Source: Planctomycetota bacterium (lineage in GTDB: Bacteria; Planctomycetota; Phycisphaerae; FEN-1346). Taken from it: 42,203 nt of DNA. The stretch covers positions 1 to 42,203 of the forward strand of contig JAPLMO010000035.1 in assembly GCA_026386995.1 (NCBI GenBank), given 5' to 3'. Positions 1 to 42,203 of the stretch are shown in pieces (the first letter of the stretch is position 1; each line of letters opens with the position of its first letter). The position numbers and the translations under genes are program-made. Under the pieces are notes generated by a model that made no database searches, was not told where the DNA came from, and saw only the letters and a list, made by a program, of their open reading frames with translations.

Positions 1-327
1 AGAGCCGTCAGTGGCGTACTTGAGGGAGTTCGCGGTGTTTCCACCGTTTGAGACCGTGGCCGACTGGTTGAAGGTCAGGCCGCCGGCGTAGACGGTGCCG
101 CTCAGGTTTGCCTGATCTGCCACGGTGCCGAACGAGGCCGTGTTGGTCGGGCCGTTCGTAAGGTCCCACGGCGTCCCGGTCGCCCCAGACCAGTTGGTGG
201 CGCTGGTGTCCCACGTCGCCCCGACGTCGCCGATCCAAGTGTACTCCACGGCCTGCGCCGTGCCGGTCCATGCCAGCACAGCCACGGCGAGCAAACAACC
301 AAACAGCATCGTGCTTCGGCTAAACAT
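1..327 (-). CDS. Secreted protein with autotransporter-type repeat, N-terminal part (runs off the window)
   Basis: The reverse strand is open from an ATG at 327 to the window edge (109 codons, no stop), so only the N-terminus is present. An AGGAGAG ribosome site lies just upstream. Residues 1 to about 26 form a signal peptide: a basic start, a hydrophobic core (LFGCLLAVAVLAW) and an Ala-rich end. The mature part begins with a Trp/Asn/Gly-rich stretch (TWIGDVGATWDTSATNW, then PTNTASFG) typical of the first strand of autotransporter-associated beta-strand repeats in large Planctomycetota and Verrucomicrobiota surface proteins. The role in adhesion or at the cell surface is inferred from the repeat type only. 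A promoter is visible about 200 nt upstream. Confidence 0.75.
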   Translation of the reverse strand, partial: MFSRSTMLFGCLLAVAVLAWTGTAQAVEYTWIGDVGATWDTSATNWSGATGTPWDLTNGPTNTASFGTVADQANLSGTVYAGGLTFNQSATVSNGGNTANSLKYATDGS

Positions 328-1367
328 GACTCTCTCCTTGACCTGACAAAGACCTAGCCCCCGTTTCCGTGTGAATAGTTCGAGCGCTCCCCCGCCAGTG
401 CGGAGGGGGCGTCGATTGCTACTGAGGAACAATGTGTTGGCGGTCTGAATGTCATAAAGCCCCACGCCCACCGGCCGGAGCCGGCACCCCCCCGTGGGTT
501 TAAGAACCCTGTAGAAGCCAATCGTGCAATATAGTATACCTCATATTTTGGCCGAAGTCCAATCGCGGCGGTTATTTTTTGGTTCTCCGGCAGCGGCCCT
601 TCTGACCGGCCTGCCCAGATTGCCCAGATTGCCAATCTTGCAGACTTCAGCCCTCCGGAACCGCCGCAAGGCAGTTCCTTGCCTTTGTTCAGTTTTTCAC
701 TCTGCATTCTGCACTCTGCGCTCCGGTTCCCGGTTGCCGCCGGTCCACCCCGCGGCAGTGCCGCGGGCTTGTTTCTGGTTCCCTGGCCTGCCCGCCTCTG
801 GCGGGTTCCCATTTTCCACCTGCGCCGTTGCCGTTGCCTTTGTTGAGTTCTTCACTCTGCATTCTGCACTCTGCACTTCGCCCCCCCCCAAAAGGGGACA
901 CCTATGACGCTTGTGAAAGATTTCACGAACGTAAGTGTTTTTGCAAAAGTGCGACTTACGTCAAGGGCCAAAACGGCGGGAACCAGAAAGCACCAACTAC
1001 CCCGCGGCACATTTAGCCGGCGACCTCGGTCGCCGCGTTCTTGCGCGGCAGGTCCGGAGACCCGCCGCGCAAATCGCCGGGGAGGGTGGGGCGGTCAGGC
1101 ACTTCGGGTCAAACGAGGGAAACGAGGCTGCCGAACTCGGTCAGGCGGGCCAGGGCCCGGTTCTCGGTGGGAATGCCTGCTTCCTGGACGGCGGCCAGGC
1201 GCCAGGCCGTGAAAATGGTCTTTTCAGACGACTACCGCGCTCCATTGACAATGCAGGGGTCAATAGGTCGGCGTCATCGGCCGCCGCACCGAACTGGTCC
1301 TTATCCCCCTGGCCAGGGCCGCATGCGGCTTTCCTTGGGCCGAGAAACCCGCGAAAGGCCAGTAATA
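328..1367. other. Intergenic region with two copies of a 44-bp heptamer-type repeat
   Basis: About 1 kb without a supportable gene. It holds the promoter and leader of the left-edge gene. Two near-identical 44-bp stretches lie at 679-722 and 834-877; each contains three 7-bp units of the form ACTCTGC/ATTCTGC. Around 1109-1215 (minus) a short frame ends in ENRALARLTEFGSLVSLV and then a stop. It reads like the decayed 3' end of a gene but could not be assigned. Confidence 0.5.
533..562 (-). promoter_or_regulatory. Sigma70-like promoter for the secreted protein
   Basis: On the minus strand TTGGAC (557-562) and TATACT (533-538) are 18 nt apart. The start codon is about 200 nt downstream, leaving a long leader. 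That leader contains a GC-rich hairpin with CCCACG/CGTGGG arms near 439-500. Confidence 0.45.
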
Positions 1368-2810
1368 CTATCCATCGTCCTTTGCCGCGAGGGCCTGGGC
1401 CACCGTCACTGCGCCGAGCGCCGCACGGGCCTTGCTCCGGACCGTTTCGACGCTCAGTGCCACCGCTGGCGAGAATGCGCGGGTTGCACTGTCCCTGCCC
1501 TGCGCGGCGGCAGCCTCGAGCACGTCGAGCACGGCGGTCTGCTCGGGCGGACGTCTGAGGATGTACCCCGTTGCGGGCTCCTGGCCGGCCTGGCAGAGTA
1601 TCCCCGCCGACACGAGTTGCGCAAGGAGCGGCTGCGCCAGCACCGGCGGCAGCCGCAGGTCCTCGGCCACGCGCAGCGAGGGCACGGGGCCAATGCCTTC
1701 CTGGTACAGCCGGGCCACCGAAAGCGTTGCCGCCAGGAGGTCCCACGGGCCGGGCACCGCGCGGTTGGCCGCCTTCATCGCCTGGAGTCGCCGCAGGTTC
1801 ATCGCGGTGTGGGCCAGTTGCGCGCCCAGCAGGAACACCAGCCACGACACGTACAGCCACAGGAGGAACAGCGGGAACAGGCCGAGCGCGCCGTACAGGT
1901 GTCCCTTGGCCACGAGCAACTTGACGTACAGGGCGAAGCCCCACTTGGCGACCATCCAGATCGGCACGACGAACAGCGCTCCGCCGATGGCCGGCCACAG
2001 GCCGACGAATGTGTTCGGCATCAGTTTGTAAAACGCCGCCAGCAGCGCGACTCCCACCAGGCCCGGCACCGCCCAGCCAAGGGCCCCCATCGCCCAACCG
2101 GCGCCCGGTACGTTCGCGACGACGGCGTCGGACGCCTGCCCGATGGCGAAGATCGTGGCGACGAGCACGACGGGGCCGAGGGTCATTGCCGACCAGTAGA
2201 GGAGCGTCCGCCGCCCGACTGACCGGCTCCTTTCGGCCTCGAAGATGCGGTTCAGCGACCGTTCGGTCGTGGTCATCAGCGACAGGCTGGTCCAGATCAG
2301 GAGGACGACGCCGATGGGGCCGAGTTTGCCGAGGGTCAGTTGCTTCTCCGCATTCGTGATGATCCCCTCGATGCGCAGGCCGACGTTTTCCTCTTTCGAT
2401 GCGGCGGCGGATTTGGCCGGCGCTGCGGCGGGCGCGGGCGGCGCCGTGCCCGGAGGCGCCGTGACCCACTCTTCCCACTCCTCATCGAAGTCTTCCGACG
2501 TGTCTTGGAGGTAGATCTGCCGGAACCCCGCGTATTCCATGACGTACCGCAGGCTGTTCTGTGCGTCGCCGAGGACGCCGACGGACTTCAGAATCAGAAA
2601 TGCCAGGACCAGCACAGGAATCAGTGCGAAGATCGTGCGGTACGACAGGGCCGCCCCCATGGTCGTAGCGTTGATCTCCTTCAGGCGCAGCAGCGAGAAT
2701 CGCCACACGTCAAACCGGTTGCGCAGGAACCTGGCGGCCCGGCCGAGTTGTTCGGGCGGTCCGTCGAGGAGCCGGATAGCCAGACCTTTCGTTTGTGATG
2801 GAAAGCCCAT
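1368..2810 (-). CDS. YihY/BrkB-family inner membrane protein
   Basis: A 480-residue integral membrane protein. The ATG at 2810 was chosen for its AAGGAGA ribosome site; the frame stays open upstream without one. Residues about 30-75 carry the family's N-terminal signature (RLKEINATTMGAALSYRTIF) entering the first membrane helix. After a soluble Pro/Ala-rich loop, further hydrophobic segments include GPIGVVLLIWTSLSLM, the LGPVVLVATIFAIG region and the LGLFPLFLLWLYVSWLVFLLG region, ending with QLAHTAMN as in YihY. The C-terminal 130 residues look like a winged-helix-type tail, often present in long YihY homologues. The family has six predicted helices and a poorly defined role (older RNase BN naming is wrong). 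The small ferritin-like gene lies upstream on the same strand. Confidence 0.9.
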   Translation of the reverse strand: MGFPSQTKGLAIRLLDGPPEQLGRAARFLRNRFDVWRFSLLRLKEINATTMGAALSYRTIFALIPVLVLAFLILKSVGVLGDAQNSLRYVMEYAGFRQIYLQDTSEDFDEEWEEWVTAPPGTAPPAPAAAPAKSAAASKEENVGLRIEGIITNAEKQLTLGKLGPIGVVLLIWTSLSLMTTTERSLNRIFEAERSRSVGRRTLLYWSAMTLGPVVLVATIFAIGQASDAVVANVPGAGWAMGALGWAVPGLVGVALLAAFYKLMPNTFVGLWPAIGGALFVVPIWMVAKWGFALYVKLLVAKGHLYGALGLFPLFLLWLYVSWLVFLLGAQLAHTAMNLRRLQAMKAANRAVPGPWDLLAATLSVARLYQEGIGPVPSLRVAEDLRLPPVLAQPLLAQLVSAGILCQAGQEPATGYILRRPPEQTAVLDVLEAAAAQGRDSATRAFSPAVALSVETVRSKARAALGAVTVAQALAAKDDG

Positions 2811-2851
2811 GGTTTCTCCTTGGCGCCGACGCAGGCGGTGTGGTGTCGGCC

Positions 2852-3166
2852 TCATGCCTGCGGGGCCCCGCCTATTTCTCGTTGCAATGTGTTCAACTGC
2901 TGGATGTGGCGTTCTTCCTCCTCGATGATCAGGCGGAGGGCCTGCGCGTTGTCCACTCCCGGCAGCAACCGCCGGTACAGGTCCGCGGCGTCTTTCTCCA
3001 TCTCGACCGCCCGGTCGAGGATCTTGCCGAGGTTGCCCTCGGCGGCCAGGCGCCGGCACTCGTCGCGGCAGGGTAGTACCGTGTCGTCGGGCAACGACTC
3101 GGCGAATCCGGTCTCCTCTGCCTGCATGGCCATCTGTAGCACTTCATCAATCCTGAGTGCGGCCAT
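2852..3166 (-). CDS. Small ferritin-like / rubrerythrin-like protein
   Basis: A 104-residue, mostly helical acidic protein. Two adjacent ATGs exist (3169 and 3166); the second sits at a better distance from AGGAGG. The second half (ILDRAVEMEKDAADLYRRLL, then EEEERHIQQL) has the E..A..LY and E..H spacing of a ferritin-like diiron helix pair. The first half (DEVLQMAMQAEETGF) looks like the partner helix but is shorter than in rubrerythrin. A CRDEC segment sits between them. No rubredoxin domain is present. A metal-binding or oxidative-stress role is inferred from the family only. It lies 41 bp upstream of the yihY-like gene on the same strand, so they are probably co-transcribed. Confidence 0.55.
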   Translation of the reverse strand: MAALRIDEVLQMAMQAEETGFAESLPDDTVLPCRDECRRLAAEGNLGKILDRAVEMEKDAADLYRRLLPGVDNAQALRLIIEEEERHIQQLNTLQREIGGAPQA

Positions 3167-3484
3167 CATCGCCTCCTGTTTCGCACGCCCCCCGCCTGCG
3201 GCACGGACCGTGGCGCCGCACGTGGTTGAAACCACGGGCGCCGCGTGGCAGGATGTTCACTTGCGATTGAGTTGTCTGCCCAACAGGTATTTGACCCTGC
3301 GGCGCTCCGTTATTCAAGATGTCTCCGGATGGGGCGATGCCTGCTACCGCGGTGCTGCCATGGGTGTTGGGGGCATCCCGAAAACAAGCCGACCATTGGA
3401 TTGACAACAATCTTCTTCTCACAACGGTGTGCCGGCTGATAGAATCCTGGCGCTCTTATAATCCAAAGGTCAAGGAGGTTGGCA

Positions 3485-3982
3485 ATGGGCAAGATGGAAC
3501 AAGCGCTCAAGTCCGAGATCGTGCGGCTTGCCAAGAAGCAGGTGCGGGCGATCTGCCTGCCGCTTGCGCGGGATGTTCGCCGGTTGAAGCGAACGGTGTC
3601 GGCGCTGCGGAAGACGGTGGCGGTTCTCGCAAGCCTCGGGACCGAGTTGCAGGCCGAGCGGCAAGCCCAACGCGCGAAACTGGCGGTCGCCCCGGATGAG
3701 GTCAAGGCGGCGCGACTCTCGCCGGCCCTCATCAAGAAACTCCGTACGCGGCTCGGCATTACCCAAGGCGAACTGGCCACGCTCGTTGGCGTGTCGACCA
3801 GTGCGGTTGGGTCCTGGGAGTACGGGAAGGCCAAGCCCGAGGGCCACAACCGGGAGGCCCTGGTCGCCCTGCGGAAACTGGGCAGGCGGGAGATGGCAGG
3901 CATCCTTGCCACAAAGGCCGAAGAGACCCGGCTGGACGCCAGAGGCAAGGGCAGACGCCGGCGCCGGAAGAATCGCCGCTGA
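3485..3982 (+). CDS. XRE-type helix-turn-helix protein with basic tail
   Basis: A 165-residue predicted DNA-binding protein. ATG 3485 follows AAGGAGG with a 6-nt spacer; an in-frame TTG at 3479 lies inside the spacer and is unlikely. Residues about 5-60 are a charged, coiled-coil-like helix (LARDVRRLKRTVSALRKTVA). Residues about 75-135 are an XRE-like helix-turn-helix (IKKLRTRLGITQGELATLVG, then AVGSWEYGKAKP). The C-terminus ends in a Lys/Arg cluster (GKGRRRRRKNRR). Similar coiled-coil plus HTH proteins are common in Planctomycetota (recollection, not a search). The target is unknown, and no partner toxin is adjacent. Confidence 0.8.
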   Translation: MGKMEQALKSEIVRLAKKQVRAICLPLARDVRRLKRTVSALRKTVAVLASLGTELQAERQAQRAKLAVAPDEVKAARLSPALIKKLRTRLGITQGELATLVGVSTSAVGSWEYGKAKPEGHNREALVALRKLGRREMAGILATKAEETRLDARGKGRRRRRKNRR

Positions 3983-4065
3983 TTTCCCGGAGGTTCCGTG
4001 CTGGCTGGTGAAACCTCGAATCAGCCGTCCGCCACCCGACGCAGTTTTGCTCCGCCCTTTACACG

Positions 4066-5163
4066 CTACTCTTTCACCGAGACCTCGCATTCATCCAGGA
4101 ACACGTCGATCATCAGGATGCCGCCGGGGCTGCGCACGGCCTTGGCGCTTCGCACTTTGCCGCTAAGCACGACCTCGCTTTTCGGCTTGAGGCGGGTAAA
4201 CAGGGCTTCAGGCACCTCCTTGCCACGGCGGAACTGAAGGACGCCCTTCTCCCCCATCGGGAAGGCTGCGCCCGAACGGTCATGCGGATGCACGGTGAAC
4301 CCCGGCATCCAAGGCGAGTCGCCGCTCATGGACCCCATCCCCACCTGGATCACCCCGGCCGCTGCAAGTGCCGTATCGTCCTTGACTTCGTTGATGGACA
4401 GCGTCCAGTCGACCGCTTTTCCCTTCGCCTTCGCGAGGAAGTCCTCCACGGGCTTGTTGTATTCTAAGGGTTCCTCGCGCGTGCGGACAGCCAGGTCAGC
4501 TAGGAGCAGGCTTTGGAGGCCACCGTTAGTGAGCCTGTCGGTCTTGGAGGAGGTCACTTCCGGTGTCTTCCCCTTTCCAGCAGCAGCGCCTGGGGCTGTG
4601 CTAGTCCGGATGGGGAGCAAAGGAAGTCGTGCCAGTTTCTCGTCCTTCGTTAGCAGGAACAGGACGGCGGGGTCGCCTTCCAGTTGATGTCCGACGATCC
4701 CAAACTCCTTGCCTTTCATGCTCGGATCGAGCCAGAAGGCATCGCCGGCATTGGCTGTCGGCCGGTTGTTCGCGATGCTAAGGCTTCCGCCGTAGACGAA
4801 GATACCATTGCCATCCCTCCCGACACAGACGACGTGTCGTGGCACCTCGTCATTGGCCTGTCGCCGCGCTAGTTCGGCTGCGTCGCAGATCGCGTGGCGG
4901 CGAACCCAGCCCCGCTCCCCTGTCGGCGTGGTCACCTCCACCCGGTCTTCCAACTCCTGCACCGGGACGACTTTTGTGCCAATTTTAAGGGTCGCCTTCG
5001 CGTCCACGAGCTCCTGGTCGGGGAACAGTTCGCACCCCGCCACGCCGACGACGGCCCCCTGAGGCTGGTTGCCTCCGGAGCCACAGCCCAAGGCGAATAC
5101 GAAGATGTATGCCGCCAAGGCGAACATCCCGACGAATAAGCCGACGCACCTCACAGTCTTCAT
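4066..5163 (-). CDS. Predicted lipoprotein with SH3-like N-terminal domain
   Basis: 365 residues. The N-terminus has a signal peptide ending FALGCGSGG, which fits a lipobox with Cys27 as the lipidated residue. Residues about 50-95 (LKIGTKVVPVQELEDRVEV, then GERGWVRRHAI) resemble a bacterial SH3 repeat. The rest is not recognised; the C-terminal 100 residues (PKSEVVLSGKVRSA, then LMIDVFLDECEVS) look beta-rich. Its ATG overlaps the stop of the upstream membrane protein gene (ATGA), so the two form an operon and may be translationally coupled. A cell-envelope role is inferred from the lipobox and partner. Confidence 0.7.
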   Translation of the reverse strand: MKTVRCVGLFVGMFALAAYIFVFALGCGSGGNQPQGAVVGVAGCELFPDQELVDAKATLKIGTKVVPVQELEDRVEVTTPTGERGWVRRHAICDAAELARRQANDEVPRHVVCVGRDGNGIFVYGGSLSIANNRPTANAGDAFWLDPSMKGKEFGIVGHQLEGDPAVLFLLTKDEKLARLPLLPIRTSTAPGAAAGKGKTPEVTSSKTDRLTNGGLQSLLLADLAVRTREEPLEYNKPVEDFLAKAKGKAVDWTLSINEVKDDTALAAAGVIQVGMGSMSGDSPWMPGFTVHPHDRSGAAFPMGEKGVLQFRRGKEVPEALFTRLKPKSEVVLSGKVRSAKAVRSPGGILMIDVFLDECEVSVKE

Positions 5164-5963
5164 GGCTCCCTCCCGAGATGGGCACTACCGGCGGCGGGCG
5201 TCACGGGGGCGAGGCCCGTCGCGGCGGATGATCGCCAGGCGTTGAGCCGTTGGAGTCCCTCGCCCAGGAGTGTGACTGGCATGGTGCGGGCGCCGATGGA
5301 GAGCCGCCCAGATACGCCGAGTTTTTTGGGTTTGCCGGGGACGAAAACGACGTTGGAGCGCGGCGCGACGACCGTATCGTCGCCGCTCAACTTGTGGAGG
5401 AACATCCCGTCGGGGAACAGTCGGGCCCGATACATCGGCTCGCTGAACTCGCCGCGCCAGATGGATTGCTTACCGGTGAGCGCAACCACGGTCGTGTCGT
5501 TCGCCAAGTCGGCCTTCTTGAGGGCGGCTACGGTGGCGTCGAACCAAGCCAAGGCCTCGGGCTGGACGTCGGGACCGATTCTTCGAAATCGCGGGTAGCG
5601 CCGGAAACTCTGGATGGCCCAGAGGATCTGATAGAAGCCGAGGATACCGGCCCACGACGCGTTGTTGGTGACGGCGATGACGAAATTCCAAAGGCCGATG
5701 AGTAGGAGGGCGAGGCCCTCGGCGATCAGGCCGGGCGCACGCGGAAGGGCAATGACGGCAATCCCCTCCAAGACGAGGAAGCCGCCGATGGCAACGAGGA
5801 TGCCGTTGAGGTCGAATCCGTCCTCGCTGAGGGCGTCGAGACCGAGGTAGATAGCGACGCCGCCGAAGATAATGCTGCCGATGCCGCCCGTGCGCAGGAG
5901 GCCGCGAAGGGCCCGCCAGTTGGCCGCGCGCTGGATCTTCTCCGCGTCTGTCCGGATGTCCAC
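5160..5963 (-). CDS. Four-helix membrane protein of unknown function
   Basis: 267 residues starting at GTG 5963 behind an AGGAG site. Residues about 25-125 contain about four hydrophobic segments (GGIGSIIFGGVAIYLGL, ILVAIGGFLVLEGIAVIAL, LIAEGLALLLIGLWNFVIAV, ILGFYQILWAIQSF). A soluble domain of about 135 residues follows, with the segments WFDATVAALKKADLANDTTV and ARLFPDGMFLHKLSGDDTVV. That domain may be a PH-like or beta-rich fold, but it was not identified. It overlaps the lipoprotein gene by 4 nt. Confidence 0.65.
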   Translation of the reverse strand: MDIRTDAEKIQRAANWRALRGLLRTGGIGSIIFGGVAIYLGLDALSEDGFDLNGILVAIGGFLVLEGIAVIALPRAPGLIAEGLALLLIGLWNFVIAVTNNASWAGILGFYQILWAIQSFRRYPRFRRIGPDVQPEALAWFDATVAALKKADLANDTTVVALTGKQSIWRGEFSEPMYRARLFPDGMFLHKLSGDDTVVAPRSNVVFVPGKPKKLGVSGRLSIGARTMPVTLLGEGLQRLNAWRSSAATGLAPVTPAAGSAHLGREP

Positions 5964-6223
5964 TCGCTGCTCCTATTCTTGGGGCCGCGAGTGCCCCTTG
6001 GTTCAGGCGCGGACGGCCGCTGTCGCGTTGGCATCATGCCGGCTGACCGCGGACCCGACCGTGCCACGGCCCACAGGGAACTGGAACCCATGCTTTCATG
6101 TGAAAGCATGTCGCCGCCAAAGAAAGACTCTATCGCCGGTTCTGGGGACTGTCAATGGGAATGTGGTATATGCGGGGCGAGTGACGTGTTTCCGCGGGTG
6201 TTATCTGCGACAACTTCTTGGCC

Positions 6224-6349
6224 GATGCGCGTGTCAAGGCTTCCGGCGGCCCACGCCCACGTGTGGACACAGGCGAGCCTTGCCAGGGAGATGACGTGGA
6301 GCAGGGCGGACTTGACGTAGTGGTTCCAGTGATCGGGGAGAAACAGGTT
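6224..6349 (-). pseudogene. Possible N-terminal remnant of an integrase-type transposase
   Basis: One reverse frame reads NLFLPDHWNHYVKSALLHVI and continues SLARLACVHTWAWAAGSLD. This resembles, from memory, the first residues of IS transposases with an rve catalytic core that are common in Planctomycetota (DHW, K/RSA..HVI.LA, WAA.S). The similarity fades after about 40 residues, and neither a HTH nor a DDE core follows, so at most a 5' fragment survives. It sits in the otherwise empty 5964-6576 interval. Confidence 0.3.
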
Positions 6350-6576
6350 CGGGCAACCGAAGTTCTCGGACAAATCAGCCTCCGAAAGAAGTTGTGACCA
6401 GGCTCTTCGGAGGCTACCATAAGTGACGCTGGAGAAACAGGTTATGTTGCCAGGCGAAGGGCACGAAAATCGGCGGACCAGTACAGAAGCCGGAGAAAAA
6501 GAAAATCCGCCAGAGGTCGCGGCCATAGCACCGGCATAGCACCGAACTTTTTCGCCCACCTGACCCGCGCAGAATG

Positions 6577-6608
6577 AAGGCCCGTAAACGCCAATGTTTA
6601 CGGGCCTT
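6577..6608 (-). terminator. Hairpin downstream of tRNA-Gln
   Basis: Perfect 13-bp arms (AAGGCCCGTAAAC at 6577-6589 and its complement at 6596-6608) around a 6-nt loop. It lies 10 nt past the tRNA 3' end on the minus strand. The following T-tract is weak (TTCATTCT). Confidence 0.6.
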
Positions 6609-6618
6609 ATCTTACTGG

Positions 6619-6689
6619 CTGGGGATCCTGGATTCGAACCAGGACAGACAGATCCAGAGTCTGTCGTGCTACCGTTACACTAATCCCCA
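6619..6689 (-). tRNA. tRNA-Gln (anticodon CUG)
   Basis: A 71-nt cloverleaf on the minus strand. The acceptor stem is TGGGGAT/ATCCCCA with discriminator G. The D arm contains AACGGTAG. The anticodon stem ACAGA/TCTGT carries loop CTCTGGA, giving anticodon CTG that reads CAG. The T arm is CCTGG TTCGAAT CCAGG. The 3' CCA is not encoded. A promoter and a hairpin terminator flank it, so it looks like a single-gene unit. Confidence 0.95.
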
Positions 6690-6746
6690 GCCCAAGGTTC
6701 CTCGAGCGCACAGTCCGCCGCTCGAGCAGGCTCCGGATCAATTTTT

Positions 6747-6774
6747 AGTATAAGTTAGATTGCGGCCGAATCAA
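6747..6774 (-). promoter_or_regulatory. Promoter for tRNA-Gln
   Basis: On the minus strand TTGATT (6769-6774) and TATACT (6747-6752) are 16 nt apart, with transcription expected to start about 50 nt before the tRNA. Confidence 0.5.
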
Positions 6775-6783
6775 GCCAAAAGC

Positions 6784-6975
6784 GGTACTGCGTCAGTCTC
6801 GGTGGCTGATGTGGCACGGCTGGCTTGCCCAGCCGTGGGGGGCGTCGCGAATCTTCGCCACGGCTCGGTGGCTGATGTGGCACGGCTGGCTTGCCCAGCC
6901 GTGGGGAGCGTCGCGAATCTTCGCCACGGCTGGACAAGCCAGCCGTGCCACATCCCCTATAACTGACGCAGTACC
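6784..6975. repeat. Nested palindromic element, family A, with partial second copy
   Basis: The core GTGGCACGGCTGGCTTGCCC appears at 6811 and again at 6877. The second copy is closed by its reverse complement near 6930-6953, and the first is a truncated unit sharing the spacer GCGTCGCGAATCTTCGCCAC. The whole is wrapped in an outer inverted pair, GGTACTGCGTCAGT and ACTGACGCAGTACC. Other family members lie at 8517-8594 and 32499-32576. Confidence 0.85.
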
Positions 6976-7012
6976 AAAAGCGACCCGGAACTGCCCGCCG
7001 CAATTTCCGCGC

Positions 7013-7041
7013 TTGACAGTCGCCGGGGGGGCCGGTATGGT
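7013..7041 (+). promoter_or_regulatory. Strong sigma70-like promoter
   Basis: Consensus TTGACA (7013-7018) and TATGGT (7036-7041) with an ideal 17-nt spacer. It drives the short unit ending at the 7197-7241 terminator. Confidence 0.6.
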
Positions 7042-7047
7042 TATGCG

Positions 7048-7241
7048 GCCTTTTATGGAGATAACGCTGGTGGACGGGTCCCGGATGAGCGCGGCGGCTG
7101 GAGTGGCGACCGAGAAGACGGGCACGCAGTCCGTCCTCGCCACGAAGGCCAAGCCGGCGCTGGGATCGTAGGGTCCGCCGCCCGAACCAAACATGCGAAG
7201 CGGCCCTGCGATTCCAAGGATCGCGGGGCCGCTTCTTTTTT
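7048..7241 (+). ncRNA. Candidate small RNA (or 38-codon ORF) between a promoter and a terminator
   Basis: A consensus promoter is followed about 150 nt later by an excellent intrinsic terminator, giving a transcript of about 195 nt that ends well before asd (7449). The only in-frame ORF starts at ATG 7055 (or 7043) and ends at 7171, reading MEITLVDGSRMSAAAGV at its start. It has no ribosome site and would be almost leaderless. The ORF start faintly resembles the TGS domain of threonyl-tRNA synthetase, which could be chance or a gene fragment. No known riboswitch or 6S/SRP consensus was recognised. Confidence 0.4.
7197..7241 (+). terminator. Intrinsic terminator
   Basis: A 16-bp stem (GAAGCGGCCCTGCGAT at 7197-7212 with 7220-7235, one G-U pair), loop TCCAAGG, then six T at 7236-7241. 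Confidence 0.9.
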
Positions 7242-7286
7242 CGGCAACGGATTGCCGATAAGAATGGAGATTTGGCCGGCGGGCGA

Positions 7287-7412
7287 GTAGCCGGGCAGGA
7301 TGAAATCTGTGGGTGCCACGGCTGCGCCTTGTGCAGCCGTGGTAGTCGTCGGGGACGCACGGCTGCACAAGGCGCAGCCGTGGCACCCGCGCAATCAAAG
7401 TTGACGGACTAC
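7287..7412. repeat. MITE-like palindromic element, family B, copy 1
   Basis: Inner inverted arms GGGTGCCACGGCTGCGCCTT and complement (7311-7388) are flanked by outer sequences GTAGCC.GGCAGGA..AAATCT on the left and CAAAGTTGAC....CTAC on the right. Both flanks are shared with the copies at 33898-34026 and 41304-41429. It ends 36 bp before the asd start. Confidence 0.8.
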
Positions 7413-7448
7413 TCGTTCGCCGGGGCGAACACTGAAAGGAGCCGTAAG

Positions 7449-8498
7449 ATGGGCGTGAAGGTGACGGTCGTCGGCGTAGGTCTCGTGGGCGAAGCGATTG
7501 TCCAGTGCCTGAAGGACCGGAAGTTCCCGTGTCAGTGGCCGCCGCGCGTCGTGGCCACGCGCGAGCGTCCGGAAACCCTCGCCGGCGAGAAGATGCTCGT
7601 CGAGGAAACCTGCACCGAGTCGTTCCAAGGCGCCAACCTCGTCCTCTTCGCCGGCCAGGAAGGCGCCAAGGGCGCCAGTGTGACGTGGCGCGAGACGGCC
7701 GAGAAGGCCGGGGCGTGGTGCATCGACAACGGCCGCGATTTCCGCATGGCCGCCGACGTGCCGCTCGTCGTGCCCGAGGTCAATTCCGGCGCCATCACGC
7801 CCAAGACGCACTTCATCGCCAGCCCGAACTGTTCGACCATCCAGATGGTCGTGGCCGTCGCGCCGATCCACCGCGCGGTCGGCATCAAGCGTATCGTTGT
7901 GGCCACGTACCAGGCCACGAGCGGCTGGGGGATGCGCGGCCCGCAGGAACTCAGGGCGCAACTGCCGAAGGCGCTGGCCAACGGTGTCGAAAACCTGGAG
8001 TACGACCCGAAGGTCTTCAACCGGCCGATCGCGTTCAACTGCATTCCGCACATCGACGCGTTCCTCGAGGGCGACTACACGCGCGAGGAAATGAAGATGG
8101 TCCACGAGACCCGCAAGATCCTCGGCGACGACAAGATAAAGATCAGCGCCACGGCGGTCCGCGTGCCGGTCCTGAACGGCCACAGCGAGGCCGTCTGGAT
8201 CGAGACGAAAAAGAAACTCTCGGCCGATGACGCGCGCCAGATTCTCCGCACCGCCCCCGGCGTGGTCGTCATGGACGAGCCGGGCAAGGACAGCGGGCCT
8301 CGCACCTATCCGACCGCGCTGGACCTAGTAAAGCCCGAGTACAAGGACGTGACGCTCGTCGGCCGCATACGCGAGGACATCAGCACGGAGAACGGCCTGG
8401 CGATGTGGATCGTGTCGGACAACATCCGCAAGGGCGCCGCGCTGAACGTTGTCCAGGTGGGCGAAGAGTTGCTGCGCCGGGGGTACTTGAAAGCGTAG
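7449..8498 (+). CDS. asd: Aspartate-semialdehyde dehydrogenase
   Basis: 349 residues, the usual length for the family. It reduces aspartyl phosphate to aspartate semialdehyde with NADPH in the cytoplasm, the branch point to Lys, Thr, Met and diaminopimelate. An N-terminal Rossmann motif (VVGVGLVGEAIV) is present. The catalytic cysteine is Cys128 in SPNCSTIQM, followed by VATYQATSGWGMRG. The catalytic His is His245 in VLNGHSEAVW. ATG 7449 follows AAAGGAG. Aspartokinase, the preceding pathway step, lies about 800 bp downstream on the same strand. Palindromic elements sit immediately before and after the gene. Confidence 0.96.
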   Translation: MGVKVTVVGVGLVGEAIVQCLKDRKFPCQWPPRVVATRERPETLAGEKMLVEETCTESFQGANLVLFAGQEGAKGASVTWRETAEKAGAWCIDNGRDFRMAADVPLVVPEVNSGAITPKTHFIASPNCSTIQMVVAVAPIHRAVGIKRIVVATYQATSGWGMRGPQELRAQLPKALANGVENLEYDPKVFNRPIAFNCIPHIDAFLEGDYTREEMKMVHETRKILGDDKIKISATAVRVPVLNGHSEAVWIETKKKLSADDARQILRTAPGVVVMDEPGKDSGPRTYPTALDLVKPEYKDVTLVGRIREDISTENGLAMWIVSDNIRKGAALNVVQVGEELLRRGYLKA

Positions 8499-8516
8499 CG
8501 CCGCCGTATTAGCGGC

Positions 8517-8594
8517 TGTGGCACGGCTGGCTTGCCCAGCCGTGGGGAACGTCGCGGGCTTTCCACCACGGCTGGGCAAGCCAGCCGTGCCACA
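8517..8594. repeat. Palindromic element, family A, copy 2
   Basis: Arms TGTGGCACGGCTGGCTTGCC and complement around a 20-25 nt centre, starting 18 bp after the asd stop. It may act as a transcript end. A partial family D arm (CACGGGGGGCTAAATA) follows at about 8623-8638. Confidence 0.85.
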
Positions 8595-8721
8595 CCGCGG
8601 TGCGGGCGCTAAACACGTACAATCACGGGGGGCTAAATAAGGCGTCTTGGGCGTTACTGAAGACATGCCCTGCGGGAGCGGCAGGGTACGGACCATGCAT
8701 CCTGGCAGGGGAGCGTTGATC

Positions 8722-9072
8722 ATGTTCGAGCATCGACACGCGCCACTGGCGCTGCGGAAGGTTTTCGTCCACCGCATGCTGCGAAGTGCGGCGATGGCGA
8801 CCGCGTTCCTCGTGTTTTCGCTTTGCATCGGGACGCTCGGCTACCACGTGTTCGTGGGGCTCGACTGGCTGCAAGCGGCCCTCAACGCCGCGATGATTCT
8901 GGCGGGGATGGGGCCCGTCGACGAGATCCGAACGACGGGCGGCAAGGTCTTCGCCATCGTGTACTGCCTCTACAGCGGCGTGGCGTTCCTGACGACAGTG
9001 GCGGTTCTCCTGGCCCCGGCGGTGCACCGGTTTCTTCATCGGTTTCATCTTGAGGCTGAGGGCAGGAAATAA
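8722..9072 (+). CDS. Small two-helix membrane protein
   Basis: 116 residues from ATG 8722, placed 8 nt after GGGGAG; an ATG at 8695 is an alternative. There are two hydrophobic helices, residues about 22-42 (AAMATAFLVFSLCIGTLGYH) and 75-100 (VFAIVYCLYSGVAFLTTVAV). Between them lies a short amphipathic stretch, AALNAAMILAGMGPVDEI. The layout resembles the pore module of two-helix potassium channels, but the TVGYG filter is absent, so no channel function is claimed. It lies between asd and lysC on the same strand; any functional link is unknown. Confidence 0.65.
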   Translation: MFEHRHAPLALRKVFVHRMLRSAAMATAFLVFSLCIGTLGYHVFVGLDWLQAALNAAMILAGMGPVDEIRTTGGKVFAIVYCLYSGVAFLTTVAVLLAPAVHRFLHRFHLEAEGRK

Positions 9073-9098
9073 TCTGTTCGAGCCCGCCGCGGGGTATG

Positions 9099-9226
9099 TG
9101 TTTATCGCAGATGGGTGGCATGGTCACGCTGTTGCGTGACCATGTCGCAGTGACGGGCCATGTGCGGTTCGAGGTGCATGGTCACGCAACAGCGTGACCA
9201 TGCCACCCGGCGCTCTATGTTAAACG
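9099..9226. repeat. Palindromic element, family C, copy 1
   Basis: Core GGGTGGCATGGTCACGC...GCGTGACCATG with closing complement GCATGGTCACGC...GCGTGACCATGCCACCC (9113-9208). It begins TGTTTATCGCAGATGGG, as does copy 2 at 36209. It lies between the small membrane protein gene and lysC. Confidence 0.85.
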
Positions 9227-9291
9227 GATACGCCGCGGGAGCGGCGGGGTATCATCTTACGGGGCAAAACTTACGCACCTGAGGAGGCATC

Positions 9292-10650
9292 ATGAAAGTC
9301 TGCAAGTTCGGCGGCACGTCAATGGCCGATGCCGGCCAGATTCGCAAGGTCTGCGACATCGTCCTATCTGACCCCGAGCGGCGGCTGGTCGTCGTCTCGG
9401 CCCCCGGCAAACGGTCGAAGAGCGACACCAAGGTGACGGACCTCCTGATCGCCCTGGCCGAGAAGTGCCTTGCCGGAGGCGCGGCCGAGAAGGAACTGGC
9501 GGCCGTCGTCGACCGCTACGGCCAGATCGCACGCGACCTGGGCCTCGGGGTCGATATCACGAAACGCATCGAAGAGGACCTCCGGACCCGCATTGCCACG
9601 CCGCGCGCCGACCGCGGGCAGTTCCTCGATACCCTGAAGGCCGCCGGCGAAGACAACTGCGCGAAACTCGTCGCCGAGTACCTGAAGAGCACCGGCGCCC
9701 CGGCCCGCTACGTCAGCCCGAAGGACGCGGGCCTCCTCCTGACGCACGAGTTCGGCAACGCCCAGGTGCTGCCGGAATCGTATAAGAACCTCGCGAAACT
9801 GCGGGACCAGAAGGGCATCCAGATATTCCCCGGCTTCTTCGGCTACTCGCCGCAAGGGGCGGTCGTGACGCTGCCGCGCGGCGGGTCGGACATCACCGGC
9901 TCGATCCTGGCGGCGGCGGTCAAGGCCGACGTGTACGAGAACTTTACGGACGTCGACTCGGTGTTCGTCGCCAGTCCGGCGGTCGTTGAGAACCCGCGGC
10001 CGATCTCCGAGATCACCTACCGCGAGATGCGCGAACTTTCGTACGCGGGTTTCAGCGTATTTCACGAGGAGGCCCTGGCGCCCGTCTTCCACGCCGGCGT
10101 GCCGGTGTGCGTCAAGAACACCAACAACCCGTCGGCCCCCGGAACGTGCATCGTGCCGGACCGCGTCTGCGGCATCGGCGAGGTGGCCGGCATCGCCGCC
10201 AGCGACGGGTTCTGCTCGATCTACGTCAGCAAGTACCTGATGAACCGCGAGGTCGGCTTCGGCCGGCGGCTGCTCCAGATTCTGGAGGAGGAGGGCCTCT
10301 CGTACGAACACTCGCCTTCGGGGATCGACAACATCTCGGTCATCCTCCGCGAGAAGCAGTTCACGGAGGCCGTTGAGAGGCGCGTCCTGGACCGCATCCG
10401 CAAGGAACTCGCCGTCGACGAGGTCTCGGCCGAGAGGGGCCTGGCGATCGTGATGGTCGTGGGCGAGTGCATGCGGCACGTTGTGGGCGTGGCGGCCCGC
10501 GCCACCGAGGCGTTTGCACGGGCCAAGGTCAACATCGAGATGATCAACCAGGGCTCCTCCGAGGTCAGCATGATGTTCGGCGTCAAGGCCGAGGACACCG
10601 ACCGTGCTGTCCGGGCGCTGTATGACGAGTTTTTTGCGAAGGCGAAGTGA
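9292..10650 (+). CDS. lysC: Aspartokinase
   Basis: 452 residues. It phosphorylates aspartate, the first committed step of aspartate-family amino acid synthesis. Residues 4-11 carry the amino-acid-kinase signature CKFGGTSM. Further kinase motifs are VVVSAPGKRSKSDTKVTDLL and GFFGYSPQGAVVTLPRGGSD. Residues about 300-450 form two ACT regulatory domains (VSKYLMNREVGFGRRLLQIL and IVMVVGECMRHVVGVAARAT, ending NIEMINQGSSEVSMMF). This predicts allosteric feedback by lysine and/or threonine. ATG 9292 follows GAGGAGG. The length and domain order match the monofunctional class; no homoserine dehydrogenase domain is fused. Confidence 0.96.
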   Translation: MKVCKFGGTSMADAGQIRKVCDIVLSDPERRLVVVSAPGKRSKSDTKVTDLLIALAEKCLAGGAAEKELAAVVDRYGQIARDLGLGVDITKRIEEDLRTRIATPRADRGQFLDTLKAAGEDNCAKLVAEYLKSTGAPARYVSPKDAGLLLTHEFGNAQVLPESYKNLAKLRDQKGIQIFPGFFGYSPQGAVVTLPRGGSDITGSILAAAVKADVYENFTDVDSVFVASPAVVENPRPISEITYREMRELSYAGFSVFHEEALAPVFHAGVPVCVKNTNNPSAPGTCIVPDRVCGIGEVAGIAASDGFCSIYVSKYLMNREVGFGRRLLQILEEEGLSYEHSPSGIDNISVILREKQFTEAVERRVLDRIRKELAVDEVSAERGLAIVMVVGECMRHVVGVAARATEAFARAKVNIEMINQGSSEVSMMFGVKAEDTDRAVRALYDEFFAKAK

Positions 10651-10657
10651 GCCTGCC

Positions 10658-10692
10658 TATTTGGCCCCGGTTTATTCACCGGGGGCTAAATA
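10658..10692. terminator. Hairpin after lysC (family D palindrome)
   Basis: Starts 8 bp after the lysC stop. Arms TATTTGGCCCCGGT and ACCGGGGGCTAAATA pair around TTATTC. It is a single hairpin of the family whose longer copy is at 23767-23889 and could serve as the lysC terminator, although no run of T follows. Confidence 0.55.
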
Positions 10693-10773
10693 TTGCGCGC
10701 CGGGGAATCTGTTTGACCGCCCACCCGCCCGCCCTAAAATGGTCCCGAACTACGAGCCAGTGGGACTGACATC

Positions 10774-12012
10774 ATGCGGGCCATCACGTTTCATATCGCG
10801 TTCGCCAAGTGGTGGGCGTGCAAACTTCTTGGCCCGTTCCATAAGGGCGTTTTCTGGAGCGGTCTTTCGACGCTGCGCCTGGAGGACATCGCCGAGCAGC
10901 CGCTACCCGGCGACGAGTGGGTCCGCGTCCGGCCGCGACTGGGCGGCATCTGCGGCAGCGACGTCGGCCACATCCTTCTGGCGGACCCGCCCGACGTCTT
11001 CACCCAGGCGCTGGCGATCGAGCCGCTCGTCTTCGGCCACGAGAACGTTGGCATCGTGGTCGAGCGCGGCCCGGGGGCGCAGGATGTGGCGGAGGGCCTC
11101 AGGGTCAACGTGGACCCGATGATCGCCTGTGCCGCGCGCGGGCTGGACCCGTGCCCCTCCTGCCGCGAGGGGCAGTTCTGCTCGTGCTGGAACACGGCCC
11201 AGGGGAAGGCTGGCTATGGTTTCTCGGTGGGCCACTCGGGGCACGTCGGCGGATCGTGGTCCGACTCGTTCATCGCGCACAAGTCGCAACTCATCCCCGT
11301 GCCCGAGGGAATGACCGACGAGCAGGCGGTTCTGGCCGACCCGCTCTCGGCCGCCGTCCACGCGGTCCTGCGCCGGCCGCCGGGCCTGATGGACCAGGAC
11401 GTTCTGGTGATGGGCTGCGGCATCGTCGGCTTGGCTGTGATTGCGTTCCTACGGGCGCTGGGCTTTAAGGGCCGCATCATCGCCACGGCCCGCTACCGGT
11501 TCCAGCAGGCGCTTGCGCTGCACATGGGCGCAAGCGAGGTGTGGGACTCCACCGACCTCAGGAAGAAAGACCTCTTCGACCGCCTGGGCGAAGCCTACCG
11601 CATCAAGCCCGTCCGCGGAAAGTTCGGAAAGAAGATCCTCCTGGGCGGCGTGGACCTGGTGTACGACGCCGTCGGCAGCCGTAACACCGTCGAGGATTCG
11701 CTCCGCGTCGTCCGGCCGCAGGGCACCGTGGTGCTTGTCGGCATGGGCCACCCGCGATGGGTCGACTGGGACCCCGTGACGCACAAGCAGATCACCGTGA
11801 TGGGCAGCCACGGCCGCGGTGTGGAGCAGTGGCGGGGCCGGCGGATGCACACGTACGACATCGTCCACGAACTCACGGCCGAGGGCCGATTCCCGGCCGA
11901 GAAGTTGCTGACGCACATCTTTCCGCTCGAAGACTACCGCGCGGCCCTCGAAACCCTCACCAGCAAAGGCCGCCACGGTGCCGTGCATGCGGCGTTCAGG
12001 ATCAGTTCGTGA
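10774..12012 (+). CDS. Zinc-dependent alcohol dehydrogenase family protein (MDR superfamily)
   Basis: 412 residues, slightly long for the family. Catalytic zinc ligands appear as Cys60 (GGICGSD) and His89-Glu90 (FGHENVG). A cysteine cluster at about residues 119-138 (DPCPSCREGQFCSC) fits the structural zinc lobe. The NAD(P) fold has GCGIVGLAV near 212-220. An acidic residue after the second strand is not evident (IIATARYRFQQAL), so cofactor choice is unclear. The substrate cannot be read from sequence; polyols or threonine are typical of relatives. No strong ribosome site precedes ATG 10774. It follows lysC on the same strand but a hairpin intervenes. Confidence 0.88.
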   Translation: MRAITFHIAFAKWWACKLLGPFHKGVFWSGLSTLRLEDIAEQPLPGDEWVRVRPRLGGICGSDVGHILLADPPDVFTQALAIEPLVFGHENVGIVVERGPGAQDVAEGLRVNVDPMIACAARGLDPCPSCREGQFCSCWNTAQGKAGYGFSVGHSGHVGGSWSDSFIAHKSQLIPVPEGMTDEQAVLADPLSAAVHAVLRRPPGLMDQDVLVMGCGIVGLAVIAFLRALGFKGRIIATARYRFQQALALHMGASEVWDSTDLRKKDLFDRLGEAYRIKPVRGKFGKKILLGGVDLVYDAVGSRNTVEDSLRVVRPQGTVVLVGMGHPRWVDWDPVTHKQITVMGSHGRGVEQWRGRRMHTYDIVHELTAEGRFPAEKLLTHIFPLEDYRAALETLTSKGRHGAVHAAFRISS

Positions 12013-12042
12013 CGGCCTTGCGAATGCCTGCCGACGTTCTGT

Positions 12043-12076
12043 TTAACCGCGGAGAACGCAGAGAACGCGGAGAACG
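12043..12076. repeat. Left 9-bp-period repeat flanking a TA cassette
   Basis: TTAACCGCGGAGAACGCAGA and on to GCGGAGAAC, with a GAGAACGC(G/A) 9-bp period. An inverted partner (CTCCGCGTTCTCCGCAGTTAA) lies at 12787-12807. The two bracket the DUF433/DUF5615 genes, and the right copy overlaps the mtnA stop codon. Confidence 0.8.
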
Positions 12077-12106
12077 GCCGATTCTCGTGAAGAAGAGTCT
12101 CGCGTC

Positions 12107-12466
12107 TTATCCTTGCAGCCGGCGGAAGCGATGCCTTGCGGCTTCAACCACAACAAACGCCTTCCCCAACTCCTCCTCGGAATAGGACGCGAGCACCTTC
12201 TCCAGTTCTGCGTGCACGGCGTCGAGGGCTGTTGGTGAAATGCGAAGATAGATGACACCCGCACCGAGGCTATGAACGAACACGAGGCCGCCGAAATCCC
12301 GGTCTCGCGTTACCAGAATTCTCTTGTCCTGCGATGCGAAGGCAAGAAGTTCCGAGTCTGCGGCTTGGGATAAGCGAACCTCGGAGGCGGTGACCACATC
12401 GTGCCCAATCTGCCGAAGCAGCCTGGCTGTCACGGCGTAAACGTCTTGGTCGAGAAGGAATCTCAC
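12107..12466 (-). CDS. DUF5615 PIN-like toxin
   Basis: 119 residues from GTG 12466. It matches the DUF5615 PIN-like fold: MRFLLDQDVY at the start (acidic Asp6), a central SELLAFASQDKRILVTRDRD with the T-R-D-x-D-F acidic motif, then GAGVIYLRISP. PIN-like proteins are Mg-dependent RNases, and DUF5615 members pair with DUF433 antitoxins. The start overlaps the DUF433 stop by 4 nt (GTGA), the usual antitoxin-first arrangement with translational coupling. All expected acidic positions appear intact, so it may be active. The cassette lies between inverted repeats, suggesting mobility. Confidence 0.85.
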   Translation of the reverse strand: MRFLLDQDVYAVTARLLRQIGHDVVTASEVRLSQAADSELLAFASQDKRILVTRDRDFGGLVFVHSLGAGVIYLRISPTALDAVHAELEKVLASYSEEELGKAFVVVEAARHRFRRLQG

Positions 12467-12693
12467 TGGCCGGATGCCACGTGAAGGTCCTCAACGCCCA
12501 GAACCTCGATGGCGTAGCGGACGCAGGCTCGGATGTCATCCACCTTCAGGTCCGGGTAGTAATCCCGAATGATCGCTTCAAACGGAAGCCCCTGGCCCAC
12601 CAGTTCGAGCACGTCCACGACGGGAATCCGGGTGCCGGCCACGCAAGGCTTGCCGAAATGAACGTTGGGATGTACTTCAATGCGTTCTTTCAT
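12463..12693 (-). CDS. DUF433 antitoxin
   Basis: 76 residues from ATG 12693, preceded by GGAGG. It shows the DUF433 pattern: IEVHPNVHFGKPCVAGTRIP (target GKP.v.GTRi.v), then GLPFEAIIRDYYPDLKVDDI, a HTH-like segment, then ACVRYA. Members are small winged-helix proteins that neutralise the partner PIN-like toxin and probably repress the operon. A second DUF433 gene whose toxin is broken lies at 27836-28066. Confidence 0.88.
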   Translation of the reverse strand: MKERIEVHPNVHFGKPCVAGTRIPVVDVLELVGQGLPFEAIIRDYYPDLKVDDIRACVRYAIEVLGVEDLHVASGQ

Positions 12694-12803
12694 GGGACGA
12701 CCTCCGGGGCCTCTCATGTGGCCCCTATTATTTATACAAGTTTTCAGAGCGATTGTCAATCTCGCCGGCCTTGACGCGCGGCCGCCCTCCGCGTTCTCCG
12801 CAG

Positions 12804-13730
12804 TTAACCTTTCCGCCCCGCTTCTCCCACCACCCGCGCAATATTTTCCCGGCTCACAGGCTGTATCAGCCCGCGCTCCGTGATGATCCCCGCCACCAGG
12901 TCCGCCGGCGTCACGTCGAACGCCGGACAGTAGACCTTCGCACCCGTCGGGGCGGTCTGCCGGCCGAAACCTTTTGTCACTTCCTCCGACCCGCGCTCTT
13001 CGATCGGTATCTCGTCGCCCGATTCTATCGCGAGGTCGAACGTGCTCGACGGCGCCGCCACGTAGAACGGCACGTCGTGGTGCTCGGCCAGCACCGCCAC
13101 GCCGTACGTGCCGATCTTGTTGGCCGTGTCGCCGTTGGCGGCGATGCGGTCGGCCCCGACGATCACCAGGTCCACTTTGCCCTGGCGCATGACGACCGCC
13201 GCCATGTTGTCGCAGATGAGCGTCACGTCGATGCCCGCCTGCTGCAGTTCCCACGCCGTCAGCCGCGACCCCTGCAGCAGCGGCCGCGTTTCGTCGGCGT
13301 AAACGCGGAACTTGCGGCCAAGTTCCTGCGCCCGGTAGAGCGGGGCAAGCTCGGCCAGCAGGGCCTCTTTAATCGCTCGCCCGCCGCGGCCGCGGTATTC
13401 CTGAACCGTGCGTTTCATCCGGTCGAGCGCCCAGAAGAGGTTGACGGCCGTCGGCCGGCTGGTGGCGAGGTACTCCGCGGCCTTCAGCGCCAGGGCGGCG
13501 ACTTCCTTCTCGTCGTCCGGGGCGCTCTGGATTCCTACGACCACGCCCATCGCCGCCGCCACCCCGATGGCCGGGGCGCCGCGCACTCGCAGCACCTTGA
13601 TCGCCTCCCACACCTCCTCGACCGTGCGGCAGGCGATTATCTTGAAGTCGGTCGGCAGCAGGGTCTGGTCGATGAGTTCCATGCGGCCGTCGAGGCCGCC
13701 CACCCAGCGGACGGTCTGTTCCAGGCTCAC
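12804..13730 (-). CDS. mtnA: S-methyl-5-thioribose-1-phosphate isomerase homologue with internal deletion
   Basis: 308 residues from GTG 13730, shorter than the roughly 345-370 usual for MtnA. The family converts methylthioribose-1-phosphate to methylthioribulose-1-phosphate in methionine salvage. Conserved blocks are present: ELIDQTLLPTDFK, VLRVRGAPAIGVAAAMGVVV, SRPTAVNLFWALDR, YADETRPLLQGSRLTAWELQ, VGADRIAANGDTANKIGTYG and VAAPSSTFD. Between residues 130 and 131 (near 13340), about 45-50 residues are missing in frame, including the CNAG segment that carries the catalytic Cys (Cys160 in B. subtilis). The Asp-containing GADRIAANGD is retained. The start overlaps the purE stop (GTGA). The gene may be inactive or an assembly artefact; a related sugar-phosphate isomerase role is less likely because relatives also need the Cys. 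Confidence 0.88.
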   Translation of the reverse strand: MSLEQTVRWVGGLDGRMELIDQTLLPTDFKIIACRTVEEVWEAIKVLRVRGAPAIGVAAAMGVVVGIQSAPDDEKEVAALALKAAEYLATSRPTAVNLFWALDRMKRTVQEYRGRGGRAIKEALLAELAPLYRAQELGRKFRVYADETRPLLQGSRLTAWELQQAGIDVTLICDNMAAVVMRQGKVDLVIVGADRIAANGDTANKIGTYGVAVLAEHHDVPFYVAAPSSTFDLAIESGDEIPIEERGSEEVTKGFGRQTAPTGAKVYCPAFDVTPADLVAGIITERGLIQPVSRENIARVVGEAGRKG

Positions 13731-14242
13731 GGGGCGTTCCCTGCGTTCTCGTCTGCGATGGCCACGCGCTCGGCCAGGCGGGCCTTGTACTGGAGGACCT
13801 TGTCGCGCAGGACCGCATCCGTCCCGGCCAAAATCTGGGCCGCAAGGATGGCCGCGTTGACCGGCCCGGCCTTTCCGACGGCCACGGTGGCCACCGGTAT
13901 GCCGCTCGGCATCTGGACGATTGAAAGCAGGCTGTCCATGCCGCCCATGACGCCGCTGGGCATCGGCACGCCGATGACGGGCAGGGGCGTCAAACTCGCC
14001 AGCACCCCCGGCAGATGTGCCGCGCCCCCGGCCGCCCCGATGATGACCCGCAGGCCCCGGCCTGCGGCCGTTGTGGCGTACTCGTGGGCCGCATTGGGCG
14101 TCCGGTGCGCCGAGATGACCCGCAGTTCGTGCGGTATCCCGAACTCCTTCAACGTGGCCACGCAGGGCCGCATCGCTTCCAGGTCGGAATCGCTGCCCAG
14201 AACGATGCCGACGAGCGGCTGAGGTATCTTCTTGGGGCTCAC
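13727..14242 (-). CDS. purE: N5-carboxyaminoimidazole ribonucleotide mutase
   Basis: 171 residues from GTG 14242, which follows GGAGG at a good distance. It catalyses N5-CAIR to CAIR in de novo purine synthesis. It carries the PurE signatures GIVLGSDSDLEAMRPC, VISAHRTPNAAHEYA, GAAGGAAHLPGVLASLTPLP and GVPMPSGVMGGMDSLLSIVQ. The length fits bacterial class I PurE. No purK is nearby. The downstream mtnA homologue starts within its stop codon, so the two share a transcript. Confidence 0.96.
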   Translation of the reverse strand: MSPKKIPQPLVGIVLGSDSDLEAMRPCVATLKEFGIPHELRVISAHRTPNAAHEYATTAAGRGLRVIIGAAGGAAHLPGVLASLTPLPVIGVPMPSGVMGGMDSLLSIVQMPSGIPVATVAVGKAGPVNAAILAAQILAGTDAVLRDKVLQYKARLAERVAIADENAGNAP

Positions 14243-15057
14243 AGGCTTTCCTCCAGAAGGGCCGAAGGGGAGTATAGGGCAGGGGGGCGAGAACGTCAAC
14301 AGGTACGCAACGGCGGGAATCGGGATTGGGGAATCGGGATTCGGGAATCGGGTCGAAGAGTCGCCGTGGCGACATTCGGGATTCGGGAATCGGGATTCGG
14401 ACAACGGCCCGCGGCCGTTTGTTTAGCCGCCCATTTTAATGGGCGCGTGTTCGCGGGCAACGGCAACGGCTTTAACCGGTCGCCACGGTGACTGAACTAC
14501 GAACGCCGGGAACGGTCGCCGCGGCGACTAAACTCCGAACGCGGATTGGGCGAGAAACGGCGGCGGCCGTTAACTTGAAACCTGAAACTTTGAACTGCCG
14601 TTTTCGCCCCAGCGGGGCGGCGGACTGTAGCCGCGGGTGAAGCACCGGCCGCTCACGCAGCGGGCGGTGCGCAACCCGTGGAAAAGTTCGTGTTTCAACA
14701 CATCCGCCCTGAAAGGGCGGAGGAATCGACGGCACAGGTGTCCTTTCATCGGCCCAAAAATCCCCTTCGCCCCGCCGGGGCTCCAAAGCAAGGTAGGAAA
14801 AAGGGGTCGCGCTTGCCGGCCTACCACGGGCTCGCGCACCGTGGCTAGAAATCAGTCTTGCCCCTCCGGGGCCGCGGGCGGAATCATGGTGTACGTCACA
14901 GTAACTCCATTATGCCTTGTTGAATATTCAATATTCTCCGTGCCGTTGTGCACGTAGGGGCAGCCCCGTGTGGCTGCCCTGCGCCTTGCGGGCTGCGCCT
15001 GAAAATTGGTATTGTCCCCCGAATTCCCCCCGAATTCGGCGCCAGTACCAGCGAGGA
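14243..15057. other. Gene-free repeat block upstream of purE
   Basis: No supportable gene. 14324-14403 is a heptamer-type array of GGGATTC/GGGAATC units. 14586-14860 contains members of the hairpin family seen as an array at 25.5-26.1 kb (CGCCCTGAAAGGGCG, CCCCGCCGGGGCTCCAA, CCACGGGCTCGCGCACCGTG). It bounds the helicase gene on its 3' side. Confidence 0.7.
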
Positions 15058-18000
15058 TCATTGCCCGCCTGGCTCCGATTCTGCCGCCTCCCGGTGCTCT
15101 CTAAGCGCCGCTTGATAGACGCGCTGCAGGTATGGTCGCATCACCTCACCTTCTCCTTGTGTCATCAAGACAGACCATTCCTCGAAGTCGAGCATCCCAT
15201 GCTTGAGGTACAGTCCTCCGATTTCGACCATAAGCGAGAAAGTCTCAGCATCGACCTCTTTCACATCTTGGCAGTTCGAGTTGCCATGTCCCTCGGTGCC
15301 TATTCCGCAAGCCTGAGGCGCGGCGGGATCGCCATCAGCATCGTCGTCGGAGAAGAGTGACCCCTGAATTGGTCCCCGAGTGCCCTCTTCCAGAGATGTG
15401 TGTCCCCTGAAACGCTTAGGATTTGCTACCGGAGCAATCCCAAAGAGTTTGTCGAGCCTGCGCAACTCCTTCTTGGGCACTCTCTCCCGCATCTTCGGCA
15501 GACGGAGGTGCATAGGGGCCACACTCTGATGATGATGGCGCTTCTCAACGCACCGCCATGCGGGTTTGCCGCCCCACTCACCGTATTCCACCTCCCTGCC
15601 ACAGTTCGAGCATACGATGACTCCACCCTTAATGGGCGGCTGGTCAATGTCGCGCCGATAACAACAGTCTTCCCTCATACAGCGCCAGTAGAAGGGCTTG
15701 CGGTCTCCTTCGCTCGCGACCATCTCACCGTCGCAAATCGGGCATACTGGCGGTCCGGCATCATATTCGCCAACAAGGTCGTCTAGCCGCAAAGTGCCTG
15801 CGAAATCCTTGACGACCTCCCTGCTTTCCCGGCGTTCCATAATCTCTTGCGTGTCGCTGAAACTGAGCGGGTTAAGCGAGCCCGACCACAGGATATTGTC
15901 ATCAATGAAGATGAGTTTCTCGTGCATGCCTCGCTTATGCACCACAACAACACCCCAGTCGCTCAGCGCCTTCTCTAGCGCGCGGTACCCAGGCACTTCT
16001 TTTTTATTCCGGTCACCGTGAGTCTTGGTGACAACATAGACCCGGACTTGTCGCTCTATCGCCGCCCGAATCTGGGGTTCGAGCAGGGCAAGCCTGGCTT
16101 GCGTGATGAAGGCTGAGTAGATCACTATCCTGCTCGCGGCGCGAGCCAGGTCCCCGCGCAGTACGGGGAAGAACCGTTCCTGGGTCACCACAAGCCTTGT
16201 AGCCTGTGGTTCCACATCTCCGCCTAGCACCAGACTCTGAGCTTTCGCCGCACGGGCCGATAGCCCAGTGGGAACGACCTCGACTGCACTCACTCGTGGA
16301 TAGTGGGCCACGAGGAACGGTATGAGTTTTGCCCCCATGAAGGCCCGCTTCGCACGCTTGACATTGTAGTCGAAGTCGCCGACTACCACCAAGCGGCGTC
16401 TGGCCCTGGTCAGTGCCACATTAAGAAGGCGTTTGTTGGTTTCGTCCCGTTCGGGCATGAACAAGCCCACGCGCCAGTGCGGCTCATCGTTGACCAAGTC
16501 CAGAATGACCACATCGGCTTCCGACCCCTGGAAGCTGTGTGCAGTGCCCGCCAACACTTCACCTGCAAGCCCCTGCTTACGCAGCAGAAGCTCAAGCAGT
16601 CTGGCGTGGGGCCGGTAGGGACAGACTATTAGGATGCGCGGGTCATGCCCCACTTGAAACTCTGGGCGGTCACGACGCAGCAGTTGTTCCGCGATGTCCA
16701 CACAGATAGTAGCCGATAGGAAGTTGAGCCTGCTTGATCTTGCTGCCCTTGGTACGCTCGTCACCCACGCGCCAAGAGGACCCGTATCCACCAGGAGGAC
16801 TGGCTCATCGTAGCCCCAATCACGCCGATACCAGTCCGTAAGGTTGCCGTCGGACTTGGTCATGTCGTCATCCCACAGTCGGCCCTCGTAGATCAGCTCA
16901 TTGGGAATTGCACTAATCTGTGGATGCATGCGATACTGCCTTCGCAAGATCACCACACGGTCTGGTGCCGCGTCGGGATTGGTCAGTACGGCCTCTTCGA
17001 AGATATCACGGCCGAGCCATTTTAAGGCTAAGGGGTGCTTGGAGATTACAATCGGCGGCAGTTGCTTGAAATCCCCAACTACTACAGCGTTGCAGTCGGC
17101 CAAACCAGCAGCCACCCACAATGCCGGTATAGGGGCCATTGATGCCTCGTCGAGGACAACCGTATCAAAGCGCCGCTTCTGGATTGAATCCCGCAAGTAG
17201 GCCCGGGTCAGCGTGGTGGCTACCACGGTTGCGTCCGCGATAACGAGTTCCTCTACCCGCTTGAGAGCCTCCTCGATGTCTCGGGTCTGGGCATCAATTG
17301 CGATGATGCGCTCGTTAAGCCGAATACGGTCGTCTAGCATCGTGTTTAGATCGCAGCCCCGGACTTCGGATAACGCCCGTTCGCACGCGGCGCGAGCGGC
17401 CACGAGCATCTTTTCGGCCGGCCCAGGAAGTTCTTCTGTCAGGTTCCACTCACGCAAGACCGCCAGCCGCGCCTCTAGCAACTGCTCCAAATCAGGCCTG
17501 CTCTTGCCACATTCTCGCATCAGTTGGAAACCCCTCGCGCGTACCTCGGCCAACGCGGCGGCGTTTTCATTGGCTTTCTGGATCACCTCCTCTGGTCCAT
17601 CCGGGTAGTCATCGAAGAAGATTTGAATCACAGCTGCACATAGCGCACGCACAGCAGTCAGATCGTGAAGATTGTGGTTAAGCCGGTTTATTTCTGCTTG
17701 AAGGGACTCGAAAACATTCCGGCTTTCGTTTACAACTTGCTGTTGAACATGAGATTCGGGAATGTTAGCATACGGTTGGAGTTTCTTTTGCAACTCAACC
17801 TTCTTTGCCAACAGTTGTTCGGCCCCGGCAAGGCTCTCATTCAACGCCTGGACGCGGTCCCAAGCCGACTTGACCCCGGCTCGGAAATTAGCGACTATCG
17901 GCCCGAGTGATTCAGGGGAGGGTAATCCCCGCCACAGACGCGTAAGCTTGCCCACCGATTGAGCATCGGCGTGAAGCGCCTCTGCCCTAGCAAGCCGAGC

Positions 18001-19311
18001 GCTGATTCCTTCATGCTCCTGTCGCGCCTTCTCTTGTGCTACGCGGGTTTGCTCAACTCGTTGGGTCAGCACGTCAACAGGCGGAAGGTCACGTGCGCGG
18101 CCTCGAAGTGGCGCTATCTCCTCGGCTTTGGCCATGATCTGCTCCGCCTCGGCCAGTCTTCTCTTAGCCTCGGCCACCTCAGACCCAGCCGCCGCGCATC
18201 GGTCAGTAGTCTCTGCGATGTCCTTCTCAAGACGGGCCAACTCGGTCATATTCCGTTGGGCTTCACTAGCAGCACTCGCGGCAGCAGCCAACTGCGTAGC
18301 GGTGTCAGCGAGATGCGATTCCTCTGCACGCGCGTTTTCCAAGTCGGCTTCCATTGTTTGGACTTCGCCGAGTTTGCGCGTCATCTCACCGAGATCGGTT
18401 TGAGCTTCGGACAACCACTCGCAAATATCTATGGCGCGGCAAAGACCCCTCACCTCTTCGGCCAGCCTTGCCCGCTCAATACTTAACGTCTCTCGGCGTC
18501 CAGCCAGTTCCTCCGACCGATGGTCAACGTGCGTCTGCAGCAAGAGATCGGGACAGTTGGCAATCCGCTGGTCCTTTGGGTCTCCGACACGCAGCACGCG
18601 GCCTTGGCTAAGAAGATCGGGGGCCAGGTATTGCTTGATGTAATGGAGGGCGCCATCCACTGCAATGTTAGTATGCGATACGAGGAGGACGGACCTGCTG
18701 CACTTGAGAAGTTGGCCTGCAATGGCACCAATCGTGCGGCTCTTGCCGGTGCCGGGCGGCCCCCAGATAAAGGTCGTATTGCGTCCCAAACTCGAAGCAA
18801 CAGCCGCGCACTGATCGCTATTGAGACAGAGTGCTGCCAGATCAACTAGTGCGGGTTCCCCCGAGGCGGGCAATGCCCCTCTCACCCGTTCGCCCACTAC
18901 GTTCGGCAATTGGGCGTGACCCTCAATGCGTTCGATCAGTTTCCGCATGAGAAATGTCAGATTGCTTTGAAGACGGGCGACAGGGACAAACACACCGATG
19001 TCTTGGGGAACACTCAGCGTGACTGCCAAACCATCAACTGAAAGAATGGTCACTTCAACTGGTGGTGAGCCAGGCAGATAAAGATCGCCGGGTGCGTCGC
19101 CCGGCAGATTGAGAGCGTTCTCTATATCGAAAACGTACTGGTAACTGGCACCAACCTGCGCAATGCGGCGGCCATTGGCAAGCGGCACTGCGGCGCTGGA
19201 CTCGCTACGGCTGGCGGCTTCGATCTCTTCCTGAAGAGCAGTGCGGAACTCAGACAGAATGCCGCCAAGCGGAACATCGTCCCGGCGCGATTTTTCGAAC
19301 GGCCTCCGCAT
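15058..19311 (-). CDS. UPF1-like SF1 helicase fused to a PLD-family nuclease and zinc ribbons
   Basis: About 1417 residues from ATG 19311; the frame is open to 19569, but the first ~20 codons there lie in a short-period repeat, so the longer start is doubtful. Residues 184-191 are Walker A (GPPGTGKS). Residues about 265-690 are an Ala/Glu/Arg-rich coiled coil inserted in the helicase. Then come Walker B LDEAS (~721), GDFKQLPP (~746), RRQYRMHPQI (~790), TAHSFQGSEADVV (~923) and NVALTRARRR (~964), the SF1 motif set. Residues ~1045-1165 are a PLD-type domain with one HKD motif (HEKLIFID, ~1130). Two zinc ribbons follow (CPIC...C..DC ~1190-1216 and CSNC...C ~1234-1254). It is visibly less GC-rich than its neighbours and bounded by repeats, consistent with horizontal acquisition. 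A role in anti-phage defence or nucleic-acid processing is inference. Confidence 0.85.
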   Translation of the reverse strand: MRRPFEKSRRDDVPLGGILSEFRTALQEEIEAASRSESSAAVPLANGRRIAQVGASYQYVFDIENALNLPGDAPGDLYLPGSPPVEVTILSVDGLAVTLSVPQDIGVFVPVARLQSNLTFLMRKLIERIEGHAQLPNVVGERVRGALPASGEPALVDLAALCLNSDQCAAVASSLGRNTTFIWGPPGTGKSRTIGAIAGQLLKCSRSVLLVSHTNIAVDGALHYIKQYLAPDLLSQGRVLRVGDPKDQRIANCPDLLLQTHVDHRSEELAGRRETLSIERARLAEEVRGLCRAIDICEWLSEAQTDLGEMTRKLGEVQTMEADLENARAEESHLADTATQLAAAASAASEAQRNMTELARLEKDIAETTDRCAAAGSEVAEAKRRLAEAEQIMAKAEEIAPLRGRARDLPPVDVLTQRVEQTRVAQEKARQEHEGISARLARAEALHADAQSVGKLTRLWRGLPSPESLGPIVANFRAGVKSAWDRVQALNESLAGAEQLLAKKVELQKKLQPYANIPESHVQQQVVNESRNVFESLQAEINRLNHNLHDLTAVRALCAAVIQIFFDDYPDGPEEVIQKANENAAALAEVRARGFQLMRECGKSRPDLEQLLEARLAVLREWNLTEELPGPAEKMLVAARAACERALSEVRGCDLNTMLDDRIRLNERIIAIDAQTRDIEEALKRVEELVIADATVVATTLTRAYLRDSIQKRRFDTVVLDEASMAPIPALWVAAGLADCNAVVVGDFKQLPPIVISKHPLALKWLGRDIFEEAVLTNPDAAPDRVVILRRQYRMHPQISAIPNELIYEGRLWDDDMTKSDGNLTDWYRRDWGYDEPVLLVDTGPLGAWVTSVPRAARSSRLNFLSATICVDIAEQLLRRDRPEFQVGHDPRILIVCPYRPHARLLELLLRKQGLAGEVLAGTAHSFQGSEADVVILDLVNDEPHWRVGLFMPERDETNKRLLNVALTRARRRLVVVGDFDYNVKRAKRAFMGAKLIPFLVAHYPRVSAVEVVPTGLSARAAKAQSLVLGGDVEPQATRLVVTQERFFPVLRGDLARAASRIVIYSAFITQARLALLEPQIRAAIERQVRVYVVTKTHGDRNKKEVPGYRALEKALSDWGVVVVHKRGMHEKLIFIDDNILWSGSLNPLSFSDTQEIMERRESREVVKDFAGTLRLDDLVGEYDAGPPVCPICDGEMVASEGDRKPFYWRCMREDCCYRRDIDQPPIKGGVIVCSNCGREVEYGEWGGKPAWRCVEKRHHHQSVAPMHLRLPKMRERVPKKELRRLDKLFGIAPVANPKRFRGHTSLEEGTRGPIQGSLFSDDDADGDPAAPQACGIGTEGHGNSNCQDVKEVDAETFSLMVEIGGLYLKHGMLDFEEWSVLMTQGEGEVMRPYLQRVYQAALREHREAAESEPGGQ

Positions 19312-19504
19312 CTGAATCCCCCAAGAAGCGTCCCGAGATGCTCTTATCTGTGCAAACTGCACTTGCGTCAAGGGCAAAATGAGACGTGGCAAGGGGCGGG
19401 CCGCTAACCATATTTTCCCCCGTGGCGGGAGGACTCGGGCTCGGTCGCGATCTTCACGATGCAGGGCGACTACTTCTCGGCGTGTGCCGCCTTGAAACGC
19501 TTGT

Positions 19505-19730
19505 ACGCCTCCAGGTTTCAAATTCAAAGTTAACGGCCAGGGAAAGACAGTTTCAGGTTCAAAGTTCAAGGTTCAAAGTTAACGGCCAAGGAAAGGCAGT
19601 TTCAGGTTTCAAGTTCAAGGTTCAAAGTTGACGGCCAACGAGACAGAGGCGGCAACCGGCAACCGGGCAACGGCACGGCCACGGACAACGGCGGCAACCG
19701 GCAGTTCAAAGTTGAAGGTTCAAAGTTCAA
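19505..19730. repeat. Heptamer-type repeat array (GTTCAAA/GTTCAAG units)
   Basis: Repeated GTTCAAAGTTCAAGGTTCAA motifs, interspersed with TAACGGCCA.GGAAAG.CAG units, show a dominant 7-bp period. The region overlaps the 5' extension of the helicase ORF. A second block at 19650-19700 repeats GGCAACC-type heptamers. Confidence 0.75.
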
Positions 19731-19805
19731 GGGCGGTTCCCGCCGTTCAGCGCGATTGGAGACGTATGGGGTCAGGAGCCTTACGGATAGGGCTCCAGAC
19801 CCCCA

Positions 19806-19930
19806 GTGCTGCGGTTCCCGAATCCCGATTCCCGGTTCTCGAATCCCGTTCCCGCCTTCCGGTTCCCCGTTCCCGGTTCCCCGGCCTGCCCGCCAGGCCT
19901 AAGGGCGGGTTCCCGGTTCCTGACTCCCGA
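19806..19930. repeat. Heptamer-type repeat array (GAATCCC/GATTCCC units)
   Basis: A degenerate tandem of CGAATCC, CGATTCC, CGGTTCC and CGTTCC. It is the complement-strand version of the array at 14324-14403, on the other side of the helicase gene. Confidence 0.7.
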
Positions 19931-20005
19931 ATCCCGACCTCACGGCTCAGGCACGACTGCCAAAATGGCAGTCCCTGCGGTCGCGGGAGGGGGGCGAATC
20001 GCCCG

Positions 20006-20084
20006 AAATCAGGGACAGCGCCAACGCCGCCCGGCCCCCCGACCCGGCCCGCCGAAACCGCTTGGCGCTGTCCCTGATTTTTTT
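20006..20084. repeat. Long hairpin with perfect 19-bp arms and T-run
   Basis: AAATCAGGGACAGCGCCAA at 20006-20024 is exactly complementary to 20062-20080, with a 37-nt GC-rich loop. The right arm runs into seven T. It has the form of an intrinsic terminator on the plus strand, but no plus-strand gene precedes it; an insertion element or structured RNA end is possible. Confidence 0.7.
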
Positions 20085-20130
20085 GGGGGCGCCGGAAGGG
20101 GTGGCGGGGAATCCCTACTGTCTCGCTCGG

Positions 20131-20358
20131 ATATACTAAAGTATATAACCGCAGGTGTCCAAAACCCCTTCGGCGGCCTCCGGAGGTATCAAGTTCCGAT
20201 CAAAAGCGCGTAAGAAGTGTCAAAAACCAGTAAAAAAGCGCCTTACCCATCTTGCCAAACGACGCAAAAACGGCCTTGGCGCTAGCGCCAAGGGGGTTTT
20301 GGGTCCCGCGCGGCGTAAAAAGCCCCCGATTTTGCCCTCCGGTGTATACTATAGTATC
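20131..20358. promoter_or_regulatory. Two AT-rich dyads and a palindrome upstream of the kinase gene
   Basis: ATATACTAAAGTATAT (20131-20146) and GTATACTATAGTATC (20344-20358) share ATACT-N2-AGTAT arms. Between them is the perfect 20-bp palindrome CCTTGGCGCTAGCGCCAAGG (20274-20293). They may be operator or promoter elements; function unknown. Confidence 0.35.
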
Positions 20359-20403
20359 AATCCGGCCCCGGATTTTCTCTAGCGGGAATATTGCCCTACC
20401 GAC

Positions 20404-20431
20404 TTGCCTTTCCCCAAAAATGTTGTATTAT
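20404..20431 (+). promoter_or_regulatory. Promoter of the kinase gene
   Basis: TTGCCT (20404-20409) and TATTAT (20426-20431) with a 16-nt spacer, about 50 nt before the GTG start. Confidence 0.45.
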
Positions 20432-20486
20432 ATCAACACTGACGCACCCGGGGATTCGCGCAGTCTATTCGCCGCCTGAGGGCTTC

Positions 20487-22139
20487 GTGGCAAAAGGGAA
20501 ACATTCCGGCCATGCCGCGCCGTCTCCGCCGCCAGGGGCGGGGCCGCTATGGCTCTTGGCCGAGTTGGCCGAGGAGTTGGGGACCCTAGACGACCCGGTA
20601 TCCCTCCAGCAAGAGGTCCTGGAACGTGCCCTGACGATATTCCACTGCCGCAGCGGGGCCTTTTGCCCGATGGACGCCGAGACCGGCCGCATACGCCTCG
20701 GGCCGATCAGCGGCAGCGTCATGAACCTTCGGCCGGAGGAAATCCTGGCGGCAGAGCCCGTCCGCGTGGCCGTTATCGAGCAGCGGAGGCCCCTGGTGAT
20801 GGCCGACGCGTCGGTCCTGAGTTCCGGGCCGGCCGGCTGGCGCGGCATGGCGGTCATTCCGCTGATGGGGTCGGAAGGGCTGGAGGCGCTCCTCGTGATC
20901 GGCGATCTGGCGGAGGATCACCAGTTTGGCGACTCGGATACGGCGCTGATGGCCGTCCTCGGCCGCATGGCGGCCTCCGCGCTGGGGATGCGTCTTGCGA
21001 TCCGCGAGTTCCGCCGCGAGGTCGGCCAGCGCATGACCGACATGGTCGCCCAACTTAACCGGACGGCGGCGGAGTTGGAGCGCGTCAAGACCTTTGCCGA
21101 CGATTTCTTCGAGTCCGTCCCGTTCGGCATCATCCTCTTTGACCGCGAGTTTCGGGTGACGTTCCACAACCACGCCGCCGACCGCCTGTGGCCCGAGGAC
21201 CGCTCGGTCCTGGCGGCCGCGCGGCGGACAAGCATCGCCCAGAGCGATCCGGATTGGGAACAGGGTCTCAAGGACGTCGTCAATATGCAGCGCGCGTGGC
21301 TTGCCGAGGCCGTGGCGGTGGAGCGCCCGAACCAGGAGGCCGTGCGCGTGAACCTCTGGTGTGCGCCCCTGGTGAGCGAGCAGCAGAGCCTGGTGGGCGG
21401 CGTGCTGATCGTCGAGGACGTGTCGCAGCGCGTCCAGATGGAGCGGCGGCTGGCGGTCTCGGAGCGCCTGGCCGGCGTGGGGCGCCTTGCGGCGATGGTG
21501 GCCCATGAGATCAACAATCCCCTGGACGGGATCATCCGCCTCGTGAACCTCTCGCGGCGGACCGGGGCCGGTTCGTGCGATCCCAAGGTGGACGAGTATC
21601 TTGCGGAAGCCCACAAGGGCCTGATGCGGCTGGTGACGATCGTGCGGGACCTGCTGGATTTCTCGCGGAGCGCCTCGGGGGCCGTCGACCCGATGCCCCT
21701 CCGGGAGACGCTGACCGAAGCCGCGCGGGCCATGGCGCAGGTCGCCGAGCGGGCGGGCGTCCGCGTGAGCATCGACTGCGCGGCCGATCTGCCACCCCTC
21801 AGGAGCGCGACGCTATATCACGTCGTCCTGAACCTCATCAAGAACGCCATCGAGGCGATGCCGGGCGGCGGGCTTATCGAGGTGGCGGCACACAGGCTGA
21901 CCGACGCGGTCGTCGTGTCGGTGGCCGACTCGGGGCCGGGCATCCCGCCGGACGTGCTGGCGCACCTCTTCGAGCCGTTCTTCAGCCTCAAGGCCACCGG
22001 CAAGGGGACCGGCCTGGGCCTGGTGATCTGCAAGGACCTGATCGAGAAGCAGGGCGGAAGCATCACGGCAGCGAACCGCCCCGAGGGAGGGGCCGTGTTT
22101 ACGGTACGGATTCCTGTTACGCGGGCGGGGCGGGCTTAA
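20487..22139 (+). CDS. GAF-PAS sensor histidine kinase (NtrB type)
   Basis: 550 residues from GTG 20487 behind GAGGG; an upstream ATG extension at 20391 overlaps the promoter. There are no membrane helices, so it is cytoplasmic. Residues about 20-170 form a GAF-like sensor; 200-235 a linker helix; 205-310 a PAS domain (FFESVPFGIILFDREFRVTF, then HNHAADRLW); 325-395 the dimerisation domain with phosphoacceptor His340 in VAHEINNPLDGI; and 440-545 the ATPase (NLIKNAIEAM N box, DSGPGIP G1, GKGTGLGLVI G2). An NtrC-type regulator follows 177 bp downstream on the same strand, surely its partner. The signal is unknown. Confidence 0.93.
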   Translation: MAKGKHSGHAAPSPPPGAGPLWLLAELAEELGTLDDPVSLQQEVLERALTIFHCRSGAFCPMDAETGRIRLGPISGSVMNLRPEEILAAEPVRVAVIEQRRPLVMADASVLSSGPAGWRGMAVIPLMGSEGLEALLVIGDLAEDHQFGDSDTALMAVLGRMAASALGMRLAIREFRREVGQRMTDMVAQLNRTAAELERVKTFADDFFESVPFGIILFDREFRVTFHNHAADRLWPEDRSVLAAARRTSIAQSDPDWEQGLKDVVNMQRAWLAEAVAVERPNQEAVRVNLWCAPLVSEQQSLVGGVLIVEDVSQRVQMERRLAVSERLAGVGRLAAMVAHEINNPLDGIIRLVNLSRRTGAGSCDPKVDEYLAEAHKGLMRLVTIVRDLLDFSRSASGAVDPMPLRETLTEAARAMAQVAERAGVRVSIDCAADLPPLRSATLYHVVLNLIKNAIEAMPGGGLIEVAAHRLTDAVVVSVADSGPGIPPDVLAHLFEPFFSLKATGKGTGLGLVICKDLIEKQGGSITAANRPEGGAVFTVRIPVTRAGRA

Positions 22140-22153
22140 AATGACTAATGTCT

Positions 22154-22292
22154 AATGACTAATCAAAAAGCAAACGGCAAACGGCAATGACTAATCAAAC
22201 GGCAAAAGGCAAACGACAAGGGCGAATGCGGCCGCGGTGCGCTTCTTTTCATTAGTCATTGCCGTTTGCAGTTTGCCTTTTGATTGGTCATT
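22154..22292. repeat. Inverted heptamer-repeat hairpin between kinase and regulator genes
   Basis: Arms of 42 nt (22154-22195 and 22251-22292) match at 39 positions. Each arm is built of AATGACT/AATCAAA and AAACGGC heptamers, and ATGACTAATGTCTA precedes the left arm. A 55-nt centre separates them. It ends 14 nt before the ribosome site of the regulator gene. Confidence 0.8.
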
Positions 22293-22316
22293 GAGCATCG
22301 CTTTGAAGGAGGGGCC

Positions 22317-23684
22317 ATGGCTACCAGCGCACGCATCCTCGTCGTGGATGACGACGAAATCATCCTGACGAGCCTGTCGGAGTTCCTGCGCCTCGAAGGC
22401 CACTTCGTCGAGACGGCCAAGGCGTTCCGCGAGGCCGCCGCGCGCCTGGCGGCCGCCACGTTCCACCTCGTCATCGCGGACGTCTCGATGCCCGAGGCCG
22501 ACGGCTTCGAACTCCTCAAGATGGTCCGCAACCGCTACCCCGACACCGCCGTCATCATGGTCACCGGCTACGGCACGATCGAGGACGCCGTCCGGGCGAT
22601 CAAGCAGGGGGCGGCCGATTACCTTACGAAGCCCATCATCGACGACGAAATCAAGGTGCGCATCGAGCGGGTCCTGGCGCAGCAGTCGCTCACGGCCGAG
22701 GTGCGGACGCTGAAGAACCAACTCGCCGAGCGCTACAGCCTCGGCAACATCATCGGCCACGACTACAAGATGGTCAAGGTCTTCGACCTGGTGGAGTCCG
22801 TCGCCGACACGCCCACGACCGTCCTTGTGACCGGCGAAAGCGGCACGGGCAAGAGCATGGTCGCCCGGGCAATCCATCACCGCTCCAACCGCCGCGCGGG
22901 GCCGTTCGTCGAGGTCGCCTGCGGGGCGCTGCCCGAGACCCTGCTGGAAAGCGAACTTTTCGGCCACGTTAAGGGGTCGTTCACCGGCGCGGTCGGCGAC
23001 AAGGCCGGCAAGTTCAAGCAGGCCGACGGCGGCACGATATTCCTGGACGAGGTCTCGACCGCCACGCCAGCACTCCAGGTGAAACTGCTGCGCGTGGTTC
23101 AGGAATTGGAGTTCGAGCCGGTGGGCGGCTCGAAGACCGAGCACGTCGACGTCCGCTGCATCCTCGCGACCAACATGGACCTGGCCGACGCCGTCCGCGA
23201 CGGCAGGTTCCGTCAGGACCTTTACTACCGCATCAACGTCGTGTCGGTGCACCTCTCGCCTCTGCGCGAGCGCCTGGGCGACATCCCGCTCCTGGCCGAG
23301 CACTTCCTGAAGCGGCACTGCGAGCGCACCAGCCGCCACGTCGTGGGATTCCAGGATGAGGCCCTCCGCGCGCTCCAGATGTTCGACTGGCCGGGCAACG
23401 TGCGGCAGTTGGAGAACGTGATCGAGCGGGCGGTGATCCTTACGAAGACCCCGACCATCGGCATGGACGACCTGCCCGAGGAAATTCGCGCCCCGCGCGG
23501 CAAGGGCGGCGGCAACGGCCACGGCCTGCCCCTGAAGCAGGCCCTCCAGTTGCCCGAGAAGGACCTTATTCTGCGCGCCCTGAAGACCCACCAAGGCAGC
23601 CGCCAGGCCACCGCTCAAGCCCTGGGCATCAACCGGACCACGCTGTATAAGAAGATGAAGCGCTACGGGATCGAGGAGGAGTAG
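22317..23684 (+). CDS. NtrC-family sigma54-dependent response regulator
   Basis: 455 residues from ATG 22317 behind AAGGAGG. Residues 1-120 are a receiver with phosphoacceptor Asp55 ([12 protein letters not shown]), the acidic cluster DDDE (11-14) and Lys105 (TKP). Residues 145-375 are a sigma54-interacting AAA+ domain: Walker A GESGTGKS (173-180), GSFTGA (220-225, a variant of GAFTGA), Walker [10 protein letters not shown] and the [12 protein letters not shown] sensor region. The C-terminus is a Fis-type HTH ([20 protein letters not shown]). It should activate sigma54 promoters when phosphorylated by the upstream kinase. Ser for Ala in GAFTGA occurs in natural homologues. Confidence 0.95.
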
Positions 23685-23766
23685 CAGGGTAGGTTTATTG
23701 AGCCCGGCAAAAGTATTGTTCATTGGGTCATGGGCGATGCCGTGGCGGGACGCGTACGCCTCGCCG

Positions 23767-23889
23767 TATTTAGCCCCCCGTGAATACACGGGGGGCCGAA
23801 CGGCTCGGACCCCTGCCAACATTGGGAGGCGCCGCGCGGCGGGCGCGTGTTGCCGTGCCGCCCCCGGTGTATTCACCGGGGGCTAAATA
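23767..23889. repeat. MITE-like palindromic element, family D
   Basis: 123 bp with terminal inverted repeats TATTTAGCCCCC and GGGGGCTAAATA. Each end forms its own hairpin (GCCCCCCGTG/CACGGGGGGC and CCCCGGTG/CACCGGGG). It follows the regulator gene by 82 bp. Shorter relatives lie at 8623-8638 and 10658-10692. Confidence 0.8.
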
Positions 23890-23998
23890 AATCAGCGGCG
23901 CCACTGACCCCCGAATTGCGCGGTGGGTTACCCAACCTGCCGCACCCCGGCTGCGCGCGGGTAGTGAGGTGCGGAAGTGGAAGCCTGCGTAGTTTGCC

Positions 23999-24643
23999 TC
24001 AGAGGGTAGAGACCCCATCCGAAAGGTTGGCCTTTGAGCGCGCTCGATCAACCAACTTGTATTTCTTCCTTTCCTTCGCAAACGCCTCCCTGAGTTCGGT
24101 AACGGCTTCCGAGCCTCGTCCCCTTAACCCCCGTAGCAAAACCGAACTTGATCCAAAGTTCAGTTGAAGTCCTGTGTCGAAATTAACTCCTGCGTTGGCT
24201 GGCGAGCACACCACTGCAACGATGAGGCCCACTATCATAGACCTAGGTATCTTGAGAGGATTGCTACCGCCAAGAAGGGGTTCGGGGCCAAACGTTATGT
24301 TACTCGGCATGTCGCCTTCGTGAATAAGGCTGCATCTAATCACATACAGAATGTCTTCAAAAGGGCTGCAGCCATGGCTGTTAGGTCTCAACTTGGGATG
24401 GCTGAACCCAAGGTTGAGCCCGCGAATTCCGCATCCACCGAAACCAGCCGTAGTGATCAGCGCCAGATTGTCTCTTACGAACGCTTTGAATCGCCTGCCG
24501 GTGCTAGCACGCGGGTACACCTTGCCACCCGTAGCATCCACGGCAATGCAGACTGGTATCAAGGAGCCCTCGGCATCACCCAACGATAACTTCTCCACGC
24601 TTTCGCGTATTAATTTGGCCACGCCCATTTGAGAACTGGTCAC
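23999..24643 (-). CDS. Uncharacterised protein with Rx4H motif
   Basis: 214 residues. GTG 24643 was chosen because CGGAG sits 7 nt upstream; a TTG at 24649 is an alternative. The family was not recognised with certainty. Visible blocks are GSLIPVCIAVDATGGKVYP, RFKAFVRDNLALIT, SPFEDILYVIRCSLIHEGDM and PRSMIVGLIVAVVCSPAN. VIRCSLIHEG contains R-x4-H, the spacing found at HEPN RNase active sites, within a predicted helix. This is suggestive only. Base composition is visibly lower in GC than in neighbouring housekeeping genes. It lies 115 bp downstream of a membrane-anchored protein gene on the same strand. Confidence 0.6.
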   Translation of the reverse strand: MTSSQMGVAKLIRESVEKLSLGDAEGSLIPVCIAVDATGGKVYPRASTGRRFKAFVRDNLALITTAGFGGCGIRGLNLGFSHPKLRPNSHGCSPFEDILYVIRCSLIHEGDMPSNITFGPEPLLGGSNPLKIPRSMIVGLIVAVVCSPANAGVNFDTGLQLNFGSSSVLLRGLRGRGSEAVTELREAFAKERKKYKLVDRARSKANLSDGVSTL

Positions 24644-24758
24644 GGGCAATCTCCGTTACGCCATCGAGGACGCTATCAATCTTTTCCTCGGTTCCCCGGC
24701 CGCTGCCCTTTTTGGAAGGGGACCTGGGTAGCGGCCCCAGCGGCCGAGCCGTATGTGT

Positions 24759-25280
24759 TCATTCTCGGCGACTAAGTTCAGCGTATCCGACCCAAGTCCG
24801 TGAAGCGGTCGTTGCGCCTCCGTTTGCTATGAAGTACCCTGACATCTTATCGCCTCCGGCATGGATGTAAAGCATGGCGCATGAAATCATGAACCGGTTT
24901 GCATTCTCGCACCTGCATTGGTACATCAAGTAGTCGCCGATCACTTTGCCCGTCCATGCGAAACTTGTTTTTTGCATCCCTTGGGGCACTTCTGTTTCCG
25001 TCATTACTGCCTTCACCCTTCGTCCAGTCTGTTTAATGCGGACGGTATACTTGTCAACAAAGCGGTCCTGCTTTTGGTCCCTTTCTGGAATGAAGGGCTG
25101 ATCAGGTTTGTAAATGATCCAGAAGGAATTACCGTCCCATTCTCCGCCGATCTTTCGGGCCTTGCCTCGAATCAGGTCCACAATGTCCTCGAATCTGGCA
25201 GCGAGCAGCACTGCAAGAGCGCTTATGATTGCGGCGATGATTACTCCAAAAGTGTTGTTGTTATTGGGAACGTTATCCAT
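24759..25280 (-). CDS. Membrane-anchored beta-rich protein
   Basis: 173 residues from ATG 25280 (MDNVPNNNN), preceded by GGAGC. Residues about 10-30 (TFGVIIAAIISALAVLLAAR) form one transmembrane helix after a short polar, Asn-rich N-terminus. The rest is soluble and looks beta-rich, starting KIGGEWDGNSFWIIYKPDQP, with repeated strand-turn patterns (DKYTVRIKQTGRRVKAVM, WTGKVIGDYLMYQCRC) and ending TWVGYAELS. The layout recalls small membrane-plus-beta-barrel effectors of bacterial immune operons, but this is a shape comparison only. Low GC matches the next gene, its likely operon partner. Confidence 0.6.
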   Translation of the reverse strand: MDNVPNNNNTFGVIIAAIISALAVLLAARFEDIVDLIRGKARKIGGEWDGNSFWIIYKPDQPFIPERDQKQDRFVDKYTVRIKQTGRRVKAVMTETEVPQGMQKTSFAWTGKVIGDYLMYQCRCENANRFMISCAMLYIHAGGDKMSGYFIANGGATTASRTWVGYAELSRRE

Positions 25281-25523
25281 GTGTTTGCTCGCTCCTTTGT
25301 ATTTCGGGTTATTTCGGGTGACACAATACCGATTTTGTCCTGACGATCGCACTGATCACCGCCGCGGCGGTGCCTTCGTGCGGTCGTCGAATCATGTTCG
25401 GCCTCATCCCCGGACCCCTTTGCAACAATCCTGTATGTGACCCGGAAGTATACATAACGAATTCGGCCGCTTCCAATACATTCCGTCGGCGGGCGTAACC
25501 GGTCGGGATTGGATAGCCTCGAA

Positions 25524-26126
25524 GAGGCGACTGTGAGTAGCCACGGTGCGTAAGCCCGTGGAACGGTGGCGGAAAACGAACATCCTTTTTCCTTCATTCT
25601 TTTTAGCCCCGGCGGGGCGACTGAAACGCCGTTCAATCGCCCCTTAAGGGGCTCCAATGAAAGAAGGAAGAAAGAGATTGCGGCGTTCGTTTACCACGGG
25701 CTTGCGCCCCGTGGCTACTCACAATCGCCCTCGACAGGGCTCCAACGGCATAACAACAACACACGCGCTTACGGCAACCCTTTCCACGGGCTCGCGCACC
25801 GTGGCTACTCACAATCGCCCCTGGCGGGGCTCCAACAACATGACAACAGCACTCACGCTTACGGCAACCCTTTCCACGGGCTCGCGCACCGTGGCTACTG
25901 GCAAACGCCCCGTTGGGGCTTTCACGGAAAGGAGGAAGAGAGCGTTTGCGGCGATGGGTTTCCACGGGTCCGCCAATACGGCGGGCGGATCTTCGGCTCG
26001 CGCACCGTGGCTACTCACAAACGCCCCGTTGGGGCTGCCAAAGAAAGGAGGAAGAGAGGGTTTGCGGCGATGGGTTACCCCGGGTCCGCCAGAACGGCGG
26101 GCGGATCTTAGACCCGCGCCCGGGGC
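25524..26126. repeat. Imperfect tandem array of ~90-bp hairpin units
   Basis: Units begin CCACGGGCTCGCGCACCGTG and continue GCTACTCACAAACGCCCC and GGGGCTCCAA. Unit starts at 25693, 25784, 25874 and 25962 are spaced 91, 90 and 88 bp, with a diverged unit near 26078 and an inverted piece at 25524-25562. Each unit has two hairpins (CCACGG/CCGTGG and GCCCC/GGGGC). The spaces between cores are themselves conserved (GAAAGGAGGAAGAGAG, GTTTGCGGCGATGGGTT), so this is not a CRISPR array. Single relatives lie at 14586-14860. Confidence 0.8.
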
Positions 26127-26263
26127 TAGAGCAGTTCACGCTTGCTTGTAGCCCCTCGCGCGGCGGGTAGTCCTGCCCGCCGCGCGGAATGTCGAGAGGC
26201 GGCGCGGTGGGCAAGACTGCCCACCGCGCACATACTCGCTACAGTCAAGCGTGAACTGCTATA
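26127..26263. repeat. MITE-like element, family E, with 26-bp terminal inverted repeats
   Basis: Ends 26127-26152 and 26238-26263 match at 23 of 26 positions (AGCAGTTCACGCTTG ... TGTAGC). Two GC-rich hairpins (GCGCGGCGGGTAG..CTGCCCGCCGCGC and GCGCGGTGGGCA..TGCCCACCGCGC) lie inside. Confidence 0.8.
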
Positions 26264-26303
26264 GAGATCAGTCCGCCCCTGCCGCGGCTTGAAGTTGTAC
26301 GGC

Positions 26304-26354
26304 CATGCGCGGCGGGTACCCGCCCAGGCGGGTAAACTCCGACCCGCCGCGCCA
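26304..26354. terminator. Nested GC hairpin downstream of the methyltransferase gene
   Basis: ATGCGCGGCGGGT pairs with ACCCGCCGCGCCAT, with an inner ACCCGCC/GGCGGGT hairpin. It lies 20 bp beyond the stop codon at 26374 on the minus strand. No T-run is present, so a repeat function is equally possible. Confidence 0.4.
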
Positions 26355-26373
26355 TGGGGTGGTGTAGGGCCGG

Positions 26374-26943
26374 CTACTTCTGCGCCGGCGCCAGCAGAAA
26401 CAGGAACTCGGTGTTCCCGCCGCCGCCCTGGATGGGGGAGCGGGTCTCGGCGAGGATCGCCAGGCCCACGGCCTCGATGTGCATGCGCACCCGCGCGAGG
26501 ACCGGCTCGAGGTTATGCTCGGGCACCACGCCGTCCTGCCGCTCTTCTTCGCCGGCCTCGTACTGGGGCTTGACGAGCGAGATGATGCGGGCGCCGGGCT
26601 TAAGCAGCCGCGCGGCGGCCGGCAGCACGTGCCGCTGCTGGGTCCAGCCCACGTCGATGGTCACGAGGTCCACGGGTTCCGGCAGGACGACGTGCATGGC
26701 GTTGGTGCGTTCGTAGACGGCCACGCGGGGGTCCTTGCGAAGTTTCCACGCCAGCGTGCCATAGGAAGTGTCGACGGAGTAGACCTTGGCGGCGCCGTGC
26801 TGAAGAAGGCAGTCGACGAAGCCGCCCTGATGGCTGCCGAGGTCGGCGCAGGTCCAGCCGGTCGGGTTGACGGCGAAGACCGCCAGCGCGTGCTCCAGTT
26901 TCAGCCCCGACCGCGTGACGTACTTCTGCTCGTTCTCTGCCAA
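26374..26943 (-). CDS. TlyA-like SAM-dependent RNA methyltransferase lacking the S4 domain
   Basis: 189 residues from TTG 26943 with GAGGGG upstream. It shows the FtsJ-like fold of TlyA/hemolysin-A-type 2'-O-methyltransferases: YVTRSGLKLEHALAVF, the SAM-binding CADLGSHQGGFVDCLLQ, AAKVYSVDTSYGTLAWKLR, VDLVTIDVGWTQQRHVLPAA and the ISLVKPQYEAG strand. TlyA proteins normally carry an N-terminal S4 RNA-binding domain of about 60 residues; here the protein starts directly at the methyltransferase domain. rRNA is the probable substrate by family analogy. Confidence 0.85.
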   Translation of the reverse strand: MAENEQKYVTRSGLKLEHALAVFAVNPTGWTCADLGSHQGGFVDCLLQHGAAKVYSVDTSYGTLAWKLRKDPRVAVYERTNAMHVVLPEPVDLVTIDVGWTQQRHVLPAAARLLKPGARIISLVKPQYEAGEEERQDGVVPEHNLEPVLARVRMHIEAVGLAILAETRSPIQGGGGNTEFLFLLAPAQK

Positions 26944-27087
26944 GCCGATCCCCTCTCGGTAAAACGTACATTATACCGTCGGGACGGCCGCGCGCGAACC
27001 CTGTTTGCGCGTTTTGCTTGCATGGTGGGCGCGGGGTGGTGTATCGTATTGTCTGGAGGTCGGTCATCTAACGGAAAGGGAACGCAC

Positions 27088-27726
27088 ATGAGGCAGGTAC
27101 TTCTCCTGGGGTTGCTGGCGGTCCTGGCGATAACGTCGGGGTGCGTGGGGACGGCGGTCAGCCAGGGCATGTCCGCGGTGACCGGGGCGTCGCCGCGGGT
27201 CTTCGAACTGCGCGACGTGGCCGGGCCGGTCGCGCTGGACCGGTACAAGTCGGTTGCCGTGCAGGCGTTCGATCCGGCGCCGCTGTTGGGGGCGCTTCCG
27301 GGCGATGCGGCCCAGGAGACCCAGGCCCAGACCATCCGGCGGTTGACGGAGACGCGGATGTTCGAGAGCGTGGGACCAACACCGGGACCGAGGCCGGCCC
27401 TGGTGATCCGCGGCAAGTTCATCGACTATGATCCGGGTGGAACGGCCGCCCGCGTCGTCGGCCTGGGCGGAAACCCATTCCTCACGGCCCAGATTGAACT
27501 CATCGACGGAGACACCGGCCAGGTGCTTGGCATCGCGATGGTCAGCGGCACCGTCAAGAGCGCCGTCCGCACCGGCATGAAGGAACTGGCCGACGGCGTG
27601 GGCAAGGCCATCGAGGGCCTCGTCAAGCAGCATCACACGAAGGTGCCGAAGGAAGAGGAGCGGGCGGCCGCGCAGTCAGGCGAGCCGAAGGAGAAGAAGG
27701 GCTTCAAGATGCCTTGGAGCAAGTAG
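27088..27726 (+). CDS. Predicted outer-membrane lipoprotein, DUF4410-like
   Basis: 212 residues from ATG 27088 behind AAAGGG. The signal peptide MRQVLLLGLLAVLAITSGC ends in a lipobox with Cys19. The mature part (DRYKSVAVQAFDPAPLLGAL, RRLTETRMFESVG, LVIRGKFIDYDPG, ARVVGLGGNPFLTAQIELID, GIAMVSGTVKSAVRTGMKEL) has the pattern of DUF4410-type lipoproteins, where a VxGkf.dydpG..a.R.l.G core is typical. The C-terminal 25 residues are Lys/Glu-rich and probably disordered. The function of the family is not established. Confidence 0.65.
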   Translation: MRQVLLLGLLAVLAITSGCVGTAVSQGMSAVTGASPRVFELRDVAGPVALDRYKSVAVQAFDPAPLLGALPGDAAQETQAQTIRRLTETRMFESVGPTPGPRPALVIRGKFIDYDPGGTAARVVGLGGNPFLTAQIELIDGDTGQVLGIAMVSGTVKSAVRTGMKELADGVGKAIEGLVKQHHTKVPKEEERAAAQSGEPKEKKGFKMPWSK

Positions 27727-27740
27727 CCGGACCGACAGGA

Positions 27741-27839
27741 CGACATCGCAACTTCCATACTGTGCGCGGCGTCGAAGCCGCCGGCACGAAGCCGGGCCGT
27801 GGCCGATCTCGGCAGCCCTTGATCCAGTAGCAGTTTCAT
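27741..27839 (-). pseudogene. Truncated DUF5615 PIN-like toxin
   Basis: Begins like the family (MKLLLDQGLPRSATARLRAG, then GFDAAHSMEVAMS) from ATG 27839. Similarity stops after about 33 residues. The frame runs on antisense into the 3' end of the convergent lipoprotein gene, and the TRD.DF acidic motif is missing. The start lies in the stop region of the DUF433 gene, as in the intact pair at 12.1-12.7 kb. The toxin is presumably dead. Confidence 0.75.
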
Positions 27840-28066
27840 CGCGTGGGCGTCAGCGGAAGGGACTTATCATCGAGCATCGCGGCCGCGTATTCCAACGCCT
27901 GCCGGATATCATCGTCTTCCAACTCAGGGTACTCCCGGCGCAATTCTTCGCGATCCGGGTAAGCGGCGACGGCCTCCACTACCCGCCGCACGGTCAGCCG
28001 CAGGTTACGGATGCAGGGCTGCCCGTTCAGGCGTGCGACGTCACGCGTAATGCGGTCAAAGGTCAT
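27836..28066 (-). CDS. DUF433 antitoxin (partner toxin broken)
   Basis: 76 residues from ATG 28066 preceded by AGGAG. The DUF433 pattern reads RLNGQPCIRNLRLTVRRVVE and YPDREELRREYPELEDDDIR. It has the same length as the DUF433 protein at 12463-12693 but is clearly diverged from it, so the two modules are not a recent duplication. It remains intact although the downstream toxin has lost its C-terminal two thirds. Confidence 0.85.
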   Translation of the reverse strand: MTFDRITRDVARLNGQPCIRNLRLTVRRVVEAVAAYPDREELRREYPELEDDDIRQALEYAAAMLDDKSLPLTPTR

Positions 28067-28185
28067 GGCCAAGCACTCCTTCCAACAAAGATTATACCGC
28101 ATCGCAATCCGGCGGCAACGCCTAACCCGGCCGATTGCACCGGTTCCGGAGGCTGGATTAGGGGGTGCTTCAGTCGTACCGCGGC

Positions 28186-30249
28186 CTACTCGCGGTTGGG
28201 CGGGCAGGATGGGTCTTCCCAGCAATGTTCCGAGAGGTAGCGGTCGGCGTACCGGCCGCGCTGGTGGATGTGCAGCAGTTTGCCCGATTGTTCCATGAGG
28301 TAGCAGCGCCGCTCGAGGTACTCCACCAGGGTGGCCACGACTTCGGCGTGGCTCCATGCCAGCGGTGAGACGCTCAGGGGTTCGCCGGTCTCGGGGTGCA
28401 CCTGTTCGCCCAGGACGCCCGAGGGCAGGCACCGCTTCGAGACCCATCGCATCCAGCGGAAACTGCGGTCGAGTTGCTCGACGGTCTCGGCGGCGGCGAT
28501 CTCGCACCGCATCATCCACAAACTCGTGATGAACCAGGGGTTGCCGGGCACGCGGGCGGTGTCGGTGACGACGCGGTGCCAGGTGTCTCCGGTGTAGCGT
28601 GCGAGGCCGCCGACGGGCGTTTTCACCGCGAGGCCCTCGGCGACGGCGTTGAGCGTCATGAGGACTTTCGGGTCCGCCGGGTCGAGCGCCCCGAAGAGCG
28701 CCAGGCCGCACAGGCTTGCATCGAGCGTCAGGTCGAGTTGGTATCCGCCGGGCACGGGCAGGAGGCATCGGCCGAACCGCTGGTGCTCTTCGCTCCAGAG
28801 GTGGGCCAGGAGCGCCTCGCGCATGCGCTCGGCGATGCGGTGGTAACGCGTCTGGAATTGCGATTCGCCGAAGGCGGCGGCAAACCGCGCGGCGGCATCC
28901 AGGCCGGCGATCACCGAGGCGACCGTCCAGGTGTGGACGCCCCAGCGTTCCTCCCAGAGGTCGTACGAGGGCAGGGGAAGGCCGGTTGTGGCGTCGATGT
29001 GGCGAGCCATGAACTCCGCCGCCTTCATTATCATCGGCCGGTAATGCTTGGCGACGAACTCGACGTCGCGGTACTTCTGGAAATGGCGCCAGAAGGCCCA
29101 GATCACCAGGGCCGTCTCGTCCTCCTGGATGGGCAGGCGCGCCGTGTGGTCCTCGATCCACGGATGCCACGACGAGGCGAGCGACCGGTCGGGGTTGTAC
29201 TTATGGAGGAAGTATCCGTCCTGGTGGATGATGTCGGAGCAGAACTCGAAGAACCTGCGCGAGATGCCGCTGTGCCCCGCCTTGATGAGCGCGTAAGCCG
29301 CCAGGGCGCCGTCGCGCGGCCAGCAATACGAGTAAGTGTCGCGGCTGACGCCGATGATGTCGCTGTCGTTGGCGGCCAGGATCGCCCCCTGGTTGTCGAT
29401 CTGCGTCCGCAGGATCAACTGGCTGCGCTTGAATAGCCACACGACGTCCTCCGGCACGCCCTCGAAGTTGAACTCCTCCTTGTTGACGTACAGGCGCCAG
29501 TAGTTGCGCGTCCGGGTCATCAGGACGTCGGGCGTCTTGTCGAGGACCACCTGGTTGATATGCTGCACCTCATGGTACGTGCGGCCGGCGGCGATCCAGT
29601 AGTGGACGACGCTCTGGCCGCGGGCGCCTAGCGGCACGCGCAAGGCGATGGTGGAGTCGACGGTGCCTTGCGCGATCGCGCCGCCGGCCAGGGCGCCGTC
29701 CTCGGCGTCGCGCCAGGTGCCCTCCAGCCCGCGCACCTCTTTTGAGCCGCAGGTGTACTCGTCCACGCCACAGTGGTTCGGGTCGCAGCAGTTGACGAGA
29801 AGGTACCGGCGAGCCTTGTAGTGGATCACGCTCTTGGTGCCGGGGTCGTAGAAGGCGGTGTCGCCGACCTTGGTGCCGTAAAGGTTGAAGTCGTGGCTGA
29901 GGAACAATCGCACGTCGCGTCTCTGGTTTGAGAGGTTCGAGACGGTGATGTGCCGCAGGTACACGTTCTCGTAGAAGTCCACGCAGTCCGCGCATTCCAG
30001 TTTGATCTGGAACTCCTTATGGACGCACGTGACGTGGGTGACCAGCGTTTCGGGCTCATAGTCCAGGCGCACCTCCCAGTCGGGGCCCATCCAGGAGAAT
30101 CGGCCGTCGCACCAGACGCCGAAGCGGCAAGTGGCGCCCTGATTGTGGTTCTCCTGCCCGACGTGGGGGAAGTAGAGGTCCCGGATCTGGTAGAACCGGT
30201 CGAACGTGACCAGGAGGTTCCCGTTGCCGACGGGTATGTCGCGCGCCAT
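28186..30249 (-). CDS. GH15-family glucoamylase-like glycoside hydrolase
   Basis: 687 residues, typical of bacterial GH15 proteins. Residues about 1-250 are the N-terminal beta-sandwich (GNGNLLVTFDRFYQIRDLYF, VGQENH). Residues about 270-660 are the (alpha/alpha)6 catalytic barrel, with SRDTYSYCWPRDGALAAYAL, the acid-containing YDLWEERWGVHTWTVASVIA and, near the C-terminus, GVLGEQVHPETGEPLSVSPL followed by AWSHAEVV carrying the second catalytic Glu region. The substrate is probably an alpha-glucan or oligosaccharide such as glycogen or trehalose-type sugars. No signal peptide is present, so it is likely cytoplasmic. The ATG follows a G-rich ribosome site. Confidence 0.92.
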   Translation of the reverse strand: MARDIPVGNGNLLVTFDRFYQIRDLYFPHVGQENHNQGATCRFGVWCDGRFSWMGPDWEVRLDYEPETLVTHVTCVHKEFQIKLECADCVDFYENVYLRHITVSNLSNQRRDVRLFLSHDFNLYGTKVGDTAFYDPGTKSVIHYKARRYLLVNCCDPNHCGVDEYTCGSKEVRGLEGTWRDAEDGALAGGAIAQGTVDSTIALRVPLGARGQSVVHYWIAAGRTYHEVQHINQVVLDKTPDVLMTRTRNYWRLYVNKEEFNFEGVPEDVVWLFKRSQLILRTQIDNQGAILAANDSDIIGVSRDTYSYCWPRDGALAAYALIKAGHSGISRRFFEFCSDIIHQDGYFLHKYNPDRSLASSWHPWIEDHTARLPIQEDETALVIWAFWRHFQKYRDVEFVAKHYRPMIMKAAEFMARHIDATTGLPLPSYDLWEERWGVHTWTVASVIAGLDAAARFAAAFGESQFQTRYHRIAERMREALLAHLWSEEHQRFGRCLLPVPGGYQLDLTLDASLCGLALFGALDPADPKVLMTLNAVAEGLAVKTPVGGLARYTGDTWHRVVTDTARVPGNPWFITSLWMMRCEIAAAETVEQLDRSFRWMRWVSKRCLPSGVLGEQVHPETGEPLSVSPLAWSHAEVVATLVEYLERRCYLMEQSGKLLHIHQRGRYADRYLSEHCWEDPSCPPNRE

Positions 30250-30301
30250 GTGGCAGCCCCCCTTGGAAGTTGGGTGCTTTTACGCCGGCACACGGGCGAC
30301 G

Positions 30302-31648
30302 CTACGGTTGCCTCAATCGCCCTGCGGCGGCGGCCAGCAGAGTCCGGGCATCGGTGCCGTCTTTGGGAAATTCCGCCAGGCCCGCCTGAAGCCGTGCCGC
30401 GCCCGTGCTGCCCAGGTCCACCACACCCTGTGAACGGGCGGCATAGAGCAGGGCGACCTCCTGCGGGAGAGGTTGCGTGTCCGGCCGCGGCGCACCGACG
30501 ACCACGAACCGGTCGCCCTCCAGCCGCGCGCCTTGCCATCCCTGCGGCAACCGCGCGGCAATCGTGCGGCCCAGACGGCCGAGGGCTGAAGGATCGCAAG
30601 GGCCGCCGGACTCGGGCCGCAGGAGGATGACCGTCACGGGCGATTTCTGGGCGGCCGCGCGGGTGACGAGTTTCGTCAGATACGTCTCGATGGCATCGGC
30701 CCTGAGGAGGCCCGTCTCGGCGTCCCGCATGGCCATGGCGGCGAACTGCTCGCGCCGAACGGCCGCACTGTAAAGTCGCGCCATGATGCCGGCGAGGCGT
30801 GCGGTCGCATCACGGTCGTCCGGGTCCGGGGCGGTCCCGTCTCGCTTGTCCGAAATGCACAAGACGCCGTAGGTCTCGCCGTCGTCTTGCACGGGGACGC
30901 ACAGGGCCGGCCGGCGCGAATCGCCGGGCTGGGTCAGAAGGGCTTCGCCGCCGTGAATCGTTCTCTCTGCGGCGGTCCGCTCGGCCTGGAACTGTTCGGG
31001 GCCGCTGCCGGGCGTCTCGCCGGCGGCCGCTTCGAGCACCAGGCCCTCGGTCTGGTGGTCCAACGAGAAGAGGCAACCGCGCGTTGCATCCAGGGCGTGG
31101 AAGATGATCGCGGCCCCTTCGCGCAGGATCTCGCGAGGTTCGCACTGGGCGAGGTCGGCTATCGCGCAGGCCGACACGAAGAGCCGCAGTTGTTCGGGAC
31201 GCTCGCGCCCCGGAACTGCCGCGACGGGCGGTTCTTGCCTGGCAACGGTTGCGGCAGGTGCGGCCGGCTGGGCCGGCGGCGGGCTGAGGACCTGCGGCAG
31301 CCGATACACGTCGGTCGGCATGACGAAGTAATCGCCCGCTCCGGCCTGGACGAGGCGGCGGGCCGCGGGCTCGTCTTCGGGCTCCACGATGAAGTAGACG
31401 GCCACGTCGGGGCGGGCCCGACGCACGGCCGCCACCACGTCGCGCTCGGCGCCGTCGGCGTCCTGGAGGTTCACGATGACGGCGCGCGTCCGGTTGCGGA
31501 TGACCGCCAGTACGGCTTCGATGGCGGAGGAGTGGGCCTCGGCGGCGGGAACGAGTTGCTCCAGCAGCGCCCGCCGGCCCGGGTCGCGGCAGACGAGGAC
31601 GACGGGCTTCTCGGGTTCGCTCAGGCTGTGGCTCTCGGGTGCAAGCAT
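30302..31648 (-). CDS. Degenerate receiver-GAF-GGDEF-like signalling protein
   Basis: 448 residues. Residues about 15-120 look like a receiver (VVLVCRDPGRRALLEQLVPA, AVIVNLQDADGAERDVVAAV, ARRLVQAGAGDYFVMPTD), but Asn replaces the phosphoacceptor Asp and Met replaces the conserved Lys. Residues about 150-310 are a GAF-like domain (DATRGCLFSLDHQTEGLVLE and GETYGVLCISDK). Residues about 320-445 resemble a GGDEF fold (RDAETGLLRADAIETYL), with EGDRF at the active-site loop, so diguanylate cyclase activity is unlikely. Its ATG overlaps the upstream gene's stop (TGATG), so the two form an operon. Confidence 0.65.
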   Translation of the reverse strand: MLAPESHSLSEPEKPVVLVCRDPGRRALLEQLVPAAEAHSSAIEAVLAVIRNRTRAVIVNLQDADGAERDVVAAVRRARPDVAVYFIVEPEDEPAARRLVQAGAGDYFVMPTDVYRLPQVLSPPPAQPAAPAATVARQEPPVAAVPGRERPEQLRLFVSACAIADLAQCEPREILREGAAIIFHALDATRGCLFSLDHQTEGLVLEAAAGETPGSGPEQFQAERTAAERTIHGGEALLTQPGDSRRPALCVPVQDDGETYGVLCISDKRDGTAPDPDDRDATARLAGIMARLYSAAVRREQFAAMAMRDAETGLLRADAIETYLTKLVTRAAAQKSPVTVILLRPESGGPCDPSALGRLGRTIAARLPQGWQGARLEGDRFVVVGAPRPDTQPLPQEVALLYAARSQGVVDLGSTGAARLQAGLAEFPKDGTDARTLLAAAAGRLRQP

Positions 31649-32355
31649 CAGGCCTCCTCATCTTCGCCGAGCAGCAGGCGAAGTTCCTCTTCAGTCAGTT
31701 CGATCGTGCCGATGACCTCGCCGTCAATGCCGCTCTCGACCGGGTCATCCGCGATGTCGGATTCGGCGTCCTGCGGCGGCGCAGGCGGCGCCCGGTCGGC
31801 CGGCGGAGCGGAGGCCGGCCGAGGCGGCTGCGGTTGAACCAGCGGAATGCTTTGCAGCGGGGACGCGGGCGGCCTGTCTGCCGGTGGGGCAGGGGGCGGC
31901 GGAATCTCGACGGCCACCGCTTCGGTCTTGGCAAGAGGCGCGGGCGCTGCCGGTTCCGGCGCCGCCTCACGAGGCGCATCCGGCCGGGCCGCAGCCGCCA
32001 GGCCTTCCGCAAAGGGCACCATCTCGTCGATGCCGCAAAGCACGGCGTCGGCGCCGACCAGTTCGGCCACGCGGCCTTTGTACTCAAAACCGGGGGAGTG
32101 GCAGGCGACGACGGTGACGGCTGGCCACTCTCGGCGCACGAGCGGCAGCAGGCGGAACTCGCTGGGGCTCCAGAAGTCGACGCCGACGAACAGATAGCGG
32201 AGCGCCTCGCCGGCGCGCTCGGCCTCGGCCACGACGTCGAAGACGGTCGGTGCGACGAGAACGCGGAGTCCGGCGGCCGCGAGGGCCTGCTGGAGCGCCT
32301 CGCCCGCCGGGCCCGCAGGCTTGAGAAGTAAGCAGATGGCCGCCCCTCGGTTCAT
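31648..32355 (-). CDS. Receiver-like protein with Pro/Ala-rich linker and acidic tail
   Basis: 235 residues from ATG 32355 (AAGGA upstream); an ATG at 32391 lacks a ribosome site. Residues 1-115 look like a receiver fold (FVGVDFWSPSEFRLLPLVRR, VTVVACHSPG, GADAVLCGIDEMVPF), but the N-terminal acidic pair and the conserved Lys are absent. Residues about 120-205 are Pro/Ala-rich and disordered. The tail GTIELTEEELRLLLGEDEEA is a conserved-looking acidic helix that could be a docking motif. It forms an operon with the GAF protein gene downstream. Confidence 0.6.
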   Translation of the reverse strand: MNRGAAICLLLKPAGPAGEALQQALAAAGLRVLVAPTVFDVVAEAERAGEALRYLFVGVDFWSPSEFRLLPLVRREWPAVTVVACHSPGFEYKGRVAELVGADAVLCGIDEMVPFAEGLAAAARPDAPREAAPEPAAPAPLAKTEAVAVEIPPPPAPPADRPPASPLQSIPLVQPQPPRPASAPPADRAPPAPPQDAESDIADDPVESGIDGEVIGTIELTEEELRLLLGEDEEA

Positions 32356-32498
32356 GACGGGCACGTCCTTGGACAAGACTGAAACGATCATGCCGTTACT
32401 ATGGCGCATTTTGAGCGATTGGTCAAGCGCCTGGCGGCGAATTTGTGTGTGTTGAAAGCGCTGTGTGTAAGGCCAGTCTCGCGTGCGATCCTATCGGG

Positions 32499-32647
32499 TG
32501 TGGCACGGCTGGCTTGTCCAGCCGTGGCGGATGGCCCGCGAGGGTTCCCACGGCTGGACAAGCCAGCCGTGCCACATTCCACAATCCAGGGCGCACATAA
32601 CTGAGCCAGCCGTGTCACATTCCACAATCCAGGGCGCACATAACTGG
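32499..32647. repeat. Palindromic element, family A, copy 3, plus a 43-bp direct repeat
   Basis: Arms TGTGGCACGGCTGGCTTGTC and complement (32499-32576). A 43-bp unit starting GCCAGCCGTG at 32562 is repeated at 32605 with one mismatch and contains CACATTCCACAATCCAGGGC. It lies upstream of gap. Confidence 0.85.
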
Positions 32648-32807
32648 CACTACCGCTTGTGTGCTGAAAACGCTTGACTCTCCTGGCGGTTCGCCCTATA
32701 AGGACGGTCCGTCGGCCTTGGGCACGGGTGTCCGTGCGCCCACTCAAGAGACAGGCCGGCATCGTAACGCTTGGGGATTCCCTCGCAGCATGGAAGGAGA
32801 CGGATGG

Positions 32808-33830
32808 ATGGCTATCAACATCGGCATTAACGGGTTTGGTCGCATCGGGCGCATCGTGTTCCGGGCGATGTGGGCTCGCAAGGGCGAGTTCAACATCGTC
32901 GGCATCAACGACCTTACGGACGCCAAGACGCTGGCTTACCTCCTGAAGTACGACAGCATATACAAGCGATTCGACGGCGACGTCAAGGCCGACGGCACGA
33001 ACCTTGTCGTCGACGGCAAGAAGATTCCGGTCACGGCCACGAAAGACCCGGCCGCGCTGCCGTGGGGCCAGTTGAAGGTCGACGTGGCCCTGGAGTGCAC
33101 GGGCGCGTTCACGAACAAGGCCGACTGCTCGAAGCACATTACGGCCGGCGCCAAGAAGGTCATCCTGTCGGCCCCGCCGAAGGACGAACTGGACGCCATC
33201 ATTGTCATCGGGGTCAACGACTCGGCCCTGAAGCCCGAGCACAAGATCGTCTCCAACGCGTCCTGCACCACGAATTGCCTCGCGCCGGTCGCGAAGGTCC
33301 TTCACGAGACGTTCGGCATCAAGAGGGGCCTCATGACGACCTGCCACGCATACACAAACGACCAGCGCATCCTGGACATGATCCACAAGGACCCGCACCG
33401 GGCCCGCGCTGCCGCCCTCAACATCCTCCCGACCACTACCGGGGCCGCCAAGGCCGTCGGCAAGGTCATCCCGGCCCTGAAGGGCAGGCTGAACGGCTAC
33501 GCCCTTCGCGTTCCGACGCCGGTCGGCAGCGTGGTCGACCTGACGGTCGAACTTGAGAAGCCAGCGGGCGCCGATGCCGCCGAGGCCGTCAAGAACATCA
33601 ACGCCGCGATGAAGAATGCCGCCGAGGGCGCCCTGAAGGGCGTTCTCGAGTACACCGACGACCCGATCGTTTCCAGCGACGTCATTGGCACGACCTGCTC
33701 CAGCCTTTTTGACGGCACTCAGACGCAGGCCCTGGACCCGACGTTCGTGAAGGTCCTCTCGTGGTACGACAACGAGTGGGGCTTCTCGAACCGCATGGCC
33801 GACCTGGCGAAGAAACTGGCGACTGTTTAA
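32808..33830 (+). CDS. gap: Glyceraldehyde-3-phosphate dehydrogenase
   Basis: 340 residues from ATG 32808 behind AAGGAGA. It oxidises glyceraldehyde-3-phosphate to 1,3-bisphosphoglycerate in glycolysis, or the reverse in gluconeogenesis. The Rossmann motif is INGFGRIGR; Asp35 in INDLTD indicates NAD over NADP preference. The catalytic Cys153 lies in SNASCTTNC and His180 in [10 protein letters not shown]. The C-terminus has [13 protein letters not shown]. The next gene is pgk, the following step, separated by a GC hairpin and a family B element. Confidence 0.97.
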
Positions 33831-33843
33831 TACCTGGAAGCCA

Positions 33844-33877
33844 CTGGCGCGGCGGGTCGGAAGGCCCGCCGCGCCAG
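33844..33877. terminator. GC-rich hairpin after gap
   Basis: Perfect 13-bp arms CTGGCGCGGCGGG and CCCGCCGCGCCAG with an 8-nt loop, 14 bp after the gap stop. There is no T-run, so termination may need Rho or the element may be a repeat. Confidence 0.45.
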
Positions 33878-33897
33878 CACAATCTCAAACCGCGCTA

Positions 33898-34026
33898 GTA
33901 GCCTGTCAGGACTAAATCTGTGGGTGCCACGGCTGCGCCTTTTGCAGCCGTGGTCGTAGGCGGGGACGCACGGCTGCCAAAGGCGCAGCCGTGGCACCCA
34001 CATGATTAAAGTTGACGCGCTGCTAG
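33898..34026. repeat. MITE-like palindromic element, family B, copy 2
   Basis: GTAGCCTGTCAGGACTAAAT at the left end and ATTAAAGTTGACGCGCTGCT at the right end, enclosing inverted arms GGGTGCCACGGCTGCGCCTT. The ends equal those of the 41304-41429 copy in opposite orientation. Confidence 0.85.
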
Positions 34027-34072
34027 CTGCCGTCTCGGACGAGGCGGCTACAGTTCGCGAAGGGAGCCTGCC

Positions 34073-35372
34073 GTGGCCAAGAAAACGCTCGACCAACTGT
34101 CGATGAAGGGCAAACGGGTCCTGGTGCGCGTCGATTTCAACGTTCCCCTGGACGACAATGGCAACGTGACCGATGACCGGCGCATCCGCATGGCGCTGCC
34201 GACGATCAAGTGCGCGTCGGCGGCAGGCGGCCGGGTCATCCTGATGAGCCACCTCGGGCGCGCTCCCGACGATCAAGTGCGCGTCGGCGGCGGGCGGCCG
34301 GGTCATCCTGATGAGCCATCTCGGGCGGCCGGACGGCAAGCCGGACCCCGCCATGAGCATGAAGCCGACGGCCGTCAGCCTGGCGGGCCTCCTGGGCCGC
34401 GAGGTCCGGTTCGCCCCGGACTGCATCGGGCCGAAGGTCGAGAAGATGGTCGCGTCCATGAAGGACGGCGAGATCCTCGTCCTGGAGAACCTGCGGTTCC
34501 ATGCGGGCGAAGAGGCGAACGATCCCGAGTTCACGGCCGCTCTGCGGAACCTGGCCGACGTGTATGTCAACGACGCCTTCGGCACCGCGCACCGCAAGCA
34601 CGCCTCGACGTACGGCGTTGCGGCGCTGATGCCCCAGGGGTCGCGGGCCGTGGGCTTTTTGATCGAGAAGGAACTGAAGTTCCTCGGCGAGGCCCTCGAG
34701 AAGCCCGTGCGTCCGTTCGTGGCCGTCCTCGGCGGCGCAAAGGTCTCGGACAAGATCGCGGTCATCGAAAACCTGCTAGGCAAGTGCGACCGCCTGCTCA
34801 TTGGCGGCGCGATGGCCTACGTGTTCATGGTGGCGCGCGGCGAGAATGTCGGCAAGTCGAAGGTCGAGCGCGAGGTCGTCAAGAAGAAGGGCGGCTCGAA
34901 GAAGGACATGATCGCCATCGCGGCCAGGCTGCTCGAGAAGATCAAGGCCGCCAAGTGCGAGGTCATCTTCCCGGTGGACCACCTCGTGGCGAAGGCATTT
35001 GCCGCTGATGCCGAGACCGACGTTCAATCGCCCGACATCCAGGACGGCTGGATCGGCCTGGACATCGGCCCCGAGACGATCGGCCTGTACTGCGAAAAAC
35101 TCGCCGACGCCAAGACGGTAGTGTGGAACGGCCCGATGGGTGTCTTCGAGATGGCGGCGTTCGCCGAGGGCAGCAAGGCCCTGTGCGCGGCGATGGCCAA
35201 GATCGCGGGGCAGGGCGGCACGGTGGTCGTCGGCGGCGGCGATACGGCGGCGGCCGTCGAGAAGTTCGGCCTGGCCGAGAAGATGACCCACATCTCCACC
35301 GGCGGCGGCGCGAGTCTGGAATTCCTCGAAGGCAAGCCCTTCGAGACGATCAACATCCTCGACGACGCGTAA
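34073..35372 (+). pseudogene. pgk: Phosphoglycerate kinase, frameshifted by a 67-bp tandem duplication
   Basis: Starts GTG 34073 (GGGAG upstream). The first frame reads [30 protein letters not shown] and VILMSHLGR, then goes out of frame at about 34262. The rest lies in another frame from about 34280 to 35372 ([80 protein letters not shown]). Positions 34201-34267 and 34268-34334 are an imperfect tandem repeat with a 67-bp period (not a multiple of 3). Deleting one copy restores a normal PGK. It transfers phosphate between 1,3-bisphosphoglycerate and ADP and is expected to be essential, so an assembly chimera is likely. Confidence 0.95.
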
Positions 35373-35387
35373 CGCAAGGCCCGAATC

Positions 35388-35468
35388 GGGTGCCACGGTT
35401 GCGCCGTTCAGCAGCCGTGTGGTCGTTGCACGCCGAGCACGGCTGCCAACAGCGCAGCCGTGGCACCC
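35388..35468. repeat. Palindromic element, family B, core only
   Basis: GGGTGCCACGGTTGCGCCGT and complement ending at 35468, without the outer ends seen in other family B copies. It starts 16 bp after the pgk stop. Confidence 0.75.
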
Positions 35469-35533
35469 GGCGCGAGACGAAGGCGAGCGCGTTGGAGTTT
35501 CGACCAGGGTCATTTCGCAAGAGGTGGCGACGC

Positions 35534-36220
35534 TTGAAACGTTCGCTCAACCAGTTGCCGTGCGTGGCCATAGCGCCTTCGCTCCTGGCCTCGGACTTCG
35601 CGCACCTGGCCGACGAGGTCCGGAAGGTCGAGGCCGCCGGGGCCGACCTGCTGCACGTGGACGTGATGGACGGCCACTTTGTCCCCAACATCACGATGGG
35701 GCCGGTGGTCGTTGAACACATCCGGGGCGTGACGGACCTTATCCTGGACGTCCACCTGATGATTTCGGAGCCGGGCCGGTACATTCAGGCGTTCGCCGCG
35801 GCGGGCGCCGACAACCTGACGTTTCACGCCGAGGTCGTGGCCGACCCGCGGGCGATGGCCGACCGCATTCATGAACTCGGCTGCGACGCCGGCATCTCGA
35901 TCAACCCGGACGGCCCGATGGACCGCGTTCGCCAGGCCGTGCCGCACGTGGACATGGTGCTTATGATGACGATCTTCGCGGGGTTCGGCGGCCAGAAGTT
36001 CATGCCCGAGGTCCTGCCGAACATCCGCACCGTGAAGAGTTGGCTCACGACGCAGCGTCTGGAAGTGGACGGCGGCATTTATCCCGACACGATCGGCCAG
36101 GCGGCCGAGGCGGGGGCGGACACGTTCGTTTCGGGCACGGGCGTTTTTCGCGCGGCCGACCGCGACTACGCGCGCGCCATCGCGGCACTGCGGCAGGCGG
36201 CGGGCGCGTGTTTAGCGTAG
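35534..36220 (+). CDS. rpe: Ribulose-phosphate 3-epimerase
   Basis: 228 residues from TTG 35534 (AGAGGTGG upstream); a GTG at 35564 is an alternative. It interconverts ribulose-5-phosphate and xylulose-5-phosphate in the pentose phosphate pathway. TIM-barrel motifs present are IAPSLLASDFAHL, LLHVDVMDGHFVPNITMGP (metal-binding His and Asp), LDVHLMISEPGRYIQ, MMTIFAGFGGQKFMPEVLPN and LEVDGGIYPDT. The last codons (CLA and the stop) coincide with the first bases of a family C repeat element, so the native C-terminus has been replaced or trimmed by that element. Confidence 0.95.
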   Translation: MKRSLNQLPCVAIAPSLLASDFAHLADEVRKVEAAGADLLHVDVMDGHFVPNITMGPVVVEHIRGVTDLILDVHLMISEPGRYIQAFAAAGADNLTFHAEVVADPRAMADRIHELGCDAGISINPDGPMDRVRQAVPHVDMVLMMTIFAGFGGQKFMPEVLPNIRTVKSWLTTQRLEVDGGIYPDTIGQAAEAGADTFVSGTGVFRAADRDYARAIAALRQAAGACLA

Positions 36221-36387
36221 ATGGGTGGCATGGTCACGCTTTTGCGTGACCATGTCGCACTGACGGGCCAGGCGCTGTTGGAGGCGCATGGTCACGCTTT
36301 TGCGTGACCATGTCGCACTGACGGGCCAGGCGCTGTTGGAGGCGCATGGTCACGCAAAAGCGTGACCATGCCACCCGGCGATAAACA
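36209..36387. repeat. MITE-like palindromic element, family C, copy 2 with internal duplication
   Basis: Ends TGTTTAGCGTAGATGGGTGG and CCACCCGGCGATAAACA are imperfect inverted repeats. Inside, the CATGGTCACGCTTTTGCGTG unit occurs at 36229 and 36287, and the closing arm at 36345, an exact 58-bp spacing. It supplies the rpe stop codon and ends 55 bp before accD. Confidence 0.85.
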
Positions 36388-36441
36388 GATGCGGCGGCGC
36401 AGGCGCAGGTAAAGTAACGCAGGGCGAAGCGGCGAGACTCT

Positions 36442-37260
36442 ATGGCCATCGACGGGCGGACAAAAAAGAAGGACATCCCCGAGGGCCTGTGGCTCCGATG
36501 CCCCGGCTGCGAGGAGATGGTCTTCCGCAAACGCGTGGAGGAGAACCTCCACGTCTGCCCCGAGTGCCAGTATCACTTCAAGATCGGGGCCCGTCAGCGG
36601 ATCAGCCTTCTGGCGGATGCCGATAGTTTCGAGGAATATCTGCCGAACCTGATGTCGCCGGACCCGCTGAAATTCGTCGACCGCAAGAGTTACGTCGAGC
36701 GCCTGGCCGATGCGCAGCGCCAGACCAACCTCTACGACGCCGCCGTCGTCGGCCGCGCCTACATCAAGGGCCGCCCGTTGGTCCTGGGGGCGCTGGACCC
36801 GAACTTCATCATGGGCTCCATGGGCTCGGTCGTCGGCGAGAAGGTGACGGTCGCGGCCGAGAAGGCCACGGAACTCGGGCTGCCGCTCGTCATCTGCAGC
36901 GCTTCCGGCGGCGCCCGGATGATGGAGGGAATACTCAGTCTGGCCCAGATGGCCAAGACCAGCGCGGCCGTCTCGCGGCTTAACAGGGCGGGGGGGTTCT
37001 TCGTCAGCGTGATGACCAACCCGACGACCGCCGGTGTCGCCGCCAGTTACGCGTCCCTCGGGGACATCATCATCGCGGAGCCCAGGGCCATGATCGGGTT
37101 CACTGGGCCGCGCGTCATCTATCAGACCATGAAGCAGGAGTTGCCCGAGGGATTCCAGACGGCCGAGTTCATGATGGAACACGGCTTCGTGGACCGGATC
37201 GTGCCTCGGGCGAGCCTCCGCAGCGAACTTGCGGCGATGATCGACCACTTCTGCAAGTAG
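36442..37260 (+). CDS. accD: Acetyl-CoA carboxylase carboxyltransferase subunit beta
   Basis: 272 residues, normal for AccD. With AccA it forms the carboxyltransferase that moves CO2 from biotin to acetyl-CoA, the first step of fatty acid synthesis. The N-terminal zinc ribbon has Cys20, Cys23, Cys39 and Cys42 (CPGC and CPEC). The crotonase-like core shows [68 protein letters not shown] and [18 protein letters not shown]. No accA is adjacent. The ribosome site is weak. Confidence 0.96.
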
Positions 37261-37361
37261 TCGCCGCCGGACCTGGACCTGCACTTGATCGTGGACAACT
37301 ACGCCCTTGGATAAGATATCATCTGAGTGAAGCACTGCACTAGGAGTTGCCTTCCTGCTTC

Positions 37362-38654
37362 CTATCCGACGGGCACGCCCGCGCGCTCGCGCATGAGCCA
37401 CGAAAGCCGCTTCTGCATCTCGGCGTACTCGGCCTGCTCTTTGCGGCGGGCCGCATCGATGGTGTCGTAATCGCGCCGCAGCGTGGCCACGACGTCGCCG
37501 TCCAGGCCGCCGCTGGTGACGAGCCTGCCGATCACGCCGAATGCCTCGGCGGCGGTCATGCCGGGGCGGTACGGCCGGTCTTCGGCCACGGCCGTGAACA
37601 CGTCGGCCACGGCCATGATTCTCGACCCCAGGGTCAGGCTCTCGCCGGTATGATGGAACGGGTAGCCCTTGCCGTCGAGCCGTTCGTGGTGAAATGCCGC
37701 CCACTCGCTTATCTGAGGCATGCCTCCGACGGTGTCCAGGATGCGGAACGTGTGGTAGGTGTGGCCCCTGACGACGGCCATCTCGTTGTCGTTCAACCGG
37801 TTGGGCTTGTCCAGAATCTCGGTCTGGACGCTGAGTTTGCCGAGGTCATGGAGGTAGCCCGCGGCCCGCATCTGGCACAGTTCGCGGGGCGAAAAACTCA
37901 GTTGCTTCGCCAGGGCGCCCGCCGTCGCCGTGACGCCCGCCGAGTGGACGGCCGTCCACCGACTGGCGGCGTCCACCACCCGCGCGAACACCCGCGCGAT
38001 CAAGCCGAGGCCGTTCTCGTCGACGCTCAGCACGGGCCAGTCCATCTGCCGGAGCAGGACGCCGTAAATCCGCTGGCAGGCGATGTCCAGCCAGAACGCC
38101 TCGATGCCCGAGACGTCGCGGAACGCCTCGACGCAATCGGGATGGAACTGTTCGCCCGAAAGAGAGTGCACCTTCTCCTTGATGAACGCGATCTGCTGAA
38201 GGACCGGGACGTCGCGGTCGATCATGCGTTCGACCGCATCGGCCAGGACCAGCAGGTGGGCGGCCATCGGAACGGCCTCGCCGTCGGATTCGGCCCCACG
38301 GCCGTCCGCCCACGGGGTGTGATGGTGGCGGATGCATCTGGCGGCGTCGGCGAACAGCGGGTTATCTCTCAGGAGTTCGTATCCCACCTCCGCATGCCAT
38401 CTAACCGACTCCAACTGTCCCCACCGCAAGGCCCGCACGCGGTTCTCGAGGCCGATGATCCCGATATCGTGCAACTCGGCCGCGTTGAACACGTTCAGCA
38501 GGTCCGTGCCCTTCAGGCCCATGTGGCGGCCCATGCTCGTCGCGATGTACGCGACCCGGTGCTGATGATCCACGACGTGCGGGTGAACGTGGTCCAGGGC
38601 TTCCGATAGCGACAGGATCAGACGATGCAGCGGCACTTGAGGGTTGACGATCAC
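37362..38654 (-). CDS. Double HD-domain protein with C-terminal HD-GYP
   Basis: 430 residues from GTG 38654, placed 7 nt after GGAG. Residues about 20-150 form a first HD domain (HQHRVAYIATSMGRHMGL and NAAELHDIGIIGLENRVRAL, RHHHTPW). Residues about 230-400 form a second domain of HD-GYP type (HSAGVTATAGALAKQL, AAGYLHDLGKLSVQTEILDK, FHHERLDGKGYPF, SRIMAVADVFTAVAEDRPYR). HD-GYP enzymes hydrolyse cyclic-di-GMP or related cyclic dinucleotides; the metal-binding H/D positions and HHERLDGKGYP look intact. No GGDEF or receiver is fused. It is convergent with accD. Confidence 0.88.
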   Translation of the reverse strand: MIVNPQVPLHRLILSLSEALDHVHPHVVDHQHRVAYIATSMGRHMGLKGTDLLNVFNAAELHDIGIIGLENRVRALRWGQLESVRWHAEVGYELLRDNPLFADAARCIRHHHTPWADGRGAESDGEAVPMAAHLLVLADAVERMIDRDVPVLQQIAFIKEKVHSLSGEQFHPDCVEAFRDVSGIEAFWLDIACQRIYGVLLRQMDWPVLSVDENGLGLIARVFARVVDAASRWTAVHSAGVTATAGALAKQLSFSPRELCQMRAAGYLHDLGKLSVQTEILDKPNRLNDNEMAVVRGHTYHTFRILDTVGGMPQISEWAAFHHERLDGKGYPFHHTGESLTLGSRIMAVADVFTAVAEDRPYRPGMTAAEAFGVIGRLVTSGGLDGDVVATLRRDYDTIDAARRKEQAEYAEMQKRLSWLMRERAGVPVG

Positions 38655-38821
38655 AGATACTCTCCGGGTAGGGGGATGGCGGTACACCAGCGCACTTTTG
38701 TTATCGACCGGCGCGAGGCGGGGCCTTGACGGAATCGCGGGGCCCCGTCAGCGAGCCCACGGCCACGGCCAACCACTGCCGCCGCGTCATGGCGCTCTGC
38801 ACGGTTTCTCCTCCTGCGCGC

Positions 38822-39697
38822 TCAGGCGGACTTGCGAATCTCGATGGGCTTCTTGCCCGGCGGGGCGGGGGTGAAGATGTCCTCGCGCTTCAGGCCCAGT
38901 TCCCTGGCCATCTGGAGGCTGTAATCGAGTTTTCCGGCGTTCAGGCCGCGCCCGTTGGAGCCGAAGGAGAACTTCGCCCCGGCCGCCTTCGCGAGTTTCA
39001 GGAACGCCGGCCGTGGCAGTTTGGCCCAGGAGGCGATCTCGATCGCCACGTGGTTTTTGACGGCGGCGTCGATGATTCGCTTCATCCGCTCCTCGGTCCA
39101 GAGCAAATCGTACTCTGCCGCCAGCACCGCCGGCAGGAACGTTGCGCACGCCAGGATGTCGATGGGCTCCCCGGCCTTGCGGACCGTGAAGTCGGTGTAC
39201 CGCTCCATGAAGTCCTGCTTGTCGGTGATCTTGACCTTCTCGGCCTTCCAGAGTTCGATGCGCGAGCCGTTCTTCTCGACAAACGTCATGGCGTCCGAGA
39301 GGACGAAATCGAGTTTCGCGATCGCCTCTTTCGAGAACACGGTCATCCAGTCATAGCACTCGGCCTGGACGCCCTTCAGGACGCCCTTGCCGTCGAGCAT
39401 GGCCATGAACCGCGCGAGGTCCTCGTCGTTGCCCAGGACCACGGGGTACTTGTTCTCCTTCGTGCCGGCGTGCTCGACGATGCCGAACGGGATGCCCCGC
39501 GCCTTGGCGATCTCGGCGATCTTGTCGATGCCGAATTCGTCCAGGTGCACGTGATAGTCGACGACCGGCAGGTCGAGGCCCTCGGTCGGGACCTTTGTGA
39601 CCTTTTCGGCCGCCGCGCGGCCGGCGCCAAGGATCGTGACCGTGCCGGCGGCGGCTGCACCTGCCAGGAACTGACGCCTGCGGATCCAATTCTTCAT
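38822..39697 (-). CDS. Tat-exported PHP-like metal-dependent hydrolase
   Basis: 291 residues from ATG 39697 (AAGGGA upstream). The N-terminus has a twin-arginine signal (RRRQFLAGAAAAGTVTILG), so it is exported folded. The mature domain starts VVDYHVHLDEFG, the HxH metal motif of PHP-type hydrolases, followed by GIPFGIVEHAG. Later come LKGVQAECYDW, HVAIEIASWAKLPRPAFLKL and AKFSFGSNGRG, which fit a seven-stranded barrel. PHP relatives act as phosphoesterases or histidinol-phosphate-type phosphatases. The substrate is unknown. Confidence 0.75.
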   Translation of the reverse strand: MKNWIRRRQFLAGAAAAGTVTILGAGRAAAEKVTKVPTEGLDLPVVDYHVHLDEFGIDKIAEIAKARGIPFGIVEHAGTKENKYPVVLGNDEDLARFMAMLDGKGVLKGVQAECYDWMTVFSKEAIAKLDFVLSDAMTFVEKNGSRIELWKAEKVKITDKQDFMERYTDFTVRKAGEPIDILACATFLPAVLAAEYDLLWTEERMKRIIDAAVKNHVAIEIASWAKLPRPAFLKLAKAAGAKFSFGSNGRGLNAGKLDYSLQMARELGLKREDIFTPAPPGKKPIEIRKSA

Positions 39698-39724
39698 GGT
39701 AATCCCTTCTTGCACGGGTTCGAT

Positions 39725-39784
39725 GGCCGATGTGCGACGATGCTACCGCCCCGCGCATCTGGTTGCAATGCCCCGGGCGCGCGG
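39725..39784. repeat. 60-bp exact direct repeat, copy 1
   Basis: Identical to 41433-41492, starting GGCCGATGTGCGACGATGCT and ending CCCCGGGCGCGCGG. It lies upstream of the hydrolase gene; the other copy follows a family B element. Confidence 0.9.
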
Positions 39785-39912
39785 TATGCTGGGCGTGCCA
39801 ACGTTGACCTCCGGCCGCACGGTTTTGCCGCCGTTCGCCTTCTGCCATAGCGTTTAGGCTATCTTTAGTCATTCCGATGTCGGTATGGTAGCAGAAATTT
39901 TTCTAATTTCGT

Positions 39913-39941
39913 TTGACTGGGGCGGTTTTCTGTGCTATAGT
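39913..39941 (+). promoter_or_regulatory. Sigma70-like promoter of the PEP-CTERM leader
   Basis: TTGACT (39913-39918) and TATAGT (39936-39941) with a 17-nt spacer, about 250 nt before the PEP-CTERM start codon. Confidence 0.65.
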
Positions 39942-39991
39942 TCTCTCCGGTGGGGCAGTATACGTAGTTCTGAGGGGTATGTTGCGGGGCT

Positions 39992-40087
39992 AGTCTCCGA
40001 TAATCGGAGGCGGCCCTTTTTTCATGTGGGGATGTGCCTGCTGTGGGCCGGCCTCCGACCGAGCAAGTCGGGGGGCGGCCTTTTTCT
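39992..40087 (+). terminator. Two tandem intrinsic terminators inside the leader
   Basis: First, CTCCGA-TAA-TCGGAG followed by GCGGCCC and six T (to about 40022). Second, GGCCGGCCTCCGAC pairs with GTCGGGGGGCGGCC around CGAGCAA, then TTTTTCTTT (40051-40087). Both lie between the promoter and the start codon at 40191. Confidence 0.7.
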
Positions 40088-40190
40088 TTGAGCGGGAACG
40101 CAGCCGTGGGGCCTCGTGCGGCTCCGCGGAGAGACGGTGAATGTCGTAAGGCGACTTTTTCCGAGGGGCTTCTTGAAAGGAGGCTGTACT

Positions 40191-41048
40191 ATGAGTATCA
40201 CGCGATTGGCGGTCGTTCTTTGTGTAGGGCTGGCAGCGGTACTGGCGACTCTGCCGGCGTCGGGCAAGGTCCTTGACATCCCGAATTTTGCCTCGCCTCC
40301 GACGGGAGGGGGGTACTACATCGATCCGATCCTTCCCGGCGAGGGCCGTACGACGAACATCTCGGCGCCCCCGGAGCTTACGTATGGAGCCACCTCGGTC
40401 CCCGACGGTACGGCGAACTGCCTTCAGATGAGATGGGAGCCCACCGATCCCTACCTGGATGCACGCGCCGGCTGGAGGCTGCGCTTCGGGACGGACCCGA
40501 ACCTGGTCAACCACATCCTGAGCCTGTCGATCAATCCGCCCGGCGGGATCGTTGTCGACCCGCTTGGCAATCAGAATTTCGTGGGGATCGCCAGCGCCAC
40601 CATTGACATCCTGGATATCAACCTCGTCTCCTGCGGCGCCTGGGACTTCAACACGGACCAGGCGGGCATGATTGTCCCCCGCAACGATCCGAACGCCCAG
40701 GGCTTTTCGTCGCTCGTCAACAACGTGATGAACACGGTGACCATCAACCTCGGCAACGGTCCTGTCCCGGGCAGCGCTACGGTCAGCGGTGTTGACCCCC
40801 TCACGGGGCCGTTCAATTACACCGCGCCGAACGGCATTTTCCCGGGTCAGGGCAACCTGGCGAATGCCTTCTCCATCGACTTCTACGAGAACGGCAGGCT
40901 GCGCGGCAATTGGCAAATCCCCGGGCAACTAGGCGTTATCGGCGACATCAACTTCTGGGACCACGTTTCGATTACGCCTGAGCCGGCAACGATCTCCCTG
41001 CTGGCGTTGGGCGCGCTGGCGCTGGTGAGCCGCCGCCGGGCGCGGTAG
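40191..41048 (+). CDS. PEP-CTERM sorting-domain protein
   Basis: 285 residues from ATG 40191 behind AAAGGAGG. Residues 1-25 are a signal peptide (LAVVLCVGLAAVLATLPASG). The mature part has no recognised catalytic domain and is rich in Asn, Gly and Pro with beta-like segments (DPNLVNHILSLSINPPGGIV, TVTINLGNGPVPGSATVSGV). The C-terminus is a PEP-CTERM signal: TPEPATISLLALGALALVSR, ending in RRRAR, recognised by an exosortase. It is expected to be exported and anchored or released at the surface. No exosortase gene is in the window. A terminator follows. Confidence 0.9.
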   Translation: MSITRLAVVLCVGLAAVLATLPASGKVLDIPNFASPPTGGGYYIDPILPGEGRTTNISAPPELTYGATSVPDGTANCLQMRWEPTDPYLDARAGWRLRFGTDPNLVNHILSLSINPPGGIVVDPLGNQNFVGIASATIDILDINLVSCGAWDFNTDQAGMIVPRNDPNAQGFSSLVNNVMNTVTINLGNGPVPGSATVSGVDPLTGPFNYTAPNGIFPGQGNLANAFSIDFYENGRLRGNWQIPGQLGVIGDINFWDHVSITPEPATISLLALGALALVSRRRAR

Positions 41049-41088
41049 AGCGGCACGCCGGCGACAATCGGACCATCTTGCATTCCTG

Positions 41089-41115
41089 GGCCCCCCGGCT
41101 CCGGCAAGGGGGGCC
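41089..41115 (+). terminator. Terminator of the PEP-CTERM gene
   Basis: GGCCCCCC and GGGGGGCC arms around an 11-nt loop, then TTGTATTT. Confidence 0.65.
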
Positions 41116-41276
41116 TTGTATTTCCGTTACGTCTTTCAAGTAGATGAAGACCCGGACGGCGGGTACACGGCCAAGGCCGTGGGCGCTTCGATTTTTACGG
41201 AAGCGGATACCCTGACGTCTCCGGCGCTGATCTGGTCAAGGCCCTGGGCCGCATGGGCTACCTTGTGACGCGTTAG
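41116..41276 (+). pseudogene. HicB/HicA toxin-antitoxin remnant
   Basis: Frame 1 from 41116 reads YFRYVFQVDEDPDGGYTAKA and on to VGASIFTEADTLTS, the start of a HicB antitoxin (.V..DpDGGY.A......TEgdTl). From 41217 another frame reads VSGADLVKALGRMGYLVTR and then a stop, the start of a HicA toxin (sG.dlvkaLgr.Gy...R..GSH). The HicB C-terminal region and the HicA catalytic His part are both missing. The joined fragments suggest internal deletion of an antitoxin-first hicBA module. Confidence 0.65.
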
Positions 41277-41303
41277 ACCGGAAGCCACCTTCGTTTGACG
41301 CGG

Positions 41304-41429
41304 GTAGTGCGTCAACTTTAATTATATGGGTGCCACGGCTGCGCAGTTTGCAGCCGTGCGTCCCCGCCGCCGACCACGGCTGTACAAGGCGCAGCCGTGG
41401 CACCCACAGATTTAGTCCTGACAGGCTAC
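41304..41429. repeat. MITE-like palindromic element, family B, copy 4 (inverted)
   Basis: Begins GTAGTGCGTCAACTTTAATT and ends AAATCTG...CCTGACAGGCTAC region (TTTAGTCCTGACAGGCTAC), i.e. the 33898-34026 element in reverse orientation, enclosing GGGTGCCACGGCTGCGCAGT. Confidence 0.85.
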
Positions 41430-41432
41430 TTG

Positions 41433-41492
41433 GGCCGATGTGCGACGATGCTACCGCCCCGCGCATCTGGTTGCAATGCCCCGGGCGCGCGG
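41433..41492. repeat. 60-bp exact direct repeat, copy 2
   Basis: Identical over 60 bp to 39725-39784. It starts four bases after the family B element ends. Confidence 0.9.
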
Positions 41493-41755
41493 CCCGTTCC
41501 AGTTGCGTAAGCCGTCCTCGTTACAAAGCGTTTACAGGACCCCGCCGCGTCATGGGCTACAATGACGGCAGATGACGCAGTACATGCTCCGCCGCATTTT
41601 GCTGGCATGCGTGCGGCCGTGTGTTAGAAAAGTGAGAACTTCTCATGCCGTGCCGGCGTCTAACGGAGTATGCGGATGCGGAACGGACACACCTGCTTGG
41701 GGGCTACCGAATGAAACGCTTCCTTTCCAGTGGACCGAGTACCGAGGGCACAACC

Positions 41756-42203
41756 ATGTTGCGAGCCAACCAAATCGTGCTGGTCCTGTGTATGCTGGCG
41801 ATGGCGGCGCTGCCGCCGCTTGTCTCGGCGGCGGAGAGTCCGCCGGCCGCTAAACCCGCAGCGGCCGAGAAGGCCGCGCCGGCGGCGGCACCTGCGCCGG
41901 CGACTCCGCCCCCCATCCGGGAGGAGAGCATCTACATCCCGTACACCAAACTCCGCGAGGTCTTCGAGAAGGAAGGGCGCGGCGTGTTCCTGCCGTACGA
42001 GAAGTTTCAGGCCCTCTGGCAGGCCGCGCGCGACAAGACCGCCCCGCCCGCCGAGGTCAAGCCCCCCGTCGACGCCCTCATCACCGATGTCGAGAACAAG
42101 GCGACCGTCTCGAAAGACGTGCTGAAGGTCGTGGCCGTCGCCCGCATCGAGGTCCTCAAGGAAGGCTGGGTCGAGGTGCCCCTGCGCCTGGGCGACGTGG
42201 CCC
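41756..42203 (+). CDS. Secreted protein of unknown function, N-terminal part (runs off the window)
   Basis: Open from ATG 41756 to the window end (149 codons). GAGGG lies 7 nt upstream; an in-frame ATG at 41711 is an alternative. Residues 1-25 are a signal peptide (IVLVLCMLAMAALPPLVSAA). A Pro/Ala-rich linker follows (PPAAKPAAAEKAAPAAAPAP). The domain then starts EESIYIPYTKLREVFEKEGR and continues GVFLPYEKFQALWQAARDK, a pattern seen at the start of large exported proteins in Planctomycetota (recollection, not a search). No catalytic motif is visible in the part present. Confidence 0.7.
   Translation, partial: MLRANQIVLVLCMLAMAALPPLVSAAESPPAAKPAAAEKAAPAAAPAPATPPPIREESIYIPYTKLREVFEKEGRGVFLPYEKFQALWQAARDKTAPPAEVKPPVDALITDVENKATVSKDVLKVVAVARIEVLKEGWVEVPLRLGDVA

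Follow-up and report, generated by a model that had tools for sequence, protein, structure and literature searches.

A single gene of the window, the whole 42,203-nt stretch of Planctomycetota DNA analysed here, encodes in one polypeptide a UPF1-like helicase, a long coiled-coil rod, a phospholipase D (PLD) domain with one HKD motif and two zinc ribbons. The protein and its relatives extend the single-protein helicase–PLD design beyond Mokosh, as a distinct zinc-ribbon clade that is spread over several phyla and matches the Mokosh models only in part. A somewhat better than even case can be made that it is a single-protein, Mokosh-type-II-like surveillance nuclease, which moves horizontally between prokaryotes and destroys invading phage or plasmid DNA or RNA. 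Furthermore, the rods of the family are either short or long, with a paired 54-residue step between the two lengths, a feature that is new here.

The ATG at 19311 is the most probable start codon, because the conservation within the family begins at about residue 12 after this ATG in a 42-row alignment. The initial annotation had placed the start at a TTG at 19569, 86 codons too early. With this start, the gene has the following features:

15058..19311, minus strand: helicase–coiled coil–PLD–zinc ribbon gene, 1417 aa
18832..19278, minus strand: N-terminal OB/1B barrel and stalk, residues 12-160 (strands at 40-115 in the model of the homologue P0080)
18739..18762, minus strand: Walker A, GPPGTGKS (motif pattern)
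17242..18519, minus strand: coiled-coil hairpin, inserted after motif Ia and before Walker B, residues ~265-690 (homologue model and alignment)
18037..18198, minus strand: first of two 54-residue inserts that mark the long form, residues 372-425 (alignment)
17920..17940, minus strand: conserved rod tip RLWRGLP, with R458, W460, L463 and P464 invariant (42-row alignment)
17692..17853, minus strand: second of the two 54-residue inserts, residues 487-540 (alignment)
17140..17151, minus strand: Walker B, DEAS (motif pattern)
16357..17004, minus strand: RecA2 domain (AAA_12, Pfam)
15772..16194, minus strand: PLD domain with a single HKD (PLDc_2, predicted model and PLD fold matches)
15901-15924, minus strand: HKD motif HEKLIFID, the only HKD in the protein
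15664..15744, minus strand: zinc ribbon 1 (C1190, C1193, C1211, C1216; alignment)
15532..15612, minus strand: zinc ribbon 2 (C1234, C1237, C1254, H1260; alignment)

From the N- to the C-terminus, the order is thus OB/stalk, Walker A, motif Ia, helical insert, Walker B, RecA2, PLD and two ribbons. The SF1/UPF1-like motif set noticed in the initial annotation was recovered by Pfam (AAA_11 at 111.5 bits, AAA_12 at 107.7 bits). With PLDc_2 at 29.6 bits against a cut-off of 27, all three parts of the AAA_11/AAA_12 plus PLDc_2 fusion, for which an HMM search had been suggested, lie above their cut-offs in one protein. The coiled coil, put earlier at about 400 residues between the early motifs and Walker B, spans about 425, and the single-HKD PLD domain and the two C-terminal ribbons were likewise found where they had been described. 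By sequence, the PDB matches of the protein are UPF1, SETX/Sen1, DNA2 and IGHMBP2/SMUBP-2.

Whole-length structure prediction was done for a 1197-aa homologue of the same plan, P0080 (pLDDT 83.8, pTM 0.60, 113 sequences), and the window protein itself was modelled over its 326 C-terminal residues (pLDDT 84.8). The P0080 model has a β-barrel at 40–115, the PLD domain at ~925–1048 and the ribbons after 1076. Its rod is built from helices at 254-331, 334-393, 408-457 and 461-509, with a block pLDDT of 73-92 and the minimum near the tip. The top Foldseek matches of this model are UPF1-like helicases, with UPF1, Dna2 and SETX as the nearest folds. In agreement, the predicted OB barrel before RecA1 and the AAA_11 and AAA_12 matches above cut-off are features of UPF1-like SF1 helicases.

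For the PLD domain, the fold neighbours include NucT, Nuc and Zucchini, single-HKD proteins which, like the window protein, carry one HKD on a PLD fold. All three are active as dimers, on single strands. Scores close to those of the nucleases were also reached by lipid-type PLDs, PLD3 and PssA, and TrmBL2 and FAM83 followed at lower ranks. The predicted PLD fold by itself therefore does not prove a nuclease, and because the lipid-type PLDs, PLD3 and PssA match equally well, a nuclease role is suggested by the helicase context and by the likeness to the Mokosh type II protein, MkoC.

These parts suggest how the protein may work. The UPF1-like motor would use its RecA and OB domains to load on single-stranded nucleic acid and would translocate with ATP, while the zinc ribbons, which likely bind nucleic acid, would supply grip or recognition. 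Two molecules would pair, most simply through the coiled-coil rod and its conserved RxWxxLP tip, which would be the natural dimer contact. Two PLD halves, with one HKD each, could then build one cutting site. The combination of a UPF1-type motor with a PLD half-site suggests that cutting takes place only when two molecules meet, and most probably the protein would serve to destroy the DNA or RNA of invading phages or plasmids.

The catalytic and structural motifs are kept throughout the family. A search for related proteins returned 735 matches (E ≤ 1e-3), and the counts that follow refer to 120 of them, the window protein included. Walker A (G[PA]PGTGK[TS]) is present in all 120, the Walker B pattern in 117, a strict single-HKD pattern in 116 and a strict double-ribbon pattern in 108. 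AAA_11, AAA_12 and PLDc_2 each match all 36 members scanned with Pfam. In the 42-row alignment, the histidine and lysine of the HKD do not vary, nor do seven of the eight ribbon ligands, and the HKD aspartate and C1193 are conserved at 90% or more. The other members among the 120 share 47–61% identity with the window protein at varying coverage, and the best-scoring relative reaches 59%. For the neighbouring aspartokinase, relatives of up to 92% were found, the first named ones being Planctomycetota at 76%.

Named members among the matches listed belong to Thorarchaeota, Ignavibacteria, WOR-3, Actinomycetia and Planctomycetota, names which are MAG labels and may include binning errors. In the genomes sampled, the family is rare and patchy. 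At E ≤ 1e-60, it was found in at least one of 392 genomes of the phylum of a Planctomycetaceae locus, in at least two of 251 genomes of the phylum of a Chloroflexi locus, and in two of 68 Hydrogenedentota genomes, one of them with a full-length relative at 42% (L137/L138); for the large draws these counts are lower bounds, as at most two candidates per genome were scored. Draws of 395, 39 and 235 genomes gave no family match at stricter limits, the first two being queried with P0082; by itself, an empty draw that lacks a known positive proves nothing. Among mobile genomes, the phage records searched gave no family match, a viral-contig scan gave one P-loop fragment among the matches listed, and none of 55 matches in plasmid records covered more than 80% of the query. 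A scan of genome contigs with two general motif-I/Ia patterns retrieved at least 80 distant relatives, with best segments at 24–35%. One Bacillota relative (L011:181-3488) has its helicase and PLD parts in two overlapping frames, and is either split, frameshifted or affected by a sequencing error.

The composition of the gene sets it apart from its surroundings. Its GC content is 57.8% and its GC3 62.1%, against 63.1-67.9% and 73.1-91.5% in ten neighbours, and its codon-usage distance is 0.187, against 0.057-0.165. The low GC remarked on earlier, for which a GC and codon-usage profile had been proposed, is thus borne out by all three measures. In five of eight loci (the window, L138, L132, L003 and L002), the GC of the gene lies below that of its neighbours; at L133, L001 and L004 it is no lower. 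Judged by its composition, the window gene is probably foreign and horizontally acquired.

Its neighbours look like core genes. In the window, Pfam identified a semialdehyde dehydrogenase, an aspartokinase, an alcohol dehydrogenase, an IF-2B-family protein, a histidine kinase and an NtrC-type regulator. The IF-2B-family gene shares the minus strand, so the helicase gene is not alone on its strand as first described:

12804-14375, minus strand: IF-2B-family gene (Pfam)

The 42% relative at L138, examined with Pfam only, sits between Clp/glycosyltransferase and EF-G genes. A PADLOC scan of 29 neighbour genes in seven loci (10 selected window ORFs and 19 at L001-L004, L132 and L133, chosen by ORF length and judgement rather than by a gene caller) revealed no convincing defence gene. 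Only three matches were obtained: a response regulator (RtcR-type models), a GlgB-type protein (32 bits) and a DndA/SspA-type protein (111 bits). As a positive control, the same scan at two MkoC loci matched just 3 of 10 neighbours, with a best score of 61 bits. The neighbour scan thus has little power, and the lack of defence neighbours is weak evidence.

These contexts bear on a second reading, which is possible but less probable: the protein could be a housekeeping or stress enzyme of nucleic acids, in the manner of Dna2- or UPF1-like end-processing or RNA surveillance, that spread sideways and does not serve defence. The core-like neighbours at the window, L138, L133, L132 and L003, the UPF1/Dna2/SETX folds and the lack of convincing defence partners among the 29 neighbours would all fit such a role. 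A housekeeping enzyme is, however, not expected to be so rare and patchy, with a full-length 42% relative in one of 68 Hydrogenedentota genomes and none as close in the five other draws (four of which scored at most two candidates per genome), nor to have a foreign GC. The initial annotation had named mainly core contexts with vertical inheritance, or a composition equal to the neighbours, as speaking against its hypothesis of a solitary anti-phage or DNA-processing protein. The survey of homologue loci that it proposed, for enrichment in defence islands, did find core-like contexts, but the inheritance looks patchy and the GC is foreign in most of the loci compared. What stands of that hypothesis is a solitary, probably horizontally acquired, nucleic-acid-processing protein; convincing defence genes were not found among the neighbours scanned.

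The name Mokosh reportedly goes back to Millman et al. in 2022. In two descriptions (PMC11672841, PMC10013915), Mokosh type II is one gene for an N-terminal RNA helicase with a C-terminal PLD nuclease. It is a single protein which the initial annotation missed when it contrasted our gene with helicase and PLD combinations made of separate proteins. On sequence comparison, Mokosh type II is the nearest known system, at a remote similarity. Like the window protein, MkoC unites an SF1 (COG1112/UPF1-like) helicase and a C-terminal PLD in one protein, the MkoC of L124 has one HKD, and those of L124, L125 and L094 also have a large insert of 398-454 residues between Walker A and B. In contrast to the zinc-ribbon family of the window, L124 has no CxxC pair; L125 and L094 have no HKD pattern.

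The PADLOC models of both MkoA and MkoC match all 36 family members scanned (E <= 1e-10). With the MkoC model, the window protein scores 134 bits, and the best-matching stretch runs from 772 to 1113 of 1136 (~30% of the model), as compared to 1008 bits over the full length for L124 and 955 bits for L125, whose match covers the helicase part only. A full-length match at the level of the high-scoring members was thus not obtained. In a profile comparison between the family and two MkoC proteins, 24% identity extended from Walker B through the PLD, where the comparison is based on one MkoC (L124/L134), L125/L135 being without a PLD part, and nothing aligned before Walker B.

In a helicase tree of 56 rows, which held 21 of the 120 family rows and 2-3 MkoC rows and left out 13 of 23 general helicases as well as loci that do not fit the motif patterns (L006 and L010 among them), the window family forms one starred clade of 21. 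Closest to it lie Bacillus helicases that lack a PLD, together with six distant helicase–PLD proteins, whereas MkoA groups with general helicases and MkoC has its own starred branch. The Bacillus helicases (L005, L007 and L008; ~750 aa) have neither rod nor PLD and are possibly an ancestral or reduced form. A second tree, from which the long branches L094, L130 and L026 were excluded, places MkoC, the window family and its near kin opposite MkoA and the general helicases, with a support of 91, not starred. By AU test, with 2-3 MkoC rows, a joint clade of the window family and MkoC is not rejected (p 0.438), nor is one that also includes the distant helicase–PLD rows (p 0.296).

The shared domain order, the model matches, the AU tests and the second tree would all be compatible with a true Mokosh type II protein that acquired zinc ribbons. 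We find this identity doubtful in view of the much lower score, the profile alignment that begins only at Walker B and the separate starred branches of the helicase cores. So, with the full-length model match failing, we propose that the window protein may work like Mokosh type II, and do not claim membership.

Other known systems share fewer of its features. The type IV restriction enzyme SauUSI has its PLD near the N-terminus (chain residues 9-192), unlike the window protein, and its motor is SF2. DISARM (DrmA/DrmC) has helicase and PLD functions like our protein, but on separate proteins and with another helicase family. The DrmC model matches the window protein with just 22 bits, and DrmA, DrmB and DrmC were absent from the 10 window ORFs scanned with PADLOC. 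Dna2, UPF1 and SETX share the UPF1-like SF1 core and the OB barrel but are without a PLD, and the Dna2 nuclease belongs to another family. CoCoNuT CnuH (types II/III), as the CoCoNuT papers describe it, is a UPF1-like helicase with a coiled-coil insert after Walker A and an OB fold in most types, coupled to nucleases, among them a PLD in type III-C. The UPF1-like helicase with a helical insert after Walker A is common to CnuH and the window protein, while in the latter the PLD is fused at the C-terminus; no McrB/McrC (CnuB/CnuC) partner was found among 20 window ORFs scanned with Pfam. In the open-licence literature searched, no description of a helicase–PLD–zinc ribbon fusion of this kind was found, the CoCoNuT papers being the nearest, and no paper there combines 'mokosh' and 'coiled-coil'.

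The rod shows a pattern of its own. In the family, 218–224 or 272–277 residues separate Walker A from the tip ([RK]xWxxLP), and 206–208 or 261–262 residues separate the tip from Walker B. Among 114 measurable proteins (six of the 120 lack a needed motif), 86 are short in both arms, 28 are long in both and none is mixed. In the alignment, the difference resolves into two long-only runs of exactly 54 columns each around a 61-column tip; this alignment and the rod-length trees described below left out four of the 120 rows, which lacked a needed motif. Fifty-four residues per arm correspond to ~80 angstroms by helix rise. The relative at L138, found independently of the family list, has arms of 273/261. 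Among long forms, the long-only segments are related to one another, with 27–30% identity, against 31% in the remaining coil. Distant relatives have shorter arms (167–172/124–130 in L001, L002, L003 and L093; 215/134 in L092), which do not fit the 54+54 step. A tip-like W-R-x-L pattern occurs in one MkoC (L125), whereas L124 and L094 gave no match to it.

In an antiparallel hairpin, the two arms have to grow by the same amount. The surprise is that there are just two lengths, and that the rod switched between them repeatedly, neither of which such a hairpin requires. A single origin of the long rod, as one clade of long forms, was rejected by AU tests, with p 4.4e-5 for the helicase core and, more weakly, p 0.013 for the shared coil columns. 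These tests used quick trees and 58 of 116 rows, namely 29 long ones and 29 of the 87 short ones. Parsimony gives 12 switches, at least four of them on starred branches, a rough number given the quick trees and long branches. An exchange of the inserts as a cassette predicted one clade of long forms on the coil tree; they were not one clade there (7 changes), so the exchange is unproven. On the C-terminal tree, rod length changed 9 times. Rather unlikely in our view, the rod could be a length-quantised ruler or hook that joins two half-site nucleases at the conserved tip and sets the spacing between two motors or two cuts, its matched inserts being exchanged as a unit between lineages to change the reach for different invaders. 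The paired two-step rod offers a natural experiment for asking if the coil brings two PLD halves together as a dimer and sets a distance between them, and the coupled change at two distant sites is a clean case of selection on matching arm lengths in an antiparallel coiled coil.

The gene is flanked by heptamer repeats, as the initial annotation had noticed in pointing to complementary blocks on both sides:

14314..14400, plus strand: left heptamer block CGGGATT/CGGGAAT (repeat analysis)
14564..14595, plus strand: left GTTAACTTGAAAC block, which repeats the right block in inverted orientation (inverted repeats)
19508..19735, plus strand: right GTTCAAAG heptamer and 49-nt repeat block (repeat analysis)
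19812..19937, plus strand: right AATCCCG heptamer block, reverse complement of the left block (repeat analysis)

The blocks are nested and inverted around the gene, with arms of up to 40 nt at 80%. With up to three mismatches, CGGGAATCGGGATT occurs 15 times in the window, where 5.85 occurrences are expected, and 12 of the 15 lie in the two flanks; GTTCAAAGTTCAAAG occurs 12 times, all in the flanks, against 0.49 expected. Within the window, both motifs therefore sit almost solely beside the gene. That the segment is a mobile element with the gene as its cargo, to which these inverted blocks and the foreign GC might point, is quite improbable, since the blocks are imperfect tandem heptamers with no defined termini, the 20 window ORFs scanned with Pfam include no transposase, L138 has no such blocks beside its gene, none of the 139 loci examined contains the exact units of 12-13 nt, and GGGAATC tracts are a known intergenic repeat in Xanthomonas (PMC4692102). 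Because of the Xanthomonas tracts, and because other heptamers occur elsewhere in the window, we read the blocks as a host intergenic feature rather than as the ends of an element, which is not proven. Three GGGAATC units followed by GGG were present in 2 of 119 genomes of the phylum of the Planctomycetaceae locus, a count that is uninformative.

Further repeats lie away from the gene. A different heptamer-periodic tract (AATGACT/GCAAACG) is located at 22134-22222, between the histidine kinase and its regulator. At 20006-20080 lies a perfect inverted repeat of 19 nt, AAATCAGGGACAGCGCCAA, whose arms enclose a loop of 37 nt. It folds at z -2.5 and may be a REP-like or terminator hairpin; its core has no second copy in the window. 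A 67-bp tandem duplication with 95% matches (34193-34327) overlaps the start of a phosphoglycerate kinase ORF. The Pfam match of this ORF starts as late as position 53 of the model, and the gene may be disrupted or mis-assembled. Other tandem duplications, with units of 43-116 bp in about two copies, were found at 6798-6931, 32561-32646, 36228-36370 and 25694-26128.
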